Assembly (NCBI RefSeq): GCF_000826145.2
Contig: NZ_LN651336.1
Coordinates: 167,501-231,500, forward strand
DNA from: Sporosarcina koreensis
GTDB taxonomy: Bacteria > Bacillota > Bacilli > Bacillales_A > Planococcaceae
Direction of reading: 5' to 3'
DNA length: 64,000 nt
Shown here: positions 1-64,000 of the stretch, piece by piece
How positions within the stretch are numbered: the first letter of the stretch is position 1
Layout: each line of letters begins with the position of its first letter
Made by a program: the position numbers and the translations under genes
Notes under the pieces: generated by a model
What the model saw: the letters and a program-made list of their open reading frames with translations, nothing else
What the model was told of the DNA's origin: nothing
Database searches by the model: none

Positions 1-335
1 TCAACCGAATCCGGTCATTCGCACTGTCACTCATCTTCATCGGAGTGATCGTGATGTATATTGGTCTGTTCTTCCGTAAATACGAAATACTCATGCTCCT
101 GTTCATGGTTCTTGGTGTCGTGGCGATTCTGGCAAGTGTTGTCGTCTATGCATGGATCGGGACATTATCCACCCGGGCAGTGCAGATCGTCTGTCCGAAT
201 TGCGGCAGACAGACAAAGATGCTCGGCCGTGTCGATATGTGCGGACATTGCCGCGAACCTTTGACTATGGATCCTTCGCTCGAAGGCAAGGAGTTCGACG
301 AAGTATACAACCGTCCGAAACAAAAGAAGAATTGA
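1..335 (+). CDS. ygzB: YgzB family membrane protein, 5' end cut by the window edge
   Basis: The reading frame is open from base 3 of the window. The residues before the first internal GTG/ATG still match the family (an [14 protein letters not shown]-like stretch), so the true start lies just outside. Two hydrophobic segments are followed by a small zinc-ribbon-like part with CPNC and CGHC pairs and a C-terminal [11 protein letters not shown]-like tail, the hallmark of YgzB proteins of about 117 residues. The function is unknown. In Bacillus it is the convergent neighbour of perR, as here. The stop at 333-335 runs straight into a terminator hairpin now duplicated by an insertion sequence. Confidence 0.9.
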
Positions 336-337
336 AA

Positions 338-371
338 AAACACCTATTTCTCCTGAGAGAAATAGGTGTTT
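338..371. repeat. Left copy of a 34-bp duplicated terminator hairpin flanking the insertion sequence
   Basis: The stem ACACCTATTTCTC, loop CTGA and complementary arm form a terminator directly after ygzB. The same 34 bases, AAA through TTT, occur without a mismatch at 2217-2250, on the far side of the element. The flanking A-tract here (336-340) and the T-tract at 2248-2253 are what one ancestral bidirectional terminator between ygzB and perR would have had. I read the pair as an unusually long target-site duplication. Confidence 0.85.
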
Positions 372-457
372 CAGACTGTTGACAAAAGGGTTGGAAATCA
401 AATCGATTTCCAACCCTTTTGGTTTTGAAGTAATAAAATTGCAAGTGATCGAAAGCC

Positions 458-584
458 GTCGATCTCCGTTCCGGGCGGACGCTTTCCGGGGGGGCTTGCC
501 CTCAGCCTCCTCGTCGCTTCGCTCCTGCGGGGTCTTCGCACTGCGCTGATCCCCCAGGAGTCGCCGCCCTGCACTCCGATCAAC
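458..584. repeat. Left GC-rich subterminal inverted repeat of the IS
   Basis: About 127 bp, clearly G+C-richer than the surroundings, containing GCGGACGCTTTCCGGGGGG and GCTGATCCCCCAGGAGTCGC. It matches the reverse complement of 2011-2138 over most of its length, by eye roughly three quarters identical, with long perfect blocks. From memory, similar blocks are dispersed in many Bacillaceae genomes, often next to IS1182-like elements; I cannot confirm this here. Confidence 0.75.
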
Positions 585-594
585 TTGGTGTCCC

Positions 595-1977
595 TCAGGA
601 CACTGAACATGTATGGGCACTTTTGTTACCAGGTGAATTCCATGTCCAGCTGGCAAGTTTCTTCAGATTTTGGGCAGCAAAAGAAAGCATCGCCTGCATG
701 GACAATTTTTTAAGGCCTCTCAAGGCTGTCCATCGCATTCCATGCTTCTCTTTTGCATCCGCAAAGACACGTTCAACCGTCTCTTTCCGCTGCTCATAAA
801 TTTCTTTGATCTCGTAATGGTGTCTCAATTCCTCTGCCATATCCAGATAGTCCTGCCAGATGTGCCGCTGGATGATCTTTTGCTGATTCTTGCTGTTTGT
901 ACATTGATCAATTACCGGACAGCTGGCGCAGGTAGAAGGTGATGAGGCATATTGACGGTAGCCTTCCTTCGTGGTCGTTCGATAAGGTAGGACTTGTCCT
1001 TCAGGACACAGGTAACAATCATAATGCTCATCGTAAACATACTCATGTTTCTTGAAAAATCCCTCTTTCGTCATCGGTCGTTTATAAGGCAAGACGGGTA
1101 AGATCTGATTCTCTAAAAGAAAGTTTGCAATCGCGGGCGTCTTGTAGGCATCATCTGCCGCAACGGCCAGCGGCCGTTTCACCTCATCAATCACCTTCTC
1201 AACAAGCGGTTGTAACATATGGCTGTCGTGAACATTTCCGGGCGTGACGATGCTGGCGAGCACGAATCCCTTTTCATCGGTTGCAGCGTGGAAGGAGTAC
1301 GCAAACTGTTTGGTTCGCTCATCTTTTACGTAATAACCGCTCTCAGGATCAGTCATGGATTCTTTGATCTCTTTGTACTCCTCTTTCTCGAACTTCTCGA
1401 TAGGAAATGGCTTCTTCCCATGATTCTCGCGGTCCAGATTGAGCTCCTCCTGGAGCTTCTGTTCATACGCACGGCTCTCTTTCCGTACCGTCTTCTTCTC
1501 AAATCTCCGTTTGTTGGCACTGGCTTTTACATGGGTTGAATCAATGAAAACGTGATCCGCACTCAGCAAACCACGATCTGCGACTTCCTTGAGCACTCGA
1601 TAGAAAATCTGTTCAAACAGATCAGTATCGGCAAAGCGACGAACATAATTCTTTCCGAACGTCGAGAAATGGGGCACTTCTGTATGAAACCCAAATCCAA
1701 GGAACCACCGATATGCCACGTTGGTCTCGATCTCTTTGATGGTCTGCCGCATGGAACGGATACCGAAGGTATATTGAATGAAAGTCATCTTAATCAAGAC
1801 AACTGGGTCAACGCTTGGCCGTCCTACATCTGAGTACAAGTTCTCAACTAATGGATAGATGAACGAAAAATCAATCGCGGCATCCAGTTTGCGAACCAAA
1901 TGATCTTGCGGAACCAATTGTTCAATCGCCAAGATTTCCATCTGTTCTCGTTCATTGACTTGATTCTTCGTCATCAT
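595..1977 (-). CDS. IS1182-family DDE transposase
   Basis: The 460-residue protein catalyses cut-and-paste movement of the element. Reading from the ATG behind GAGGTG, the catalytic acids are probably D146 (FIDSTH), D275 (AADDAYK) and E402 (ETVERVFADAKEKHG). An N-terminal DUF772-like domain includes the VGRPSVDPVVLIKM motif. Before the last catalytic residue lies a Cys cluster (CYLCPEG, CASC, C), as in many IS1182/IS5-like transposases. The frame is full-length without frameshift, so the enzyme may be active. The open frame extends three codons upstream to a GTG, but GAGGTG is the ribosome site and overlaps that codon. Confidence 0.92.
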   Translation of the reverse strand: MMTKNQVNEREQMEILAIEQLVPQDHLVRKLDAAIDFSFIYPLVENLYSDVGRPSVDPVVLIKMTFIQYTFGIRSMRQTIKEIETNVAYRWFLGFGFHTEVPHFSTFGKNYVRRFADTDLFEQIFYRVLKEVADRGLLSADHVFIDSTHVKASANKRRFEKKTVRKESRAYEQKLQEELNLDRENHGKKPFPIEKFEKEEYKEIKESMTDPESGYYVKDERTKQFAYSFHAATDEKGFVLASIVTPGNVHDSHMLQPLVEKVIDEVKRPLAVAADDAYKTPAIANFLLENQILPVLPYKRPMTKEGFFKKHEYVYDEHYDCYLCPEGQVLPYRTTTKEGYRQYASSPSTCASCPVIDQCTNSKNQQKIIQRHIWQDYLDMAEELRHHYEIKEIYEQRKETVERVFADAKEKHGMRWTALRGLKKLSMQAMLSFAAQNLKKLASWTWNSPGNKSAHTCSVS

Positions 1978-2010
1978 ATCCATCACCTCATCTAGTTATA
2001 AGAGACATTT

Positions 2011-2138
2011 GTTGATTGGAGAGGAGAGCGGCGACTCCTGGGGGATCAGCACGAGCTGAAGACCCTGGACGGAGCGAAGCGGAGGAAGCGGCTGAAGCCG
2101 TGCCCCCCGGAAAGCGTCCGCTCGCAGCGGAAATCAAC
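2011..2138. repeat. Right GC-rich subterminal inverted repeat of the IS
   Basis: This is the partner of 458-584 in inverted orientation. It holds GGCGACTCCTGGGGGATCAGC and CCCCCCGGAAAGCGTCCGC, lying between the transposase start and the terminal repeat. It could fold into a long structure in either strand and may shield the transposase from outside transcription; that role is inference. Confidence 0.75.
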
Positions 2139-2216
2139 AGGTTCAGTGTTGATTCCATTGTAAAAGAAAAAAGACTGCAGGCAAACTCCCAATCGAGAGA
2201 GTTTGTCTACAGTCTG

Positions 2217-2250
2217 AAACACCTATTTCTCCTGAGAGAAATAGGTGTTT
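2217..2250. repeat. Right copy of the 34-bp duplicated terminator hairpin
   Basis: Identical to 338-371. Read on the minus strand it lies directly after the perR stop and is followed by its T-tract, so it serves as the perR terminator. Confidence 0.85.
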
Positions 2251-2252
2251 TT

Positions 2253-2702
2253 TCAATTAGCTTTAGTGGCGCGGCCTTGTTCTTGACACGCAGGACAGAC
2301 ACCGTACACTTCCAAGCGGTGGGAATTCACTTTGAATCCTGTCACATGGGACGCAAGCCTTTCCACTTCTTCCAATCCGGGATGATGAAAATCGACAATG
2401 CTTCCACATTCGTCACAGATGATGTGGTAATGATCGTGTGTCACGAAGTCGAATCTGCTTGAAGCATCTCCGAAGGTCAGCTCTTTGACGAGCCCCGCAT
2501 TCCTGAATACACGCAGATTGTTATAGACTGTCGCTACACTCATATTCGGAAAATCCTGTTCGAGTGCTTTATAGATTTCATCCGCCGTCGGGTGGGTTTC
2601 AGAAGAAATGAGGAATTCCAAAATAGCGTGGCGCTGAGGAGTGATCCGCACACCGCTCTCTTTCAATGTGACAAGCGCATTTTTCAGCATTGCACCTGGC
2701 AT
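2253..2702 (-). CDS. perR: Peroxide-sensing repressor PerR (Fur family)
   Basis: A 149-residue Fe/Mn-dependent repressor of oxidative-stress genes. Starting at the ATG behind AGAGGTG, residue numbering matches B. subtilis PerR exactly for the regulatory metal site (H37, D85, H91, H93, D104) and the structural zinc cysteines (C96, C99, C136, C139). This agreement supports the start over a GTG three codons upstream. Peroxide would oxidise H37 or H91 and release DNA. The winged helix contains TPQRHAIL and [15 protein letters not shown] perfect PerR box sits in its promoter, so it is autoregulated. It ends in a terminator that now flanks an insertion sequence. Confidence 0.97.
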
Positions 2703-2733
2703 GACGAACACCTCTATTCCGTAAAGATTACTT

Positions 2734-2781
2734 AATTATAATGATTATAATTAGTTTACTGAATTTGTGGTGTCCTGTCAA
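2734..2781 (-). promoter_or_regulatory. perR promoter with a perfect PerR box
   Basis: On the minus strand TTGACA (2776-2781), a 17-base spacer and TAAACT (2753-2758) make a strong sigma-A promoter. Three bases further, 2736-2750 reads TTATAATGATTATAA, a perfect 7-1-7 PerR box, so bound PerR would cover the transcription start. The box even extends to a 19-bp palindrome. Confidence 0.9.
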
Positions 2782-2816
2782 CAATTGTGATTACCGGCGA
2801 GCGCGTCTCTTGCGGG

Positions 2817-3761
2817 TCAATAGCCGCGATCCGGTTCAACGATATTCTTGTAAGAACCTTCCGATGATAACCATACGCGCAAATTCTCTTTGAAGATTTC
2901 CAGAGCCCGTTCCACATACTTTGCCGATAGTGCAGAGACATGAGGCGAGACCGTACAGTTCTCAAGCTTCCAGAGCGGATTCGTCTCCGGCAGCGGCTCC
3001 TGCTCGAATACATCAAGGACAGCTTGTGCGATCTCCTTGTTCTTCAGGGCTTCTATAATGACTTCTTCCTTCACCAGGTCTCCTCTGCCGAAGTTCAAGA
3101 AGACAGCGGTGTTCTTCATGCGTTTGAAATGCTCTTCGTTCAGGAGCCAGCGGGTTTCCGGAGTGCTCGGCAGGACGGAAATCACATAATCCGCTTCCGG
3201 CAGATGCTCGTCGATGCAGTCGAACGAAATGTCTTCGTGCATGCCATCATGCGTGCTGCCTGATCTGCTGCATCCGATTGTACGGACGCCGAACGCCTGC
3301 AGCAGCCTGCCGATTTCCCCGCCGATCGAGCCGGGACCGAGTATGAGGGCTGTGGAGCCTTTCAGTTCGCCAGACTTCACTTTTTCCCATACTTTCTGCT
3401 TCTGCTGTTCCCTCAGCTGAGGGAGCGCGCGTTTCAAAGATAGAATGTGGGCAAGAACGGTTTCGGCCATCGGGGTTTTATGGATTCCGCTGGAATTCGT
3501 GACGAGGATGTCCCGCTCTCCCAGCTCTTTAAGCGGCAGCTGGTCCACACCGGCTGACGCGACCATGACCCACTTCAAATCCGGCAGTCCGCCGAGCGAA
3601 GCGGCATCCAGATCAGAACCGTAAGTTACCAGAATGTCGGGGTGTTTCCGCTCGGCATTCTCCATAGTACCTGAAAAGTCGAATTCAGCTTCACTGAATT
3701 CCTTTTCCAGCTCATTGCGGAATTGTTCTTTGATAGGGAACGTGAACAGTACTTTCGGCAT
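2817..3761 (-). CDS. D-2-hydroxyacid dehydrogenase family protein
   Basis: 314 residues, an NAD(P)-dependent oxidoreductase of the phosphoglycerate/glyoxylate/hydroxypyruvate reductase superfamily; substrate unknown. The Rossmann fingerprint GPGSIG is near residue 140. The catalytic Arg-Glu-His triad is visible as NFGRGDLV, DVFEQEP and SPHVSALS. Its ATG overlaps the stop of the upstream peroxiredoxin gene (ATGA at 3761-3763), so the two are translationally coupled and belong to one operon. In B. subtilis no such gene separates ygaF from perR, so this is a lineage-specific insertion into the oxidative-stress block. A link to oxidative stress is inferred from position only. Confidence 0.88.
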   Translation of the reverse strand: MPKVLFTFPIKEQFRNELEKEFSEAEFDFSGTMENAERKHPDILVTYGSDLDAASLGGLPDLKWVMVASAGVDQLPLKELGERDILVTNSSGIHKTPMAETVLAHILSLKRALPQLREQQKQKVWEKVKSGELKGSTALILGPGSIGGEIGRLLQAFGVRTIGCSRSGSTHDGMHEDISFDCIDEHLPEADYVISVLPSTPETRWLLNEEHFKRMKNTAVFLNFGRGDLVKEEVIIEALKNKEIAQAVLDVFEQEPLPETNPLWKLENCTVSPHVSALSAKYVERALEIFKENLRVWLSSEGSYKNIVEPDRGY

Positions 3762-4252
3762 CAGCCCTCTCCCCCTACTTCGTCTGTCAGCTGAAGGAGT
3801 GCACGATACACGTCATCCGTATGACCGTCCACCTTCACTTTCCGCCACTCTTTGACAATGGTGCCCGTCGGGTCGATGAGGAATGTCGAGCGTTCCACGC
3901 CCATATACTCTTTGCCGAACGATTTTTTCAGCTTCCATACCCCGTATTGCTCCGCTGCTGTATGATCCGGGTCGGCCAGCAGTGAAAACGGCAGATTATA
4001 CTTGTTGCTGAACTTCAAATGGGATTCTTCCCCGTCCGGACTGACACCGAGGATCACTGCATTGATGTCTTCGAAATCGGAGTGGCTTTCACTGAACGAC
4101 TGGGCTTCGAGTGTACACCCAGGCGTTGCATCTTTCGGGTAGAAATAAAGGATTACATATTTCTCACCAGCGAAATCGGAAAGTGAAACTGTTTCGCCGC
4201 GTTCGTTCCGTAAAGAGAATTCAGGCGCATGCATGCCTTCCATTGACGACAT
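3761..4252 (-). CDS. bcp: Thioredoxin-dependent peroxiredoxin of the BCP/PrxQ type
   Basis: 163 residues. It reduces hydrogen and organic peroxides in the cytoplasm using thioredoxin or another thiol donor. The peroxidatic cysteine is C46 in YPKDATPGCT. The position of the usual BCP resolving cysteine five residues on is glutamine (Q51), and no other cysteine exists in the protein, so it must work as a one-cysteine enzyme with an external thiol. The start is the ATG eight bases after GGAGG; an upstream in-frame ATG lies before that ribosome site. It is orthologous by position to B. subtilis YgaF. Confidence 0.93.
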   Translation of the reverse strand: MSSMEGMHAPEFSLRNERGETVSLSDFAGEKYVILYFYPKDATPGCTLEAQSFSESHSDFEDINAVILGVSPDGEESHLKFSNKYNLPFSLLADPDHTAAEQYGVWKLKKSFGKEYMGVERSTFLIDPTGTIVKEWRKVKVDGHTDDVYRALLQLTDEVGGEG

Positions 4253-4318
4253 AAAACATTCCTCCAATCAGTTTCTTTCCATTAATAGTATCGGACTACT
4301 CCGTCTTTTTCAATTCCT

Positions 4319-4347
4319 TTGGTGTTTGCTTTGTTTTTAGGTAGAAT
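4319..4347 (+). promoter_or_regulatory. Putative sigma-A promoter of the hemL paralogue
   Basis: TTGGTG (4319-4324), a 17-base spacer and TAGAAT (4342-4347), 33 bases before the start codon. No operator was recognised. Confidence 0.55.
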
Positions 4348-4379
4348 AGTGAAGAACTGATTTGAACGGAGGAATTATT

Positions 4380-5669
4380 ATGGAAAGATCGAATTCAGAA
4401 GCAATCTATGCACAGGCGTGCGAGCATATTGTAGGAGGCGTCAACAGCCCGTCCCGCGGTTACAAAGCGGTCGGCGGCGGAGCACCTGCTGTGATGGCGC
4501 GTGCGGAAGGCCCTTACTTCTGGGATGTGGACGGCAATAAGTATATCGATTACTTAGGCGCCTACGGACCGATTATCACCGGCCATGCCCACCCGCACAT
4601 TACGGCAGCCATCACGAAGGCTGCTGAAAATGGCGTATTGTACGGGACACCGACCGAGCACGAAGTGAAATTCGCCAAGATGCTGAAGGACGCGATTCCG
4701 GGGATCGATAAAATACGGTTCGTGAATTCCGGAACGGAAGCAGTCATGACGACAATCCGTGTATCTCGCGCCTATACCGGCCGCACGAAGATCATGAAAT
4801 TCGCAGGCTGCTATCACGGCCATTCCGATCTCGTGCTGGTTGCGGCAGGTTCCGGTCCGGCCACATTGGGTACTCCGGATTCCGCCGGTGTTCCGAAGAC
4901 GATCGCTGAAGAAGTGATCACGATTCCTTTCAACGATCCGGAAAGTTTCAAAGCAGCAATGGACCGCTGGGGGGATGAAATCGCATGCATCCTCGTGGAA
5001 CCGATCGTCGGCAATTTCGGTATCGTCGAGCCTCAGGAAGGATTCCTGCCGCTCGTACATGAGATCGCCAAGGAAAAAGGGGCTCTCATCGTTTACGATG
5101 AAGTGATTACGGCATTCCGCTTCCACTATGGTTCAGCGGCTGAACTGCTCGGACTCCAGCCGGATCTGATGGCGATGGGCAAGATCATCGGAGGCGGCCT
5201 GCCGATTGGCGCATACGGCGGCAGAAGTGAGATCATGGATAACGTGGCGCCGCTCGGTCCTGCATACCAGGCGGGCACGATGGCAGGAAATCCTGCATCG
5301 ATGCTGTCCGGGATTGCCTGCCTGGAAGTGCTGCAGACAGAAGGCCTGTACTCGGAACTCGACCGCCTCGGGGCCCTCTTGGAGGATGGGATTCTCGAAG
5401 CTGCCGGAAAGCACGGCGTTCCAATCACCATCAACCGGAAAGGCGGCGCACTGACCGTGTTCTTCACGGACGAAACGATCGTCAATTACGATCAGGCGGA
5501 AGCGACGGACGGAGAGCGGTTCGGTAAGTTCTTCAAACTGATGCTGGCACAGGGTGTCAACCTGGCGCCTTCCAAATATGAAGCTTGGTTCATCACGTCA
5601 GCACATACGGAAAAAGATATCCAGGATACTCTGGAAGCTGTCGATTCTGCGTTCTCACAATTGCTGTAA
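4380..5669 (+). CDS. hemL: Glutamate-1-semialdehyde 2,1-aminomutase (GsaB-type paralogue)
   Basis: 429 residues. A PLP enzyme converting glutamate-1-semialdehyde to 5-aminolevulinate in the C5 tetrapyrrole pathway. The PLP lysine is K268 in [37 protein letters not shown] and YDEVITAFR are the expected cofactor and substrate motifs. The start is the ATG behind GGAGG. In Bacillus this chromosomal position holds gsaB, a second copy beside the hemL of the heme operon. That makes this the likely paralogue rather than the operon gene, though the operon is not in view. Confidence 0.93.
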
Positions 5670-5742
5670 TCGAGCTGTTGACCCATACCGGAATTTATTG
5701 TAAAGTAGCGCAAAAGAGACCGCGAAAGAGAGGAAGACAGAT

Positions 5743-6828
5743 ATGAAACTTGGTGCCCGCAGTTTGAAGACGGGTATTGCCATTGTCTTCGCATTGTTCC
5801 TTGCGCAAGTGTTCCATCTGCCCAATCCTGTGTTTGCAGGGATTGCAGCGATTTTCGCCATCCAGCCGACGATTTACAGATCATACAAATCAGTTGTGGA
5901 GCGGATACAAGGTAACCTGATCGGCGGAACGGTAGCTGTTTTGTTTGTATTGATGTTCGGTCATCACTTGATGATTGTCGGATTGGCAGCCGTGATCGTC
6001 ATTCTGATCATGCTGAAGCTCGGACTTGAAAAATCGATTGGATTGGCGCTCGTGACAACGATCGCTATTATGGAAATCAAAGGCGATGGGTTTCTGTTAT
6101 ATGCTGGCCTTCGGATACTCTCTATTACAATAGGCGTCTTGGCAGCCTTCCTGGTCAATCTGGTGTTTGTGCCGCCGAAATATGAAGTGAAGCTGTTCCA
6201 GTCCATCCACCAGGTGCAGGATGAGATCATCCGGTGGATCCGGCTGACCAGCCGCCAGGCGTCCGATTTTCTGGCAACGAAGAATGTCATCGAGAACTCA
6301 CGTGATCAGCTGACGACAATCGATCAGCTGTATGCCCTGTATAAGGAAGAACGGTACTACCTGAAAAAGAACCAGTATGCCAAAGCGCGCAAACTGGTGA
6401 TCTACCGACAGATGATCGTCGCTTCCAATGCGAGTCTCCAAGTCCTCCGTAAATTGTTCATGCACGAGAGCGAACTGGCTGCACTGCCGGACCATTTCAA
6501 GATGATGGTGCAGGAGCGTCTGGATGCTTTGCTCACCTATCATGAGCAGCTGCACTTGAAATTTGTCGGTAAGTTGAAATCGGATCAGCTGTCGACCGGA
6601 TTGCATGACGAATACATTCACCGGCAGGAAGTCATGGATATCTTCTTGAAAGAAATCGCTCTTTCGAAAGAGGAGAATGAGGAGTTTTCGACATATTATC
6701 TGTTGCATATCCTGTCTTCCATCTTGAACTACGAAGAACAGCTGGAGCACCTCGACAGTCTGGTCGTCAGCTACCAGCGCCGTTATGAGAGTGAAGCCAA
6801 TACGCAATTCGAAGATGAAATCTATTAA
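5743..6828 (+). CDS. FUSC/aromatic acid exporter family membrane protein (YgaE-like)
   Basis: 361 residues. The N-terminal 150 residues form about five to six membrane helices with the family signature around FAIQPTIYRSYKSVVERIQGNLIGG. The rest is a long soluble, helix-rich cytoplasmic domain (QVQDEIIRWIRLTSRQASDF onward). Proteins of this ArAE_1 type are annotated as aromatic acid exporters by homology to E. coli AaeB, but no substrate is known for the Bacillus members. The ribosome site is AGAGAGGAAG. It is followed by a strong bidirectional terminator. In B. subtilis a gene of this type (ygaE) also lies beside gsaB. Confidence 0.8.
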   Translation: MKLGARSLKTGIAIVFALFLAQVFHLPNPVFAGIAAIFAIQPTIYRSYKSVVERIQGNLIGGTVAVLFVLMFGHHLMIVGLAAVIVILIMLKLGLEKSIGLALVTTIAIMEIKGDGFLLYAGLRILSITIGVLAAFLVNLVFVPPKYEVKLFQSIHQVQDEIIRWIRLTSRQASDFLATKNVIENSRDQLTTIDQLYALYKEERYYLKKNQYAKARKLVIYRQMIVASNASLQVLRKLFMHESELAALPDHFKMMVQERLDALLTYHEQLHLKFVGKLKSDQLSTGLHDEYIHRQEVMDIFLKEIALSKEENEEFSTYYLLHILSSILNYEEQLEHLDSLVVSYQRRYESEANTQFEDEIY

Positions 6829-6862
6829 AAGAGCTGCCCCGGCGAAGGGCAGCTCTTTTTTG
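6829..6862. terminator. Bidirectional terminator between the FUSC gene and the peptide ABC operon
   Basis: AAAAGAGCTGCCC, a short loop, and GGGCAGCTCTTTTTT. The A-tract and T-tract on both sides suit it to end both convergent transcripts. Confidence 0.9.
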
Positions 6863-6863
6863 T

Positions 6864-7760
6864 TCAGCTTTTCATTTTCGGGTCGAGTGCATCCCGCAGT
6901 CCGTCACCCATCAAGTTGAACCCGAGGACCGTCAGCATGATGGCGAGACCCGGAAAGATCATTGTCCACGGTGCGGATTGCAGATAATCCCGTGAATCAG
7001 CAAGCATTTTGCCCCACTCCGGTGAAGGTGCTTTCGCTCCAAGCCCGAGGAAACCGAGCGCAGCCGCTTCCAGGATAGCCGTTGCAACAGCGAGTGTACC
7101 CTGGACGATGACAGGTGCCATGGAGTTCGGCAGGATGTGCGAGAACAGGATACGCGCATCCTTCATGCCGATCGCTTTGGCGGAGGTGATGTATTCATCC
7201 TCCTTGATGCTCAGCACTTTCGATCGGATCAGCCGGCCGAAATTCGGCACGTTGATGGTCGCGATGGCAATCAGTGCATTCTGCAGGCTCGGTCCGAGTA
7301 CGGCGACAATGGCAATCGCCAGCAGGATCGAAGGAAATGCGAGCATGATATCGAAGATCCGGGAGATGATCACATCCACCCAGCGGCCATAATAGCCGGC
7401 AATGATGCCGAGTATACTTCCGACAACAACGGAACCGATGACCGAGAAGAACCCGACCGCGAGAGAAATCCGGGCGCCGTGCATAATACGGGAGAAGATA
7501 TCTCTGCCGAAATCATCCGTACCGAACCAATACTCCGCTGATGGCGCATGCAGACGGTCAGCCATGTTCTGTTCGTTTATGCCCTGCGGAGCGATGAATG
7601 GCGCAAGAAGTGCCATCAGGATGAAAAAGATGACAACCGCCATTCCGACAACCGCCACTTTACTCTTCCGGAAACTCCGCCATGCATCCCGCCACGGACC
7701 GGACTCTTTTTCAATCTTCGCTTCTGCGATGCCATCAATCTTCGGTGACAATTCAGACAT
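6864..7760 (-). CDS. appC: Peptide ABC transporter permease, OppC/DppC/AppC type
   Basis: 298 residues, last gene of the five-gene peptide import operon. It forms the membrane channel with the AppB-type partner. An N-terminal cytoplasmic tail precedes one membrane helix, a periplasm-facing stretch with FGTDDFGRDIFSR (typical of OppC), and five further helices. The EAA loop that touches the ATPases is near ITSAKAIGMKDARILFSHILPN. The start is the ATG behind GGGAGGAGG, seventeen bases after the stop of the upstream permease. Confidence 0.92.
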   Translation of the reverse strand: MSELSPKIDGIAEAKIEKESGPWRDAWRSFRKSKVAVVGMAVVIFFILMALLAPFIAPQGINEQNMADRLHAPSAEYWFGTDDFGRDIFSRIMHGARISLAVGFFSVIGSVVVGSILGIIAGYYGRWVDVIISRIFDIMLAFPSILLAIAIVAVLGPSLQNALIAIATINVPNFGRLIRSKVLSIKEDEYITSAKAIGMKDARILFSHILPNSMAPVIVQGTLAVATAILEAAALGFLGLGAKAPSPEWGKMLADSRDYLQSAPWTMIFPGLAIMLTVLGFNLMGDGLRDALDPKMKS

Positions 7761-7777
7761 GTTGTATTCCTCCTCCC

Positions 7778-8782
7778 TCAATCATACTTAATCCTCGGAT
7801 CGATCACACCGTAGAGCAGGTCCACGATGAGGTTGATCATGACGAAGAAGAATGCGACGACCAGGATTCCCGATTGGATGACCGGGTAATCACGGTAGTT
7901 GATGGCGTCATAGATATATCGGCCAATCCCCGGCCATGCGAAAATCGTTTCTGTCAGGATCGCCCCGCCGAGGAGCATCCCCATTTGAAGGCCGACAATT
8001 GTCAGCACTGGAATGATTGCGTTTTTCAAAGCGTGTTTGTAGACGACCCAGAACATTTTCTGCCCCTTTGCGCGGGCTGTCCGGATAAAATCGGACCGCA
8101 TGACTTCAAGCATGCTGGAACGGGTCATACGTGCGATGATCGCCATCGGGATGGTCGCAAGGGCAAGTCCCGGAAGGATCAGGTGCTTGAATACTTCCCA
8201 CAGCTGGTCGAACCTGCCGTTCAGCATGGCATCCAGCAAATAGAGATGGGTGACCGCTGATACGGGATCGCGTACTTGCTCACGTCCTGTGGTCGGCAGC
8301 CACTGCAGTTCAATGGCGAATGCCCACTGCCCCAGGAGACCGAGCCAGAAGATCGGCATGGATACACCGACCAGCGCCAGGATCATCGCTGTATAATCGA
8401 ACCATGAATTTTGGAACCATGCGGAGATGATGCCGGCGTTGATGCCGATGACGACAGCAACGATCATGGCGAACAGTGCCAGTTCCAATGTGGCCGCGAG
8501 ATACGGCCAGATTTCATCGGCCACCGGCAGCCGGGTTCTCATGGATTCCCCGAGGTCACCCGTGAAAATCCCTTTCAGATAACTGAAGAACTGGATATAC
8601 CACGGCTGGTCCAGCCCGAGTTTTGCATTGAGCACCGCAACCGCTTCGGGTGTCGCCTGCTGTCCCAGTATCACTTGCGCAGGGTTGCCCGGTATCGCCC
8701 GGATCATCATGAACACAACGAATGTCATCCCTAACAGTACAGGGATGAGCTGGAATAACCGCTTCCCTATGTAACTGAGCAT
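7778..8782 (-). CDS. appB: Peptide ABC transporter permease, OppB/DppB/AppB type
   Basis: 334 residues with six predicted membrane helices. The N-terminal signature MLSYIGKRLFQLIPVLLG and the EAA loop RTARAKGQKMFWVVYKHALKNA are typical of OppB-like permeases. The ATG after AGGGGTG is preferred to a GTG three codons upstream that is too close to the ribosome site. It is separated from the binding-protein gene by about 90 bases that hold a stable hairpin, which would let the binding protein be made in excess over the permeases. Confidence 0.92.
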   Translation of the reverse strand: MLSYIGKRLFQLIPVLLGMTFVVFMMIRAIPGNPAQVILGQQATPEAVAVLNAKLGLDQPWYIQFFSYLKGIFTGDLGESMRTRLPVADEIWPYLAATLELALFAMIVAVVIGINAGIISAWFQNSWFDYTAMILALVGVSMPIFWLGLLGQWAFAIELQWLPTTGREQVRDPVSAVTHLYLLDAMLNGRFDQLWEVFKHLILPGLALATIPMAIIARMTRSSMLEVMRSDFIRTARAKGQKMFWVVYKHALKNAIIPVLTIVGLQMGMLLGGAILTETIFAWPGIGRYIYDAINYRDYPVIQSGILVVAFFFVMINLIVDLLYGVIDPRIKYD

Positions 8783-8814
8783 ACACTTCACCCCTTTAGG
8801 CTCTTTTTGGCTTT

Positions 8815-8868
8815 TCAGGAACAGGAAAGGGGGATAAGCGAATCGCCTCCCCCCTGTTGCCTGTCAGC
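8815..8868 (-). promoter_or_regulatory. Intercistronic hairpin between binding-protein and permease genes
   Basis: On the minus strand AACAGGGGGGA pairs with TCCCCCTTTCCTGTT around a loop containing GGCGATTCGC. It lacks a clean T-tract, so it looks more like an mRNA processing or stability element than a full terminator. Confidence 0.55.
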
Positions 8869-8874
8869 CTGAAC

Positions 8875-10494
8875 TTACTTGAAATCTACGTTCGAGAGCA
8901 AGTCGGAACCTGTAGGATGCGGTTTGAAACCAGTCAGATCAGCAGCTCCGCCGAGCAATGGTGTCGAGTGAGCCAACGGCACCCATGGCGCTTCATCATG
9001 AAGGATCTCTTGTGCTTTCATATACAGTTCGTTCCGTTTGTCCTCATCCACTTCCGTCTGTGCTTCCAGGAAGAGTTTGTGTGTTTCATCGTTTTTGAAG
9101 TACGTATAGTTGTTGCTTCCGATATTGTCTTCATCAAGCAGGACATACAGGAAGTTATCGGCATCGCCGTTATCTCCTGTCCAGCCGAGCATGAAGGCAT
9201 CCGCTTCCCCTTTGCTCGCTTTGTCGAGGTACGTCGCCCACTCATACGAGACTATTTCCGCTTTGATGCCGACATCTGCAAGGTTGCTCTGGATGACTTC
9301 CGCTACCTTTGTGCCGTCTGGCATATATGGACGCGGAACAGGCATTGCCCACAGTTCCATTTCGAAGCCGTCTTCCAGTCCTGCCTGTTTCAGCAGTTCT
9401 TTCGCCTTTTCAGGGTTATACTCATATTCTTCTATCTCATCGTTGTACCCCGAGATGGATGAAGGCATTGGGTTCTTCGCCAGTTCAGCACGGCCTTCGA
9501 AGAACGAATCGATGATTGTCTGCTTATCAATCGCGTAGTTCATGGCCTGGCGTACTTCTTTCTTATCGAACGGCGGGCGTGTGACCGTCAGACCGAGGTA
9601 GCCGACGTTCATGGACGGACGTTCGAACAACTGCAGATTTGAATCGTTCTCGATCTTTTCACCATCCGACGGGTTGATGCCGTCAGCCAGATCGATCTCG
9701 CCGGCAGTCAGCGCGTTCAGACGTGCTGCATTGTCCGGGATGGAACGGAATACGACTTTGTCGAGCTTTGGAAGCCCTTCCTGCCAGTAGTCTTCGTTCT
9801 TTTCGATTGTGATCGAATCGTTCGCTTTCCACTCCACGAACTTGAATGGCCCGGTACCGACCGGATTCCGCTCGTAGTCGTCATCGCCTTTCGCGAATGC
9901 CTCAGGACTTGAGATGGCGAACATGCTCATTGCCAGGTTTTTCAGGAATGGCGCCTGAGGGCGTTTCAGTTTGAACACGACTGTGTTCTCGTCTTGCGCT
10001 GTCACCGACTCGATGACCGCTTCCTCGTCTCCTTCAAATCCGCCGAACATGGAACTGTAGTACGGGAACTTCTCAGCATCCCCGCCTGCCCATCGTTCGA
10101 AGTTCGCGACGACTGCATCTGCATTGAAGTCGGTGCCGTCATGGAACTTGACGCCTTCTTCAAGGTGGAACGTATACGTCAGACCATCATCGGTTGTTTC
10201 CCATTCTTTCGCCAGCCCCGGCTGGATCGTTGTATCCTGCTCGCCGAAATTGACGAGAGTTTCAAACAGGTTGACCGTTACTTTGAAGGTCTCCCCTTCT
10301 GTTACGCGGGATGGATCGAGTGAAGTGGAATCCCCACCCCGGCCGAAGACCAGCGTCTTTTCCTTGCCGCTGGACTTTTCTCCGTCCCCGCTTGCCGTCC
10401 CCTCTTTGCCGTCATCGTTTCCGCATGCAGCGAGCGCAGCGGAAAGGACAAGCAGCATGATGAGTGCGGCCGACCATAACTTCCCTTTTCTCAT
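8875..10494 (-). CDS. appA: Peptide-binding lipoprotein of the ABC importer (SBP_bac_5 family)
   Basis: 539 residues. It captures di- or oligopeptides outside the membrane and hands them to the permeases. The signal peptide ends in the lipobox LAAC, so C24 carries the lipid anchor, followed by an acidic, Gly/Ser-rich linker. The family signature region is near VNLFETLVNFG and the body matches OppA/DppA/AppA. The ATG overlaps the stop of the upstream ATPase gene (ATGA). The AppA assignment rests on gene order D-F-A-B-C, as in the B. subtilis app operon. DppE-like or nickel-binding relatives cannot be excluded from sequence alone. Confidence 0.9.
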   Translation of the reverse strand: MRKGKLWSAALIMLLVLSAALAACGNDDGKEGTASGDGEKSSGKEKTLVFGRGGDSTSLDPSRVTEGETFKVTVNLFETLVNFGEQDTTIQPGLAKEWETTDDGLTYTFHLEEGVKFHDGTDFNADAVVANFERWAGGDAEKFPYYSSMFGGFEGDEEAVIESVTAQDENTVVFKLKRPQAPFLKNLAMSMFAISSPEAFAKGDDDYERNPVGTGPFKFVEWKANDSITIEKNEDYWQEGLPKLDKVVFRSIPDNAARLNALTAGEIDLADGINPSDGEKIENDSNLQLFERPSMNVGYLGLTVTRPPFDKKEVRQAMNYAIDKQTIIDSFFEGRAELAKNPMPSSISGYNDEIEEYEYNPEKAKELLKQAGLEDGFEMELWAMPVPRPYMPDGTKVAEVIQSNLADVGIKAEIVSYEWATYLDKASKGEADAFMLGWTGDNGDADNFLYVLLDEDNIGSNNYTYFKNDETHKLFLEAQTEVDEDKRNELYMKAQEILHDEAPWVPLAHSTPLLGGAADLTGFKPHPTGSDLLSNVDFK

Positions 10495-11516
10495 ACAGAC
10501 CCCTCCATCTCTTTTTCTTTCCATGCTATGTCAGTGCCGGCCTGTTCACTATAAAGATGACAGGCGACAGAATGACCGTTCTGTTGCTCCATGAGCTGGG
10601 GTGTAACTTTTGTGCAGACGTCCATCTTGAACGGACAGCGGGTATGGAACGTACAGCCTGATGGTGGATTAGCAGGACTTGGGATATCCCCTTCGATGGT
10701 TACCTGCTCCTTCTGGTAATCCGGGTCCGGGATCGGTACGGCTGACAGCAGCGCCCGGGTATATGGATGGAGAGGCTCTGCATAGAGCTGCTCGCTCGGT
10801 GCAATCTCGACAATCCTCCCCAGATACATGACCCCCACCCGATCACTGATGTGCCGGACCACCCCCAGATCATGGGCGATGAAGATATACGTCAAGTCGA
10901 ATTCCTTCTGCAGATCCTGCATCAGGTTCAGCACTTGCGCCTGGATCGATACGTCCAGGGCGGAAACCGGTTCGTCCGCGATGATGAGCTTCGGATTCGT
11001 CATCAGCGCCCGGGCGATGCCGACACGCTGCCGCTGCCCGCCGCTGAACTGATGCGGATACCGTTTTGCATGGTAAGCACTCAATCCGACAATCTCGAGG
11101 AACTTGTTGACGGTCTTCTTTCGCTCCTTCGCATGGGAAATACCATGTACGATGAGCGGTTCCTCCAGGATCTTGCCGATCGTATGGCGTGGATTCAGGG
11201 ACGCATAAGGATCCTGGAAGACCATCTGGATATCCCGGCGCACCTTCCTCATATCGCCGGCAGACAGATCCGTCAGCTCCCGGCCGTCGAATTCCACGGT
11301 GCCTTCTGTCGGTTCCAGGAGCCGCATCAGCACCCTTCCTGTCGTCGACTTGCCGCATCCGCTCTCTCCGACAATACCGAGTGTCTCCCCTTTGTTCACA
11401 TGGAAGGAGATATCATCGACCGCTTTGACATACCCAGCCGTCCGCCCGAGCAGCCCTTTCTTAATAGGGAAATACTTTTTCAGTCCTTCAACTTTCAATA
11501 AGGGCTTTTGCTCCAT
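10491..11516 (-). CDS. appF: Peptide ABC transporter ATP-binding protein, OppF/DppF/AppF type
   Basis: 341 residues. Walker A is GESGCGKST, the signature is FSGGQRQRV and Walker B is LIIADEPVSALD. The C-terminal oligopeptide-transporter domain has four cysteines (GCTFHTRCPFKMDVC and a last C in VACHLY). In recent mycobacterial peptide importer structures a [4Fe-4S] cluster was reported at such sites; for this protein that is only a possibility. It overlaps the upstream ATPase gene by 29 bases and the next gene by 4, indicating tight coupling. Confidence 0.94.
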   Translation of the reverse strand: MEQKPLLKVEGLKKYFPIKKGLLGRTAGYVKAVDDISFHVNKGETLGIVGESGCGKSTTGRVLMRLLEPTEGTVEFDGRELTDLSAGDMRKVRRDIQMVFQDPYASLNPRHTIGKILEEPLIVHGISHAKERKKTVNKFLEIVGLSAYHAKRYPHQFSGGQRQRVGIARALMTNPKLIIADEPVSALDVSIQAQVLNLMQDLQKEFDLTYIFIAHDLGVVRHISDRVGVMYLGRIVEIAPSEQLYAEPLHPYTRALLSAVPIPDPDYQKEQVTIEGDIPSPANPPSGCTFHTRCPFKMDVCTKVTPQLMEQQNGHSVACHLYSEQAGTDIAWKEKEMEGSV

Positions 11517-12510
11517 CGTCCTTCACTCCTTCCTCGCTGTATAAGAAGCATCTTGTCTGATGGGCCGCCTCTGTATGGATCAGTTCCGGATCTTCCGACA
11601 GACATCTGTCGAACGCGAACTCACAGCGCGCTGCGAACTTGCAGCCTTGCCGTATGGAACCGGGCTTCGGGACATTCCCCGGAATCGAGAACAGCCGATC
11701 CTTCTTATACCGCATATCCGGAACGGACTGAATCAGCCCCTTGGTGTATGGATGCTGCGGATTGTCGAAAATCGTCTTGACCGGCGCTTCTTCGATCACC
11801 TGGCCGGCATACATGACGATGACGCGCTGGCAAGTTTCCGCAACAACGCCGAGATCATGTGTAATCAGCATGATGGCCGTGTCCAGCCGGGTGTTCAGGT
11901 CTTTCATGAGCTTCAGAATCTGCGCCTGGATGGTCACATCAAGTGCCGTTGTCGGTTCATCCGCTATGAGAAGTTTCGGATCACAAACCAGTGCCATGGC
12001 GATCATGACACGCTGCCGCATACCTCCGGACAACTGATGCGGATACTCGTCGATCAATTCGTCCGCCCGCGGCAGCCCCACCAATTTCAGCATTTCGACC
12101 GCACGGGCTCTCGCTTTCTTTTTCGACCATTTCTTTTCATGGATGAGAATCGCTTCGGACATCTGGTTGCCGATCGTAAACAGCGGATTGAGCGAAGTCA
12201 TCGGCTCCTGGAAAATCATTGCGATATCGTTCCCCCGGATGGAGCGCATCTCTTTTTCGCTTTTCGCAAGCAGGTCGCTACCTTGGAATAGTATTTCCCC
12301 GCCTGTGATCTTGCCGGGCGGGCTCGGCACCAATCCCATTACTGACAGCGATGTCACGCTTTTCCCGCACCCGGATTCCCCTACGATTCCGAGAACTTCG
12401 CCTTCTTTCACATGGAAATCGACGTGGTCCACCGCAGAAATCTCCCCTGAGTCGGTGAAAAAAGTGGTCTGCAAGTCTTTCACATCCAAGACTTTCTTTC
12501 GTTCCCCCAT
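11488..12510 (-). CDS. appD: Peptide ABC transporter ATP-binding protein, OppD/DppD/AppD type
   Basis: 340 residues, first gene of the operon. Walker A is GESGCGKSV, the signature is LSGGMRQRV and Walker B is [12 protein letters not shown]. The C-terminal peptide-transporter domain has the cysteine set [15 protein letters not shown] plus a last C in TRCFLY. The start chosen is the ATG after GGGGTGGAAG; an open stretch of 24 codons upstream has no ribosome site and would overlap the promoter. It pairs with the AppF-type ATPase as a heterodimer. Confidence 0.93.
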
Positions 12511-12559
12511 GACATCTTCCACCCCAATACTATTTTTCTTAAAATAACATCTATTCAGT

Positions 12560-12587
12560 ATTATACGGTTTTTTAATCTCAAATCAA
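12560..12587 (-). promoter_or_regulatory. Putative sigma-A promoter of the peptide ABC operon
   Basis: On the minus strand TTGATT (12582-12587), a 16-base spacer and TATAAT (12560-12565), about 50 bases before the first start codon. The region is A+T-rich; no CodY-like operator was identified with confidence. Confidence 0.7.
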
Positions 12588-12606
12588 GGTAATTTTCAAA
12601 GCAATC

Positions 12607-12646
12607 AAAAAAAACAGACAGCGAGGGAGCATTCTCCTGCTGTCTG
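12607..12646 (-). terminator. Terminator of the YgaD ABC transporter gene
   Basis: On the minus strand CAGACAGC, a GC-rich inner arm, GCTGTCTG and a run of eight T. It separates ygaD from the downstream peptide operon. Confidence 0.9.
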
Positions 12647-12652
12647 CTACGG

Positions 12653-14398
12653 TTAAACGGATTGTACTTTGAAGAGATCGTAATAGGTGCCTTGCTTATT
12701 CATCAGCTCGGCATGCGTCCCCTGTTCTTTCAGCTCCCCATGACTGATGACGAGTATTTTGTCAGCATGGGTGATGGTGGAAAGCCGATGGGCGACGATG
12801 ATCGTCGTCCTGTTGTGCGCGAGCCGGCTGAGCGATTCCTGGATAAGTGCCTCACTTTCCAGGTCGAGCGCTGACGTTGCTTCGTCCAGTATGAGCATCG
12901 GCGGGTCTTTCAGAAACACACGGGCGATCGACAGGCGCTGCTTCTGGCCACCTGACAGTTTCACACCCCGCTCGCCGACTTCCGTGTCATACCCTTCCGG
13001 CAGCTCCATGATGAACTCATGGGCGTTTGCAGCTTTCGCGGCTGCGATCACTTCTTCTTCCGTCGCATCCGGGTTCCCCATCATAATATTGCTGCGGACG
13101 GAATCACTGAACAGTATACTGTCCTGCAGCACCATGCCGATCTGGTCTCGGAGCGATTTCGTCTGGATATCCCGGATGTCAATGCCGTCAATCTTGATGG
13201 CACCGGCTGTGACATCATAGAACCGGGGGATCAGGCTGACAATCGTCGATTTCCCCCCGCCGCTCATCCCGACAAGTGCAGCTGTCTGCCCGGGTTCCAC
13301 TGTGAAGTTCATGTCGTCCAGGACCGGTATCCCTTCTTCCTCATACGCGAAGCCGACATGCTCGAACTCGACTTTCCCGCGGATCGCCGGCAGCGGACGC
13401 GCATCCGGCTTATCGGTCACTTCGTATGGTTCCTCCATCAGTTCGAGGACACGGTCCATTGACGCGAACGACTGGGTGAGCGAAGTCGATGCATTGACGA
13501 GCCGGCGCAGCGGACTGTACAGCCGTTCGATATAGGCGATGAATGCCACCATCGTACCGACGGACAGGCTGCCGTTGATGACCTGATAGCCTGCGTAACC
13601 GATCACAAGCAGCGGTGCCACGTCCGTGATCGTATTCACAACTGCGAACGCTTTCGCATTCCATTTCGTATGCTGGATCGCTTTGTCCAGGAACTTGCCA
13701 TTCACATCATCGAACCGCTTCTGTTCAGTATCTTCAAGCGAGAAACTCTTGATGACACTGACGCCCGCCACCCGCTCATGCAAATAGCTCTGGACGTTGG
13801 CCAGCGACTGCGACCGTTCGCGCGTCAGTGTCCGCAGCTTTCCGAAGAAGTGCTTGACGCTATACGCATAGAACGGGAAGGCAAGAAGTGTCACGATCGT
13901 CAGCGGGATATCCATCGTCATCATGATGACGATGGCGATCAGGATCGTCGCAACATCGAGCCAGACGTTCATGAGTCCGATCATCACGAAGTTCTTTGTC
14001 TGCTCGACGTCATTGATGATCCTTGAAATCACTTCGCCTGCCCGTGTTTCCGTATAGAAGCGCAGGCTCAGCTTCTGCAGATGGCCGTACAGGTTCTGCC
14101 GGATGTCGTAGAGAATCTTGTTGCTGACGTATTGCGCATAATATTGCCGATAATACTCGACCGGCGGACGGATGATGAAAAAGACGAGTGCGGTGCCGCC
14201 GAGCCAGTAAAACAGCTGCTTCGTCTGCTCTGCAGCCGTCATTGTGTCGGATCCGATGATCGAGTCGATCACGATCTTGATGAGAAACGGGATGAACAGC
14301 GGAATGGCGAATTTCACGATCCCAATGACAACCGTCAGGACGATCATCCAGTTATACGGTTTAACAAATTTCAAGTAGCGTCTGATACTTTCCCCCAT
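12653..14398 (-). CDS. ygaD: ABC multidrug exporter half-transporter (YgaD-like)
   Basis: 581 residues. A six-helix membrane domain (about residues 1-310) is fused to an ATPase. Walker A is GMSGGGKST, the signature LSGGQKQRL, Walker B MLILDEATSALD and the H-loop IIVAHRLS. It should dimerise into a type IV exporter like Sav1866/BmrA. Substrate unknown. The ribosome site is GAGGAGGG. Terminators on both sides make it monocistronic. Its place between ygaC and the gsaB/bcp block matches B. subtilis YgaD. Confidence 0.92.
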   Translation of the reverse strand: MGESIRRYLKFVKPYNWMIVLTVVIGIVKFAIPLFIPFLIKIVIDSIIGSDTMTAAEQTKQLFYWLGGTALVFFIIRPPVEYYRQYYAQYVSNKILYDIRQNLYGHLQKLSLRFYTETRAGEVISRIINDVEQTKNFVMIGLMNVWLDVATILIAIVIMMTMDIPLTIVTLLAFPFYAYSVKHFFGKLRTLTRERSQSLANVQSYLHERVAGVSVIKSFSLEDTEQKRFDDVNGKFLDKAIQHTKWNAKAFAVVNTITDVAPLLVIGYAGYQVINGSLSVGTMVAFIAYIERLYSPLRRLVNASTSLTQSFASMDRVLELMEEPYEVTDKPDARPLPAIRGKVEFEHVGFAYEEEGIPVLDDMNFTVEPGQTAALVGMSGGGKSTIVSLIPRFYDVTAGAIKIDGIDIRDIQTKSLRDQIGMVLQDSILFSDSVRSNIMMGNPDATEEEVIAAAKAANAHEFIMELPEGYDTEVGERGVKLSGGQKQRLSIARVFLKDPPMLILDEATSALDLESEALIQESLSRLAHNRTTIIVAHRLSTITHADKILVISHGELKEQGTHAELMNKQGTYYDLFKVQSV

Positions 14399-14411
14399 GC
14401 AATCCCTCCTC

Positions 14412-14447
14412 GAGAAAAACCGGCCGCAGACGAAAGCAGCCGGTTTC
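14412..14447 (-). terminator. Terminator of ygaC
   Basis: On the minus strand AACCGGCTGC, loop TTTCGTCTGC, then GGCCGGTTTTTC, directly after the ygaC stop. Confidence 0.8.
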
Positions 14448-14448
14448 C

Positions 14449-14994
14449 CTAGTGTTCCTTCTTCAGGTTCTTATAAAACTCATAGCGTGATGTCCAGACG
14501 TCGATGAAATCGGGAGCGAACGGTCCTTTTCTCTGCTTGATCCAGCTCAGGAGCATTTCCAGGTTGCGCCGCAGGATCTTGTCGATCACTTCCGGGTAGC
14601 CCATCTGCTTCTTATGGTCTGCGTATTCGTCCTCATCGAGGATCAGGTAGCTCATGTCCGGGAATACTTTCACGTCCAGATCATAGTCGATGTATTTGAT
14701 CGAATTGTTATCGAATACGAACGGCGAGCTGATATTGACGTAGTAGTACACTCCGTCTTCGCGGAGCATGCAGATAATATTGAACCAGCGCTCTGCGTGG
14801 AAATAACAGATGGACGGCTCGCGTGTGATCCACGTACGGCCGTCCGATTCCGTGACAAGCGTGCGGTCGTTCGCACCGATAATAATATTGCGCGTGCCTT
14901 TCAGGACCATCGTCTCCTGCCATACTCTGTGGATATGGCCATCATGCTTATAGCTATGTACTTGTACAACTTCTCCTTCTTTTGGAATGTCCAT
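14449..14994 (-). CDS. ygaC: YgaC, DUF402 nucleoside tri-/diphosphatase family
   Basis: 181 residues, DUF402 fold. The Staphylococcus aureus relative (SA1684/Ntdp) was described as a magnesium-dependent nucleoside tri- and diphosphatase; the activity of this copy is inferred. Conserved acidic positions appear in [14 protein letters not shown] and [11 protein letters not shown]. The start is the ATG after AAAGGTGG; four codons upstream in frame have no ribosome site. It keeps the Bacillus order sspE-ygaC-ygaD. Confidence 0.88.
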
Positions 14995-15097
14995 CGTAAA
15001 AACCACCTTTTTCAGCCGGGTAATTGTTCGTCCATTATTATCAGACCATTATACCAACCGTTCCTGAAAATAGAAAACGTTAGTGCCTGGACAAGAA

Positions 15098-15131
15098 AAA
15101 ACCGGCAGGAGTCCAATCCCCTGCCGGCCGG
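15098..15131 (-). terminator. Terminator of sspE
   Basis: On the minus strand CCGGCAGG, loop GGATTGGACT, CCTGCCGG and six T. Confidence 0.88.
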
Positions 15132-15144
15132 TGGTGTCAATCCA

Positions 15145-15387
15145 TTATTTTGTCTGGTCTCCGTAACGATTTGCACGCTGGCCGGAAGCTTGGCGTTTGT
15201 TCGCTTCAGCTTTCCGGTTCTGCTCTTTTACGTGCTGTACATCTGTTTCAGCTCCGAACTCCTCGTTTGAATACGGGTTGTTCTGTGCCTTTACATGTTG
15301 TACATCGGTTTCAGCTCCAAACTCTTCATTCATTTGCGGTGTGTTCTGCTGCTTGTTTTTCTGGTTCCGCTGGTTGTTGGTTGTCAT
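15145..15387 (-). CDS. sspE: Gamma-type small acid-soluble spore protein
   Basis: 80 residues, very hydrophilic and rich in Asn, Gln and Lys. Two repeats of NEEFGAETDVQHVK end in a basic tail. Gamma-SASP do not bind DNA; they are an amino-acid reserve cut during germination by the GPR protease within an E-F-A-x-E-T-like site. Here both repeats read EFGAETD. A weak sigma-G-like promoter (GGATA, about 17 bases, TATGCTA) lies upstream. GGAGGTG is the ribosome site. This gene is the best evidence in the window that the organism forms spores. Confidence 0.93.
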   Translation of the reverse strand: MTTNNQRNQKNKQQNTPQMNEEFGAETDVQHVKAQNNPYSNEEFGAETDVQHVKEQNRKAEANKRQASGQRANRYGDQTK

Positions 15388-15447
15388 GGATTTTTCACCT
15401 CCGTAACAACTAGCATAACCAGTGCACGGAAAATTATCCGGCGTCCA

Positions 15448-16500
15448 TCAATTTTTGATGGCTGCCCATAATATGTTCATCGGCTTCGACTTCGGCAGGC
15501 TTTCCAGGTCGTCTTCAGTGAAAAAACAATATCCTTTAGGCAGCGGCGATTCGTCCAGCAGTTCAGCGAAATGACCGCTTACCTGCCAAGTGACATGCGA
15601 AAAGGCGTGTTTAAATTCGGTGAACGGCGTTTCGTCCACCACCGCCAGCAGTCCGCTTCCGTCCGCAAGCGAAGCCGATAGCGCTGCACCATTGCCGTCT
15701 TCGATTTGCGGAAATTCATAGAAGTCACCGAGAAGGCCGCCGGATGGCCGCTTCCTCAGCAGCCATCTGCCCTTCAGATCCCGGATTCCAAAGGAACGTA
15801 CATCCACAGATCGGTTCTTCGTCTTTTTCGTTTTGACGGGAAGTTCCTCCTGAATGCCTTCTTCAAATGCATCGCAGAATTCCCTGACCGGGCAGAGAAG
15901 GCAGCGCGGCCTCGGTGTGCAGATTGTCGCCCCCAGTTCCATCACCGCCTGATTGAAGGAGGATGGATCGGTCTCATCGATGATCTGCATCACCTTTTCT
16001 TCGAACACTTTTTTCGTTTTCGGAATGGCGATATCTTCCCGTATGAGGAACAGGCGGGAAAACACCCGCATGACATTGCCATCTACGGCATGTTCAGGTA
16101 TTCCGAATGCTATACTGAGGACCGACCCCGCCGTATAGGGGCCGATCCCTTTCAGTTTCAATATGTCTTTACGGCTCCGTGGGATCTCCCCGCCGTACTG
16201 TTCCACGACTTCCCGGACACCTGCCTGTAAGTTGCGGACCCGGGAGTAATAACCAAGGCCTTCCCAGTGTTTCAGTACGTTCTCTTCATCTGCGTACGCC
16301 AGGGCCTCCATTGAAGGGAATGATTCGAGGAACCGATTATAGAACGGGATGACGGTTTCCACACGCGTCTGCTGGAGCATCACTTCCGAAACCCAGATCT
16401 TATAGGGATCGGATGTCCGCCGCCATGGCAGATCGCGCTTTTCATGCGCATACCATGCCAGCAGCCGTTTATTGAATTCTTCTTTCTGATCGATATTCAT
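15448..16500 (-). CDS. mutY: A/G-specific adenine glycosylase MutY
   Basis: 350 residues. It removes adenine mispaired with 8-oxoguanine. Catalytic residues are E39 (WVSEVMLQQTRVETV) and D140 (HAVDGNVMRV). The helix-hairpin-helix is LKGIGPYTAGSVLSIAFG. The [4Fe-4S] cysteines are C194, C200, C203 and C209 in the C-x6-C-x2-C-x5-C spacing, followed by a NUDIX-like 8-oxoG recognition domain. The ATG behind GAGGAG is used rather than one five codons upstream. It lies beside yfhP as in B. subtilis (YfhQ). Confidence 0.96.
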   Translation of the reverse strand: MNIDQKEEFNKRLLAWYAHEKRDLPWRRTSDPYKIWVSEVMLQQTRVETVIPFYNRFLESFPSMEALAYADEENVLKHWEGLGYYSRVRNLQAGVREVVEQYGGEIPRSRKDILKLKGIGPYTAGSVLSIAFGIPEHAVDGNVMRVFSRLFLIREDIAIPKTKKVFEEKVMQIIDETDPSSFNQAVMELGATICTPRPRCLLCPVREFCDAFEEGIQEELPVKTKKTKNRSVDVRSFGIRDLKGRWLLRKRPSGGLLGDFYEFPQIEDGNGAALSASLADGSGLLAVVDETPFTEFKHAFSHVTWQVSGHFAELLDESPLPKGYCFFTEDDLESLPKSKPMNILWAAIKN

Positions 16501-16623
16501 GGACTTGCTCCTCATTGTGTTGTTATTGCTTTTAGGTTGTCCTGAAATGGGTATATACTGAACAGGAACTCAGGAACTGCACCGTTCATACGTGCAGATC
16601 GTTCCATGTAAAGGGGTGATGTT

Positions 16624-17610
16624 TTGGACACAGGTACGCACATAGCCATGGGGATAGCGATCAGCGGTCTGGCAATGGCAGATCCGGTTGTCGCCTCGCA
16701 TTCAGCTACCATGGGGCCGGTATTTGCCGGCATCATGCTCGGGTCCCTGGCACCTGACATCGATACCATACTGAAATTACGGAATAACGCTGTTTATATA
16801 AGGAATCACCGCGGAATCACACACTCCATACCTGCAGTGCTGCTGTGGCCTGTGCTGATTTCGGCCATGCTGTACTTATTCGTACCGGAAGCGAATTATC
16901 TTCATCTGTGGTCATGGACGTTCCTTGCTGTCTTCATTCATGTCTTCGTGGACATCTTCAATTCATACGGAACACAGGCGCTCCGGCCGTTTTCCCAGAA
17001 GTGGGTCGCCCTCAGCGTCATCAATACGTTTGACCCGATTTATTTCGGTCTGCATGCGGCTGCCATACTTGCTTGGCTGCTCGGCGCACCGCCCGTCCGG
17101 ACGATGATTGTCCTGTATATCCTGATCTTCCTGTATTATCTTCTGCGGTTCGCAGTGCAGGCCGCAGTCAAACGGGCTGTCTGCAATACGATTCCCGACG
17201 CTGTCGATGTGTACGTCGCACCGACGATGCGCTTCTTCCAGTGGCGGATCGCCGCATCCACGAAAAAGGATCACTACGTCGGCAGGGCATACGGCCGGTC
17301 GATCAGCATATATGACCGGTTCGACCGGAAACCGCTTCCCGACTCCTTATATGTGGACGCAGCGATGACCGACAAGAATATTGAGGCGTTCATGTCATTC
17401 TCTCCGATCTACCGCTGGGAAATCACCCAGGTCGATATGCTGACGGAAGTCCGCCTGATCGATTTGAGATACCGGAGCAAGACCTTCTATCCGTTTGTCG
17501 CAGTCGCCCATGTGGATGAGGACATGAATGTCGTCAACAGTTATACCGGATGGATCTTCTCCGAAGATAAATTACGGAAGAAGCTGAACTTCATCCAGCA
17601 GGATTCCTGA
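16624..17610 (+). CDS. yfhP: YfhP-like metal-dependent hydrolase-type membrane protein (YdjM family)
   Basis: 328 residues. It belongs to the DUF457/YdjM membrane family. The N-terminal half has membrane helices carrying putative metal-binding motifs: DTGTHIAMG, LAPDIDT, NHRGITHS and HVFVDIFNSYG. The C-terminal half is soluble. It starts with TTG behind AAAGGGGTG. Function is not established; in B. subtilis yfhP neighbours mutY and is reported as a regulator related to surfactin/toxin phenotypes, which I cannot verify here. The stop is only 11 bases from the convergent yfhH stop, with no obvious terminator between them. Confidence 0.85.
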   Translation: MDTGTHIAMGIAISGLAMADPVVASHSATMGPVFAGIMLGSLAPDIDTILKLRNNAVYIRNHRGITHSIPAVLLWPVLISAMLYLFVPEANYLHLWSWTFLAVFIHVFVDIFNSYGTQALRPFSQKWVALSVINTFDPIYFGLHAAAILAWLLGAPPVRTMIVLYILIFLYYLLRFAVQAAVKRAVCNTIPDAVDVYVAPTMRFFQWRIAASTKKDHYVGRAYGRSISIYDRFDRKPLPDSLYVDAAMTDKNIEAFMSFSPIYRWEITQVDMLTEVRLIDLRYRSKTFYPFVAVAHVDEDMNVVNSYTGWIFSEDKLRKKLNFIQQDS

Positions 17611-17621
17611 CAGACGGGGCA

Positions 17622-17954
17622 TCACTTGCCGGATTTCACCGACTTGAGCATTGCAAGCGGCAGAGCCTCTTCTGCCAGCTCGCTGCCGAGCCGGTATCCC
17701 CACGCAAAGCGGCCTTTCAGATAGTCCACTTTGAAGAAGTTCCCTTCATCCCCTTGGATTTTGTAGATTTCTCCGGGGATTATACTGGCAGGATCGATCA
17801 GGAAGGATTGCGCCATTAGTGCTTTCCGCTGGTAAACGGCGAATTCGTTCAGAATCCCGAGCTGCTCCGCCTTCCTCGCTTTTTCCATGAGACGGGCGAT
17901 TTCTGCACGCAGCTCATGCTCTGTCATCTGGCTGTATGATTTTTCATTCTCCAT
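17622..17954 (-). CDS. yfhH: YfhH family protein (DUF1811)
   Basis: 110 residues. A helical N-terminal half (YSQMTEHELRAEIARLMEKARKAEQ) is followed by a small beta-rich domain with IIPGEIYKI and GNFFKVDYLKGRFAWGYRL. This matches the cytoplasmic DUF1811 family of unknown function. The start is the ATG behind AAGGAGC, giving an 11-base overlap with the end of recX, so the two genes are coupled. A much longer open frame upstream in the same frame is only recX read in another phase. Confidence 0.85.
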   Translation of the reverse strand: MENEKSYSQMTEHELRAEIARLMEKARKAEQLGILNEFAVYQRKALMAQSFLIDPASIIPGEIYKIQGDEGNFFKVDYLKGRFAWGYRLGSELAEEALPLAMLKSVKSGK

Positions 17955-18756
17955 CTTCTTCAAGCTCCTTTTTCTCAATGAATGCATCGATGCGGTCAAA
18001 TGGGATGCCTTTCTGGTACATCGCCTGCTTGACCCGCTGTTTGCGTTCGTAGCCCTTATATTTTGCGTTGATGCGGCGCCACGCTTTTTCACCCGCCGTC
18101 TCGGTGATGGATGTCCATTCATCCTCATCCGGTTCGAATTCGATCGATCCGACTGCTTCCTTGATGATATCGAAGGAGAATCCTTTCCGCTGGAGCGCAT
18201 TCTGGATCCGCTGCTTCAGCTGAGCCGGTGCAACTGCGGAATGTTTTCTGGCCGCTTTGTCGGCGAGGCGTTTTGCAGTGGCAAGCTGTTCCGCCGGGTC
18301 ATACTCTTCCAGCACCGCTTCCTGGACTTCCGGGTCGATCCCTTTTTTCTTCATTTCCGCTTTAATGGCGTTCGGCCCCTTTCCGGATGCGGTTTTCTGA
18401 TTTTGCAGCAATGCTTCGGAATATGCCTGATCATCCAGGAAACCGAGTTTTTTCAACTTGAGCAGGGCTTCCCGGGTGACCGCCTCACTGAACTCCGCCT
18501 CGAGAAGCTTCTGTCTGACTTCCTGTTCACTTCTCATACGGCGGCCGAGATAGTGGAGCGCCCGATTGAAGGCACGCTGGATCTCTTCTTCATACACCAA
18601 GTCTTCCTTGACCCATTCATCCAGCGGCATCCCTTTCGTCAGGCCGAATTTAATGAGATTCGTTTCATGGACACTGAACGAATAGACATCATCCAAGAAT
18701 ATATTGAAGCGTTCCTTGTCTTTTTTCTGCTGTGTGATTTTAGTAATGACCGGCAT
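17944..18756 (-). CDS. recX: RecX, regulator of RecA
   Basis: 270 residues, made of tandem three-helix repeats typical of Bacillales RecX, which is longer than the proteobacterial form. Examples are ALHYLGRRMRSEQEVRQKL, LKKLGFLDDQAYSEALL and QNALQRKGFSFDIIKEAV. RecX binds RecA filaments and modulates recombination and the SOS response. The ATG after TGGGGGTG is used; a longer frame extends 54 codons upstream into the divergent yfhF gene without a ribosome site. Confidence 0.92.
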   Translation of the reverse strand: MPVITKITQQKKDKERFNIFLDDVYSFSVHETNLIKFGLTKGMPLDEWVKEDLVYEEEIQRAFNRALHYLGRRMRSEQEVRQKLLEAEFSEAVTREALLKLKKLGFLDDQAYSEALLQNQKTASGKGPNAIKAEMKKKGIDPEVQEAVLEEYDPAEQLATAKRLADKAARKHSAVAPAQLKQRIQNALQRKGFSFDIIKEAVGSIEFEPDEDEWTSITETAGEKAWRRINAKYKGYERKQRVKQAMYQKGIPFDRIDAFIEKKELEEDGE

Positions 18757-18843
18757 GCTGACACCCCCATTTACTTCAAGTATAGACGTTCGCAGGCAGC
18801 ACGTCAGCTGAACCGTATCATCCAATCGAAAGGAGTGGATACA

Positions 18844-19746
18844 ATGGAAATTCTGATAACCGGAGGCACCGGGTTCGTCGGTTCCCGGCTGGTCCGCGCG
18901 CTGCAGGGCGAACAGCATTCACTGACCATCCTGACCAGAAGCGGCTCACGGGAAAAAGATGGGATCCATTATGTACAGTGGCTCAAACCCGATGCCAGAC
19001 CTGAAGAACTTGTGACGCCCCCGGATGCTGTCGTTAACCTGGCCGGCATCTCCATCAATGACGGCAACTGGTCGGAAGAACACCAGAAAAAAATCTATGA
19101 GAGCCGGATGGAGGCGACGGATGAACTGCTGCGGATCCTCAGTACGTTCAGCAAGAAGCCGGCAGTCTTTGTCAACGCAAGTGCTGTCGGTATCTATCCG
19201 ACATCCGAAACGAATGTCTACACGGAACAGTCGGAGGAAATCGCTCCTGACTTCCTCGGCAGGACGGTGCATGACTGGGAAAAGAAGGCGGCGGCCATGG
19301 AACAGTACGGCACCCGTGTCGTTTTCACACGCTTCGGAACAGTACTCGGTGAAGACGGCGGTGCATTGCCGGTAATGGCACTCCCATATAAACTGTTCGC
19401 CGGAGGTCCGATCGGTTCCGGACAGCAATGGATATCGTGGGTCCACGTGGAGGACGTCGCAAGGGCCATCCGGTTTGTCATCGACACGCCGTCGATGCAC
19501 GGTCCTGTCAACGTCACAGCTCCGGCGCCTGTGCGGATGTCAGAGCTTGGCCGGACGATCGGTTCGTTGCTGCGCCGGCCGCACTGGCTCCCTGTGCCGG
19601 CGTTCGCCATGAAGGCGCTGCTCGGCAATAAAAGCAAACTCGTCCTCGAAGGCCAGCATGTCCTTCCGGAGAAATTAATCGACAGCGATTTTGAATATGC
19701 GTATCCCGCAATCCGGCCGGCACTGGAAAACATACTGATCGATTGA
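18844..19746 (+). CDS. yfhF: YfhF, TIGR01777/SDR39U1-type NAD(P)-binding epimerase-like protein
   Basis: 300 residues. The N-terminal Rossmann fold has ITGGTGFVGSRL; the C-terminal DUF1731 domain ends near GQHVLPEKLIDSDFEYAYPAI. It is related to sugar epimerases and to plant GC1 (SulA homologue), with no confirmed substrate. The start is the ATG behind AAAGGAGTGG, divergent from recX with 87 bases between. An antisense frame across recX fuses upstream in the same phase but is not coding. Confidence 0.88.
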   Translation: MEILITGGTGFVGSRLVRALQGEQHSLTILTRSGSREKDGIHYVQWLKPDARPEELVTPPDAVVNLAGISINDGNWSEEHQKKIYESRMEATDELLRILSTFSKKPAVFVNASAVGIYPTSETNVYTEQSEEIAPDFLGRTVHDWEKKAAAMEQYGTRVVFTRFGTVLGEDGGALPVMALPYKLFAGGPIGSGQQWISWVHVEDVARAIRFVIDTPSMHGPVNVTAPAPVRMSELGRTIGSLLRRPHWLPVPAFAMKALLGNKSKLVLEGQHVLPEKLIDSDFEYAYPAIRPALENILID

Positions 19747-19808
19747 AACGGCGGACGTATAGAATACCCGGTTGCGCACACCTTAGAAGAAAAGGAGTGT
19801 GTTCGCTC

Positions 19809-20615
19809 ATGATGGAACAGCATGGACCCGGTATTTTAATGGCCGCTTTCGTTATTGTTATCGGTCTTTCGTTCAACCCGTTTGCCGCACATGCGGATGA
19901 ATTCCACTGGGGCTTCAAAAAGTCGCAGAACGGGGAGCCTCCGAATGCGGGCGGTGCGCTGGAAGGGCTTCTCGACGACCACGGGGCGATCTACAAAGGG
20001 AAACCCGATAAGAAAATCGCCTATCTGACATTCGACAACGGCTACGAGAACGGTCTGACCGAAAGTATTCTGGATACGCTGAAAAAAGAGGAAGCGCCGG
20101 CAACGTTCTTTCTCACCGGTCATTATTTGAAAAGTGCAGCCCCGGTCGTCAAACGTATGGTGAAAGAAGGGCACGGCATCGGCAACCACTCGTTCGATCA
20201 TCCGAACATGGCGAAATTGTCACCCGCTGGTATGGAAGAGGAATGGAAAAAGTTCGATGCACTGCTCAAAAAGACGGCAGGCGTGGAGCGGACGGTCTAT
20301 GCGAGACCGCCGGAAGGGATTTTCAATGAAGAGGTTCTGTCTGTCGGCAACGCGCTTGGATACCGGCATATTTTTTGGTCAGTCGCGTTCATCGACTGGT
20401 ATGCGGATAAGCCGAAAGGCAAAGCATACGCATACAACGAGCTCATGAACCAGCTGCACCCGGGTGCAGTCATCCTGATGCATACCGTCTCGACCGATAA
20501 TGCTGAAGCCCTTCCCGATTTCATCCGCGATGCGAAGAAACAGGGCTACACATTCGGATCGCTCGATGAACTAGTCATGGAGTACGAAGATATCCAGCTC
20601 GGTCTCGCGAATTGA
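19809..20615 (+). CDS. pdaA: PdaA-type polysaccharide deacetylase (delta-lactam biosynthetic de-N-acetylase)
   Basis: 268 residues with an N-terminal signal peptide ending near NPFAAHADEFHWGF. The NodB domain has LTFDNGYENG, the metal-binding HSFDHPNM and ARPPEGIFNE. TFDNGYENG rather than TFDDG is characteristic of PdaA, which de-N-acetylates muramic acid to form the cortex muramic-delta-lactam needed for spore germination. It supports sporulation competence together with sspE. The start is the ATG after AAAGGAGTG. Confidence 0.93.
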   Translation: MMEQHGPGILMAAFVIVIGLSFNPFAAHADEFHWGFKKSQNGEPPNAGGALEGLLDDHGAIYKGKPDKKIAYLTFDNGYENGLTESILDTLKKEEAPATFFLTGHYLKSAAPVVKRMVKEGHGIGNHSFDHPNMAKLSPAGMEEEWKKFDALLKKTAGVERTVYARPPEGIFNEEVLSVGNALGYRHIFWSVAFIDWYADKPKGKAYAYNELMNQLHPGAVILMHTVSTDNAEALPDFIRDAKKQGYTFGSLDELVMEYEDIQLGLAN

Positions 20616-20630
20616 CCGACTGCATACTGA

Positions 20631-20671
20631 CAGGCTGTTCCGCTTCGTGCTGACATACGCGGAACAGCCTG
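20631..20671. terminator. Hairpin between convergent pdaA and MFS genes
   Basis: CAGGCTGTTCCGC at 20631-20643 pairs perfectly with 20659-20671. The T-tract is only TTTA, so termination may be weak, but position fits a shared terminator. Confidence 0.65.
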
Positions 20672-20693
20672 TTTAACATATAATTATTCATTG

Positions 20694-21860
20694 TTACGAA
20701 GCTGTCTGTTTCTTCCCTCTCAATGTCAGCAAAAACAGTGTGCCGAGAATCGCGCTGAACAAATACAGGTAGCTGCCCTGCATCGTTTCAAGAACCCAGC
20801 CGCCGAGGATCGGCCCGGCCAGGCTGCCAAAACTGAAAAATATTCCGCACAGCAAATTGCCTGTCGCAAGCAGCGTCTTCGGTGTCAGATCGGACATATA
20901 CGCCACGCCGAGTGAAAACAGCGAGCCGCAGAAGATGCCGCCGACGAAAAATGCAGCCATGATGACAAGCGCAGCCGTGTTGAAGACAGCGGCTGTTGTA
21001 AAGGCACCTACTCCCCCTCCGAGCGCAATCAGCAGCACAGGCCGCCGCCCGATGCGGTCAGACAGAATGCCGAGCGGAACTTGGGATAAGATGCCCCCGA
21101 TCGCGAAGGAAGGGATGATAAGAGAGACCATCGTCAGCGGAATCCCATTCCGGAGAGCGAACACCGGAAACATCGCATTGAGGGAGGATTCCAGGAAGCC
21201 GTATGCGAGCGGGCCGAGTAATGCGACCCAGGCAGCAGCCACCGTCGTCTTCGCCCGCTTGAAGAAGCGGCCTTCCGAGACGGCCCCCACTGCCGTTTCC
21301 GGGAAATCATTCCGCAGCGTGAACACCAATGCCCATGCCATGAGTGTGAGCCCGGCGGAGACGATGAATGGCAATCCCTCGAAGACTGAGACAAGCGGCA
21401 CGAACATCGGTCCGACTGCGAAGCCGGCACCGACGGACAGACCGTAGATGGAAATGCTCCGTCCGAGACGCTCAGGCGGCACACTGCTCGTCACCCATGT
21501 CTGAGTAGCAAAATGTAGCGCATGATCCCCGATGCCGATCAGCAGGCGCAGCACAAACCAGAACACAACGCTTTTCCACACAGGAAATGACAGCAGCGAG
21601 ACCAGGACGACGAGTCCCCCTGCAATGATGACCGGTTTGTATCCAAATTTGCGGAGCGGTGCCTCCATGAATGGCGAGACGAGAAGAGTTCCTATGTATA
21701 GACCTGTAGCATTCAAACCGTTCAGGGTGCTTGAGATACCGTCCCGTTCGAAAATAGACGAAATAAGCGGCAGCAGCATCCCTTGGGAAAATCCTGAAAT
21801 AGATACGATGATGACGAGCACCCAGAACCGGTGCCGCATCTTCTGTTCTGCAGCTTCCAT
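20694..21860 (-). CDS. Major facilitator superfamily transporter (YfkF-like)
   Basis: 388 residues with twelve predicted membrane helices. MFS loop motifs are visible: GTLLVSPFMEAPLRKFGYKPVII in the first half and SQVPLGILSDRIGRRPVLL in the second. It is a drug/H+ antiporter-like family with unknown substrate. The start is the ATG behind AAGGGGTG; 22 further codons upstream lack a ribosome site. By position it resembles B. subtilis YfkF; confidence in that orthology is moderate. Confidence 0.85.
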   Translation of the reverse strand: MEAAEQKMRHRFWVLVIIVSISGFSQGMLLPLISSIFERDGISSTLNGLNATGLYIGTLLVSPFMEAPLRKFGYKPVIIAGGLVVLVSLLSFPVWKSVVFWFVLRLLIGIGDHALHFATQTWVTSSVPPERLGRSISIYGLSVGAGFAVGPMFVPLVSVFEGLPFIVSAGLTLMAWALVFTLRNDFPETAVGAVSEGRFFKRAKTTVAAAWVALLGPLAYGFLESSLNAMFPVFALRNGIPLTMVSLIIPSFAIGGILSQVPLGILSDRIGRRPVLLIALGGGVGAFTTAAVFNTAALVIMAAFFVGGIFCGSLFSLGVAYMSDLTPKTLLATGNLLCGIFFSFGSLAGPILGGWVLETMQGSYLYLFSAILGTLFLLTLRGKKQTAS

Positions 21861-21924
21861 GCATTCCACACCCCTTTTGAAACAAAAACCTCTATAATGA
21901 TAGCATAACGAGGAGGGATTATTC

Positions 21925-22308
21925 ATGAAACTTGAAATGACAGAACATGGATTTGAAACCGAAACGGAATTTGGGACATTAACGATTTCGTCAAATGAGG
22001 AAAAAGGATTCCGTCCGTATCAGCTGATGGTGTCTTCCATCGCCGCATGTACAGGCGGCGTCATGAGGAAGATCCTCGATAAGAAACGGACTCCTGCCGA
22101 GTCGCTGTCAATTGAAGTGAAAGACGTGCAGCGTTCGCAGGATGACGCCAGCCGCCTTGAAAAGATCCACCTCCACATCACAGTGCGTGCAGAAGGCCTG
22201 ACGGAGGAAAAGATTCCGAAAATCATGGAACTGACAGACAAGAACTGTTCCATGTACCAATCCGTCGCGGGCTGTATTGACGTAGTGAAGACTGTGGAAC
22301 TTATCTGA
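21925..22308 (+). CDS. OsmC family protein
   Basis: 127 residues. OsmC/Ohr-type thiol peroxidase fold with the two expected cysteines in VSSIAACTGGVMRK and DKNCSMYQSVAG. Such proteins reduce organic hydroperoxides, but subgroup function is uncertain because Ohr members have tighter motifs. The GAGGAGGG ribosome site fits. It is divergent from the MFS gene. Confidence 0.85.
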   Translation: MKLEMTEHGFETETEFGTLTISSNEEKGFRPYQLMVSSIAACTGGVMRKILDKKRTPAESLSIEVKDVQRSQDDASRLEKIHLHITVRAEGLTEEKIPKIMELTDKNCSMYQSVAGCIDVVKTVELI

Positions 22309-22314
22309 AGACAC

Positions 22315-22360
22315 ATGAAAACCCGGTCTCTTCCGCTAGAGGACGAGCGCCGGGTTTCAT
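22315..22360 (+). terminator. Hairpin after the OsmC gene
   Basis: ATGAAAACCCGG pairs with CCGGGTTTCAT around an inner CTCT/AGAG arm. The T-tract is poor, so it is a stability element or a weak terminator. Confidence 0.55.
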
Positions 22361-22599
22361 GTTGGTAAATAAGTATCCATGGTCATATCACGAATTCGCC
22401 AGCAGATTTTCCACTTCCAGACGTCTTCGAATCGCCTCCTTCTTTGGTAAGGATCCTTGTACGCCTCCTTCCTGTTTTGGTTATCCTCATCCTAACATGG
22501 CTGAATTTTTATTCAAATAGTCTAAATGTATCATATTTTCAGTTTATTGATTCTCCTATGTATCTCCTGTAGACTGATGAACAGAAAGAGGTGTCTGTT
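22361..22599. other. Intergenic stretch without a convincing gene
   Basis: The minus strand carries two copies of AAGGAGGCG, about 28 bases apart, each looking like a ribosome site, but no ATG/GTG/TTG follows at a usable distance. The longest minus-strand frame ends in RRRLEVENLLANS and has no start codon. It may be a decayed small gene or an unrecognised leader. The right part is A+T-rich and probably holds the promoter of the next gene. Confidence 0.4.
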
Positions 22600-22764
22600 T
22601 TGCAAAGCTCACAACCTTCACAAGTGGAAGAACTCAAGGAACGGCTCAGTCAATTCCTTGAAACCCTGGACTCCATCGAGCCGGAGACAACTGACTTGGA
22701 TGAGATCGACCATTTGATCCGTCTCGTCGACGATCTTGAAATCCAAATGGGTAAGTTGAAATGA
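22600..22764 (+). CDS. SE1561 family small protein
   Basis: 54 residues, start TTG behind AGAGGTG. The sequence is acidic and helical with EELKERLSQFLETLDS, ETTDLDEIDHLIRLVDDLE and a short Lys tail. The DLDEIDHLI pattern matches what I recall as the SE1561 family of Firmicutes, of unknown function. It is followed by its own terminator. Confidence 0.75.
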   Translation: MQSSQPSQVEELKERLSQFLETLDSIEPETTDLDEIDHLIRLVDDLEIQMGKLK

Positions 22765-22782
22765 AATCCTGGAACCGCGAAT

Positions 22783-22821
22783 AGCCGGACACTCCTGCAA
22801 AGGAGCTGTTCGGCTTTTTTT
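22783..22821 (+). terminator. Terminator of the SE1561-family gene
   Basis: AGCCGGACA pairs with TGTTCGGCT, with the inner arm CTCCT/AGGAG, followed by TTTTTTT. Confidence 0.85.
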
Positions 22822-22898
22822 GCGGCCTTCCGTCTGGCCCGGTATGGCCGCATTGCTCCCCCTTCTGCTCTGAATATAAAAATCCCCATTCTTAATTG

Positions 22899-23042
22899 TT
22901 CACTTTCCGACTTGTTGTGGTATAGTATAGTATAGATGATAATAATTATAAATAAGTAATATGTATCATTACATGTGTATTCAAGTTGGAAATGCTGAAT
23001 TTCAAATCATTATTAGAAGAATGAAAGTGAAACTCATTCTCA
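22899..23042 (+). promoter_or_regulatory. pfeT control region with PerR-like and Fur-like boxes
   Basis: TGATAATAATTATAA at 22937-22951 matches the PerR box in 14 of 15 positions. TGAAACTCATTCTCA at 23028-23042 matches the 7-1-7 Fur box in 11 of 14 defined positions and lies just before the ribosome site. A promoter is only tentative: TTCACT (22899-22904) with TATAGT at 22921 or 22926. In B. subtilis pfeT is repressed by PerR and activated by Fur. Sites for both are seen here, but the Fur-like box is downstream of the PerR box. Confidence 0.7.
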
Positions 23043-23057
23043 ATTAGGAGGGATACT

Positions 23058-24962
23058 ATGGTCATTCACACAGCAGCAGAGGAAACGAGATCATTTGACT
23101 GGAAAGAGCACCTCGAGCTGGCAATGGCAATCATTTCAGGGGTACTGATCATCGCCGCCTGGCTGAGCGGCAAAAATGGTGCTGAGATGTCTTCAATCGT
23201 TTTGTATGTCATCGCTTTTCTGATCGGCGGGTATGCGAAAGCGAAGGAAGGTATCGAAGAGACGATTGCGAACAAGGAATTGAACGTCGAGATGCTGATG
23301 GTGTTTGCTGCTGTCGGATCCGCCATGATCGGATATTGGGCGGAAGGCGCCATCCTGATCTTCATCTTCGCGCTGAGCGGTGCGCTGGAAACGTACACGA
23401 TGAACAAAAGCCATAAGGAAATCTCTTCACTCATGGAACTCCAGCCTGAAGAGGCCCGGCTGATCCAGGAAGACGGATCGGAGGAAAGCGTGCCGACCGC
23501 ATCCCTGCAGGTCGGTGCAAGGCTTCTGGTGAAACCTGGTGAGCGGATACCTGTGGACGGTTCGATTTTGAAAGGAACTACGTCTGTCGATATGTCAGCC
23601 ATCAATGGCGAATCCGTACCTGCCGATAAGGCAGCAGGTGATGAGTTATTCGCAGGGACTGTCAACATCAGCGGCGTCATTGAAATGGAAATGACGAAAC
23701 CGAGCAGTGAGTCTCTGTTTCAGAAGATCATCGCAATGGTTCAGAACGCGCAAAGTGAAAAATCACCATCTCAGCAGTTCATCGAGCGGTTTGAAGGAAG
23801 CTATGTGAAGGTGGTGCTCGTCGCTGTCGCAATCATGCTGTTCCTCCCCCACTACCTTGTCGGATGGGACTGGACGACAACGTTCTACCGGGCGATCGTC
23901 CTCCTGGTGGTCGCTTCACCTTGCGCATTGGTCGCTTCGATCATGCCTGCAACCCTTGCAGCAGTCTCCAATGGAGCAAAACGGGGAGTTCTCTTCAAAG
24001 GCGGCGTCCATCTGGAGCACTTGAGTTCACTGAAAGCGATCGTCTTCGACAAAACCGGAACATTGACAACAGGACGGCCGGTCGTGACCGACTTCATCGT
24101 GCGGGATGGTGCGTCAGAAGAGGAGACCCTTTCTCTTCTTGCCGGCATCGAATCCCGCTCCAACCACCCGCTCGCATCTGCGGTGACGGCCTATGCAGCA
24201 GAACGCGCCGTGTCGCTGAGACGCGACTTCCAGATCGAGGAGGTCCCAGGCAATGGGCTCCGTGCATATCCGCCGGAGGGTGAAGTGATCGTGGGAAGTC
24301 CGCGATTCGTCGGTGAATCGGAAGCACGTGCATTCCGAGACGGCAGTGCCTTCAATCTGACGGAAGATGGCAAAACGCTTGTCTTCATCAGAGACCAGGA
24401 AGGGATCCTGGCAGCGGCCGCGCTGCAGGATGTCATCCGCCCTGAGGCTGTGCGGGCCATCCAGGAATTGAAACAGGCCGGCCTGAAGACGATCATGGTG
24501 ACAGGTGACAACGAAAAGACAGCCCGGGCCGTTGCGGCACAGGCTGGCGTCGATTCCTATGCTGCAGACTGTCTGCCTGATATGAAGGTCGAGAAAGTGA
24601 AGGAGCTGATGCAGCAGTACGGAACGGCAGGGATGGTCGGTGATGGTATCAATGATGCGCCAGCGCTCGCCACAGCGACGAGCGGCATCTCGATGGGTGA
24701 AGGGACTGACGTCGCGCTGGAGACAGCGGATGTCGTCCTCATGAAGAACGACTTGACGAAGCTCCCCTATACAATCAAGCTGTCCCGCAAAATGCAGCGG
24801 ATTGTCAAGCAAAATGTGTTCTTCTCGATTTTCGTCATCGCGGTATTGATCGTTTCGAACTTCATGCAGGCGGTCGATCTGCCCCTCGGTGTCATCGGCC
24901 ACGAAGGCAGTACGATCCTCGTTATCCTGAATGGCCTGCGTATGCTGAACTCAACAGACTAA
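23058..24962 (+). CDS. pfeT: P1B-4-type metal-efflux ATPase, PfeT/ZosA-like
   Basis: 634 residues. It exports Fe(II), possibly Zn or Co, across the membrane. Hallmarks are SPC at 287-289 in the sixth-helix region, phosphorylated D331 in DKTGT, the TGES-like loop INGESVP, GDGINDAP, and HEGST near residue 615. SPC plus HEGST define the P1B-4 group. There is no N-terminal CxxC metal-binding domain, as in B. subtilis PfeT (about 637 residues). The ribosome site is AGGAGGG. With PerR encoded elsewhere in the window it links iron export to peroxide stress. Confidence 0.93.
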   Translation: MVIHTAAEETRSFDWKEHLELAMAIISGVLIIAAWLSGKNGAEMSSIVLYVIAFLIGGYAKAKEGIEETIANKELNVEMLMVFAAVGSAMIGYWAEGAILIFIFALSGALETYTMNKSHKEISSLMELQPEEARLIQEDGSEESVPTASLQVGARLLVKPGERIPVDGSILKGTTSVDMSAINGESVPADKAAGDELFAGTVNISGVIEMEMTKPSSESLFQKIIAMVQNAQSEKSPSQQFIERFEGSYVKVVLVAVAIMLFLPHYLVGWDWTTTFYRAIVLLVVASPCALVASIMPATLAAVSNGAKRGVLFKGGVHLEHLSSLKAIVFDKTGTLTTGRPVVTDFIVRDGASEEETLSLLAGIESRSNHPLASAVTAYAAERAVSLRRDFQIEEVPGNGLRAYPPEGEVIVGSPRFVGESEARAFRDGSAFNLTEDGKTLVFIRDQEGILAAAALQDVIRPEAVRAIQELKQAGLKTIMVTGDNEKTARAVAAQAGVDSYAADCLPDMKVEKVKELMQQYGTAGMVGDGINDAPALATATSGISMGEGTDVALETADVVLMKNDLTKLPYTIKLSRKMQRIVKQNVFFSIFVIAVLIVSNFMQAVDLPLGVIGHEGSTILVILNGLRMLNSTD

Positions 24963-25004
24963 AAAACAATGCTCCAGCCGCTTAGGCCGGAGCATTGTTT
25001 TTTT
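24962..25004. terminator. Bidirectional terminator between pfeT and the YihY gene
   Basis: AACAATGCTCC pairs with GGAGCATTGTT and is flanked by A- and T-tracts. It overlaps the last codons of the convergent YihY gene. Confidence 0.9.
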
Positions 25005-26013
25005 GCTGTCTGATTTTTTCCACGCGCTCTTTGGCAACGGCATTGATCTGCCCGCCGATCATCAGGATGATCGAAGAGAAATAGAGCCACAGCATCAGGA
25101 TGATGATCGTTCCGATACTTCCGTACGTGTTGGCATAACTTCCGAAATTCGAAACATAGAACGAAAATGCAAGTGTTGTGATGATCCAGCCGATCGTCGC
25201 AAACAGCGCTCCCGGCAGAGCAGCCTTGAACGGTATCTTGACGTCCGGCACGAGCCAATAGATGAGTGTGAACACGACGGCGATCAGCACAGGCGGCAGT
25301 ATGAACCGCAGCGAGTTCCAGATGGTCGCGAACCCTTCTTCCAAGCCGAAATACGAGAAGATGACCGACCCGATCTGCTGCCCGAACACCGGCAGAACCA
25401 GTGCCACTACGACAACAAGGACGAGCATGAGCGTGAATACAATGGACATCCCCCGCTGAATGATGAAGGAGCGTGAGTCTTCCTTGAAGAACGAGCGGTT
25501 CAGCGCTTTCGTAACGGCATTCATCCCTTTGGAGGCTGACCAGATCGTCGCCAGGATCCCGACCGAGAGCAGACCGCCGTGGCGGTTCGACAACACTTGC
25601 GACAAGTTGTCATCGATCAGTTTCGCAACTTCGGCAGGCGCATAATCACGGATGAACATCATGATCTCCGCCTGATCCAGGTTCAGATACGGCAGCAGGG
25701 TGAACATGAAGATCAGCAGAGGGAACATGGAAAGCAGGAAGAAATACGAGAGTTCAGCACCGAGTCCCGATACGTCCACCGTTTTTACCCGCAGAATAAG
25801 CTCTTTCATGAATCCGTCTTTCGTTGTTACGTCGAATGAATGGATATCCCCTTCCTTCACATCAGCCACGAATCCTCCGACTTTTGTATCTGAAAAGCCA
25901 CTCGACTGATTATTGGACCGATGGGATACTTGGTTTATGTACTGCTTGTCCTGATGGGCCTTCTCGAGAGAAGGCGACCCATCGGACTTATTCTTTTCGT
26001 CTTGTTTATTCAA
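24982..26013 (-). CDS. YihY/BrkB family inner-membrane protein (YfkH-like)
   Basis: 343 residues. A hydrophilic N-terminal tail of about 75 residues is followed by six membrane helices with the family motifs around LGAELSYFFLLSMFPLLIF, SASKGMNAVTKALN and FGSYANTYGSIGTIIILMLWLY. The old name ribonuclease BN is not supported for this family; function is unknown. It starts with TTG behind AAGGAGTG. It is followed immediately downstream by the pfeT-facing terminator and preceded by a YtxH-like gene on the same strand. Confidence 0.87.
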   Translation of the reverse strand: MNKQDEKNKSDGSPSLEKAHQDKQYINQVSHRSNNQSSGFSDTKVGGFVADVKEGDIHSFDVTTKDGFMKELILRVKTVDVSGLGAELSYFFLLSMFPLLIFMFTLLPYLNLDQAEIMMFIRDYAPAEVAKLIDDNLSQVLSNRHGGLLSVGILATIWSASKGMNAVTKALNRSFFKEDSRSFIIQRGMSIVFTLMLVLVVVVALVLPVFGQQIGSVIFSYFGLEEGFATIWNSLRFILPPVLIAVVFTLIYWLVPDVKIPFKAALPGALFATIGWIITTLAFSFYVSNFGSYANTYGSIGTIIILMLWLYFSSIILMIGGQINAVAKERVEKIRQQKNNAPA

Positions 26014-26042
26014 TGCGCTTCACTCCTTCGGGTGCTGCTTCG

Positions 26043-26420
26043 TCAGGTAGTCGCTTTTGCTGCGGATTTCGAAGGGTCTTTCAGAATCTCTTCGTATTCT
26101 TCCTTCGAACCGGTGAATGTCTCTTTCGTATCCGTCACAAGTTCTTTCACTTGCGGAGTCAGGGACTTGAGCTCTTCCACTTGTTCCTTGATGTAGGAAA
26201 CGTCTCCTGAGAGCTGATCGTATGCCGCCTGGAACTTGTCTTTCTGCTCCATCAGTTTCTGTTTCAGCGTATCCGGGTTCTTTGCGTAGTAGGAGAGCTC
26301 ATTTGCAGTCTTTTTCGATGTCGATACAACAGTTGTACGGGTCGAGCGGTCGATCATCGCAGCCGCTACACCGAGTAATGCACCAATCAGGACAAATCTT
26401 CCGAGTTTACTGTTTCCCAT
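26043..26420 (-). CDS. YtxH-like small membrane-anchored protein
   Basis: 125 residues. A Gly/Ala-rich N-terminal membrane segment (LGRFVLIGALLGVAAAMID) is followed by a long charged helix region with coiled-coil potential (KQKLMEQKDKFQAAYDQL, EQVEELKSLTPQVKELV). This architecture is typical of YtxH-domain and general-stress proteins of Bacillales. Start ATG behind TGGAGG. Only 29 bases separate it from the YihY gene, so they are probably cotranscribed. Function unknown. Confidence 0.75.
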   Translation of the reverse strand: MGNSKLGRFVLIGALLGVAAAMIDRSTRTTVVSTSKKTANELSYYAKNPDTLKQKLMEQKDKFQAAYDQLSGDVSYIKEQVEELKSLTPQVKELVTDTKETFTGSKEEYEEILKDPSKSAAKATT

Positions 26421-26640
26421 TTCAACGACCTCCAAAATGTGTATTGAATTTCTTACCGTATTATACCCGGGTCAGTAAGAAACAAACAAACACATACGCA
26501 TAAGAAAAAAAGTACTTGACGCAGGACTATAAGTTTCGCAATATTAATAATAATCAAGTATATGATTTTTAGGGAGGGGATCCACTTCAATTCTTTCAAA
26601 ACATGATCAGGACACGACCACACATTAGGGGGGATCGGGG

Positions 26641-28017
26641 ATGGAACAGGTACAGAATTTTTTAGGGAAGATGAGTGATATCGTTTGGGGGCCGCCTCTG
26701 CTCGTATTGCTTGTGGGAACCGGTATTTTTCTTACATTCCGGCTGACCTTCATCCAGTTCAGGATGCTGCCGTATTCACTGAAGCAGGTGTTTTCAAGAA
26801 AGCATGACAAAAAAGCGGATGGCGATATCAGTCAATTCCAGGCTCTCATGACCGCCATGGCGGCGACCGTCGGGGTCGGCAACATCGTCGGTGTCGCCAG
26901 TGCCGTGGCAACCGGAGGTCCGGGAGCGATCTTCTGGATGTGGGTGGCCGGGTTATTCGGGATGGCGACCAAATACGGTGAAGCAATCCTGGCCGTCAAG
27001 TACCGTGTCAAGGATGCGAACGGGCAGATGGCCGGCGGGCCGATGTACTATTTGGAACACGGCCTGAAACAGAAATGGCTCGGCGTCCTATTTGCAGTGT
27101 TCGGCGCGTTTGCTGCGTTCGGCATCGGTAACGGGACACAGTCAAAAGCTGTTGCTGACGCCATGAACAACGCATTCAATGTCCCGTTCTGGATTACAGG
27201 CATCGCGCTTGTCATCTTCGGCGCCTTGGTCATCCTGGGCGGCATCAAGTCTATCGGGCGCGTAACCGCTTTCTTCGTACCAATCATGGCATTGTTCTAT
27301 TTCATTGCAGGTGCAATCATCCTTATTACCAACTTCAATCTGGTTCCGGCTGCATTCGGTCTGATTTTCAGTGACGCGTTTTCCGGGCAGGCGCTTGCCG
27401 GAGGTGCAATCGGTACGGTCATCCGTTTTGGCGTTGCACGCGGTCTCTTCTCGAACGAAGCCGGCCTCGGTTCCGCACCGATCGCTGCCGCGGCAGCGCG
27501 TACGGATATGCCGGGTCGCCAGGCACTCATTTCCATGACGCAAGTGCTGTTCGACACACTCATCATCTGTTCTATCACTGGAGTTACAATCGTCATGTCC
27601 GGCCAGTGGGACAAAGGAATCGACAAAGGTGCACTAACAGGGGAAGCATTCGGCACATTCCTCGGCAGCGCCGGACCAATGATCGTTACGATCGGGCTTA
27701 TTTTCTTTGCAACTTCCACCATTCTCGGATGGAGCTATTATGGAGAGAAATGTTTCCAGTACTTGTTCCCGAATCCGAAGGCGGTCTTCGCCTACCGCAT
27801 TATCTTCGTCCTTTTCATCTTCGTCGGAGCTGTCGCAACGCTTGATGTCGTCTGGTCTCTGGCTGACGTGCTGAACGGCCTGATGGCGATTCCGAACCTC
27901 ATCGGACTTCTTGGTCTGTCGGGAGTGATCGTCTATGAGACGAAACGATTCCAGGCAAAGATCAAAGAGGAAAAGCAATTGGAATCCGGTGTTCCGGTTG
28001 ACACCAAAGCGAAATAA
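26641..28017 (+). CDS. Sodium:alanine/glycine/glutamine symporter, AGCS family (AlsT/YflA-like)
   Basis: 458 residues with about ten to eleven membrane helices. Family signatures are MTAMAATVGVGNIVGVASAVATGGPGA (the AGCS substrate-site region), NEAGLGSAPIAAAAARTD and FATSTILGWSYYGEKCFQY. It imports small neutral amino acids with sodium. By position, near yfkK and map, it may be the YflA member rather than AlsT. Ribosome site GGGGGG. The 200 bases upstream contain TTGACG and an A+T-rich stretch but no recognised riboswitch or operator. Confidence 0.9.
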   Translation: MEQVQNFLGKMSDIVWGPPLLVLLVGTGIFLTFRLTFIQFRMLPYSLKQVFSRKHDKKADGDISQFQALMTAMAATVGVGNIVGVASAVATGGPGAIFWMWVAGLFGMATKYGEAILAVKYRVKDANGQMAGGPMYYLEHGLKQKWLGVLFAVFGAFAAFGIGNGTQSKAVADAMNNAFNVPFWITGIALVIFGALVILGGIKSIGRVTAFFVPIMALFYFIAGAIILITNFNLVPAAFGLIFSDAFSGQALAGGAIGTVIRFGVARGLFSNEAGLGSAPIAAAAARTDMPGRQALISMTQVLFDTLIICSITGVTIVMSGQWDKGIDKGALTGEAFGTFLGSAGPMIVTIGLIFFATSTILGWSYYGEKCFQYLFPNPKAVFAYRIIFVLFIFVGAVATLDVVWSLADVLNGLMAIPNLIGLLGLSGVIVYETKRFQAKIKEEKQLESGVPVDTKAK

Positions 28018-28058
28018 TGGAATGATGGGTTCCATAGAAACCGAAAGGCGGAAACTCT

Positions 28059-28280
28059 ATGGATCTTACACAGCCCACTCCTGAAAATGTCTCGTATATG
28101 ATCGATCAGATTAAAGAAAAGCTGCGGATGGTGAATGTCGATGCCATGAAAGCTGAGAACTTCAGCACATCCCAATACGAAGACTTGCACTATATCTATG
28201 AAATGGTCATGAAGCGTGACAACATCACGCCGAATGAAATGCAGGCGATCGTGTCGGAACTCGGCTCGCTCCGCAGCTGA
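28059..28280 (+). CDS. yfkK: UPF0435/DUF1128 protein YfkK
   Basis: 73 residues, closely matching B. subtilis YfkK, including IDQIKEKLRMVN, DAMKAENFS and ITPNEMQAIVSELGSLR. Soluble, function unknown. It lies 41 bases after the symporter stop with its own ribosome site and a terminator behind it. Confidence 0.9.
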   Translation: MDLTQPTPENVSYMIDQIKEKLRMVNVDAMKAENFSTSQYEDLHYIYEMVMKRDNITPNEMQAIVSELGSLRS

Positions 28281-28296
28281 CACGATCTGATGAAAT

Positions 28297-28332
28297 AAGG
28301 GATGGGTCCCGATTGGTGATCCATCCCTTTTC
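28297..28332 (+). terminator. Terminator after yfkK
   Basis: AAGGGATGG, a loop of 15 bases, CCATCCCTTTTC. Confidence 0.85.
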
Positions 28333-28358
28333 TATTTGATGGGCACTGGATGCACGTT

Positions 28359-28394
28359 AAAAGGACTGTCCCGTTTACCGGGCCAGTCCTTTTC
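28359..28394. terminator. Terminator of motAB (symmetrical)
   Basis: AAAAGGACTG pairs with CAGTCCTTTT around an inner CCCG/CGGG arm. Just after the motB stop on the minus strand. Confidence 0.85.
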
Positions 28395-28402
28395 TGTTTG
28401 TG

Positions 28403-29173
28403 TTATTCGGACGGGGCTTCATAAGCTGATCCGTCTTTCAGGACAAGCGGCTGGATCAGCACTTCCACACGCCGGTTCTTCGCCCGCCCGGCTTCTGTGT
28501 CATTGGTTGCAATCGGGCGGAATTCCCCGTACCCTTTCGCACTGAACACCATCGGGTCGATCTTGTCATTCTCAGCGATGATGGACAGGAAGTTGACGGC
28601 GCGCATGACGCTCAGCTCCCAGTTCGATTTGTAAGCTCCGCTCAGCATCGGCACATTGTCCGTATGTCCGGTGATGACGATCTGTCTCGGTTTTTCAAAT
28701 ACAAGCAGCTTGGCGATATCGGTCGCAATCGACTTATACTGGCTGTCGATCTCCGCCCGTCCCGGTCCGAACAGTACACTGTCCCGGATTGTTACGAGCA
28801 GACCTTCTTCCGTCAGTTTCGTATCGAACTGGCCTTCCAGCTCATTATCCGCGATATAGTCTTCCAGGTTCTCCTGTATTTCACCGAGCGAGCGCTGGTC
28901 TTCCAAATAAGAAGAGTTTTCGTTTTCGGTGTCTTCACCATTTTGCGGCACTGGCATGGTCGTAGGGGCGGAACTTTCCATTACACCGTTGCCGCCATCG
29001 AAGATTTCACTGAACACGGAAGACAGCTGGCTCAGTTTCGCTTCATCAATGGAACTCGATGCAAAGAGAACGATGAACAGCGCCAACAGCAGCGTCAGCA
29101 AATCAGAGTACGGGAGGAGCCAGGACTCATCCACGTGGTGCTCTTCTTTTTTACGTTTACGCTTCTTCGGCAA
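28403..29173 (-). CDS. motB: Flagellar motor stator protein MotB
   Basis: 256 residues. It anchors the stator to peptidoglycan and carries the ion-binding aspartate, D24 in PYSDLLTLLLALFIVLFA. A periplasmic linker is followed by an OmpA-like domain (ITGHTDNVPM, AKNRRVEVLI). The preferred start is TTG eight bases after GGAGG inside the end of motA. The in-frame ATG at 29206 has no ribosome site and would add eleven residues before the usual basic N-terminus. The coupling ion (H+ or Na+) was not decided. Confidence 0.92.
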   Translation of the reverse strand: MPKKRKRKKEEHHVDESWLLPYSDLLTLLLALFIVLFASSSIDEAKLSQLSSVFSEIFDGGNGVMESSAPTTMPVPQNGEDTENENSSYLEDQRSLGEIQENLEDYIADNELEGQFDTKLTEEGLLVTIRDSVLFGPGRAEIDSQYKSIATDIAKLLVFEKPRQIVITGHTDNVPMLSGAYKSNWELSVMRAVNFLSIIAENDKIDPMVFSAKGYGEFRPIATNDTEAGRAKNRRVEVLIQPLVLKDGSAYEAPSE

Positions 29174-29972
29174 CTTCCCCCGCCTCCTTGCCTTTCGGAT
29201 CTGCATTGGCTAATTTGCGGCGTTCCTCCATAGACAGATATGAAGACAATTTCTGTTCGATCACCCGGGGCGCTTCTCCTTCCAGGACGGACAGGATCCC
29301 CTCGATCATCATGTTCTTCTGCCGGACTTCTTCAGCTGACTTCCTTTTCAGCTTATTTGCAAATGGATGCCACAGCACATACCCTGTAAAAATCCCGAGA
29401 AGTGTCGCAATGAATGCTGCGGAAATTGCATGTCCGAGCTTCTCGATATCATTCATATCACCAAGAGCGGCAATCAGGCCGATGACCGCCCCGAGTACTC
29501 CGAGTGTGGGCGCATAGGTGCCCGCCTGGGAAAAAATCTGTGAACCGGCTGAGTGGCGTTCGGCCATGGCATCGACCTCTTCGCTGAGCACGTCCCGTAT
29601 ATAATCCGCATTCTGACCGTCGATGGCAAGCCCCAGTCCGTTTTTCAGGAATGGGTCCTCTATGGAATCGGTCTGCGCTTCCAGGGACAGCAGTCCTTCC
29701 CGTCTTGCCACATCAGCCCAGGAAGAGAACATCCTTATGATATCCGCGTCGGACGACAGTTTCTGTTCCTTGAAAAGTATACCGAATAATTTCGGCACCC
29801 GTTTGATTTCATTCATAGGGAACGCAATCACGACAGAAGCGATCGTTCCGAAGATGATGATCAGGATAGCTGCAGGGTTGATCAGACTGGACAGGGCAGC
29901 ACCTTTGAGGAACATCCCGACTCCAAGTGCCACGACCCCGATGATCAGACCAAATACTGTTGATAAATCCAT
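29157..29972 (-). CDS. motA: Flagellar motor stator protein MotA
   Basis: 271 residues with four membrane helices. It forms the five-to-two stator complex with MotB. The cytoplasmic loop bears the family region VARREGLLSLEAQ and DPFLKNGLGLAIDG, and the last helices contain APTLGVLGAVIGLIAALG and ISAAFIATLLGIFTGYVLWHP. The ribosome site is GGAGG and a sigma-D-like promoter lies 34 bases upstream. No other flagellar genes are in the window, as expected since stator genes are usually separate in Bacillales. Confidence 0.93.
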   Translation of the reverse strand: MDLSTVFGLIIGVVALGVGMFLKGAALSSLINPAAILIIIFGTIASVVIAFPMNEIKRVPKLFGILFKEQKLSSDADIIRMFSSWADVARREGLLSLEAQTDSIEDPFLKNGLGLAIDGQNADYIRDVLSEEVDAMAERHSAGSQIFSQAGTYAPTLGVLGAVIGLIAALGDMNDIEKLGHAISAAFIATLLGIFTGYVLWHPFANKLKRKSAEEVRQKNMMIEGILSVLEGEAPRVIEQKLSSYLSMEERRKLANADPKGKEAGEVAEEA

Positions 29973-30005
29973 GCAAAGACCTCCATGTCTTTCATTCTGC
30001 TTATT

Positions 30006-30032
30006 ATTTCGTCAAAATCTGCTAGTTCTTTA
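30006..30032 (-). promoter_or_regulatory. Putative sigma-D promoter of motAB
   Basis: On the minus strand TAAA (30029-30032), exactly 15 bases, then GACGAAAT (30006-30013), which matches the sigma-D -10 GCCGATAT in 6 of 8 positions. Confidence 0.65.
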
Positions 30033-30161
30033 GAGGATCCGCAGAGAAATCTCGACAAGTTTGCCCTGTGTCTGCTGAAAGCGCTGCCAATACTTTCTTT
30101 TTGCACTTTTCGAATCCTTCTTGGTACTATAAGGACAGACAGGGAAAGGGGTTAGACAAGT

Positions 30162-31394
30162 TTGAAAACATTTGAACAGCAATTGCAGAATTACGCAGAA
30201 CTGGCCGTGAAGGTCGGTGTCAATATCCAGCCGGATCAGAAATTATTCATCAGTGCGTCGATCGATACGGTGGAATTCGTCCGTATCATTGTCGAAAAAG
30301 CTTATGCAGCAGGTGCCCGGCAAGTATTCGTGGACTGGAGCGATGATGTCGTATCACGAATCCGCTACGAGCAGGCACCAGCCGATTCGTTCGCCGAATT
30401 CCCTTCTTGGAAAGCGGACGAGCGAGTTGAGCTCGCGAAACAGGGTGCCGCATTCATGAGCATCGTCTCGCAAAGCCCGGATCTCTTCAAAAACGTAGAT
30501 CCTTCCCGTATCCGTGACGCTCAGAAGGCAAGCGGGCAGGCGCTCGATGAGTTCCGCCAGATGATGCAGGCAGACAAAGTGAGCTGGACTGTCGTCGCAG
30601 CACCTTCGAGGGACTGGGCAGCCCTCGTCTTCCCCGACCTTCCGGAAGCCGAGCAGGTCCCCGCATTGTGGGAAGCGATCTTTAAAGCCGTCCGGGCGGA
30701 CAAAGAGAACCCGGTTGAAGAATGGAAGCAGCACGACAGCACGCTGCATGAAAAAGTCGATTATCTGAACGGGAAACATTATAAGAAACTGCATTACACC
30801 GCCCCGGGGACCGACCTGACCATTGAGCTTCCCGAGAAGCACACATGGTGCGGTGCCGGCAGTGTGAATGCCGACAAAACGGAATTCATGGCTAACATGC
30901 CGACAGAGGAAGTGTTCACAGCCCCTCTGAAAACGGGTGTCAATGGATATGTATCCAGTACAAAACCGCTCAGCTACGGCGGAACGATCATCGATGATTT
31001 CAAAATCACATTCAAAGACGGTAAAATCGTTGGCGTGACAGCCGGCAAAGGGCAGGATGTCCTGGAGAACCTGATTGAGGCGGATGAAGGCGCAAAGTAT
31101 TTGGGTGAGGTTGCGCTCGTTCCCCACGAATCACCGATTTCCGCATCCGGCCTGTTATTTTACAATACGCTGTTCGATGAGAACGCATCCAACCACTTGG
31201 CGATCGGCAGTGCTTATGCATTCAACCTTGTCGGCGGCAAAGAGATGGACCGCAAACAGCTAGAGGAGAATGGGCTGAATCAGAGCATCACGCACGTCGA
31301 CTTCATGGTCGGTTCCGGTGATATGGACATCGACGGCATCTTGGAAGACGGCACAACCGAACCGGTCTTCCGCAGCGGAACTTGGGCTTTTTAA
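30162..31394 (+). CDS. ampS: M29-family metallo-aminopeptidase AmpS
   Basis: 410 residues, a dimeric two-metal aminopeptidase of broad specificity. Family motifs are FMANMPTEEVFTAP (metal-ligand glutamates), VNGYVSST, EVALVPHESPIS and NHLAIGSAYAF. Length fits AmpS/PepS. The start is TTG behind AAAGGGG. It is divergent from motAB. Confidence 0.92.
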   Translation: MKTFEQQLQNYAELAVKVGVNIQPDQKLFISASIDTVEFVRIIVEKAYAAGARQVFVDWSDDVVSRIRYEQAPADSFAEFPSWKADERVELAKQGAAFMSIVSQSPDLFKNVDPSRIRDAQKASGQALDEFRQMMQADKVSWTVVAAPSRDWAALVFPDLPEAEQVPALWEAIFKAVRADKENPVEEWKQHDSTLHEKVDYLNGKHYKKLHYTAPGTDLTIELPEKHTWCGAGSVNADKTEFMANMPTEEVFTAPLKTGVNGYVSSTKPLSYGGTIIDDFKITFKDGKIVGVTAGKGQDVLENLIEADEGAKYLGEVALVPHESPISASGLLFYNTLFDENASNHLAIGSAYAFNLVGGKEMDRKQLEENGLNQSITHVDFMVGSGDMDIDGILEDGTTEPVFRSGTWAF

Positions 31395-31493
31395 ACAAGA
31401 TTTCACACCAACTGGCCAAATTCGCTTAAAATCCTTCTCGAAATAAGGTATACTGGTAAGAGATACTGATTATTAAAAGAGAGGAGACTTATT

Positions 31494-31634
31494 ATGGCCT
31501 TGCTTATCGTTACAGTTCTTGGGTTCATGGTTGTCTTCAGCATTGCTGCGATGTTCATTATCCATTATATGAACGATTCTCTGGTTTCGCACGATTCGGA
31601 AACAATCGATCCTAAACCGGATGTCCGTTATTAA
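31494..31634 (+). CDS. Small single-pass membrane protein
   Basis: 46 residues. One N-terminal membrane segment (ALLIVTVLGFMVVFSIAAMF) precedes a short polar tail ending in IDPKPDVRY. GAGAGGAG followed by ATG is a good ribosome site and the gene has its own terminator, so I regard it as real. It is not assigned to a family. Confidence 0.65.
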   Translation: MALLIVTVLGFMVVFSIAAMFIIHYMNDSLVSHDSETIDPKPDVRY

Positions 31635-31666
31635 CGCACTATCCTCTTGTCATCGAACACATACAG

Positions 31667-31698
31667 AAAAAAAGGGCGGCCGCTTGGCGCCCTTTTTG
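31667..31698 (+). terminator. Terminator of the small membrane protein gene
   Basis: AAAAAGGGCG, loop GCCGCTTGG, CGCCCTTTTT. Confidence 0.88.
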
Positions 31699-31730
31699 TT
31701 TCTGATATCCTAATTACGGAGGTACTGACC

Positions 31731-32312
31731 ATGACAAACCTTTCAGCCATCCTGGACCATAATGCGAAATTTGTGGATGAACACGAATATGAGAAGTATG
31801 TAACAACCAAGTTCCCGAACAAACGGATCGTCATCCTGACTTGTATGGATACACGGCTGATCGAACTCCTGCCGAAAGCGATGAACCTCAAGAATGGAGA
31901 TGCCAAAATTGTCAAGAGTGCGGGCGCCCTTGTTGCACACCCGTTCGGCAGTATCATGCGGAGCCTGCTGATTGCCGTCTATGAACTGCAGGCCGACGAA
32001 GTCTACATAGTCGGACATTACGATTGCGGTATGAGTTCCATCAATACGGATGCAATTATCGACAAAATGGTGGACCGGGGAATCGACAGGGATTTGTTCA
32101 GTACGCTGACTCATGCCGGTGTCGACCTGGAAGGCTGGCTGCACGGTTTCAAAGACGTCAAAGAGAGTGTGAAGCAGAGCGCTGACGCTGTACGCAACCA
32201 CCCACTTATGGACAAGACTGTCCCTGTGCACGGGCTCGTCATCGACCCCGAGACAGGACGTCTCGATGTCATAGAAGACGGCTATGAGAAAGTGTCCGGA
32301 TCGGGAAACTGA
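31731..32312 (+). CDS. Beta-carbonic anhydrase family protein (YtiB-like)
   Basis: 193 residues. Zinc ligands are C38 (LTCMDTRL), H96 and C99 (GHYDCG), with the D40/R42 dyad. It would hydrate carbon dioxide in the cytoplasm. The MDTR variant and short length fit the YtiB/YvdA-type beta-carbonic anhydrases of Bacillales. The start is the ATG after ACGGAGG; 28 codons upstream in frame overlap the preceding terminator and are not used. Confidence 0.88.
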   Translation: MTNLSAILDHNAKFVDEHEYEKYVTTKFPNKRIVILTCMDTRLIELLPKAMNLKNGDAKIVKSAGALVAHPFGSIMRSLLIAVYELQADEVYIVGHYDCGMSSINTDAIIDKMVDRGIDRDLFSTLTHAGVDLEGWLHGFKDVKESVKQSADAVRNHPLMDKTVPVHGLVIDPETGRLDVIEDGYEKVSGSGN

Positions 32313-32340
32313 AATCCGCCTTATTTCCCGGGAAATAGAC

Positions 32341-32386
32341 AAAAAACGCATTTTGCAGACTGGAATGGTCTGCGAAATGCGTTTTT
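32341..32386. terminator. Terminator after the carbonic anhydrase gene
   Basis: AAAAAACGCATTT and AAATGCGTTTTTC enclose a second arm GCAGAC/GTCTGC. Symmetrical, so it may also serve the convergent acetyltransferase gene. Confidence 0.88.
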
Positions 32387-32445
32387 CAATGGTGAAACAG
32401 AATCCGGAGACGGCTTTTCAAATACCGCCACGCGGCCTTACCCTT

Positions 32446-32991
32446 TCAAAAATCGTCTTCAAGCCGGGCATACATGTAATGATCCTCCCAGACCCCATTG
32501 ATGTAGAGCAGTTTCCGATGAAGCCCTTCTTGGCTGTAGCCGGCTTTCTCCAGCACACGGATCGATGCGATATTGCGAGGTGAAACGTAGGCTTCCACAC
32601 GATGGAGTCCTGCTGTTTCAAATGCAAATTCGGTAATGAGATGCAGTGCTTCGGAGCCGATTCCCTGCCCTGCAGCTGCATGATCGATGGAATAGCCGAC
32701 AAAGCCGCTGGAGAACGGCAGCCGTTTGATGCTGTACAGTGATATCTGCCCGACGATCCGGCTCGTTTCACTGTCGAAGATACCGAAGTTGTATTCTCGC
32801 CGGTCACGCATCTGATACAGGGATTCACGGATTTTTTCACGCTGCATGCCGACAGTGTAATAGCTCGCATCGTGACGCGGTTCAAAAACCGTCCAATACT
32901 CCCTGTTACGGGATACCAGCTCGGTGAAGACAACAGCATCTTCTTCCGTCAATATACGGAGATAACATCGATTCCCTTCAAGTATGATCAC
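32446..32991 (-). CDS. GNAT acetyltransferase, RimJ/RimL type
   Basis: 181 residues. The acetyl-CoA binding loop is AAAGQGIGSEAL. The later strand has NIASIRVLEKAGYSQEG and the end is LLYINGVWEDHYMYARL. These are typical of N-terminal or ribosomal-protein acetyltransferases, substrate unknown. I chose the GTG eleven bases after GGAG; another GTG four codons upstream touches the ribosome site. A more distant paralogue lies at 62239-62796. Confidence 0.85.
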   Translation of the reverse strand: MIILEGNRCYLRILTEEDAVVFTELVSRNREYWTVFEPRHDASYYTVGMQREKIRESLYQMRDRREYNFGIFDSETSRIVGQISLYSIKRLPFSSGFVGYSIDHAAAGQGIGSEALHLITEFAFETAGLHRVEAYVSPRNIASIRVLEKAGYSQEGLHRKLLYINGVWEDHYMYARLEDDF

Positions 32992-33197
32992 AATCCGATT
33001 CACTCCTCACAGCGGCAGTATGCAATAGCCGCTGAACAATTACAAAAATGCCTGCGGTCCTGATGATTATACCATGTTATTCAAATTGACAGCTTTTCCT
33101 CATATGTGTACATTTCAAGTGAATTGTTATGAAAACTTCATAAATGCATCCTTACTGCCTGCTGCTTCCTAGTATACTAAAGTCAGGAGGATAGTAC

Positions 33198-33932
33198 ATG
33201 AAAAAAATGATTTGTTCTTTCGCTTTTCTTTTGCTCACCGGATCGGTTCTTCTTTCGAACACGATTCCGGTCAATGGCCAGACAACAATTGAAATCGCCC
33301 ATAAACTTCCAGTCCTGCTGCTGCCTGCTGACTATGCACTCCTGATCCGTCCGCTGCTGCTCGTGATTCTCGCCTATTGGATCATAAAGATGCGATCTTC
33401 GGATTTCTCCGCACCATTACGGATTGTCCTTTTTTCAATTGCCTGCCTGCTGAATGCAGTCTGGTTCCCTCTTTGGCATTACAGTCACTATGCATGGGCA
33501 TTTACTGTTACCATCGTACTTCTTATCACATTGTATCTGCTTTACCGGACGTATCCGAAGAAGCGTAATGATCTCGCCGGCCGTGTGCCGATTTCCTTGT
33601 TTCTCGCATGGACAATCGTGGACCTTGTCTTGAATGCCAACTATCTTCTTGTCTTCGATGAATGGAGCAGGCTCGGTCTCAGTATTGTATTATGGACAAT
33701 CCTCAATTTATCGATACTGGCAGCGGTGGCGCTGCATTTCAGCTTTCACCACAGGGATGGAGCGATTACAGCCGTCATTCTCTGGGTTTTCCTCGGCATT
33801 ATCGTGAATGTCTGGATGGATGAGCTTTTCATCACTCTTTCTGCATTATTCCTGATGGCGCTCATGGTCTTCGGGTATTGGATTCTTTCGCCTTCAACCG
33901 TGCAATCGAAATCTGAGGAAACCCTGTTCTAG
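33198..33932 (+). CDS. Multi-pass membrane protein, possibly TspO/MBR-related
   Basis: 244 residues. A signal-like first helix is followed by six or seven membrane helices. Aromatic-rich turns such as LNAVWFPLWHYSHYAW and PISLFLAWTIVDLVLNANYLL resemble the layout of longer tryptophan-rich sensory (TspO-like) proteins. The match is by pattern only. It could equally be an uncharacterised membrane family. Ribosome site AGGAGG. Confidence 0.6.
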   Translation: MKKMICSFAFLLLTGSVLLSNTIPVNGQTTIEIAHKLPVLLLPADYALLIRPLLLVILAYWIIKMRSSDFSAPLRIVLFSIACLLNAVWFPLWHYSHYAWAFTVTIVLLITLYLLYRTYPKKRNDLAGRVPISLFLAWTIVDLVLNANYLLVFDEWSRLGLSIVLWTILNLSILAAVALHFSFHHRDGAITAVILWVFLGIIVNVWMDELFITLSALFLMALMVFGYWILSPSTVQSKSEETLF

Positions 33933-34040
33933 CATATGCCGGGACAGGGTTTTCCCGTACCCGCTGAATTCCATGTAGGTTTTGCGGGAGGAATGGCTAT
34001 ACTGATGAACAAACCGTTTCTCTGAAAGGAGCCTCCTGCC

Positions 34041-34409
34041 ATGACATCCGCTAAAGCGCTTTCGTCTCTCAGCTACTTCAGCATCTTTTTCGCCCCCCTT
34101 CTCGTTCCGCTCATCGTCTGGTTTGCTGTGGAGGACCGGGACGTCAAGCACCATTCCAAACGGGCCTTCATTTCCCATCTGATTCCCGCATTTCTGATCG
34201 CTGCCGCTTCCGTATTTTCGTTTTTCCGCCTGCTTACGATGAAGACCCGTACTGAACAGCTACTGACCGATCCGGGTGCAGCCGGGATGCTGGAATCCTA
34301 CAGTTACATGGGCGCCGCCCCGCTGCTCATCATGCTCGCTTACGGCTTCCTGTTCCTGATCGTCCTGATCTGGAACATCGTCCAGGGCATTAAAGTGTTC
34401 AAACTGTAG
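34041..34409 (+). CDS. DUF4870-type small membrane protein
   Basis: 122 residues with three membrane helices. LSYFSIFFAPLLVPLIVWF, then VKHHSKRAFISHLI and a last helix ending LIWNIVQGIKVFKL are the usual DUF4870 pattern. Function unknown. AAAGGAGCC is the ribosome site. Confidence 0.8.
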   Translation: MTSAKALSSLSYFSIFFAPLLVPLIVWFAVEDRDVKHHSKRAFISHLIPAFLIAAASVFSFFRLLTMKTRTEQLLTDPGAAGMLESYSYMGAAPLLIMLAYGFLFLIVLIWNIVQGIKVFKL

Positions 34410-35235
<826 letters not shown>

Positions 35236-35237
<2 letters not shown>

Positions 35238-35279
35238 AAAAAGGTCCTGCCCGGAACACTCCGGGCAGGACCTTTTTTG
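35236..35279. terminator. Bidirectional terminator between map and yfmL
   Basis: AAAAAAGGTCCTGCCCGG, short loop, CCGGGCAGGACCTTTTTT, ending one base before the yfmL stop. Confidence 0.92.
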
Positions 35280-36440
35280 TTAGTTTTTCTTTTTCGGCAT
35301 CGTGCGGGCTGAAGTGCCGACCGTCTTGGAATTGCCCTCGATCAGTTTTCCGCCGTGCCACACTTTCTGCACGGGCTTGTAGCCTTTTGAAAGTTTCCGG
35401 TAATCCCGTTCCTCCGCATAGGACAGCAGCGTCAGTACTTCTCCGTCCGCTCCCGCCCTGCCAGTCCGTCCGGAACGATGGACATACTGCTCGATCGTGT
35501 GCGGGACGTTGACATGGATGACATGCGTCAATCCTTCGATATCGAGTCCGCGTGCCGCGAGGTCGGTGGCGATGAGGATACGGATCTCCCCCTTCCGGAA
35601 CTTATCGAGCGTCTCCTGCCGCTCGAACTTCGTCATATCCGAATAGAGCACGCCGACGGGAGCGCCCTCGTATTGGAGTTTCATCTCTTTCATGCGCAGC
35701 TGGTCGACATTATTCAGGAATGCGAGTCCCCGCATGCCTTCCACGTGTGACAATCCCCGCAGGAGATCCGTTTTGTTCCTTACATCCGTCTTCACATACG
35801 AATGGATGACTTCCCCGGAGGCAGGCATCTCTTCGGCCGTCACTTTCAGCCGGATCGGGTCTTTCATGAAACGTGACGCCACGTCCTCAATCTCTTCCGT
35901 GATTGTCGCGGAGACGACAGCGACCTGCCGTCCTTCATGTGACGCCTCGATGATCCCTTTTACCATGACCCGGTTTTCGCGTGACAGCAGCTGGTCGCCC
36001 TCATCCAATATGATATGGCGGACTTCCGTCATCTTGAGCTTTTTGTTCTTGATGAGTTCCGCCAGCCGGCCTGGGGTCCCGACAACGATGGTCGGTTTCT
36101 TCTTCAGCTTCTCGATCTGACGCTGCATGTTGGCGCCGCCGATCAGCTGGGTGACCGTTACCTGTGTACCTGCCACCCATTCACGGATAACATTGACGAT
36201 CTGCATCGATAATTCCTGTGAAGGCGCGATGATCAGTGCCTGCGTCTGCTTTCTGCTGCCGTCTGTCAAATTCAGCAGCGGCAGTACGTACGCAAGCGTC
36301 TTTCCCGACCCTGTCGGTGATTCTGCGACAACATCACGTCCGGCCAGCATCTCCGGAATCATCTGTTCCTGGATGGGCATTGCGTTCTCGAATTTCCATT
36401 TTTCCTGAACCGTACGTTCAAATCCTTCTAAAAAGGACAT
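35280..36440 (-). CDS. yfmL: DEAD-box-family RNA helicase, YfmL-like
   Basis: 386 residues. Motif I is SPTGSGKT, GTPGRL is near 121-126, motif III is SAT, and RecA2 has ATDLAARGLD and HRSGRTGRAG. Motif II reads DEGD (D146-D149) instead of DEAD. B. subtilis YfmL takes part in ribosome assembly and cold fitness. The start is the ATG behind GAGGGG. The C-terminal tail is short and basic (SARTMPKKKN). Confidence 0.9.
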   Translation of the reverse strand: MSFLEGFERTVQEKWKFENAMPIQEQMIPEMLAGRDVVAESPTGSGKTLAYVLPLLNLTDGSRKQTQALIIAPSQELSMQIVNVIREWVAGTQVTVTQLIGGANMQRQIEKLKKKPTIVVGTPGRLAELIKNKKLKMTEVRHIILDEGDQLLSRENRVMVKGIIEASHEGRQVAVVSATITEEIEDVASRFMKDPIRLKVTAEEMPASGEVIHSYVKTDVRNKTDLLRGLSHVEGMRGLAFLNNVDQLRMKEMKLQYEGAPVGVLYSDMTKFERQETLDKFRKGEIRILIATDLAARGLDIEGLTHVIHVNVPHTIEQYVHRSGRTGRAGADGEVLTLLSYAEERDYRKLSKGYKPVQKVWHGGKLIEGNSKTVGTSARTMPKKKN

Positions 36441-36507
36441 AGCCATCCCCTCTTTCACTCTCTTCCTTCCAGTTTACCATAACTGGAGGTCCGCTTGTTA
36501 GTCACTT

Positions 36508-37965
36508 CTAGACAATTGAGGGTGTCTGCCTTGCCTGTGTCAGCTGTTCGAATGCATAGGCATAGCCGATCAGGTCCGGTTCCGAGAATGCTTCCCCTGT
36601 GAACGTCAGCCCGAATGGCTCGCCTTCCGCAGTTACACCAGACGGGACCGTGACGGACGGATAGCCTGCAGCCGCTTCAAAGCTGCAACCGTGATCCTGA
36701 GGGAATACGAGCACGTCCACCCCGTTTTCCTCCATCGCTTTCCCGAGAGCGACATTCTCAGCGAGATGGCGGTTCCGGATGAGTGCTTCAATATATGCAG
36801 GTTCCGTCAATCTGCCACTCCGATTGTTGATGTCCTTCAGCAGCTCCTGGCCATAAGCGAGGGTATCCGCCGGATGTTCTTCGTTGTAACGGATGATGTC
36901 ATCGACTGAGCGGATCGGGTTTACTGCAGGGGTCCTGCCGAGATACGCGTTCAGCGCGGCCTTGCACTCGTGCAGCAGTACGTCATACCATAAGTCATCT
37001 TCCTTCGTCCCTAAGTCGATCGTTCTGATAATCGCACCTGCCTGCTCCAGTACAGCCAGCGCCGACTCGAACAGCCCCATCCGTTCATCGGACACTTCGC
37101 GTGCGAAGATCGATCGGGCGACACCGACCCTGACGCCTGCCAGCGAATCCTTGGACAGGAAGCCAAGCCAATCGTCAGCCGCCCGGAATGGGCAGGTCGC
37201 TGTGACTGGGTCTTCCGGATCCTCTCCGAGCAACGCCTGGAATACGATAGCCGCATCTGAAACTGTTCTCGCCATCGGACCAGGCGTATCCTGCGATACC
37301 GACAGCGGAATGATGCCCCGCCTGCTGATGGCGCCGACGGTCGGTTTCAATCCGACAATCCCGTTCTGTGCAGCCGGATGGATGATCGACCCTGTCGTCT
37401 CCGTCCCCATGCATGCGGCTGCCAGACTTGCTGACGCGGCCACAGCGGAGCCCGAGCTTGAACCGCCGACTTCGAAGGGACCGTAAGGGTTTTTGACTTG
37501 CCCTCCGCGGGAACTGTAGCCGTTCGGCATATCCTCGGACAGGAAATTCGCCCATTCCGTCATATTCGTCTTTCCGAGAAGGACTGCTCCCGCTTCGCGC
37601 AGTTTTGCAGCCAGGAACGAATCGCGCGGCGCATAATAATCCGCAAGCGCCAGGCTGCCCGCGCTTGTATGCATCGCGTCTCCGGTATCCATGTTGTCTT
37701 TCAAAAGGATCGGGATCCCGTGCAGCATGGAACGTCTGCCTGTCTGCTGCCGCTCCCCGTCGAGCATCTGTGCAATCTGCAGTGCGTGCGGGTTCACTTC
37801 GAGAACAGCGTCCGTCTCCTGTCCGACAGTTGCTATCCGGTCCAAATAGAACAGGACCAATTGTTCGGCGGTCAGTCTGCCGTCCTCCATCGCCTGCTGC
37901 AGCGTCAAAATATCGGTATCGATCACCCAGCGGAACTTGTCCCGTATCGATGTACTGCTGTTCAT
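36508..37965 (-). CDS. Amidase signature family enzyme
   Basis: 485 residues. The Ser-cisSer-Lys triad is visible: Lys in PILLKDNMDTG, cis-Ser in GGSSSGSAVA and the nucleophile Ser in GTETTGSIIHPA. Such enzymes hydrolyse amides; the sequence differs from GatA, which lacks the extended N-terminus seen here, and GatCAB context is absent. It resembles the B. subtilis YerM/amidase-type enzymes. Substrate unknown. Ribosome site GGGGAG. The gap to yfmL downstream is 67 bases without a terminator. Confidence 0.87.
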   Translation of the reverse strand: MNSSTSIRDKFRWVIDTDILTLQQAMEDGRLTAEQLVLFYLDRIATVGQETDAVLEVNPHALQIAQMLDGERQQTGRRSMLHGIPILLKDNMDTGDAMHTSAGSLALADYYAPRDSFLAAKLREAGAVLLGKTNMTEWANFLSEDMPNGYSSRGGQVKNPYGPFEVGGSSSGSAVAASASLAAACMGTETTGSIIHPAAQNGIVGLKPTVGAISRRGIIPLSVSQDTPGPMARTVSDAAIVFQALLGEDPEDPVTATCPFRAADDWLGFLSKDSLAGVRVGVARSIFAREVSDERMGLFESALAVLEQAGAIIRTIDLGTKEDDLWYDVLLHECKAALNAYLGRTPAVNPIRSVDDIIRYNEEHPADTLAYGQELLKDINNRSGRLTEPAYIEALIRNRHLAENVALGKAMEENGVDVLVFPQDHGCSFEAAAGYPSVTVPSGVTAEGEPFGLTFTGEAFSEPDLIGYAYAFEQLTQARQTPSIV

Positions 37966-38000
37966 GACATCTCCCCGTTTCCGTGTTTTTCCCTGATAAC

Positions 38001-38032
38001 AAAACCGGCTAAGGGAAAAGTCCTTAACCGGC
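38001..38032 (-). terminator. Terminator of the FbpA-like gene
   Basis: On the minus strand AGCCGGTTAAGG, loop ACTTTTC, CCTTAGCCGGTTTTG. Confidence 0.88.
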
Positions 38033-38040
38033 TGTCAGCA

Positions 38041-38190
38041 TTACACTTGCTTATAATATTCTTTCATGAGTGAGTAGAATGGAAGTTCATACAATTGCTT
38101 TCCGTCGATTTTAAAGATACCGCGATCCACCAGGCGCTGTATGACATCCTCGCGCTTCATATCCATTTTGGTTTCTTCGATTTTCATCAT
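38041..38190 (-). CDS. FbpA-type Fur-regulated basic protein (small)
   Basis: 49 residues, start ATG after AAGGAGG. VIQRLVDRGIFKIDGKQLYELPFYSLMKEY matches the FbpA-type pattern of a short helix, a FKI-GKQLYEL turn and a second helix. In B. subtilis FbpA is a small partner of the FsrA iron-sparing response. No convincing Fur box was seen upstream, so iron control of this copy is unproven. Members of this family are often missed because of their size. Confidence 0.7.
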   Translation of the reverse strand: MMKIEETKMDMKREDVIQRLVDRGIFKIDGKQLYELPFYSLMKEYYKQV

Positions 38191-38316
38191 CTTGCTTGTT
38201 CCTCCTTGTTCTCGGACCCATCTATCTATTCCTTTTCCAAAGGGGTCGTAAACCTTACAGCAGGGCATTTCGACAAAGAAAAATAAAGAAGCCGGAGAGG
38301 CAGAAAACCTTTTGTC

Positions 38317-39015
38317 TCAGCGATTTCTCAAAGGTGCACCACAACGGATGACTGTCGTTTCGGACAGAACACGGAGTGCGTCGATGAATCGGCTGCCGAG
38401 CGCCAGTTCCTCCTTCACGATCGACAGCTCGGTGCATCCGAGAATGATCCGGTCGCACTGCTGTGCTTCCATAGCGGCGGTGATTTCGTTCCAGACCGCT
38501 TCATCTGCAGGCTGTCCCGCTTTCACCTGATCATAGATGACACGCATCACCAGCTGCTGGGTGCTGTCATCGGGCACTACAGGTGTCAGTCCGGCCTGTC
38601 TGCAGGCATCCTGGTAGACGCCGGCCCGGATCGTACCTGTCGTCGCCAGAATCCCGACACGCACCGCCCCTTCCGCCGCCGCCCGATCCGCCGTCTCCCT
38701 CACCATATGGATAAGCGGAATGCCGATGGCCTGCTGGATATCTCTGTAGAATGTATGGGCCGTATTGCAGGGAATTGCAATGACATCAGCGCCGAGCGCC
38801 TCGAGCTTCTTCGCGTCTTCCACGAGCCGGGGCACAGGGTCCTCCTTCGTATCGTCCAGAATGAACGCCGTACGATCGGGAATTGCGGTGTCATTCAGGA
38901 TGATCATGTTGATGTGTTCCTGATCGGTCTTTGCATCGGTCAGCCTGACAACCATATTGCCGTAATACATCGTAGCCAGCGGACCGACACCGCCGATGAT
39001 TCCTAATGTTTTCAT
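38317..39015 (-). CDS. Aspartate/glutamate racemase family protein (RacX/YgeA-like)
   Basis: 232 residues. Two catalytic cysteines are C83 (IPCNTAHT) and C194 (LGCTELS), with the N-terminal IIGGVGPLAT. Members racemise Asp, Glu or other amino acids without cofactor. It is not MurI by motif set. It lies downstream of a FemX gene and a D-aspartate-ligase-like gene, so supplying D-Asp or D-Glu for the peptidoglycan bridge is the natural hypothesis. The ribosome site is weak (GAAAG), and a terminator separates it from femX. Confidence 0.87.
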   Translation of the reverse strand: MKTLGIIGGVGPLATMYYGNMVVRLTDAKTDQEHINMIILNDTAIPDRTAFILDDTKEDPVPRLVEDAKKLEALGADVIAIPCNTAHTFYRDIQQAIGIPLIHMVRETADRAAAEGAVRVGILATTGTIRAGVYQDACRQAGLTPVVPDDSTQQLVMRVIYDQVKAGQPADEAVWNEITAAMEAQQCDRIILGCTELSIVKEELALGSRFIDALRVLSETTVIRCGAPLRNR

Positions 39016-39118
39016 ATGTCATCTAACTTTCTGTACGGATTTTTCATATTTGATGAATGCTCTTCTTATAGGAACGAACGGATATCCGTTAAGTTCCGCC
39101 AGCAGGGGCCGGCAATTG

Positions 39119-39141
39119 AAAAAGAGCTGCCGGAGCAGCCC
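39119..39141 (-). terminator. Terminator after the FemX gene
   Basis: On the minus strand GGGCTGC, loop TCCG, GCAGCTC and five T. An outer AATTGAA/TTCAATT arm overlaps the FemX stop. Confidence 0.75.
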
Positions 39142-39145
39142 CTGT

Positions 39146-40195
39146 TCAATTGCGTTTCAGTTTTTTCTTCAGCTGCTGCACCTTCGGCACGACTTTCACG
39201 AACATGCTGTACAGGAACGGCTTGTAGACGTGATCGATTTCGCCGATATATGTTGTCACACTTTCCTCTTCATTATTGAAGAAACTCTTCTTGAATGAGT
39301 AGAGGCCGTCTTTTTCCGAATCCGTGCTGAAAATACCGCCTAAATCGTATGAAACCGCTCCTTCATCGAGTCCCCACTTCATCATTTCGAAGTTCATAAG
39401 ATGATTCGGGTTCATGTTGCGTTTGACGTTCGTGCTGCCGGCATAAAGATAATACATTTTACCGTTATAATTGATGGTGACAGCGCCGGCCAACTTGTCC
39501 CCTTCGTGCGTCATCAAATAGACGCGGAGACCTTCGAAGTTATCGCGGAGCTTGACGAAGTATTCATACGACCGTGTCGTGATATGGTTCCGCTCCGCCA
39601 TCGTCTTGTAAATGTCGTAGAACGCAGTGAGATAATCATCGGTCCGTGCCCAGGATGTCTCGACCCCTTTTTTCGCAGCACTGCGGATCAGGTTGCGTGT
39701 TTTTTTCCGGAAGCCCGCTATCAGTGTCTCCTCGTCCTTCCCGTCGAGCTGGACGATCATGTTCATGCGCGGCTGGATGAGATCATCCTTTCCAGCTTCC
39801 GAGTTGTGCACGGTGTAGCCGGCATCCCGGTAGATCCGGTCAAGCCGGTCATCGTATGCCGCTTCGGGATCCATCTTCAAAGCGAACGCTTTGTGCTTTT
39901 TCGCCAGCGGCTCAGCTTCTTTGATGAGCGCGGCCACTTTCTTTTCATCGTAAACATCACAGACAGGTCCGCGCGGTGCATAGAGCAGCGAATAACCGCC
40001 CGGTACGCGCTTGATGAGCAGGGACATTGCCGCGACAATCTCACCCTCTTCTTCCAGATATACTTGTTCATTGCCCCAATCGTCTTTAACGTGCGACCAG
40101 TTCAGGTCCTGTGTCAAAGCCCGATGAGGAGAGGACCGGATGAACGCATTGTAGCGTCCGACATCGGCCGCATTGTTTTTATCCAAAATTGGCAC
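39146..40195 (-). CDS. FemA/FemB/FemX-family aminoacyltransferase
   Basis: 349 residues, a duplicated GNAT fold with the coiled middle. Family motifs are PRGPVCD, GFRKKTRNLIRSAAKKGVE, the central YLYAGSTNVKRNMNPNHLMNFEMMKWG and YDLGGIFS. Such enzymes use aminoacyl-tRNA to add Gly, Ala or Ser to the Lys side chain of lipid II. It starts at GTG behind AAGGAGTG, 62 bases after the ATP-grasp ligase stop. The context points to interpeptide-bridge synthesis; which amino acid is added is not visible from sequence. Confidence 0.87.
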   Translation of the reverse strand: MPILDKNNAADVGRYNAFIRSSPHRALTQDLNWSHVKDDWGNEQVYLEEEGEIVAAMSLLIKRVPGGYSLLYAPRGPVCDVYDEKKVAALIKEAEPLAKKHKAFALKMDPEAAYDDRLDRIYRDAGYTVHNSEAGKDDLIQPRMNMIVQLDGKDEETLIAGFRKKTRNLIRSAAKKGVETSWARTDDYLTAFYDIYKTMAERNHITTRSYEYFVKLRDNFEGLRVYLMTHEGDKLAGAVTINYNGKMYYLYAGSTNVKRNMNPNHLMNFEMMKWGLDEGAVSYDLGGIFSTDSEKDGLYSFKKSFFNNEEESVTTYIGEIDHVYKPFLYSMFVKVVPKVQQLKKKLKRN

Positions 40196-40257
40196 TGAAT
40201 TGACACTCCTTAGCTGCAGTACACCTGCCGAGGACAGATGCGGCTGTACAATTGCCG

Positions 40258-41478
40258 TTAGTCTTTGTGTTTAAAATACTGATCGAACCGCTTGTAGTAG
40301 CTGCGGTAATAGTTGCGGAGTTTCAGCGTGCGCATCAGGTTCTTGTCCTGCTCGTAATACAGCGTGGACGCCGTCTTCCCTTCGCGGATAAGCCGTTTCA
40401 CCTGACTTTTGAGCTGATCGTCCATCGTGTACTTGACGAGCAGTTTAAGCGGCACCGCATGCCAGAGAACTTCGTTGCGGCCGTATTCCACGGGGTTGTC
40501 CCGATGATAGACACGGTCTTCCACCAAATACTTTGCCATGTTGTAGCCGTTCGCTGTGACGAAGAAACTGCTGCGTCCCTGACGGATGTTAAGTTCGAAG
40601 ATTTTATATTTGCCGTCCCGGCGGTCGTACTTCAAGTCGATATTCGCATAGCCGGTGAACCCGATCGCTTCAAGGAACGTTTTGTACTGGTCGTACAATG
40701 CCTGGTTCTCCTCGCCGACGATGCCGACGTAGTTGCCGATCAAAACCGGCGTGTAGTCTTCCAAGATCACATGTCCAAGGCACATCATCCGCACTTTGCC
40801 GTTGCGGTCGCAATACGCATTCAGCACGCGCATGACCGTATCATCGCCGGGAATGTAATCCTGGATAATCAGTTTCCCATCGTAAGACGAGCCGTAGATC
40901 TTCTCAATCGCATCGACATACTCCTCTTTTGTATGGAGGACGTACGCCTTTTTTTTCCCTTCGAACTGCGCGATGAAATAACGCATGCTGTCCGAAGGCT
41001 TGACGACAACCGGAAAGTCGAATGGAAGAGGAGCATGGGGATCCATGCCCTTTTCAAACATGACCGTGTCCGGGTAATCCAAGTTGTATTTCTCGGCCAT
41101 GTCGTAGAAGTTTTCTTTGAAGATAATGTCATCCATCATCTGTTCATCCACAAACGGCAATATGTAATAAGGTTCCAGCTCACTGCGGCTGCGGACCGCA
41201 AGCTCGACGTAGTTTTCATTGCTGGCAATCAATAGAAGTTTTTCCGTACGTTCCAGCAGATCATCTTTCAGCTGCAGAAGGCTCTTGACGAACACGGCAG
41301 GCTCGTCGAAGTCTGCAAAGATCCGTTTGTCGACGATCTTACTGTGCATCGTCGACAGCAGTTCGCCTTTCGTCGCCACGATGCTGACAATCCCATACTG
41401 TTCATGGAAAGCGCGTGCCATGCCGTATGCGTTGTCATCAGACCCGAGTATGACGGGCAGAAAATCCGTTTTTTCCAT
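40258..41478 (-). CDS. ATP-grasp ligase resembling D-aspartate ligase (Asl-Fm type)
   Basis: 406 residues. The N-terminal FLPVILGSDDNAYGMARAFHEQYG, the ATP-grasp lid region PVVVKPSDSMRYF, IIQDYIPGDDTVMRVLNAYCD, RMMCLGHVILEDYTP and the metal-binding ELNIRQGRSSFFV closely follow what I recall of the Enterococcus faecium D-aspartate ligase. That enzyme attaches D-Asp to Lys of the UDP-MurNAc-pentapeptide. Here the acceptor could be Lys or a FemX-added residue, with D-Asp or D-Glu as donor. The start is the ATG behind GGAGG; 18 upstream codons lack a ribosome site. First gene of the presumed bridge-forming pair with femX. Confidence 0.8.
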   Translation of the reverse strand: MEKTDFLPVILGSDDNAYGMARAFHEQYGIVSIVATKGELLSTMHSKIVDKRIFADFDEPAVFVKSLLQLKDDLLERTEKLLLIASNENYVELAVRSRSELEPYYILPFVDEQMMDDIIFKENFYDMAEKYNLDYPDTVMFEKGMDPHAPLPFDFPVVVKPSDSMRYFIAQFEGKKKAYVLHTKEEYVDAIEKIYGSSYDGKLIIQDYIPGDDTVMRVLNAYCDRNGKVRMMCLGHVILEDYTPVLIGNYVGIVGEENQALYDQYKTFLEAIGFTGYANIDLKYDRRDGKYKIFELNIRQGRSSFFVTANGYNMAKYLVEDRVYHRDNPVEYGRNEVLWHAVPLKLLVKYTMDDQLKSQVKRLIREGKTASTLYYEQDKNLMRTLKLRNYYRSYYKRFDQYFKHKD

Positions 41479-41604
41479 GAGGCTCCTCCATTCCGGGACA
41501 GCAAAACAGCGCAGGGGCGCGTGTTCAATCACTGTCCGTACCTGTCACAAGTTTAGCCTACCCCCTATTGCAAGTCAAGAAACGGAGGCGGCCTTATACA
41601 GACG

Positions 41605-41636
41605 GAAAAAAGCCGCTCCGGTTCCCCGGAACGGCC
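41605..41636 (-). terminator. Terminator of the YebC-family gene
   Basis: On the minus strand GCCGTTCCGG, loop GGAA, CCGGAGCGGC and six T. Confidence 0.9.
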
Positions 41637-41641
41637 AGTCA

Positions 41642-42364
41642 TTACTCGTTTTCGAGATCGACGTTATGGTAGACCTGCTGCACATCTTCCAGATCTTCGA
41701 TGGCATCGATCATCTTTTCAAACTGCTCGGCAGCTTCCGGATCCAGCTGGACATCATTCTGCGCGATCATCATCAGTTCCGCTACGGTGAACTCAGTGAT
41801 GCCCTCTGCTTTGAACGCTTCCTGCACATCGTGGAATGCGGATGGGTCCGCGTAGACGAGCACTTGTCCGTCCTCTTCCGAAATATCATTGACGTCGACG
41901 TCATGCTCCATCATCAGCTCCAGTACGTCATCCGCTGTTTTGCCTTCGACACCGAATACCGCCGTATGGTCGAACATGTATGCGACCGAGCCGCTGACTC
42001 CCATGTTGCCGCCGTTTTTGCCGAACGCTGCACGCACTTCGGAGGCTGTCCGGTTAACGTTGTTTGTCAGTGCATCGACAATGACCATGGAGCCGTTCGG
42101 TCCGAAGCCTTCATAGCGGAGTTCGTCGTAATTCTCGTCGCCTCCGCCTTTTGCTTTCTCAATTGCCCGCTCGATGATCGTTTTCGGAACGCTGTACGTC
42201 TTCGCACGCTCCAGAACGATCTTCAGCGCCTGGTTCGATTCCGGATCCGGTTCCCCCTGTTTCGCTGCTACATATATTTCACGGCCGAATTTTGCGTAAA
42301 TCCGGCTGGTGTTCGCATCTTTTGACGCCTTCTTTTCTTTGATGTTGTTCCACTTACGGCCCAT
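41642..42364 (-). CDS. yeeI: YebC/PmpR-family protein, YeeI type
   Basis: 240 residues, with the N-terminal signature [20 protein letters not shown] and [17 protein letters not shown]. This is the YeeI branch, distinct from the YrbC branch. YebC proteins were long annotated as transcription regulators; recent work in Bacillus and mitochondria describes them as factors that relieve ribosome stalling at proline runs, and YeeI was named YebC2 there (from memory). The ribosome site is weak, and the ATG directly precedes the conserved start. Confidence 0.92.
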
Positions 42365-42530
42365 TGTGACCACTCGCTTTCTGTTTGCAGAATCAGTTGT
42401 AATTTCCTTACTCCTCAGTATATCATGACTGAATTCAATGGGAAAAGGAAAAACCGCCCGAAGAACCGAGTTGCAGGTTCACCGAAAGTATGGCAAAGTG
42501 GTAGTTGGATAGACTAATTTCATCACTGAC

Positions 42531-42679
42531 AATATGTAGGGGTACCGGACAACCGGTTGAGATGCAGATTCTGCAGACCCTTTGAACCTGATCTGGGTAA
42601 CGCCAGCGGAGGGAACATATTCATTGCATAATGATTATGTGACGCGCACTCCTGCTGTATGGGAGTGCGCGTTTTCTTG
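42531..42679 (+). promoter_or_regulatory. TPP riboswitch with downstream terminator
   Basis: The thi-box aptamer spans about 42531-42617. GGGGTACC opens P1/P2, GGTTGAGATGC is the conserved J3-2/P3 strand, and ACCCTTTGAACCTGATCTGGGTAA with CCAGCGGAGGGAA completes P4/P5 and closes the helix. At 42643-42679 GCGCACTCC and GGAGTGCGC form a terminator followed by TTTTC. Binding of thiamine pyrophosphate should therefore stop transcription before thiY. I did not find a clear promoter in the 150 bases upstream. Confidence 0.95.
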
Positions 42680-42710
42680 TTGCAGTGTGAACCAACAGGA
42701 GGGAAACGGA

Positions 42711-43715
42711 TTGAAACGATTGACAGGCATCCTGCTTCCCGCCATGCTTCTGCTCGGCGCATGCGGAAGCGGAAGCGGCGGTGAAAACGCCGAGGATACA
42801 GGCAGTAGTAAGGACTCCGTGAAAAATGTCCGCTTTGCGCTCGATTGGACGCCGAACACGAACCACACGGGAATCTATGTTGCTCAGGAAAAAGGCTATT
42901 TCAAGGATGAAGGGCTGAACGTGGAAATCATCATGCCGGGCGAGGCGGGAGCTGACCAGCTCGTCGCATCAGGAAAAGCAGAATTCGGAATAGGTGCACA
43001 GGAAGCGCTGACCGAGGCGCGCGCAGCGGATATCCCGATCGTCTCGATCGCCGCGCTTATCCAGCACAACACATCGGGCTTCGCTTCCCTGAAAGAAGAA
43101 GGAATTGAATCCCCGAAAGACTTCGAAGGCAAAAACTATGGCGGCTGGGGCGCACCTGTTGAACAGGCTGTCGTCAAATCACTCATGGAGCAGGATGGCG
43201 GCGACGTCAGCAAAGTGAATTTCATCAACATGGGGTCTTCCGACTTTTTCACGGCAATCCGGCGGGATGTGGATCTGGCCTGGGTGTATTACGGCTGGAC
43301 AGGAGTCGAAGCCGAGATGCGGGGCATGGAACTCAACATGCAGTACTTGAAGGATTATTCCGATAAGCTCGATTATTACACACCGGTCCTGACGACTGGC
43401 GAAAAGCTGATCAACAAGGATCCGGACACCGTCAGGGCATTCACAGCCGCCACAGTGAAAGGTTATGAGTTCGCGATTGAAAATCCCGAGGAAGCTGCGG
43501 AAATTCTGGCGAATGCCGTACCTGACCTGGACCCGGAACTCGTGAAGAAAAGCCAGCAGTGGCTCTCTCCGAAATATCAGGATGACGCCCCGCGTTTCGG
43601 CGAGCAAAAGCTTGAAACCTGGACAAACTATGCGGACTGGATGAAAGAAAACGGGCTGCTTGACGGGGAATTCATTCCCGAAGACGCATTCACAAACGAC
43701 TTTTTACCGAATTGA
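42711..43715 (+). CDS. thiY: Thiamine-precursor (HMP/FAMP) binding lipoprotein, ThiY-like
   Basis: 334 residues, NMT1/THI5-like periplasmic-binding fold. The signal peptide ends in LLGAC (C18 is the lipidated residue). The family motifs FALDWTPNTNHTGIYVAQEKGYF and VASGKAEFGIGAQEAL are present. ThiY proteins bind N-formyl-4-amino-5-aminomethyl-2-methylpyrimidine for salvage. The start is TTG behind AGGAGGG, right after the riboswitch terminator, so the gene is under TPP control. Confidence 0.93.
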   Translation: MKRLTGILLPAMLLLGACGSGSGGENAEDTGSSKDSVKNVRFALDWTPNTNHTGIYVAQEKGYFKDEGLNVEIIMPGEAGADQLVASGKAEFGIGAQEALTEARAADIPIVSIAALIQHNTSGFASLKEEGIESPKDFEGKNYGGWGAPVEQAVVKSLMEQDGGDVSKVNFINMGSSDFFTAIRRDVDLAWVYYGWTGVEAEMRGMELNMQYLKDYSDKLDYYTPVLTTGEKLINKDPDTVRAFTAATVKGYEFAIENPEEAAEILANAVPDLDPELVKKSQQWLSPKYQDDAPRFGEQKLETWTNYADWMKENGLLDGEFIPEDAFTNDFLPN

Positions 43716-43728
43716 GGAGGAACCCGAA

Positions 43729-44019
43729 ATGGCTAACGCACTTGTCAGCATTCAAATCATCCCGAAGACACCGAACGGAGAGGATGTCATCCCGTACGTG
43801 GATGCCGCGATCGAAGTGATCGACAGCTCCGGAGTCCCTTACCGGGTTGCGCCGCTCGAGACGACGATGGAAGGTGAACTCACTGAACTCCTCGGAATCA
43901 TCGAGAAGATGAACACCAGGATGACGGAGCTAGGTGCCGTAAGTGTCATTTCCCAAGTGAAGATCTATATGAACCCTGAAGGCGCGTCCATGGGCAGGCT
44001 GACGGAGAAGTACGATTGA
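43729..44019 (+). CDS. Thiamine-binding protein of the MTH1187/YkoF-like family
   Basis: 96 residues, DUF77-type ferredoxin-like fold: LVSIQIIPKTPNGEDVIPYVDAAI, YRVAPLETTMEG and SQVKIYMNPEG. Members bind thiamine or pyrimidine derivatives in the cytoplasm; YkoF of B. subtilis carries two such domains. Located between the binding-protein and permease genes of a TPP-controlled operon, it probably buffers or channels the imported precursor. Its stop overlaps the permease start (TTGA). Confidence 0.87.
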   Translation: MANALVSIQIIPKTPNGEDVIPYVDAAIEVIDSSGVPYRVAPLETTMEGELTELLGIIEKMNTRMTELGAVSVISQVKIYMNPEGASMGRLTEKYD

Positions 44020-44792
44020 GCACGTTATGGAAAAAAGGATGGCGGCCCGCTGCGGTCCTCATCCTTTTGCTCTTTCTGTGGGAAGCTGCTGTCCGGCTGT
44101 TCAGCGTTCCCGCCTGGCTTCTCCCCAGACCGTCAGGGATTGTGGCAGAAGCTGTGACTGGTTCGGCACTTTATTTACCGCACATCGTATCGACGATCAC
44201 CTTGTCCGCCGCCGGCTATTTCGCGGGGCTTACAGTCGGCATCGGCACAGCTGTCGTCCTGTTCCGTGCGCCGGCGCTGCAGCAGGCGTTCTACCCGCTG
44301 CTCATCCTCTCGCAGAACATCCCGGTGATCGTCCTGGCACCGCTTCTGGTCATCTGGTTCGGCTTCGGCATCCTGCCGAAAGTGATCGTCATTACACTCG
44401 TCTGTTTCTTTCCGGTTACGATCGCCGCACTGGATGGGTTCCGCCAGACGGACCGCGATATGCTTCACTATCTGAAGATGATCGGTGCCTCGGACCGGCA
44501 GATTTTCTGGAAACTGCAATGGCCGCATGCGCTTCCTTCCCTATTCTCGGGACTGAAGATTGCTGCAACCTACAGTGTCATGGGCGCTGTCATTTCGGAA
44601 TGGCTCGGCGCAAGCAAGGGCATCGGTGTCTATATGACCCTTGCCTCTTCATCGTTCAAGACGGACCGGGTATTTGTCGCGATTGTTCTGATCATGGTGC
44701 TGAGCCTTCTCTATTTCGGGCTCATATCCATGGTTGAAAAAGCCGTGCTCCGTACACGCGGCAAAGGAGGGACTGCAGATGGCGCAGCTTGA
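44016..44792 (+). CDS. thiX: ABC transporter permease for thiamine precursors, ThiX-like
   Basis: 258 residues with about six membrane helices. The SsuC/ThiX/TauC-type EAA loop lies near YLKMIGASDRQIFWKLQWPHALPSLFSGLK. The start is TTG overlapping the preceding stop, with GGAGAAG upstream. It overlaps thiZ by 14 bases. Specificity is taken from operon context and riboswitch control. Confidence 0.9.
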   Translation: MSTLWKKGWRPAAVLILLLFLWEAAVRLFSVPAWLLPRPSGIVAEAVTGSALYLPHIVSTITLSAAGYFAGLTVGIGTAVVLFRAPALQQAFYPLLILSQNIPVIVLAPLLVIWFGFGILPKVIVITLVCFFPVTIAALDGFRQTDRDMLHYLKMIGASDRQIFWKLQWPHALPSLFSGLKIAATYSVMGAVISEWLGASKGIGVYMTLASSSFKTDRVFVAIVLIMVLSLLYFGLISMVEKAVLRTRGKGGTADGAA

Positions 44793-45531
44793 ACTGCATA
44801 ACATAGCGAAGTCGTACGGAACGAACCATGTCCTTGATGCAATTTCGCTGACTGTCGGTGATGGTGAATTCGTCTCAGTCCTCGGTCCGTCGGGGAGCGG
44901 AAAAAGTACGATCTTCCAGCTGATCGGCGGCTTGTATCCGCCCGACAGCGGCACGATATCCCTCGATGGAACGGTAGTGAACGGATCGAGAGGCCATATC
45001 AGCTACATGCCCCAGAGCCCCGCGCTGTTCCCGTGGCGCACCGTACTGCAGAATGTGCAGCTCAGTGCGGAAATCGCAGGCACTGCACAGGATACGGAGA
45101 AGACGCTCGGCCTGATACAGAGCGCCGGTCTTGCAGGCTATGAGCATGCGTACCCCGGTGAATTATCGGGCGGCATGAAGCAGCGTGTGTCGTTCATCCG
45201 GAGTCTGAATGCGCCGCAGCCGATCATCTGCCTCGACGAACCGTTTTCGGCGCTCGATGAATTCACACGCCTTGAAATGCAGCAGTGGCTGCTGTCCATC
45301 TGGGAAGCGAACCGGAAGTCGATCCTGTTCATCACCCATGATATCGACGAAGCCCTGTTCCTTTCCGACCGGATTCTCGTGCTGTCGAACAAACCCGCAG
45401 TGGTGAAACGGGATCTGACTGTACCGTTCGCACGGCCGCGATCCGAGGAGCTGCTGCTCAGTGAAGAGTTCCTCCAGCTGAAACGCGATATCTACGATGA
45501 TCTCCGAAAAGAAATACATTCCAGCAACTGA
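44779..45531 (+). CDS. thiZ: ABC transporter ATP-binding protein for thiamine precursors, ThiZ-like
   Basis: 250 residues. Walker A is GPSGSGKST, the Q-loop is MPQSPALFPWRT, the signature is LSGGMKQRV and Walker B is IICLDEPFSALD. It is of the SsuB/TauB/NitT class that energises pyrimidine, nitrate and sulfonate uptake. The start is the ATG behind AAAGGAGGG. Last gene of the TPP-controlled operon. Confidence 0.92.
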   Translation: MAQLELHNIAKSYGTNHVLDAISLTVGDGEFVSVLGPSGSGKSTIFQLIGGLYPPDSGTISLDGTVVNGSRGHISYMPQSPALFPWRTVLQNVQLSAEIAGTAQDTEKTLGLIQSAGLAGYEHAYPGELSGGMKQRVSFIRSLNAPQPIICLDEPFSALDEFTRLEMQQWLLSIWEANRKSILFITHDIDEALFLSDRILVLSNKPAVVKRDLTVPFARPRSEELLLSEEFLQLKRDIYDDLRKEIHSSN

Positions 45532-45594
45532 CAGGTTTACCCTGCTTCCGCTTACGGGAATGGAGTACTACTAAGTTGTTGGGGAGAGATTGCT

Positions 45595-45714
45595 ATGAAA
45601 CTGACCAAAGTCGTGAAAAGTGCGATCAAATGGGGACCGATCATCCTGCCGGTCGTCATGAAATTCATGAATGACAAAAAAGAACAGAACAGGCCTGCAG
45701 GACGCAGACGCTGA
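45595..45714 (+). CDS. Small basic protein with one hydrophobic segment
   Basis: 39 residues: KLTKVVKSAIKWGPIILPVVMKF followed by a charged tail MNDKKEQNRPAGRRR. GGGGAGAG precedes the ATG and a terminator follows, so it is likely expressed, but there is no family assignment. It may be membrane-associated. Confidence 0.6.
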   Translation: MKLTKVVKSAIKWGPIILPVVMKFMNDKKEQNRPAGRRR

Positions 45715-45764
45715 AAAAAAGCTGTCCGGGAATCCAGTCGGATTTCCGGGCAGCTTTTTGTATA
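45714..45764. terminator. Bidirectional terminator before the FtsH-like gene
   Basis: AAAAAAAGCTGTCCGGGAAT pairs with ATTTCCGGGCAGCTTTTTG. Confidence 0.9.
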
Positions 45765-45772
45765 GTTCTTAT

Positions 45773-47497
45773 TCAGACGAGTACCGCTTCTTTCTTTTCA
45801 CCGCAGACGAGGGCGTGCACTTCCTCACCGTCCAGCGTCTCTTTCTTATACAATTCCGTCACCAGGTTCTCGAATTGCACGGCATGCCCCGTGATGAGCT
45901 CTTCGGTACGTTTGACAGCCGTATCGAAGATCTCCTGCATTCTCTTCTCTTTATCCGTATTGCTGAATGTCAGGGTGAAGCCATCCTGCAGCAGGCCGGT
46001 ATCCACCATCTTGCCGATGATGTCTTTCGCCTGCTCGACGTCTCCGCTCACTCCGATGCTGTGCTCTCCGAGATAGAGACGTTCCGCGATACCGCCGCCG
46101 AGGATCATACTCACCTGGTCGAGCAGTTCGCTGGCCGTCTGCAAGTGCAGCTCCTTTTGGATGGGAGCTACATAGCCGAGCGCCTGCCCCCGCGGAATGA
46201 TAGTCGCCTTGCGGACGGAGTGCGGCTTTGTGAGGGCCGAAATAAGGGCGTGGCCCGATTCGTGGATCGCCACACGGCGTTTCGTCAGCGGATCGTTCAG
46301 CGTGCGGGACGTATTCCCAAGAATCGTACGGTCGATGGCGAAATCCATATCACTTTTATCGATTTCCGTCCGGCCTTCCCGGATTGCCCGTTTGCTCGCA
46401 GTCGTAAACAATGCACTGATCTGGGCACCTGAAAAACCGAATGTGCTTTCCGCAAGCATGTCGAGGGAGGCTGCGACGTTCGGCGCGAGCGCCTTGCCTT
46501 TCGTATGGATATCCATGATCTCACGCCGGCCGACAGTGTCGGGCAGCGGCACCTGGAATGTGTAATCGATCCGGCCGGGACGCAGGAACGCTTCGTCGAG
46601 CATGTCCTTCCGGTTGGTCGCCGCGATGAACAGGACGCCTTCGTTATCCGATCCGCCATCCAGCTGGACGAGCAGTTCCGTCAGCGTCTTTTCCCCTTCT
46701 TCCCCGCCGTGCGCCTTCCGTTTGCCGGCAAGTGCGTCGACTTCATCGATAAAGATCACCGCGTTGCTCTGCTTGCGGGCGTTCTGGAATAGTGTCCGGA
46801 CACGGGAAGCACCAACACCCACGAACAGTTCCGTGAAGGCGGCCCCGCTTGACGAGTAGAACGAAGCACCGATTTCGTGTGCAATCGCCTGAGCGAGGAG
46901 GGTCTTACCTGTTCCTGGAGGTCCTTCGAGCAAAATACCTTTCGGCGCTTTTACTCCAAGGGCAGCAGAGCGTGTTGGATCTTTGATGATTTCCAATGTC
47001 TGGAGAATCTCATCTTTCATCTCTTGCGACAGGCCGCCGATATCATTCAGCGTGATATCGGGGAGCGGCGTTTCCTTCGAAGCGCTGTGCTTCATGGATG
47101 AGGCGCCGACCCCGAGCTTCCCTTTCCGCTGGAGGACGAAGAACGTCAGCAGGGCCGCCAGCAGAAGCCCCGCCACGATATAACCTGAGGCATTGCTGCC
47201 CGAATAGGTGTAGGAAACATTATATGTTTTGACAAGCTGCTCCGCCAGTTCGCTTGCAGGACGGACGTTTGTCACATACAGGCCGCTTTCTGTCTGCAGA
47301 TAGAGTTTGCCTGATGAGGTCTCTTTTAGTGAAGCTTTGTCGGTCGCAGCCGCCAGCTTCTGCTCGAGTGAGGCATAGGACACCGGGTTTGCACGATGGG
47401 CATCACTGGTCAGCCAGAAAAAAACCGATGCCGCGCCAATGACTAACAGGGACAGGATGATATAAACTTTTGAAGCAGTCGATTTCCCGAACTTCAA
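45773..47497 (-). CDS. FtsH-like membrane AAA+ zinc metalloprotease (paralogue)
   Basis: 574 residues, shorter than housekeeping FtsH (about 640). Two membrane helices (about residues 11-30 and 105-122) flank an extracytoplasmic part. The AAA domain has Walker A GPPGTGKT (192-199), Walker B VIFIDEVDA and FVGVGASRVRTLF. The protease has HESGH at 412-416, with D486 in SGDVEQA as the probable third zinc ligand, so both activities look intact. The start is TTG nine bases after AAGGAG. The open frame extends 20 codons upstream but without a ribosome site. The low-complexity C-terminal extension of FtsH is missing. Substrates unknown. Confidence 0.9.
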   Translation of the reverse strand: MKFGKSTASKVYIILSLLVIGAASVFFWLTSDAHRANPVSYASLEQKLAAATDKASLKETSSGKLYLQTESGLYVTNVRPASELAEQLVKTYNVSYTYSGSNASGYIVAGLLLAALLTFFVLQRKGKLGVGASSMKHSASKETPLPDITLNDIGGLSQEMKDEILQTLEIIKDPTRSAALGVKAPKGILLEGPPGTGKTLLAQAIAHEIGASFYSSSGAAFTELFVGVGASRVRTLFQNARKQSNAVIFIDEVDALAGKRKAHGGEEGEKTLTELLVQLDGGSDNEGVLFIAATNRKDMLDEAFLRPGRIDYTFQVPLPDTVGRREIMDIHTKGKALAPNVAASLDMLAESTFGFSGAQISALFTTASKRAIREGRTEIDKSDMDFAIDRTILGNTSRTLNDPLTKRRVAIHESGHALISALTKPHSVRKATIIPRGQALGYVAPIQKELHLQTASELLDQVSMILGGGIAERLYLGEHSIGVSGDVEQAKDIIGKMVDTGLLQDGFTLTFSNTDKEKRMQEIFDTAVKRTEELITGHAVQFENLVTELYKKETLDGEEVHALVCGEKKEAVLV

Positions 47498-47827
47498 ATA
47501 CTCCAGCTCCTTAACTAAGATACTTTCATTATAGGGAGTTCCCTGAGGAAAAGACAACCAATTTTTTGCATTATCCTTGTCGATTACGTGAACTTTTATT
47601 TAACATAAAAAGAATAGCTGCCGACTGGCGGTATTCCAGGTCCGGATGCCTCATTGAGCAGACGGTAAAGCGTCCGGACACCCTATTTTGCCGGCTGACC
47701 GATTCTAACGGGAAACAGCCAAACAATACCATTGCATTTTTCCGCAGTCAGGCGTAAGATAAGTCCATAAGCTGCATTGTACGTATTCCCATAAAGTTTT
47801 AACCTTTAAGCTGTAAAAGGGAGTTTT

Positions 47828-47997
47828 ATATAGGACTGGAAATGGCAAGCCGGCCAGCTGACTGGCCGGACGGACAGGAAGAGTCCTGCGAACACCCACT
47901 TTGAGGAGTGGTGGTTTAAAACTTTCTATGTATTGCAATACGGCAAAGGCGGCCATATCAAAAACGCACTTCCCTTCGCGGGCAGTGCGTTTTTTTG
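47828..47997 (+). ncRNA. Candidate structured small RNA ending in a terminator (family not recognised)
   Basis: A 610-base gap between the FtsH-like gene and a small minus-strand gene holds this element. ATGGC (47842-47846) can pair with GCCAT (47952-47956) to close a multibranch fold. The perfect arm CCGGCCAG-CTGA-CTGGCCGG occupies 47850-47869, then CAGGA-AGAG-TCCTG, then CCACT/AGTGG (47896-47911), then the small GTAT-TGCA-ATAC. A terminator follows at 47960-47997 (ACGCACT, inner CCC/GGG, AGTGCGT, seven T). No reading frame follows on the plus strand. It matches no riboswitch, 6S, tmRNA or SRP signature I know. Boundaries and promoter are uncertain. The rest of the gap upstream holds only a GTCCGGA/TCCGGAC hairpin around 47650-47682. 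Confidence 0.5.
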
Positions 47998-48107
47998 TTT
48001 TTCAGTTATGCCAGAACTTCAAAAATATCCGGGATACCAGATGCCCCGGGGACTGCTATGCTTCCCAGCCACAGCGGACAGCCGGCGGACTGGTCTGGCA
48101 TCCCGGT

Positions 48108-48332
48108 TCATGCTTCACCATCTGCGGGCGGCAAATTATACGGAAAGACGTTCAGCCCGTCATGGGTGCAATGGGAACAAGAGATATAGCGTTCCGTCTT
48201 CTTCAAGTACTCGATCTTTTCCTCGGAATCCGTGAATTCCCGTGCGTCCGAAGGCGTACCGATGAATCCGCACGCGTCCCCGGCTTTTGCGCCGTTATGG
48301 ATTTTTTTGTTAAAATGGTCGATGAAATACAT
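48108..48332 (-). CDS. Small hypothetical protein with a CSHC motif
   Basis: 74 residues: MYFIDHFNKKIHNGAKAGDACGFIG at the start (read in two parts), a charged helix EEKIEYLKKTERYI, then CSHCTHDG and a C-terminal VFPYNLPPADGE. The ATG follows GAGAGGCTGGG. CSHC with C21 and His residues could bind a metal. Codon use looks like coding sequence, but I know no homologue. A competing frame at 48203-48394 looks less natural. Confidence 0.5.
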   Translation of the reverse strand: MYFIDHFNKKIHNGAKAGDACGFIGTPSDAREFTDSEEKIEYLKKTERYISCSHCTHDGLNVFPYNLPPADGEA

Positions 48333-48360
48333 ACCGATCCCAGCCTCTCATACATAATAA

Positions 48361-48409
48361 AAATAAAAACGCCAAAAAGAATGAACTGAATCATTCTTTT
48401 TGGCGTTAT
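48361..48409 (-). terminator. Long perfect hairpin terminator
   Basis: AACGCCAAAAAGAATGA pairs perfectly with its complement around ACTGAA. Read on the minus strand it ends in TTTTTATTTTT, so it stops transcripts from the DUF2294 gene; the 150 bases between them hold nothing I recognise. Confidence 0.85.
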
Positions 48410-48561
48410 TGCCAGCTCTATTGTCTGGAATACTCAGCCTGCGCTATAGTGTGCCTTTATGCACGAATGGTACCTATCATTGTGATAAGTCTACCCTATC
48501 TATATTGGATAAAAAAGAGGACTCGCAGATAATTTACTCTGTTCGCCCAGTGCACTATTAC

Positions 48562-49263
48562 TCACGTTTCCGTACGGGCCGGCCCCAAAATGAAAACGAT
48601 ATAGCCGACATCCAGATCGAATTCCCAATCCATGTAAACTTCCTCGATATCCCGCCTCAAGATCGGTTCAAGTCCCGCCTCTTTGAACAGTTTCCGCTCC
48701 AGCGGCCGCTTGACGAGCCGCAGCACTTCATCGTAGCCCTGCCGGACAAGCTCTTTCTCGATTTCCACTAGAATATCAGCCCGCTTGATGAGCACTGTTC
48801 GGTCATTCAGCCAGAAACTGTCTAAAAAGCCAGGGACCTTCTGCGATTTGGCATTTGCCTGTGCGACGCGCTTATGTAATTCTTCTTTATCCACCTCGTC
48901 AGGCCAGCTGAAGCCGTTTTCTTCCGGCGCCGCTCCTGTCAGCCCAATGATGATACCGGTGCGTTCGTCCAAGTTCCAATCCGCAAACAAGTCGGTGACT
49001 GTGTCTCCGAGCTGCTCCCCCAGACCTTCCATCAGAAGCGGACCGATTTCCTGCATGAGCAGATCCCGCGTTTCGAGAATACGCTTCTCTTCCCCCTGTC
49101 TGCAGAGGATCGCTTCCATGGGCGCCATGAATCCTTTCAGATGCATGACGACGTAGGGTTTTTGAATCGTCACGCGTATCGATGTCGGTCCTTTTCCGAA
49201 GTGCGTTCTGAGAAAAGTTGAAAGAAATCCTGTAATATTGGCTTCCGTACTTTTTCCACTCAC
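48562..49263 (-). CDS. DUF2294 family protein
   Basis: 233 residues, probably two copies of the DUF2294 domain: the first around GFLSTFLRTHFGKGPTSIRV and LFADWNLDERTGIIIGLTG, the second around FLDSFWLNDRTVLIKRADIL and VYMDWEFDLDVGYIVFILG. The repeated D-W-x-x-D...G-x-I-x-x-x-L-G pattern shows the duplication. It starts at GTG behind GGAGGGGGG. Function unknown; relatives in Bacillus sit near formate dehydrogenase genes, which are not seen here. Confidence 0.8.
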   Translation of the reverse strand: MSGKSTEANITGFLSTFLRTHFGKGPTSIRVTIQKPYVVMHLKGFMAPMEAILCRQGEEKRILETRDLLMQEIGPLLMEGLGEQLGDTVTDLFADWNLDERTGIIIGLTGAAPEENGFSWPDEVDKEELHKRVAQANAKSQKVPGFLDSFWLNDRTVLIKRADILVEIEKELVRQGYDEVLRLVKRPLERKLFKEAGLEPILRRDIEEVYMDWEFDLDVGYIVFILGPARTET

Positions 49264-49316
49264 AGTGACTCCCCCCTCCCTCACCGGACTCACCAGCCGC
49301 CCCGTGTTATACCGCG

Positions 49317-50123
49317 TTATTGGAACGCAGCAAGAATTTCATCCTTTTTCAGCAATCCGGCAGCAATGAGCCCTTTGGCGATCCCATCGTTCGAACACGT
49401 ATCCGTGATCAGGTCCGCCTGTTCCTTCAACTCCGGAAGGGCATTTCCCATCGCGATGCCAGTGCCGACATACTCGAGCATTTCAAAGTCGTTCGGACCA
49501 TCCCCGAACGCATAGCTGTTCTCTGTACGGATTCCGGTGTGCTCCATCACTTTCAGGATGCCGACCGCTTTCGAGGCTCCTGCCGGCAGCATGTCGACCG
49601 CGTTATTGCTCCAGCGGATGAACGAATAGTCCGGGTAGCGTTCCTTATACAGGTCCATATCCTCTTCTGAACAGTACACTTGGATCTGATGGACCGGCGA
49701 TTTGCGGAACACTTCCTCGTCCACTTCCGGATAGCCGATCTTCAGTCCGCCGAGACTTCCTTGGATGAATGCGTGATCCGCCACGTTGGCCGCGAACTGA
49801 TCATGGTTCGAATACGTAATGCCGTGCCCTTGTTCTTTCGCAAGCCCGGTCACTTCCGCCAGCATTTCTGCATCCATCGGGTTCGAGAAGATCTCCTGGC
49901 CTTCGAAAACCACATGCTGGCCGTTCATGGACACATAGGAGTCGAACTCGAGGTCCTTTGTCAGCTGTCTGAACATGAACGGGGAGCGTCCGGTGCAGAT
50001 GACCGTGATGATCCCTTTTTTCCTCAATGCATGAAGAGCTTCCTTCGTGGAAGGCAGTATTGTTTTGTCCTCACTCATCAGCGTACCGTCCAAATCGAAA
50101 AATACAATTTTACGTTCTGTCAA
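49317..50123 (-). CDS. Cof-type HAD-IIB phosphatase
   Basis: 268 residues. Motif I is FFDLDGTLM, motif II ICTGRSP, motif III the Lys in AGASKAVGI and motif IV AFGDGPNDFEML. The C2B cap lies in the middle. Such enzymes dephosphorylate sugar phosphates, FMN or pyridoxal phosphate; substrate unknown. It starts with TTG behind AAGGAGG. Confidence 0.9.
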   Translation of the reverse strand: MTERKIVFFDLDGTLMSEDKTILPSTKEALHALRKKGIITVICTGRSPFMFRQLTKDLEFDSYVSMNGQHVVFEGQEIFSNPMDAEMLAEVTGLAKEQGHGITYSNHDQFAANVADHAFIQGSLGGLKIGYPEVDEEVFRKSPVHQIQVYCSEEDMDLYKERYPDYSFIRWSNNAVDMLPAGASKAVGILKVMEHTGIRTENSYAFGDGPNDFEMLEYVGTGIAMGNALPELKEQADLITDTCSNDGIAKGLIAAGLLKKDEILAAFQ

Positions 50124-50243
50124 TTTTGTTCCTCCTTGCCGAAACGCCTTTTTCCGTTTCCGTCATCTTCCGCCAAGTCTATCTGATGAGGCTGTCGGGA
50201 AGCAACTTCCGTGATTCCGCCGTCCCCGTCATTATAAAGTTAC

Positions 50244-51098
50244 TCAGTTTATTTTCTGGAATACGAACCGGTCTTTCAGCGCCTGCCGCAGGGAACTGTA
50301 AGTAGAAATCGAAGTGAAATCCAGTCCCAGCTGAATGGATGTCTGCGCAATCTCAGGACGGATTCCGGTTATCGTCGCTTTCACGCCGAGAAGACTGAGC
50401 ACTTGGATCACTTCATAGATTTGGTTCGCTACCATCGTGTCGATGATCGATACCCCCGACAAATCAATGAAAAGATGCAATATATTCAATTCCGCGCACT
50501 TTTCCGGGACGGTTTCCAAAATCATCTTTGCACGGTCCGTATCGATATCCCCTACGAGCGGCAGGATCCCGACCGTCTCATTCACCTGGATGATCGGCGA
50601 ACTGAGCTCATGGATCAGGCTCTGCTGGGCAGTGAGCCGAGTCGTCATCAATTTATAGTATTGTTCGGTGAATGCTGTAAGCAGTTCATCGAAGGCAAGA
50701 TGGATCGTTTCGCCCCACTGGAGCACTGCCGAATTGGGAATGTCTGTGTCTTCTTCGCCAACGAAACGCTCAATTTTGCGCCAAAATACTTTGCGGACTC
50801 GGCTGATAGCCTCCACAACTTGGTGGATCGGGGTATTCGAAGCGACACGGCTCGCAGCCAGGAGCTGCGCCCATTCCCGTTTGAGTTCATCAAAATTGCC
50901 GGACGGCCCGAGCAGACTGCTGGCAATCGTCCGGTTCGTCATATTATTCTGTTCGCGCAGCATTTTTTCAGCTGCCTCGCCTGCATCAAGAGAGTAGATC
51001 GAGTCTTTCTCCTGATCGCGGAGCGCGAGCCAGTCGTCTGTAATCTCAGTTATCCTATCCATCAGATAGTCATAGACCTTTTTGTTCCAATCAATCAT
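50244..51098 (-). CDS. RsbR-type stressosome co-antagonist
   Basis: 284 residues. The N-terminal half (about 1-150) is helical like the non-heme-globin sensor domain of RsbRA-RD. The C-terminal STAS domain has the family pattern LSSPIIQVNETVGILPLVGDID, LFIDLSGVSIIDTMVANQI and the end LTGIRPEIAQTSIQLGLDF with an equivalent ITGIRPE. RsbR proteins form the stressosome with RsbS and RsbT and control sigma-B. Thr residues at the usual two phospho-sites appear replaced by Ser or other residues near LSSP and SGVS; an alignment is needed to be exact. No rsbS or rsbT in view. Confidence 0.85.
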   Translation of the reverse strand: MIDWNKKVYDYLMDRITEITDDWLALRDQEKDSIYSLDAGEAAEKMLREQNNMTNRTIASSLLGPSGNFDELKREWAQLLAASRVASNTPIHQVVEAISRVRKVFWRKIERFVGEEDTDIPNSAVLQWGETIHLAFDELLTAFTEQYYKLMTTRLTAQQSLIHELSSPIIQVNETVGILPLVGDIDTDRAKMILETVPEKCAELNILHLFIDLSGVSIIDTMVANQIYEVIQVLSLLGVKATITGIRPEIAQTSIQLGLDFTSISTYSSLRQALKDRFVFQKIN

Positions 51099-51174
51099 TA
51101 TAGTTTGCCCCTATTCTTCTGCAATATGTATGTCATCCCGACTCCCATTCTACAGCAGTTTCAATTTTTCTGCA

Positions 51175-51203
51175 GGAAAAAGCCGGAGAGGTTGTCTCCG
51201 GCT
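51175..51203 (-). terminator. Terminator of the 3D/LysM gene
   Basis: On the minus strand AGCCGGAGA, loop CAACC, TCTCCGGCTTTTT. Confidence 0.88.
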
Positions 51204-51205
51204 GG

Positions 51206-52000
51206 TCAGTTCAGTACTTTCACCCGCACTTTTTTAACACCCCAGGCCACAGCTGACGACTGCGACGGAATGAACACATCAATCTTTTGTCCTTTGATGG
51301 CCCCGCCCGTATCTCCGGCAATCGCTTCGCCGTACCCTTCCACCCACACTTTCGAGCCAAGCGGAATGACGGACGGATCGACAGCGATTACTTTAAGACC
51401 TGGATTCGCCCTCAGGTCAATGCCCGTCCTCGTCGTTCCTGAGCATCCGGCGCAATATGCCGTGTAGGCTGTCGCGGTCACGGTAAGCTCTCTTCCCGAC
51501 GGGGCGGAAACCGGGACGGTCGCTGCATTGGATGGCGGCGCAGCAGCCGGCTGTGCAGTCTCTGTCTTCCCTGAAATCGCAATGGTCTGCTTCGGCTCGA
51601 TAGTTGCTGCCTTTACAGCGGCGGTTGTCATCCTGGCCTCATTCGTTGCCGAGCCGGGTGCACTCCGTGCAACATTCAGCGTATCACCTGGGTGAATCAG
51701 ATCACTGGTCAATGCGTTCCAGGCAACAAGTGAATCCAGCGGAACCTTGTGAGCAGCCGCAATCGCAAACAGCGTATCCCCGGCTTTCACTGTATACGTA
51801 AGAGCAGGTTTTTCAATCTCTGCAGCTGTCTGTCCCACTTGCTGTCCGGTGCCAGCCGCTGTCTTGAAGAGGTGGGCCAGCTGTTCGGTCTGTTCCCCTG
51901 TTTTCGGTCCTCCCCGAAAGTCCAGCGGCTCAGCGGATGCAGTGGCTGCAAACAAGGACATCGCCGCCGCGAAAGTAACTAGCTGAAAAATGGTTTTCAA
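51206..52000 (-). CDS. Secreted LysM and 3D-domain cell-wall protein (YocH-like)
   Basis: 264 residues. A signal peptide (ending near ATASAEP) is followed by one LysM domain (YTVKAGDTLFAIAAAHKVP to HPGDTLNV), a low-complexity Ala/Pro/Thr linker and a C-terminal 3D domain with the three conserved Asp (GIDLRANPGLKVIAVDPSVIPLG, AGDTGGAIKGQKIDVFI). This is the YocH/YorM-type layout of putative peptidoglycan hydrolases, often under WalRK control. No clear WalR box was found. It starts with TTG behind AAGGAGG. The 180 bases upstream hold a TTCAGCC/GGCTGAA hairpin. Confidence 0.88.
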   Translation of the reverse strand: MKTIFQLVTFAAAMSLFAATASAEPLDFRGGPKTGEQTEQLAHLFKTAAGTGQQVGQTAAEIEKPALTYTVKAGDTLFAIAAAHKVPLDSLVAWNALTSDLIHPGDTLNVARSAPGSATNEARMTTAAVKAATIEPKQTIAISGKTETAQPAAAPPSNAATVPVSAPSGRELTVTATAYTAYCAGCSGTTRTGIDLRANPGLKVIAVDPSVIPLGSKVWVEGYGEAIAGDTGGAIKGQKIDVFIPSQSSAVAWGVKKVRVKVLN

Positions 52001-52135
52001 ATACGTTCCTCCTTCAATGATTAAAATCTGTGTTCAGCCTGTGCTCCGGCTGAATCTGCTTGTAAGTATTTCCACAGATGCACGTTTTAATCATATTTTC
52101 AGGAAGTCGTTGGGAATGGAGCGGGCTCTGCATGG

Positions 52136-52170
52136 AAAAGAGCAGGCCTCCCATCCGGGAAACCTGCTCC
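52136..52170 (-). terminator. Terminator of msrA
   Basis: On the minus strand GAGCAGG, inner TCCC/GGGA arm, CCTGCTCTTTT. Confidence 0.82.
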
Positions 52171-52186
52171 GGTCTGTCACTTCCTA

Positions 52187-52858
52187 TCACCATTTCATAC
52201 TGTGGAGCTGGTCGATCAGTTTCGTTTGATCTGCTGCCGGGATCGGCCACGTCCTGAGTTCGATGGTCAGTTCCTCTTTTGACCCGAAACTTTTCACCAC
52301 CCCATTGAGCCGCGCTGCGTAGGCAGACGGGGTCAGCAGTGATTCCTCCGGGTACAGGGCTGACAGCTGTTCCAGCGCTTTCGGATACCGTTTCAGATAG
52401 TATTTCTGATGCGGCTCCTCGGCGGGCGTGAACGAAGCGAACGGAGCGATGTCCGTTTCGATCGGTTCGCCGAGCCGGTCCTCCATCTCCTGTTTCACCC
52501 GTCCGATCGTCTCCTTCTGTTCTTCGCTGAAATAGCGTATCAGTGAAATGTACTGACGCCCTTTGTACTCGTCCCGGTTCGGGTAATGGTTCTCCCAGAA
52601 GACATGCAGCAGGTCCTCATAGGAAATGACTGACGGCCGGAAGACGATTTCGACCGTCTCCGTGTGGTCGCCCATGTTCCGGTAGACGGGCTGTTCTGTC
52701 GTTCCGCCGGCAAAGCCGACCCGGGTCCGCAGCACACCCGGCAGGCTGCCGAAACGGGAATCCGGCCCCCAGTAGCACCCCATCCCGAACAGCGCCGTCT
52801 CTTCCTGCTGCCCATGCAGCCCTTCCTCGATCCCGACAATGGTCTGTCCCTTTTCCAT
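52187..52858 (-). CDS. msrA: Peptide methionine (S)-S-oxide reductase MsrA
   Basis: 223 residues. The catalytic cysteine is C28 in FGMGCYWGPDSRFG (usual form GCFWG). Further motifs are TRVGFAGG, HTETVEIVF and FWENHYPNRDEYKGRQY. It repairs oxidised methionine. No msrB gene is adjacent. The ATG behind AAGGGGTG is the start; an open frame runs upstream for 120 codons but through intergenic repeats and is not coding. Confidence 0.92.
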   Translation of the reverse strand: MEKGQTIVGIEEGLHGQQEETALFGMGCYWGPDSRFGSLPGVLRTRVGFAGGTTEQPVYRNMGDHTETVEIVFRPSVISYEDLLHVFWENHYPNRDEYKGRQYISLIRYFSEEQKETIGRVKQEMEDRLGEPIETDIAPFASFTPAEEPHQKYYLKRYPKALEQLSALYPEESLLTPSAYAARLNGVVKSFGSKEELTIELRTWPIPAADQTKLIDQLHSMKW

Positions 52859-52973
52859 ACGCTCACCCCTTGTCCTTCTGTACCCGATTGTGCCGGGTTT
52901 TGCACCTTGACTGTTTAAAAAGCAGCGGAGTGGGCTGCAGGGTGACGGACGGGTGAATACGGAGCATCGTCGG

Positions 52974-53029
52974 CAGGCCGGCCCTTGAATTGTGTCCGGA
53001 TGCCGATACATTCGGCGAAGTGTCCGATA
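52974..53029. repeat. 56-bp direct repeat, copy A
   Basis: From CAGGCCGGCCCTTGAATTG to AGTGTCCGATA, identical to 53225-53280, with a period of 251 bases. Each copy leads into a 21-bp-period TGTCCGATA cluster. Confidence 0.9.
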
Positions 53030-53113
53030 TGCCGCGCCAACTGTCCGATATCTTCGGCGGAATGTCCGATACTTCCCGCCAAGTGTCCGATACTCCCCCT
53101 CATTTGTCCGATA
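53021..53113. repeat. 21-bp-period repeat cluster A (five units)
   Basis: TGTCCGATA begins at 53021, 53042, 53063, 53084 and 53105, exactly 21 bases apart. The 12 bases between are variable but C/G-rich and often contain CGGCG or CCGCC. No gene explains it. Confidence 0.9.
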
Positions 53114-53224
53114 CGCCTGGGGCAAAGACCTGACTTGCCCCTTTTCTCGCGCCAGTGAGTGTTTCGTGTACCAGCCAGCCGCCGCGCCCATGGTCGCTCC
53201 ACAGAAAACGAGCGGCGCGAGCAC

Positions 53225-53280
53225 CAGGCCGGCCCTTGAATTGTGTCCGGATGCCGATACATTCGGCGAAGTGTCCGATA
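53225..53280. repeat. 56-bp direct repeat, copy B
   Basis: Identical to copy A at 52974-53029. Between A and B lie about 110 bases that read on the minus strand as a short hydrophobic stretch but show no start signal. Confidence 0.9.
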
Positions 53281-53364
53281 CACCGTGCCATGTGTCCGAT
53301 ACTTACGGCGAAGTGGCCGATACCTCAAGCCATGTGTCCGATACCTGCCCTCAACTGTCCGATA
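53272..53364. repeat. 21-bp-period repeat cluster B (five units)
   Basis: TGTCCGATA, one unit as TGGCCGATA, begins at 53272, 53293, 53314, 53335 and 53356, again 21 bases apart. The variable 12-mers differ from cluster A, so the period is conserved but not the full unit. Confidence 0.9.
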
Positions 53365-53398
53365 GGCCGCTGCACTAGTCCGGCGCCCGACCCAATCC

Positions 53399-53428
53399 AA
53401 AAAGGAGCTGCCGCGGCAGCTCCTCCCT
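53399..53428 (-). terminator. Terminator of the ABC-F gene
   Basis: On the minus strand GGAGCTGCCG pairs with CGGCAGCTCC, followed by five T. Confidence 0.88.
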
Positions 53429-53431
53429 CTC

Positions 53432-54988
53432 TTAAAACATCTTGGTCGTCCACGTCTCCCCGTTCCATACATGGTTCACAACGCCATCATAGAAATCCGG
53501 CTCGTGCGAAATTAGCAGCACGCTGCCTTTATAATCCTGCAGCGCGCGCTTCAGTTCCGCTTTGGCATCGACATCCAAATGGTTCGTCGGTTCATCCAGC
53601 ACAAGCAGGTTCGTCTCCTCATTCACGAGTTTGCACAGACGGACTTTCGCCCGCTCCCCGCCGCTCAGCACTTTCACTTTGCTCTCGATATGCTTGGTCG
53701 TCAGGCCGACCCGGGCAAGTGCTGCACGCACTTCATACTGCGTGAAGCTCGGAAACTCGCTCCAGATCTCTTCCAGGCACGTCTTGTCGCTGTCCGATTT
53801 CAGTTCTTGCTCGAAATAGCCGATATGCAGGTGCTCACCGCGTTCCACAGACCCGGACAGTGCTGGGATTTCCCCCAGCAGACTTTTCAACAGAGTTGTT
53901 TTCCCGATACCGTTCGCGCCGGACAGCGCGATCTTCTGCCCGCGTTCCATTACGAGATCCAACGGGCTCGACAGCGGCTCATCATAGCCGATCACGAGCT
54001 GTTTCGTCTCGAACAAGTACTTGCTCGGGGTCCGGGCCGCCTTGAAATCGAAATGCGGCTTCGGCTTCTCGGCATCCAATTCAATGACTTCCATGCGGTC
54101 GAGCTTTTTCTGGCGGGACTTCGCCATGCCGCTCGTTGCGGCATTCGCCTTGTTGCGCGCGACGAAATCCTTGAGTCCTGCAATCTCCTTCTGCTGCTTC
54201 TTATATGCGGCTTCCGCCTGCTGTTTCTTCATCTCATGGACACGCAGGAATTCATCATAATCGCCCGCATAGCGAGTGATTTCCTGATTCTCCATATGGT
54301 AGATCAGGTTCACGACACTGTTCAGGAACGGGATATCATGCGAAATGAGGATGAATGCGCTCGGATAATTCTGCAGGTAATTGCGCAGCCACTCGATGTG
54401 CTCGACATCCAAGTAGTTCGTCGGCTCATCCAGCAATAGGATATCGGGTTTCTCAAGCAGCAGTTTGCCGAGCAGCACCTTCGTCCGCTGCCCGCCGCTC
54501 AAGTCATTCACATCCCGGTCAAGGCCGAACTCGTCCAACCCGAGCCCGTTCGCGACCTCTTCCACTTTCGCATCGAGAATATAGAAATCATGCTGTTCGA
54601 GATCATCCTGGATCTGACCGGTCTCTTCCAGAATCTTCTCCAGCTCATCCGGCTCCACATCCGCCATCTTCTCGAACAGTTCATTCATCTCACTTTCCAT
54701 GTCGTACAAGTACTGGAACGCCGTCCGTAAGGCATCACGTATCGTCATCCCCTGTTTCAGTGCCGCGTGCTGATCCAAATACCCGACCCGCACACGCTTC
54801 GCCCAGGAAACCGTTCCGGCATCCGGCTCCAGTTTCCGGGTGATGATATTCATGAACGTCGATTTGCCCTCGCCATTCGCCCCGATCAGTCCGATATGCT
54901 CGCCGGCCAGCAGCCGGAACGAAACATCTTCAAAAATCGCACGGTCACCAAACCCGTGGCTTAAGTTCGATACTGTCAATAAACTCAT
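53432..54988 (-). CDS. yfmM: ABC-F translation factor, YfmM-like
   Basis: 518 residues with two ATPase domains and no membrane part. Walker A: GANGEGKST and GANGIGKTT. Signatures: LSGGQRTKV and LSGGERAKV. Walker B: ILLLDEPTNYLD and LLVLDEPTNHLD. The linker (P-site tRNA interaction motif) lies around FLRVHEMKKQQAEAAYKKQQKEI. ABC-F proteins act at the ribosomal E site to relieve stalls or antibiotics. Length and lack of a C-terminal coiled coil fit YfmM better than YfmR. In B. subtilis yfmM neighbours yfmL, also present here. The start is the ATG preceding SLLTVSNLSHGFG. Confidence 0.88.
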   Translation of the reverse strand: MSLLTVSNLSHGFGDRAIFEDVSFRLLAGEHIGLIGANGEGKSTFMNIITRKLEPDAGTVSWAKRVRVGYLDQHAALKQGMTIRDALRTAFQYLYDMESEMNELFEKMADVEPDELEKILEETGQIQDDLEQHDFYILDAKVEEVANGLGLDEFGLDRDVNDLSGGQRTKVLLGKLLLEKPDILLLDEPTNYLDVEHIEWLRNYLQNYPSAFILISHDIPFLNSVVNLIYHMENQEITRYAGDYDEFLRVHEMKKQQAEAAYKKQQKEIAGLKDFVARNKANAATSGMAKSRQKKLDRMEVIELDAEKPKPHFDFKAARTPSKYLFETKQLVIGYDEPLSSPLDLVMERGQKIALSGANGIGKTTLLKSLLGEIPALSGSVERGEHLHIGYFEQELKSDSDKTCLEEIWSEFPSFTQYEVRAALARVGLTTKHIESKVKVLSGGERAKVRLCKLVNEETNLLVLDEPTNHLDVDAKAELKRALQDYKGSVLLISHEPDFYDGVVNHVWNGETWTTKMF

Positions 54989-55098
54989 TATGCACACCTG
55001 TTCTCTCTTCCAAGATTCAAGTGAAACGGCTGTCTCCCCATTTCACAACTACAAGCTATCATACTAAAAACTCAGGACGTCTGCCACCTCATCCGCCA

Positions 55099-55128
55099 AA
55101 AAACGCCTCTGCGGGCAGAGGCGTTTTC
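55099..55128 (-). terminator. Terminator of mntH
   Basis: On the minus strand AACGCCTCTGC, tight loop, GCAGAGGCGTTTTTT. Confidence 0.92.
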
Positions 55129-55131
55129 CAG

Positions 55132-56472
55132 TCAGCCAAGATCATGGCCTGTGATGACGATATAGCCGATCAGGAACACATTCAAGACGATGATGACGAC
55201 CGTGCTGATCCATGCCAGCAGCTTGACCGGCAAGGAGTTCACGAACTCCCCCATTTTCTCCCTGTCACTCGTGAACTTCACGAGTGGCACGACTGCAAAC
55301 GGCAGCGCGAGGCTCAGGATCACCTGACTCCACAACAGCAGTTCCCCGGTTCCTTTCGACCCTGCAATCCACGTGACGATGAATGCCGGAATGACCGCGA
55401 GCAGGCGGGTGATCAGTCTGCGCAGCCAAGGAGAGATCCGGAGGTTGATGAATCCCTCCATGACGATCTGGCCGCTGATCGTACCAGTGATCGTCGAGTT
55501 CTGGCCGGAGGCAAGGAGCGCAACCGCAAACAGCGTACTCGCTATCCCCACACCGAGCGTCGGACTCAGCAGTTCATAGGCCGCTTCGATTTCTGTCACC
55601 TCGAGGTCCGTACCGTAAAACGCAGCCGCTCCTAAAATCAGGATGGCGGAGTTGATAAGGAACGCAACCGTCAGTGAAAATCCCGAGTCGATCAGCGAGA
55701 ACTTGATGGCTTCCTTCTTCCCTTCCTGGGTCCTTTCATAGTTCCGCGTCTGGACGATGGATGAATGGAGATACAGGTTGTGCGGCATGACGGTCGCTCC
55801 CAGAATTCCCAGGGCGATGAACAGCATACTTGGATCTGTAACAATTTCCGCATGAGGGACAAATCCTGCAAACAAGTCGGACACGTCCGGATTGGATGAA
55901 ATCACTTCAAATACGAACACCGTGAAAATCGTGACCATCAGCACAATGACGATCGCTTCGATGATACGGAATCCCTTGCTCTGCAAATAGAGCAGCAGCA
56001 GGACATCCAGAGTGGTGATAGCGATACCTGCCAGCAGCGGGATGCCGAACAGCAGATTCAGTGCGATGGCGGACCCGATCACTTCAGCCAGATCGGTCGC
56101 GATGATCGCAAGCTCTGTAATGAGCCAGAGGAAGACCGATGTCTTCTTTCCAACGGACGCGCTCGTGGCCTGTGCCAGGTCCTTCCCCGTAACGATGCCG
56201 AGCTTGGCAGAGAGCGACTGCAGCAGCACAGCTATTAAACTGGAGATCAGAATGACACTTAGCAGCAAATAACCGAAACGCGCCCCGCCCGCTATGGAAG
56301 TCGCCCAGTTGCCCGGATCCACATACCCGACAGCTACGAGTGAACCAGGACCGGCAAACGCCGCCAGTTTGCGCCAGAACCCTTTTTTGTTCCGGACATC
56401 GATTGTACTATTGGCCTCCTCCAGGCTAATTCCGGAACTTTCCCGGAGCCAGCCGCCTTTGCCCTTTCCCAT
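55132..56472 (-). CDS. mntH: Nramp-type proton-coupled manganese transporter MntH
   Basis: 446 residues with eleven membrane helices. Hallmarks: YVDPGNWATSIAGG (metal-binding DPGN) and TVMPHNLYLHSSIVQTR (MPH). It imports Mn(II), also Fe(II). The start is the ATG after GAGGTGG; 25 codons upstream have no ribosome site. CTTTCCCTTGTGCAAC at 56491-56506 weakly resembles an MntR site; no mntR is in the window. It fits the window's strong set of metal and peroxide defence genes. Confidence 0.95.
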   Translation of the reverse strand: MGKGKGGWLRESSGISLEEANSTIDVRNKKGFWRKLAAFAGPGSLVAVGYVDPGNWATSIAGGARFGYLLLSVILISSLIAVLLQSLSAKLGIVTGKDLAQATSASVGKKTSVFLWLITELAIIATDLAEVIGSAIALNLLFGIPLLAGIAITTLDVLLLLYLQSKGFRIIEAIVIVLMVTIFTVFVFEVISSNPDVSDLFAGFVPHAEIVTDPSMLFIALGILGATVMPHNLYLHSSIVQTRNYERTQEGKKEAIKFSLIDSGFSLTVAFLINSAILILGAAAFYGTDLEVTEIEAAYELLSPTLGVGIASTLFAVALLASGQNSTITGTISGQIVMEGFINLRISPWLRRLITRLLAVIPAFIVTWIAGSKGTGELLLWSQVILSLALPFAVVPLVKFTSDREKMGEFVNSLPVKLLAWISTVVIIVLNVFLIGYIVITGHDLG

Positions 56473-56639
56473 GAAACGCCACCTCACTATCTTTCCCTTG
56501 TGCAACTTTTTAGATGAAAAGCTTTTTAATGTTTTACAGCATACCACGATTTTTCAATTAGTAAATTAATTTGCTCGCCATTGGTAAAACGATCAGAAAC
56601 CGTCCAGCCCAGTCTGAACGGTTTCTGCATCACCTAATC

Positions 56640-57002
56640 TCATTCTGCCTGGTCTTCGATTGTCCTGAACGTCTGCTTGTGCAGGACATGCCGGGTGCCC
56701 CATTCATGCATCGCCTCGAGGATCGGACCGAGCGTCAGTCCATACTCAGTCATGGAATATTCCACTTTCGGCGGCACTTGCGGATAGACGGTCCGCTCAA
56801 TAATATCTTCATCTTCCAGTTCTCTCAGCTGCTTCGTCAGCATCTTCTGCGTGATGCCCGGCATGCTGCGTTTCAGCTCGCTGAAGCGCTTCGTCCCTTC
56901 GTGCATCAGATGAAGGATGATCACGGGCTTCCACTTGCCGACAACGATACCGAGTGCCTCTTCCACTTTGCATTGTGAGACTTCGACTTTCTCGCTTTCC
57001 AT
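56640..57002 (-). CDS. HxlR-family redox-sensing repressor (YodB/HypR-like)
   Basis: 120 residues, winged helix of the HxlR family: [35 protein letters not shown] and [11 protein letters not shown] single N-terminal cysteine, C11, sits just before the domain where YodB, CatR and HypR carry their redox-active cysteine; no second cysteine is present. It is divergent from a nitroreductase gene, the classic target of YodB/HypR. Start ATG nine bases after GGGGG. Quinone or electrophile sensing is inferred. Confidence 0.87.
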
Positions 57003-57040
57003 CCTATCCATCCCCCAATAGTTTCTTTTTAGATACTATA

Positions 57041-57087
57041 GCACTTTAAAGTGCGTACTTCCACAATGGACAGTCGATGACTATACT
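57041..57087 (+). promoter_or_regulatory. Shared HxlR/nitroreductase control region with a 14-bp palindrome
   Basis: GCACTTTAAAGTGC at 57041-57054 is a perfect palindrome. On the minus strand it lies in the spacer between TGGAAG and TATAGT upstream of the HxlR gene. On the plus strand it lies just upstream of TTCCAC (57059-57064), a 17-base spacer and TATACT (57082-57087), the likely promoter of the nitroreductase. Confidence 0.6.
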
Positions 57088-57142
57088 AAAAGAGAAGCAA
57101 ACGAAACTGCGTTTAGCTTATTCAACCAAGGAGGAATCCATC

Positions 57143-57742
57143 GTGTCCAACTCTTTTTTGAAATCTGTTGAAAACCGGCGTTCCATTTATGGAATCAGCA
57201 GTGAGCCGATCCTATCCGACGAGCAGCTCGAAGCGCTCATCCAGCATGCCGTCAAGCATACCCCATCCGCTTTCAACTCACAGACCGCCCGTGTCGTCCT
57301 TCTGCTCGGCGAACAGAGTGACCGCTTGTGGGAGATCACAAGTGACACATTGAAGAAAATCGTTCCTGCCGAAAACTTCGGGTCGACTGCACAGCGTATG
57401 AAAATGTTTGCAGGCGGTTATGGCACCATCCTCTTCTTCGAAGATATGCAAACCGTCGAAACGCTGCAGGAGCAGTTCGAAGAATATAAAGATAACTTCC
57501 CGACATGGTCGCAGCAATCATCCGGCATGCTGCAATATGTCATCTGGACAGCGCTGTCGGATGAAGGCTACGGCGCAAGCCTCCAGCACTACAACCCACT
57601 CATCGACGATGCCGTGAAAGCCGAGTGGAACCTGCCGTCATCATGGAAGCTGATGAGCCAGATGCCTTTCGGTAAAGTTGCAGCACCTGCAGGCGACAAG
57701 GAGTTCATGCCTGTCGAAGAACGCATGCACGTATTCAAATAA
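57143..57742 (+). CDS. Nitroreductase family protein (YodC-like)
   Basis: 199 residues, FMN-dependent NAD(P)H oxidoreductase. N-terminal FMN motif SVENRRSIYGIS, then HTPSAFNSQTARVVLL and GMLQYVIWTALSDEGYGASLQHYNP near the C-terminal half. This subgroup includes YodC/HypO, which detoxify quinones and nitroaromatics and are controlled by HxlR repressors, as the divergent neighbour suggests. The start is GTG after AAGGAGG; an upstream ATG in frame has no ribosome site. Confidence 0.88.
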   Translation: MSNSFLKSVENRRSIYGISSEPILSDEQLEALIQHAVKHTPSAFNSQTARVVLLLGEQSDRLWEITSDTLKKIVPAENFGSTAQRMKMFAGGYGTILFFEDMQTVETLQEQFEEYKDNFPTWSQQSSGMLQYVIWTALSDEGYGASLQHYNPLIDDAVKAEWNLPSSWKLMSQMPFGKVAAPAGDKEFMPVEERMHVFK

Positions 57743-57751
57743 ACGAACGAC

Positions 57752-57795
57752 AAAAAGCAGGGAGCGCCGCATACCGTGCGCTCCCTGCTTTTTTT
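57752..57795. terminator. Bidirectional terminator between the nitroreductase and HTH-TPR genes
   Basis: AAAAAGCAGGGAGCG pairs with CGCTCCCTGCTTTTTTT. Confidence 0.92.
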
Positions 57796-57797
57796 GT

Positions 57798-59012
57798 TCA
57801 GACGTCCAGCCGCCCAGCGGTTTCTTCTACAAAGTGTGCATAGGGAGAATCCGGTAACTGCGCCATATTCTTTTTCGCAATTCTCGCAAGGTCTCTTGCG
57901 TACGCCAGATCCCCGATCTGTTCTGCGCAAAGTGCCGCATAGGCATCCTTTTCATAATAGATGGACAGGTCAAATGGATGATGGATCTCTTCCGCAATCA
58001 CTACCTTCTCCAACAGACGCAAGGCTTCCCGGTACTTTCCCGTTCCATACAGTGCTTTCCCGCGTTCCAACAGAAAGAAATTCCGGAAGAAATCAACCTC
58101 CGGTATCGGCTCCGGCAGCTCATCAAGTTTTCGAAGTGCCCCTTCGCTGTCCCCCCGCATGGAATTCAGCTGGTGGATCCGCATCAGTTTCGTATACCAG
58201 ATAGCGTGTTCGTCCTCCGCAAATTCACCATACTGCAGAATCTTCCGCTCGTAATAATCCAGCGTCACTTCATCGCCGTCAATGACCGCTTTATATGCAG
58301 CCACACGATATAGCTGTCCGATCTGATAGAAAATACGATGTTCTTTCGAATACGCAATCGCTTCCTTCAATAGCGTTGTAGCAGTTTCCGTATCATTTAC
58401 CGCAAAGCGCATGAGCACCTCATACGTGTAAAAATCCAGATGGGTCAGCGGATCGATATAGCCGCTCCCGCTGGTCACCTCACCTTTTTCCTCCATCAGA
58501 CAAGCGAGCGCTTTTTCATAATGATGCTCCGTAAACAAAACAAGTGCCTTGAAAATCCCAACAGCTGCACGGCGCGGCAGAATATTGAGCTCTCCGTATA
58601 GTTCCGATGCCATTTCCACGGCTGGCTGCCAGTCCGGCCGCTTCAAGTGAAATTGCAAGCGGCCATAAATTTCGAGCAATCTCGCTGCTTCATAGCCCCT
58701 TTTCAGCTTAGGTACGAGTGGCTCGATCAGATTCACCGCTTCATCATAAGCAGCCGAATCCTCCGACTTGTACAGTTGTTCCGTCTGGTCGAGCAATTCA
58801 CGCAGTTCACTGCCGCTCAGTTCTTCCAGAAGTTCCGATACTTCCACTTCGAGCCGTCCTGCCAAATAATTCAAACTATCCATGGAAGGATTCGCTTTGT
58901 TATTCTCAATCAGACTGAGCATCCCTTTCGTCATCTGCTCCCCTGCGCAAGCTTCCAATGTCAGCTTCCGTTCTTTCCGCAGAGTCCGGATCCGTTCACC
59001 TAATGTAGTCAT
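57798..59012 (-). CDS. Cytoplasmic regulator with N-terminal HTH and TPR repeats (RRNPP-like)
   Basis: 404 residues. The first 60 residues are an XRE/Cro HTH (TLGERIRTLRKERKLTLEACAG, MLSLIENNKANPS). The rest is helical with degenerate TPR-like repeats such as GKALYGTGKYREALRLLEKV and AYAALCAEQIGDLAYARDLARIA. Architecture matches PlcR/NprR/Rgg-type or related regulators, some of which bind peptides. No signal-peptide gene is next to it. It is divergent from an MFS exporter, and identical-type operators lie before both genes, so it likely represses itself and the exporter. Confidence 0.83.
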   Translation of the reverse strand: MTTLGERIRTLRKERKLTLEACAGEQMTKGMLSLIENNKANPSMDSLNYLAGRLEVEVSELLEELSGSELRELLDQTEQLYKSEDSAAYDEAVNLIEPLVPKLKRGYEAARLLEIYGRLQFHLKRPDWQPAVEMASELYGELNILPRRAAVGIFKALVLFTEHHYEKALACLMEEKGEVTSGSGYIDPLTHLDFYTYEVLMRFAVNDTETATTLLKEAIAYSKEHRIFYQIGQLYRVAAYKAVIDGDEVTLDYYERKILQYGEFAEDEHAIWYTKLMRIHQLNSMRGDSEGALRKLDELPEPIPEVDFFRNFFLLERGKALYGTGKYREALRLLEKVVIAEEIHHPFDLSIYYEKDAYAALCAEQIGDLAYARDLARIAKKNMAQLPDSPYAHFVEETAGRLDV

Positions 59013-59040
59013 GATGCCTCACTCCCGTCCGTTTGCATAG

Positions 59041-59109
59041 TTTAATTATATTAAACTTTTGCTTGAAATGGAAGCATCCTCATGATATCCTTTGTTTAAT
59101 TCAATTAAA
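59041..59109. promoter_or_regulatory. Two operator-like palindromes between the HTH-TPR and MFS genes
   Basis: TTTAATTATATTAAA at 59041-59055 and TTTAATTCAATTAAA at 59095-59109 share TTTAAT-N3-ATTAAA, centres 54 bases apart. Site 1 contains the -10 (TATAAT, minus strand, 17 bases from TTCCAT) of the regulator gene. Site 2 lies just after TTGCTT-18-TGATAT, the probable promoter of the MFS gene. Confidence 0.75.
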
Positions 59110-59131
59110 CTTTCAGAATGGAGTGGGAATT

Positions 59132-60427
59132 ATGGACGGCACCTCCGTCAAACTGAGACGCGCCACCTATCATCTTTGGACGTTCACAGCGAGCAAGCTG
59201 ATCGGCTCGTTCGGCGCGCAGATCTACTCGTTTGCCATCAGTTTCTATATTTTGCAGCTGACCGGCTCTGCAACCAGCTTTGCCGCCAATCTCATCTGCA
59301 GTATCCTGCCGCGTACGCTGCTCGGACCGTTCGCGGGATATGTCGCCGATACGTATTCACGCAAGCGGGTGGTCATCACCGCCCAGGTCGTCTCCACCGC
59401 GGCTATCATTGTCCTGATGGGGATTAGTATCCTCTACGGATTATCCCTGCCGGCGATTTACGGAACGACGGTCGTGCTGTCGATCGCCTCCACTTTCTCG
59501 GGTGTGGCGTTCACGTCATCCATCACAGGTCTTGTCGATGAAGACCGCGTGCAGCGCGCTATGTCCATGAACCAGATGTCCATCTCCCTGTCGGCCATCG
59601 CAAGTCCGGCGGTCGGCGGTCTGCTGTATGGATTCGTCGATATGCCTGTTTTCCTCATGCTCTATGCCGGCGCCTCCCTTCTTGCCGTGCTGCTCGAGTC
59701 GACGATGGATTTCACATTGTTCGCCGTCAGGGCGGAAAAAGCGGAAGGTGCACCGAAGGAGAAGATGCTTGACAGCATGAAAGCGGGGGTCGCCTACGCC
59801 CGTCTGCAGCCGCTCCTGATGGCAATGATCTGGGTCGCACTGCTCGTCAACTTCCTGTTCGGTGCAGTCAGTGTCGGCTATTCGTTCATCCTCATCGAAA
59901 AGCTGAAGATCCTGCCGGAGCATTTCGGTCTGATCGAAGGCGCCACTGCGGTGGGCGCACTTCTTATGTCCGTGTATTTGGCAGCCCGGAAGCCGTTCAA
60001 GTCCCCTCTGCTTGTTTCGAAATGGGGAATTCTCGGTCTCGGCATCCAGATGAGCCTGCTGGCACTGCCGCTTCTCATCCTGCTCCCTTATGGCGGAATG
60101 TTCGGATACTACGCTATACTCGCGCTCATCTCCGGCTCGGTCATCCCGCTCATCAACACGCCTCTACAGGTATACATGATGAAACTGATTGAAGACGACT
60201 ACAAAGGCCGTGTATTCTCCATTCTTGAAACGATGGCGATGGCGCTCATGCCGCTCGGGATGGTGCTGTTCGGCTTCCTGTATGATGTCCTTCCTGCCCC
60301 GTGGATTCTATTCGGATCGAGTATACTGCTCATCTTAACGGTTTTCGTGCTGCTGCGGGCGTCCGTCCTTAAGTCCGTTTCGGAACCTGCAGTTTCACTT
60401 CCGGTAGAGACTGCCGCAGACCAATAA
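59132..60427 (+). CDS. MFS exporter, macrolide-efflux (MefA-like) group
   Basis: 431 residues with twelve membrane helices. N-terminal FTASKLIGSFGAQIYSFAISFYIL and the loop RTLLGPFAGYVADTYSRKRVVI match MFS_3/MefA-type drug exporters. Substrate unknown. The start is the ATG behind GGAGTGGG; further upstream codons cover the promoter. Controlled, I infer, by the divergent HTH-TPR protein. Confidence 0.87.
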   Translation: MDGTSVKLRRATYHLWTFTASKLIGSFGAQIYSFAISFYILQLTGSATSFAANLICSILPRTLLGPFAGYVADTYSRKRVVITAQVVSTAAIIVLMGISILYGLSLPAIYGTTVVLSIASTFSGVAFTSSITGLVDEDRVQRAMSMNQMSISLSAIASPAVGGLLYGFVDMPVFLMLYAGASLLAVLLESTMDFTLFAVRAEKAEGAPKEKMLDSMKAGVAYARLQPLLMAMIWVALLVNFLFGAVSVGYSFILIEKLKILPEHFGLIEGATAVGALLMSVYLAARKPFKSPLLVSKWGILGLGIQMSLLALPLLILLPYGGMFGYYAILALISGSVIPLINTPLQVYMMKLIEDDYKGRVFSILETMAMALMPLGMVLFGFLYDVLPAPWILFGSSILLILTVFVLLRASVLKSVSEPAVSLPVETAADQ

Positions 60428-60471
60428 AAAAGCTGCGACTGCCGGGAACTTTCCCGCGGTCTCAGCTTTTT
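60426..60471. terminator. Bidirectional terminator after the MFS gene
   Basis: AAAAAAGCTG, inner CGGGAA/TTCCCG arm, then CTCAGCTTTTTTT. Confidence 0.85.
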
Positions 60472-60472
60472 T

Positions 60473-61492
60473 TCATTTCCGATCCAGTGACATTTCCTCA
60501 AGAGCTGTTCCGTCAGGCTCCATCCGGAATAGCGCCTGATCGGAATACATCTCGCCGAACGCACGGTCGACCATGAAATAGACGGCTCCATCCGCCCCCT
60601 GGATCGGGGAACCGGCGTAGGCATGGAGTCGGGTCAGCTGCCGGATCTCCTGTGTGTCCCAGTTGTAGGAGAACAGTTCGTACTCCAGCATGCCGTCCTC
60701 ACCCGTGCCGGCAATTGCCTGGTAGATGAGTTCCGCCCGGTCGGGGACCAGTACGAAATCATACAGATCGGAGGTGTCTTCCGGTATGCTGATGATCAGT
60801 TTGCGGTCCGGCCGATCGATCGGGATTTTGAAGATCCTCCCTTTCACGGACAGTTCCCCATCGGCCGCCATCCCTTCTTCCTCGTCCATCTGGACATAGA
60901 CTGCGTTTTCATCACCGGACACCTGGAGCGAAGACATGCTCTGCTGCGACATATCTGTCAGCCGCTCACGCCGGCCGCTCTGCATATCGTATCGATGGAT
61001 ATCGAAGTCGTATGGAAACAGGCTTGCTCCCGGGGAATAGCCGGAGAACTTTTCAGCCTGCAGATAGAATAAGTGATCCGGTGATTTAGGGTCGGCCATC
61101 AATTCCGTTATGATGTCCGGAACAGTGAAAACCTCTTCGCTCTGCCCGCTCCCCAAATCCGATTTAAACAGTGTGCTTGTACTGTTTTCTCCAAGTTCTT
61201 CATCGGAAACGATGTAATACACAGCTTCGGCATCCGGTGTGATAGCCAGATCCAGTATCGACCGGTCGTCAGGCAGCTGGACGATCTGCCTGCTGTTCTC
61301 CGTCTTCACATACAGCGTCGGTTTCCCTTTTTCGTACGCAGTGTAGGCGATGATGCCATCTGCCGAGACATCGAACTGCCCGGTTAGCCCCTGTTCCTTT
61401 TCCGCAGCCGGGACACGGTACATGTATCCAAGAAACAGACATGCCCCGGTCATCGCGGCAACGACCACCAGCATGGCGAACCGTTTCTTCAT
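60473..61492 (-). CDS. Membrane-anchored beta-propeller-like protein, paralogue 1
   Basis: 339 residues. One N-terminal membrane helix (FAMLVVVAAMTGACLFLGYMY) is followed by an extracytoplasmic domain with repeated blade-like segments. Examples are ADGIIAYTAYEKGKPTLYVK, DLAITPDAEAVYYIVSD, LYDFVLVPDRAELIYQAIAG and QGADGAVYFMVDR, resembling TolB/DPP-IV propellers. The paralogue at 62892-63911 has the same length and aligns end to end. Its ATG overlaps the stop of the membrane-protein gene (ATGA). Function unknown. Confidence 0.8.
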   Translation of the reverse strand: MKKRFAMLVVVAAMTGACLFLGYMYRVPAAEKEQGLTGQFDVSADGIIAYTAYEKGKPTLYVKTENSRQIVQLPDDRSILDLAITPDAEAVYYIVSDEELGENSTSTLFKSDLGSGQSEEVFTVPDIITELMADPKSPDHLFYLQAEKFSGYSPGASLFPYDFDIHRYDMQSGRRERLTDMSQQSMSSLQVSGDENAVYVQMDEEEGMAADGELSVKGRIFKIPIDRPDRKLIISIPEDTSDLYDFVLVPDRAELIYQAIAGTGEDGMLEYELFSYNWDTQEIRQLTRLHAYAGSPIQGADGAVYFMVDRAFGEMYSDQALFRMEPDGTALEEMSLDRK

Positions 61493-62124
61493 ATCCATCC
61501 CTCCCCGGCTGTGATCGTGCGCCACAAGAAGTAGAGGACGAGCGGCAGAAGGAGCTGCACGATACCAAGCCCGAGACGGAGCAGCCGGTTTTGTCTCCCG
61601 CCCAGCAACGCCTGCCCGCTGTAGAGGGCAGCAAATAATGCCAGCGGGATCCCAAGCAGCCAGACTGCACCCCGGCCGTCCTCACTGAACAAGTAATACT
61701 CATACAGCAGCCGGGCTGTAACAGCGGTCAGCAGGAAGCCGAACACTATGTTGACGACATGGAGGAACCGGCCTTCCCGCCGGTCTGCAGCCAGGACCGA
61801 ACAGAGGGCGGCCGCTGCGAAGGTCATGGCAAGCCAGCCGGTCAGCTGGACCACGAATGCGTACCCGGACAGCACGGCAAGCCAGATGCCATAGGCGGAA
61901 CCGCCAGCCGCCAGAAGCACCAGCAGCACAAGTGCAGCCCGGCGGGATGAACGATCAGCGGCTCCCATGCCCTTGTACATCAAGACGGCTGATACCGCGG
62001 AGACAAAGACGAGCCAGGCCATATGCGCATCACCGAGCGCAAACAGATCAGTCAAATAGATGCAGTATGCAAAAACCAGTGATGCTGCTCCTGTCAGAAG
62101 GAATAGTCTATTTTGCAAATTCAT
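61489..62124 (-). CDS. Integral membrane protein paired with the propeller gene
   Basis: 211 residues with about six to seven membrane helices (for example LFLLTGAASLVFAYCIYL, AALVLLVLLAAGGSAYGIWL, GIVQLLLPLVLYFLW). It shares no family name I recognise. Its last helix is similar to the end of the partial gene at the right window edge, so this gene is also part of the duplicated cassette. Start ATG after GGGAGAG. Overlap with the next gene indicates coupling. Confidence 0.75.
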   Translation of the reverse strand: MNLQNRLFLLTGAASLVFAYCIYLTDLFALGDAHMAWLVFVSAVSAVLMYKGMGAADRSSRRAALVLLVLLAAGGSAYGIWLAVLSGYAFVVQLTGWLAMTFAAAALCSVLAADRREGRFLHVVNIVFGFLLTAVTARLLYEYYLFSEDGRGAVWLLGIPLALFAALYSGQALLGGRQNRLLRLGLGIVQLLLPLVLYFLWRTITAGEGWI

Positions 62125-62238
62125 CCGAACCATCTCTCCCGTCTTATACCGTACAGTCGTTTCCTCAAGATTACCATTGAGCCGGTTAGGTGACAATGGA
62201 CTATTTGAATTTACCGTTGGAGGCCCAGGGCTTCTGCC

Positions 62239-62796
62239 TCATTTCCCCGGAATAGGGGTGATCCTGCCGAGCATGATGGCGTCATGATAACAGCCTTCGA
62301 TGAAATAGTGATCCCGGAGCCTGCCTTCCTGTTCGTAACCGTTCTTCGCGAGAATGCGCAGTGAACCAATGTTTGCGTCCACAACTTCCGCCCGCAGCTT
62401 ATGGAGTCCCAGCGTGCGGAAGCCGAACCCGCTGACCAGGGCAGCCAGTTCCGTTCCGAAGCCGTTGCCCCAGCTGGACTGTCCGATGACATAGCCGATC
62501 TCGGCCTGGTTCGCTTCATCGTCGAAGTTGAAGAGTATGACCGTCCCAATAACAGTCTGACTCGATTTCCTAATAATGGATGAATACAGATGGGTGCCTT
62601 CCACTTCACGCCCGATAAGTGTCTGAACGTGTTCTTCGGTCTCTTCGATACTTCCCATCTGTTTCCAGCCGATGAACCGCGAGACCGCTGGGTCGGAGGC
62701 GAATGCGTGGACAGCCGGTACATCCTTCATCTCCAGCGGTTTAAATTCGATCAGATCCCCTGAGAGTGCATGGAACTGCTCCTTATGACGATTCAT
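62239..62796 (-). CDS. GNAT acetyltransferase, RimJ/RimL type
   Basis: 185 residues. The acetyl-CoA loop is QSSWGNGFGTELAALV, with AEVVDANIGSLRILAKNGYEQEG and LRDHYFIEGCYHDAIMLGRI following. Substrate unknown. GAGGG precedes the ATG. It separates the two copies of the membrane/propeller cassette. Confidence 0.87.
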   Translation of the reverse strand: MNRHKEQFHALSGDLIEFKPLEMKDVPAVHAFASDPAVSRFIGWKQMGSIEETEEHVQTLIGREVEGTHLYSSIIRKSSQTVIGTVILFNFDDEANQAEIGYVIGQSSWGNGFGTELAALVSGFGFRTLGLHKLRAEVVDANIGSLRILAKNGYEQEGRLRDHYFIEGCYHDAIMLGRITPIPGK

Positions 62797-62850
62797 GAAA
62801 TCCCTCTTTTCAATATGTATGCGACGTCATTTGCTGCCAAACAAAGTATA

Positions 62851-62876
62851 GCCCCCTTCCGTCATTACGCGAAAGG
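62851..62876 (-). terminator. Hairpin after propeller paralogue 2
   Basis: On the minus strand CCCCCTTTCGCG and GACGGAAGGGGG can pair; the following T-tract is weak (CTATACTTTG). Confidence 0.5.
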
Positions 62877-62891
62877 GGGATCGTCTTTTTG

Positions 62892-63911
62892 TTACTCGTT
62901 GAGCGGCACATGCTCAGTATCCCCGGTTTCAAGATCCATCCGGAACAGAGAGTAATCGGGCTTGCGGCCCGCAAAGTTGTAGTCGATCATGTAATACAAC
63001 TTACCATCTGCCCCGTACACCGGCCGTGCCGCGTGCTCTTTCTGAAAGGTGAGCTGTTCGTTTTTCATCGTCTTCCAGTTGAAGCCGAACAATTCATATT
63101 CGAAGATCCCGTCATCTCCTGTACCGGCGACCGCCTGATAGACTGCCGTCTCCAAGTCGGGAATCAGCGTGAAGTCATAGACATCGTCCATCTGCATCGG
63201 CATGAAGAGCAGCTTCGGCTGGTCCGGGTGCTCCAACGGTATCTGGAAGATCCGCTGTTTCGTCTCGAACACATCATCGGCTGTCCCGGCACCCGAATCG
63301 TCGTCCATCTGCACAAAGACGCTATGCTCTTTTCCGGACACTTGCAGGGACGCCATATTGTACTTCTTGAAGTCTGTCAGCTTTTTGCGTTCCTGCTGTT
63401 TGATATCGTATTGGTGAATATCGAAATCATGCGGCTGCTCGGCGGCGATCGGTGAATAATTCTCGAAGACATCCGCCTGCAGATAGTACAGCTCATTCGG
63501 CTCTTCTCCGTCCAGTGCCAGTTCCGTAATGATGGCGTCTTCCGTGAACAGGATGTCATCGGTGCCTGCGGCTGTATCCGCTTTATGGACTTCGCTTTTC
63601 ACTGTGCTGCTCCATTGTTTATCGGAACTGACATAATAGACAGTTTTCCCGCCAGGCATGATGACGAGATCCGTGATCGCCCGGTCGGACGGCAGCTGGG
63701 ACGTTTGTTTCAAGTTACCGTCCTTTACGTAAAGTGTCGGCTTCCCTTTTTCGTACGTAACGAATGCGATCGCCCCGTTATCCGAGATATCGTAGATACC
63801 GGTGAGCCCCTGCTGTTTTTCATTATCAGCCACTTGGAAATTGAAACCGAGCAGAATACAGGTCGTTGTGGCAAAGATGATTGCTGCGGCCAGTACGGTG
63901 ATCTTTTTCAT
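62892..63911 (-). CDS. Membrane-anchored beta-propeller-like protein, paralogue 2
   Basis: 339 residues, same length and layout as the protein encoded at 60473-61492. Shared blocks include KQQGLTGIYDISDNGAIAF, TYEKGKPTLYVKDG, ELYYLQADVFENYSP, ASLQVSGKEHSVFVQMD and YQAVAGTGDDGIFEYELF. The N-terminal membrane helix is KITVLAAAIIFATTTCILLGF. The ATG is behind GGGGAGGTG and two bases after the stop of the upstream partial membrane-protein gene. Function unknown. Confidence 0.8.
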   Translation of the reverse strand: MKKITVLAAAIIFATTTCILLGFNFQVADNEKQQGLTGIYDISDNGAIAFVTYEKGKPTLYVKDGNLKQTSQLPSDRAITDLVIMPGGKTVYYVSSDKQWSSTVKSEVHKADTAAGTDDILFTEDAIITELALDGEEPNELYYLQADVFENYSPIAAEQPHDFDIHQYDIKQQERKKLTDFKKYNMASLQVSGKEHSVFVQMDDDSGAGTADDVFETKQRIFQIPLEHPDQPKLLFMPMQMDDVYDFTLIPDLETAVYQAVAGTGDDGIFEYELFGFNWKTMKNEQLTFQKEHAARPVYGADGKLYYMIDYNFAGRKPDYSLFRMDLETGDTEHVPLNE

Positions 63912-63913
63912 GA

Positions 63914-64000
63914 TCAGGCACCTCCCCTGACAGTGAAGATCCATAGGCCGAACAAGGCGAACGGCATCAGCAGCTGCAGGGCCGCCATCACCCAGGCGGT
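63914..64000 (-). CDS. C-terminal end of an integral membrane protein, cut by the window edge
   Basis: The last 28 codons are open to the right edge and read TAWVMAALQLLMPFALFGLW followed by IFTVRGGA. They resemble the last helix of the membrane protein at 61489-62124. Together with the downstream propeller gene they show that the whole two-gene cassette is duplicated. Confidence 0.65.
   Translation of the reverse strand, partial: TAWVMAALQLLMPFALFGLWIFTVRGGA

Follow-up and report, generated by a model that had tools for sequence, protein, structure and literature searches.

The window analysed here is a stretch of 64,000 nucleotides from Sporosarcina koreensis (contig NZ_LN651336.1, positions 167,501 to 231,500). 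It encodes an ATP-grasp ligase, a FemX enzyme and an aspartate racemase, all intact and on the same strand with FemX between the other two, as the initial annotation had placed them (Table 1). The longest form of the ligase reading frame begins at 41532, and a good ribosome-binding site (GGAGGAG) precedes the ATG at 41478. The start codon of FemX is a GTG at 40195, preceded by AAGGAG, and the ribosome-binding site of the racemase is weak. The racemase may be transcribed from a promoter of its own or by read-through past the hairpin that separates it from FemX.

Table 1. Genes and putative signals at the ligase-FemX-racemase locus (positions within the window).
Feature	Position	Strand	Evidence or remark
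DEAD-box helicase	35280..36458	-	Conserved neighbour marking the site
Amidase	36508..37965	-	Frequent neighbour at the site, outside the assigned bridge pathway
Aspartate racemase	38317..39015	-	PF01177, TIGR00035, 1JFL; catalytic-type Cys83 and Cys194
Terminator-like hairpin	39122..39143	-	Directly 3' of FemX, between FemX and racemase
FemX, predicted to transfer one L-amino acid or Gly from tRNA to L-Lys	39146..40195	-	PF02388; W. viridescens FemX
ATP-grasp D-amino-acid ligase, type C, predicted D-Asp	40258..41478	-	Predicted fold, L. curvatus homology, tree clade
Promoter-like site upstream of ligase	41550..41578	-	9/12 consensus positions; regional count of such sites not clearly above chance
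Terminator-like hairpin	41611..41636	-	Follows yebC and bounds the ligase-FemX unit on its upstream side
YebC/PmpR family gene	41642..42373	-	Neighbour on the opposite side

The identity of FemX was confirmed by PF02388 (170 bits, gathering score 24) and by a full-length match to the FemX structure of Weissella viridescens in the PDB (E = 5e-62). Residues K37, D109, R208 and K302, which we take to have precursor-site roles in the Weissella enzyme, an L-Ala transferase, align with it and are invariant across 17 homologues. However, the score against the NCBI alanyltransferase equivalog NF047883 (277 bits) lies below the cut-off of 500. This is the sole FemAB gene detected in the window's own genome, the assembly of which is 93% complete. 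The same genome has two murE genes, one with a DDPR and one with a DNPR motif, the motifs that tell Lys-adding from DAP-adding enzymes, and L-Lys at position 3 is presumed.

The racemase family was likewise borne out, by PF01177 (160 bits), TIGR00035 (238.6 bits over a cut-off of 93.1) and the aspartate racemase 1JFL (E = 6.5e-52), with whose cysteines, presumably catalytic, Cys83 and Cys194 align. It also passes the NCBI cysteate-racemase model CuyB (NF052483; 222.8 bits, cut-off 190). This name is not specific, because the same cut-off is passed by all three racemases tested from other clusters (two adjoining type A ligases, one near a type C ligase) and the racemase beside the Latilactobacillus curvatus ligase falls only 5 bits short of it.

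The ligase was less accessible to standard searches: there was no Pfam match at E ≤ 0.001 and no Pfam cut-off was passed, the NCBI model PRK12767 matched weakly and below its cut-off, and a single-sequence PDB search gave chance-level matches only. A profile search retrieved carbamoyl-phosphate synthase ATP-grasp domains (E = 1.3e-5). The AlphaFold2 model (pLDDT 93.2, pTM 0.90) matches ATP-grasp enzymes in the PDB by Foldseek, including PylC and L-amino-acid ligases, so that the predicted structure confidently indicates the ATP-grasp fold that the initial annotation had proposed. PylC, which attaches D-ornithine to the L-lysine side chain, shares this fold (Foldseek ranks 6, 8 and 30) and a similar chemistry, but is only 12–13% identical and acts on other substrates.

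Homology traced through lactobacilli ligases that adjoin a racemase or an asparagine synthase supports placing the ligase in the D-aspartate ligase (AslA) family, with addition of D-Asp as the predicted activity. L. curvatus has a D-Asp bridge, and its racemase-ligase pair is without an annotated FemX; the window ligase is 40% identical to its ligase (407 columns) and the window racemase 39% to its racemase, these L. curvatus proteins being the ones on which likeness to AslA and RacD was measured. The arrangement of an ATP-grasp ligase near an aspartate racemase recalls AslA/Aslfm and RacD of Lactococcus lactis, Enterococcus faecium and lactobacilli, racD-aslA being a known racemase-ligase pair (PMC4155827, in excerpt). 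However, those enzymes place D-Asp directly on Lys, whereas the window has FemX between the two genes and a ligase from a FemX-associated clade. Asparagine synthase, given in the same excerpt as an amidating partner of D-Asp bridges (PMC4155827), adjoins several related clusters; a search for it in the window's own genome, run without a positive control, was empty.

The grouping of the three genes is not due to chance. Among 68 genomes of the genus, whose ligases were typed A, B or C, the type C ligase occurs in 13 (the genome of the window and another from its species among them), and every one of these 13 conserves the full set, with FemX no more than 70 bases from the ligase. The type A ligase is found in four genomes, all with the racemase and none with FemX. 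A further 51 genomes have type B only; FemX is present in 15 of them, always within 2.3 kb of the ligase, and a racemase orthologue in none, S. ureae included. In a family set of 200 genomes the racemase accompanies A- or C-like ligases in 101/101 cases, compared with 1/99 of the others, and the single exception (G040) has a divergent ligase close by. FemX without such a ligase was found in Fructilactobacillus sanfranciscensis, which has an L-Ala bridge, and in W. viridescens and W. minor. The excerpt consulted gives alanine and serine as the bridge of W. viridescens and, by a statement on the genus, of W. minor (PMC10758620).

One species with a known mixed bridge is S. ureae, the subject of a study reportedly by Linnett, Roberts and Strominger. 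It has an L-Lys-Gly-D-Glu bridge, and in the genome of strain DSM 2281 FemX and a type B ligase occupy the chromosomal site seen in the window, close to the same helicase. D-Glu is therefore predicted for type B ligases and D-Asp for types A and C, so that the window would be expected to make L-Lys-X-D-Asp. We consider it probable, at roughly three in four, that the three genes build such a mixed A4-alpha bridge, with X being Gly, L-Ala or L-Ser. FemX would transfer X from tRNA to the L-Lys side chain of the wall precursor, the racemase would convert L-Asp to D-Asp, and the ligase would use ATP to activate D-Asp before coupling it to the amino group of X, giving L-Lys-X-D-Asp. The substrates, the order of the two additions and the choice of D-Asp over D-Glu are what we infer here. 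The initial annotation had read FemX plus a D-amino-acid ligase as a mixed bridge, which co-occurrence, synteny, gene trees and S. ureae all support, and had left the racemase product as D-Asp or D-Glu, which the racemase and ligase type together narrow to D-Asp. Points that weigh against the model include the cysteate-racemase name, the FemX score below the alanyltransferase cut-off and the hairpin between FemX and the racemase.

It is possible, though unlikely, that the mixed bridge, like that of S. ureae, instead terminates in D-Glu (L-Lys-X-D-Glu), with the racemase serving elsewhere or itself making D-Glu. This congener has FemX and is taken as the D-Glu type, and the window FemX is 66% identical to its FemX and groups weakly in the FemX tree with type B rather than with other type C sequences. 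However, S. ureae, for all its likeness in FemX and ligase, has a type B ligase without the racemase orthologue that accompanies the type C ligase of the window; the extra racemase is missing from all 51 type-B-only genomes; and a glutamate racemase of the murI type (269 bits, cut-off 147) is separately encoded in the window's own genome. Moreover, seventeen donor positions separate ligases of types A and C from type B, and the window ligase shows the pattern of type A and of the lactobacilli ligases, three of which have 12–14 Asp-like and 0–1 Glu-like residues of the 17. Since type B is a single clade, this pattern may reflect ancestry rather than function. Neither pattern is seen in most of the Anaerococcus ligases and of the Lacticaseibacillus copies that adjoin FemX. 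The ligase of Periweissella beninensis (12 Asp-like, 1 Glu-like of 17) counts against the D-Asp reading, as Gly-D-Glu is given for a sister species in an excerpt of PMC10758620.

Less probable still is that the ligase and FemX modify separate Lys residues in parallel, producing two bridge types in one wall. The sequences do not fix the order of action and the Lys side chain could suit both enzymes, but S. ureae has both genes and Sporosarcina is given with an L-Lys-Gly-D-Glu bridge (PMC5786688, in the part available). Planococcaceae ligases that co-occur with FemX also form clades of their own in two ligase types, as expected if the acceptor had changed: clade C (15 rows with FemX and racemase, support 94) and the clade of type B with FemX (17 rows, support 100). 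Beyond the Planococcaceae, ligases linked to FemX do not group together (on the tree, their label requires six changes), and an Alkalibacterium ligase adjoined by FemX falls outside the clade of type B with FemX.

Residue 163 of the ligase was considered as a single determinant of acceptor specificity, with D in the presence of FemX and N in its absence. In the 66 sequences from which this pattern was drawn, D occurs in 34/34 with FemX and 2/32 without. Among 53 further sequences (60 fetched, seven removed as identical to the first set), D is present in 3/3 from FemX genomes, and those from FemX-free genomes have N in 44/50 and D in 6/50, the six sharing one sequence motif. The rule fails outside the family: D163 occurs in the ligases of L. 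curvatus, L. crispatus and L. fermentum, with FemX unannotated in the stretch examined, and without FemX beside the ligase in the second L. kribbianus copy, Alloiococcus and Ornithinimicrobium, and N163 occurs despite FemX in Vagococcus salmoninarum, Periweissella and Alkalibacterium. Residue 163 is thus a lead only.

A role of the racemase as CuyB in sulfonate metabolism, unrelated to the wall, is very improbable and was rejected on its co-occurrence with ligase type and the poor specificity of the CuyB model: the ABC transporter at 42582-45531 would suit such a role, one of its binding proteins having a sub-cut-off match to a sulfonate family among NCBI models, but the set includes thiamine-binding and NMT1/THI5-like binding proteins, and TIGR01275, the model used to look for a partner in cysteate breakdown, matches the window's own genome weakly (31.8 bits).

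The racemase tracks ligase type. Genome G054, tentatively Tetzosporium hominis VT-49, has a type B ligase without FemX or racemase, in agreement with the D-Glu rule (L-Orn-D-Glu; PMC5786688, in excerpt). Genomes G045 and G028, tentatively Kurthia massiliensis and K. senegalensis, have the same complement, and L-Lys-D-Glu is given for both species in the source text available. However, a probable S. highlanderae genome (G162) conflicts and counts against the ligase-type rule: it has a type B ligase without FemX or a racemase orthologue, and the excerpted description gives L-Lys-L-Ala-D-Asp (PMC10628120), whereas L-Lys-D-Glu is what the rule predicts for this species and for S. thermotolerans. 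G162 is 84.7% identical to S. thermotolerans over 15 kb of DNA, and its GC content is 39.5% in the 40 kb sampled, compared with 41.6% published for S. highlanderae. The species had been considered evidence that type C makes L-Lys-L-Ala-D-Asp, and was dropped in that role once the matched genome proved to be type B. Type C strains include Sporosarcina sp. NCCP-2716 and Bhargavaea cecembensis T14. No published wall chemistry was found in the open-access literature for type C species or for the window's strain.

The results support two refinements of the original idea, namely D-Asp rather than D-Glu as the added residue, and a cluster that is one of several alternative sets at one chromosomal site. 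A tree of flanking genes, parts of which are weakly resolved, indicates that gene sets have been exchanged at this site at least 11 times. In the tree, the helicases of genomes G021 (type A) and G066 (type C) are close sisters. We lean towards the view that it is a bridge-type locus of the Planococcaceae, at which whole sets (A with racemase; C with FemX and racemase; B; B with FemX) swap between close relatives and set the bridge amino acids, the ligase that follows FemX being an enzyme in its own right that now accepts the residue added by FemX instead of Lys. For decades, Gram-positive bacteria have been classified by their interpeptide bridges. A division of labour between ATP-grasp ligases for D-residues and Fem enzymes for Gly or L-residues has already been stated (PMC2922099, in excerpt). 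The open-access literature yielded no gene assignment for mixed bridges, the chemistry of which is known, and nothing to contradict the earlier remark that none had been made experimentally. As relatives have different gene sets at the same site, genome sequence may reveal wall type; if the bridge-type locus is real, bridge chemotype would be predictable by a simple rule, in which racemase and ligase type give the D-residue and FemX the presence or absence of a second residue. Such a rule would allow checks where the older chemistry was superficial, and tests with sister species that differ in their gene set.

The initial annotation had read this region as a candidate peptidoglycan bridge cluster, and its three genes, for an ATP-grasp D-amino-acid ligase, FemX and a racemase, do indeed lie intact on one strand. 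Its proposal that FemX and the ligase together build a mixed bridge of the A4-alpha kind likewise finds support, and D-Asp is the more probable D-residue, ahead of D-Glu. Only 62 bases separate ligase and FemX, with a good ribosome-binding site ahead of each gene. Terminator-like hairpins occur 3' of yebC, the YebC/PmpR family gene on one side of the set, and 3' of FemX, where 130 bases follow before the racemase. Promoter-like sites in the trio region are about equal to shuffled sequence (six against a mean of 4.2), and terminator-like sites number eight against 4.6. The hairpins and the spacing suggest that ligase and FemX form a single unit, with the racemase perhaps transcribed on its own.

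Features of the trio region and its neighbours
Feature	Position	Strand	Remark
Fur-regulated basic protein A family	38043-38190	-	small gene between racemase and amidase
Racemase	38317-39015	-	intact gene
FemX	39146-40195	-	intact gene
Ligase	40258-41478	-	intact gene
Promoter-like site	41578-41550		
NMT1/THI5-like binding protein, thiamine-binding protein, permease, ATPase	42582-45531	+	likely a thiamine-precursor transporter

The window FemX, the only FemAB gene found in its own genome, is related over its full length to the Weissella viridescens enzyme, and the closest solved structure to the racemase is the aspartate racemase 1JFL. In Pfam the ligase had no match above the cut-off; structure prediction gave a confident ATP-grasp fold whose neighbours include PylC, an enzyme that joins D-ornithine to lysine. 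It shares 40% identity with the L. curvatus ligase, which is encoded adjoining a racemase, while a related L. crispatus ligase adjoins asparagine synthase and neither gene is annotated as a neighbour of the L. fermentum ligase. Racemase and asparagine synthase have been described as accompanying D-Asp bridges in lactic acid bacteria (PMC4155827). The genome also carries two murE genes (C4:1135169-1136548 and C4:1066088-1067431; L202 and L203), one with the motif DDPR and the other with DNPR. One perhaps serves L-Lys addition for the vegetative wall and the other DAP addition for the spore cortex.

Ligases in 68 genomes of the genus were typed by identity to the window ligase: type C at no less than 68% (13 genomes, including two from the window's own species), type A at 41–44% (four genomes, one also holding a B copy) and type B at 36–40% (51 B-only genomes, one with a broken gene). 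FemX was present in 13/13, 0/4 and 15/51 of the C, A and B-only genomes, respectively, and a racemase orthologue (at least 56% identity, remoter racemase-like matches of 23–32% being left out) in 13/13, 4/4 and 0/51. All 200 family genomes hold a relative of the window ligase at E<=1e-5, and 26 hold FemX at the strict E<=1e-30, a count that leaves out 45 more with only weaker FemAB matches. Across the family the racemase follows A/C-like ligases (101/101 genomes vs 1/99 others; the split was made on E-value among related genomes, so no probability is attached to it). Both kinds of ligase are present in 7 of 19 genera (the fragmented genome G184 excluded), and the link was therefore not inherited once. 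The racemase is not always adjacent, lying elsewhere in genomes such as G093, G149 and G177. The latter two carry a FemX-ligase cluster that includes asparagine synthase and a MurJ/flippase-like gene (loci L071 and L072; L120 in Lysinibacillus composti).

Among the 34 genus genomes with loci read at length, 32 have a shared DEAD-box helicase no more than about 4.5 kb from the ligase, the exceptions being G216 and G209; a second ligase copy in G235 is on a short contig without the helicase. Four sets occupy this site: A with racemase, C with FemX and racemase, B alone, and B with FemX, the last having a chemotaxis gene in between in the S. ureae group. The helicase lies close to the set yet outside it, and its tree implies 11 or more changes of set over 52 loci, with 12 of 48 inner branches open. 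Strong branches alone force six changes for C, four for A and two for each of the two B states. A helicase travelling with the set could reduce this count. The close sisters G021 (A) and G066 (C; support 99) differ in FemX and ligase type, with the racemase kept in both. Nearest to the window trio are type B rows without FemX (fork support 80). L174 and L309, near relatives of the window lineage in this tree, have a reversed type B ligase at the same site, without FemX or racemase, and with Asp at position 163 as in FemX-linked ligases. At L235 the same site holds a divergent ligase (34%) and racemase but no FemX, in G040, which is closely related to type C genomes of Bhargavaea.

In the ligase tree, built by a quick method, FemX-linked Planococcaceae ligases form clades C and B+FemX (17 rows, support 100), which contain no FemX-free Planococcaceae ligase. 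We infer from these clades that the acceptor would have shifted, Lys giving way to the residue added by FemX. Beyond the Planococcaceae the link is less strict (e.g., L103), and the FemX label changes six times over the tree. The trio FemX groups weakly with type B FemX (support 86, fork open), and FemX may therefore have moved between gene sets.

Scanning the flanks (<=8 kb) of the best 80 of 100 FemX relatives, themselves detected with a FemX alignment, recovered a ligase relative in 43, including each of the first 24. Of 28 FemX-bearing genomes searched whole, 20 hold a ligase at E<=1e-70. In W. viridescens and W. minor the only match, at 3e-6, lies inside a 1068-aa frame, by its size carbamoyl-phosphate-synthase-like, and six whole genomes (Negativibacillus, Clostridium tunisiense, two Enterococcus, Anaerococcus vaginalis and Fructilactobacillus) had no ligase at E<=1e-5. 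FemX alone therefore does not imply such a ligase. FemX of the actinobacterium Ornithinimicrobium (L106, L109, L112) falls inside a 38-row set (support 99) that is otherwise mostly Planococcaceae, a placement that suggests transfer between phyla; a remote relative of the ligase lies at another place in the O. tianjinense genome. Five Paenibacillus (L122, L124, L126, L127, L128), a genus known for direct DAP cross-links, encode asparagine synthase, ligase and FemX together, four with a racemase relative in the same stretch. Ligase relatives (42–45% identity) in three unannotated phage records (LT985590.1, OR847535.1, OR848680.1) could be host DNA. The record titled Arthrobacter beigongshangensis REN13 (L098) is probably mislabelled, its likely match being G140 of the window's genus.

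Every enzyme type of the trio is already known, and earlier work already attributes the D-residues of bridges to ATP-grasp ligases and their Gly or L-residues to Fem enzymes (PMC2922099). What is new is their combination in one set, its location at a site of gene-set exchange and the FemX-linked ligase clades; in the mostly open-access literature searched, we found no report that links a mixed bridge to its genes.

Wall chemistry on record can be compared with the proposed rule that ligase type and racemase indicate the D-residue, and FemX a second residue. For Sporosarcina, L-Lys-Gly-D-Glu is reported (PMC5786688). S. ureae DSM 2281 carries B+FemX and counts for the rule. We take S. ureae to be the species behind the reported bridge. 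The Ala and Ser bridge of W. viridescens (PMC10758620), which has FemX without a ligase, also counts for it, and a putative Tetzosporium and two putative Kurthia genomes, from genera with D-Glu and no further bridge residue, agree with it in having type B and lacking FemX. Lysinibacillus is reported with Lys-Asp (PMC6971209). Periweissella also speaks for the rule: P. cryptocerci is reported with Gly-D-Glu (PMC10758620), and its congener P. beninensis has FemX and ligase 2 kb apart, although the latter looks Asp-like by residues. Against the rule, S. highlanderae is published as L-Lys-L-Ala-D-Asp (PMC10628120), while its probable genome (G162, L299), with a sampled GC two points below the published value, has type B without FemX or racemase orthologue. 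The published ANI between this species and S. thermotolerans is 85.3%. For both the probable S. highlanderae and S. thermotolerans (G236, L298), the genotype predicts L-Lys-D-Glu.
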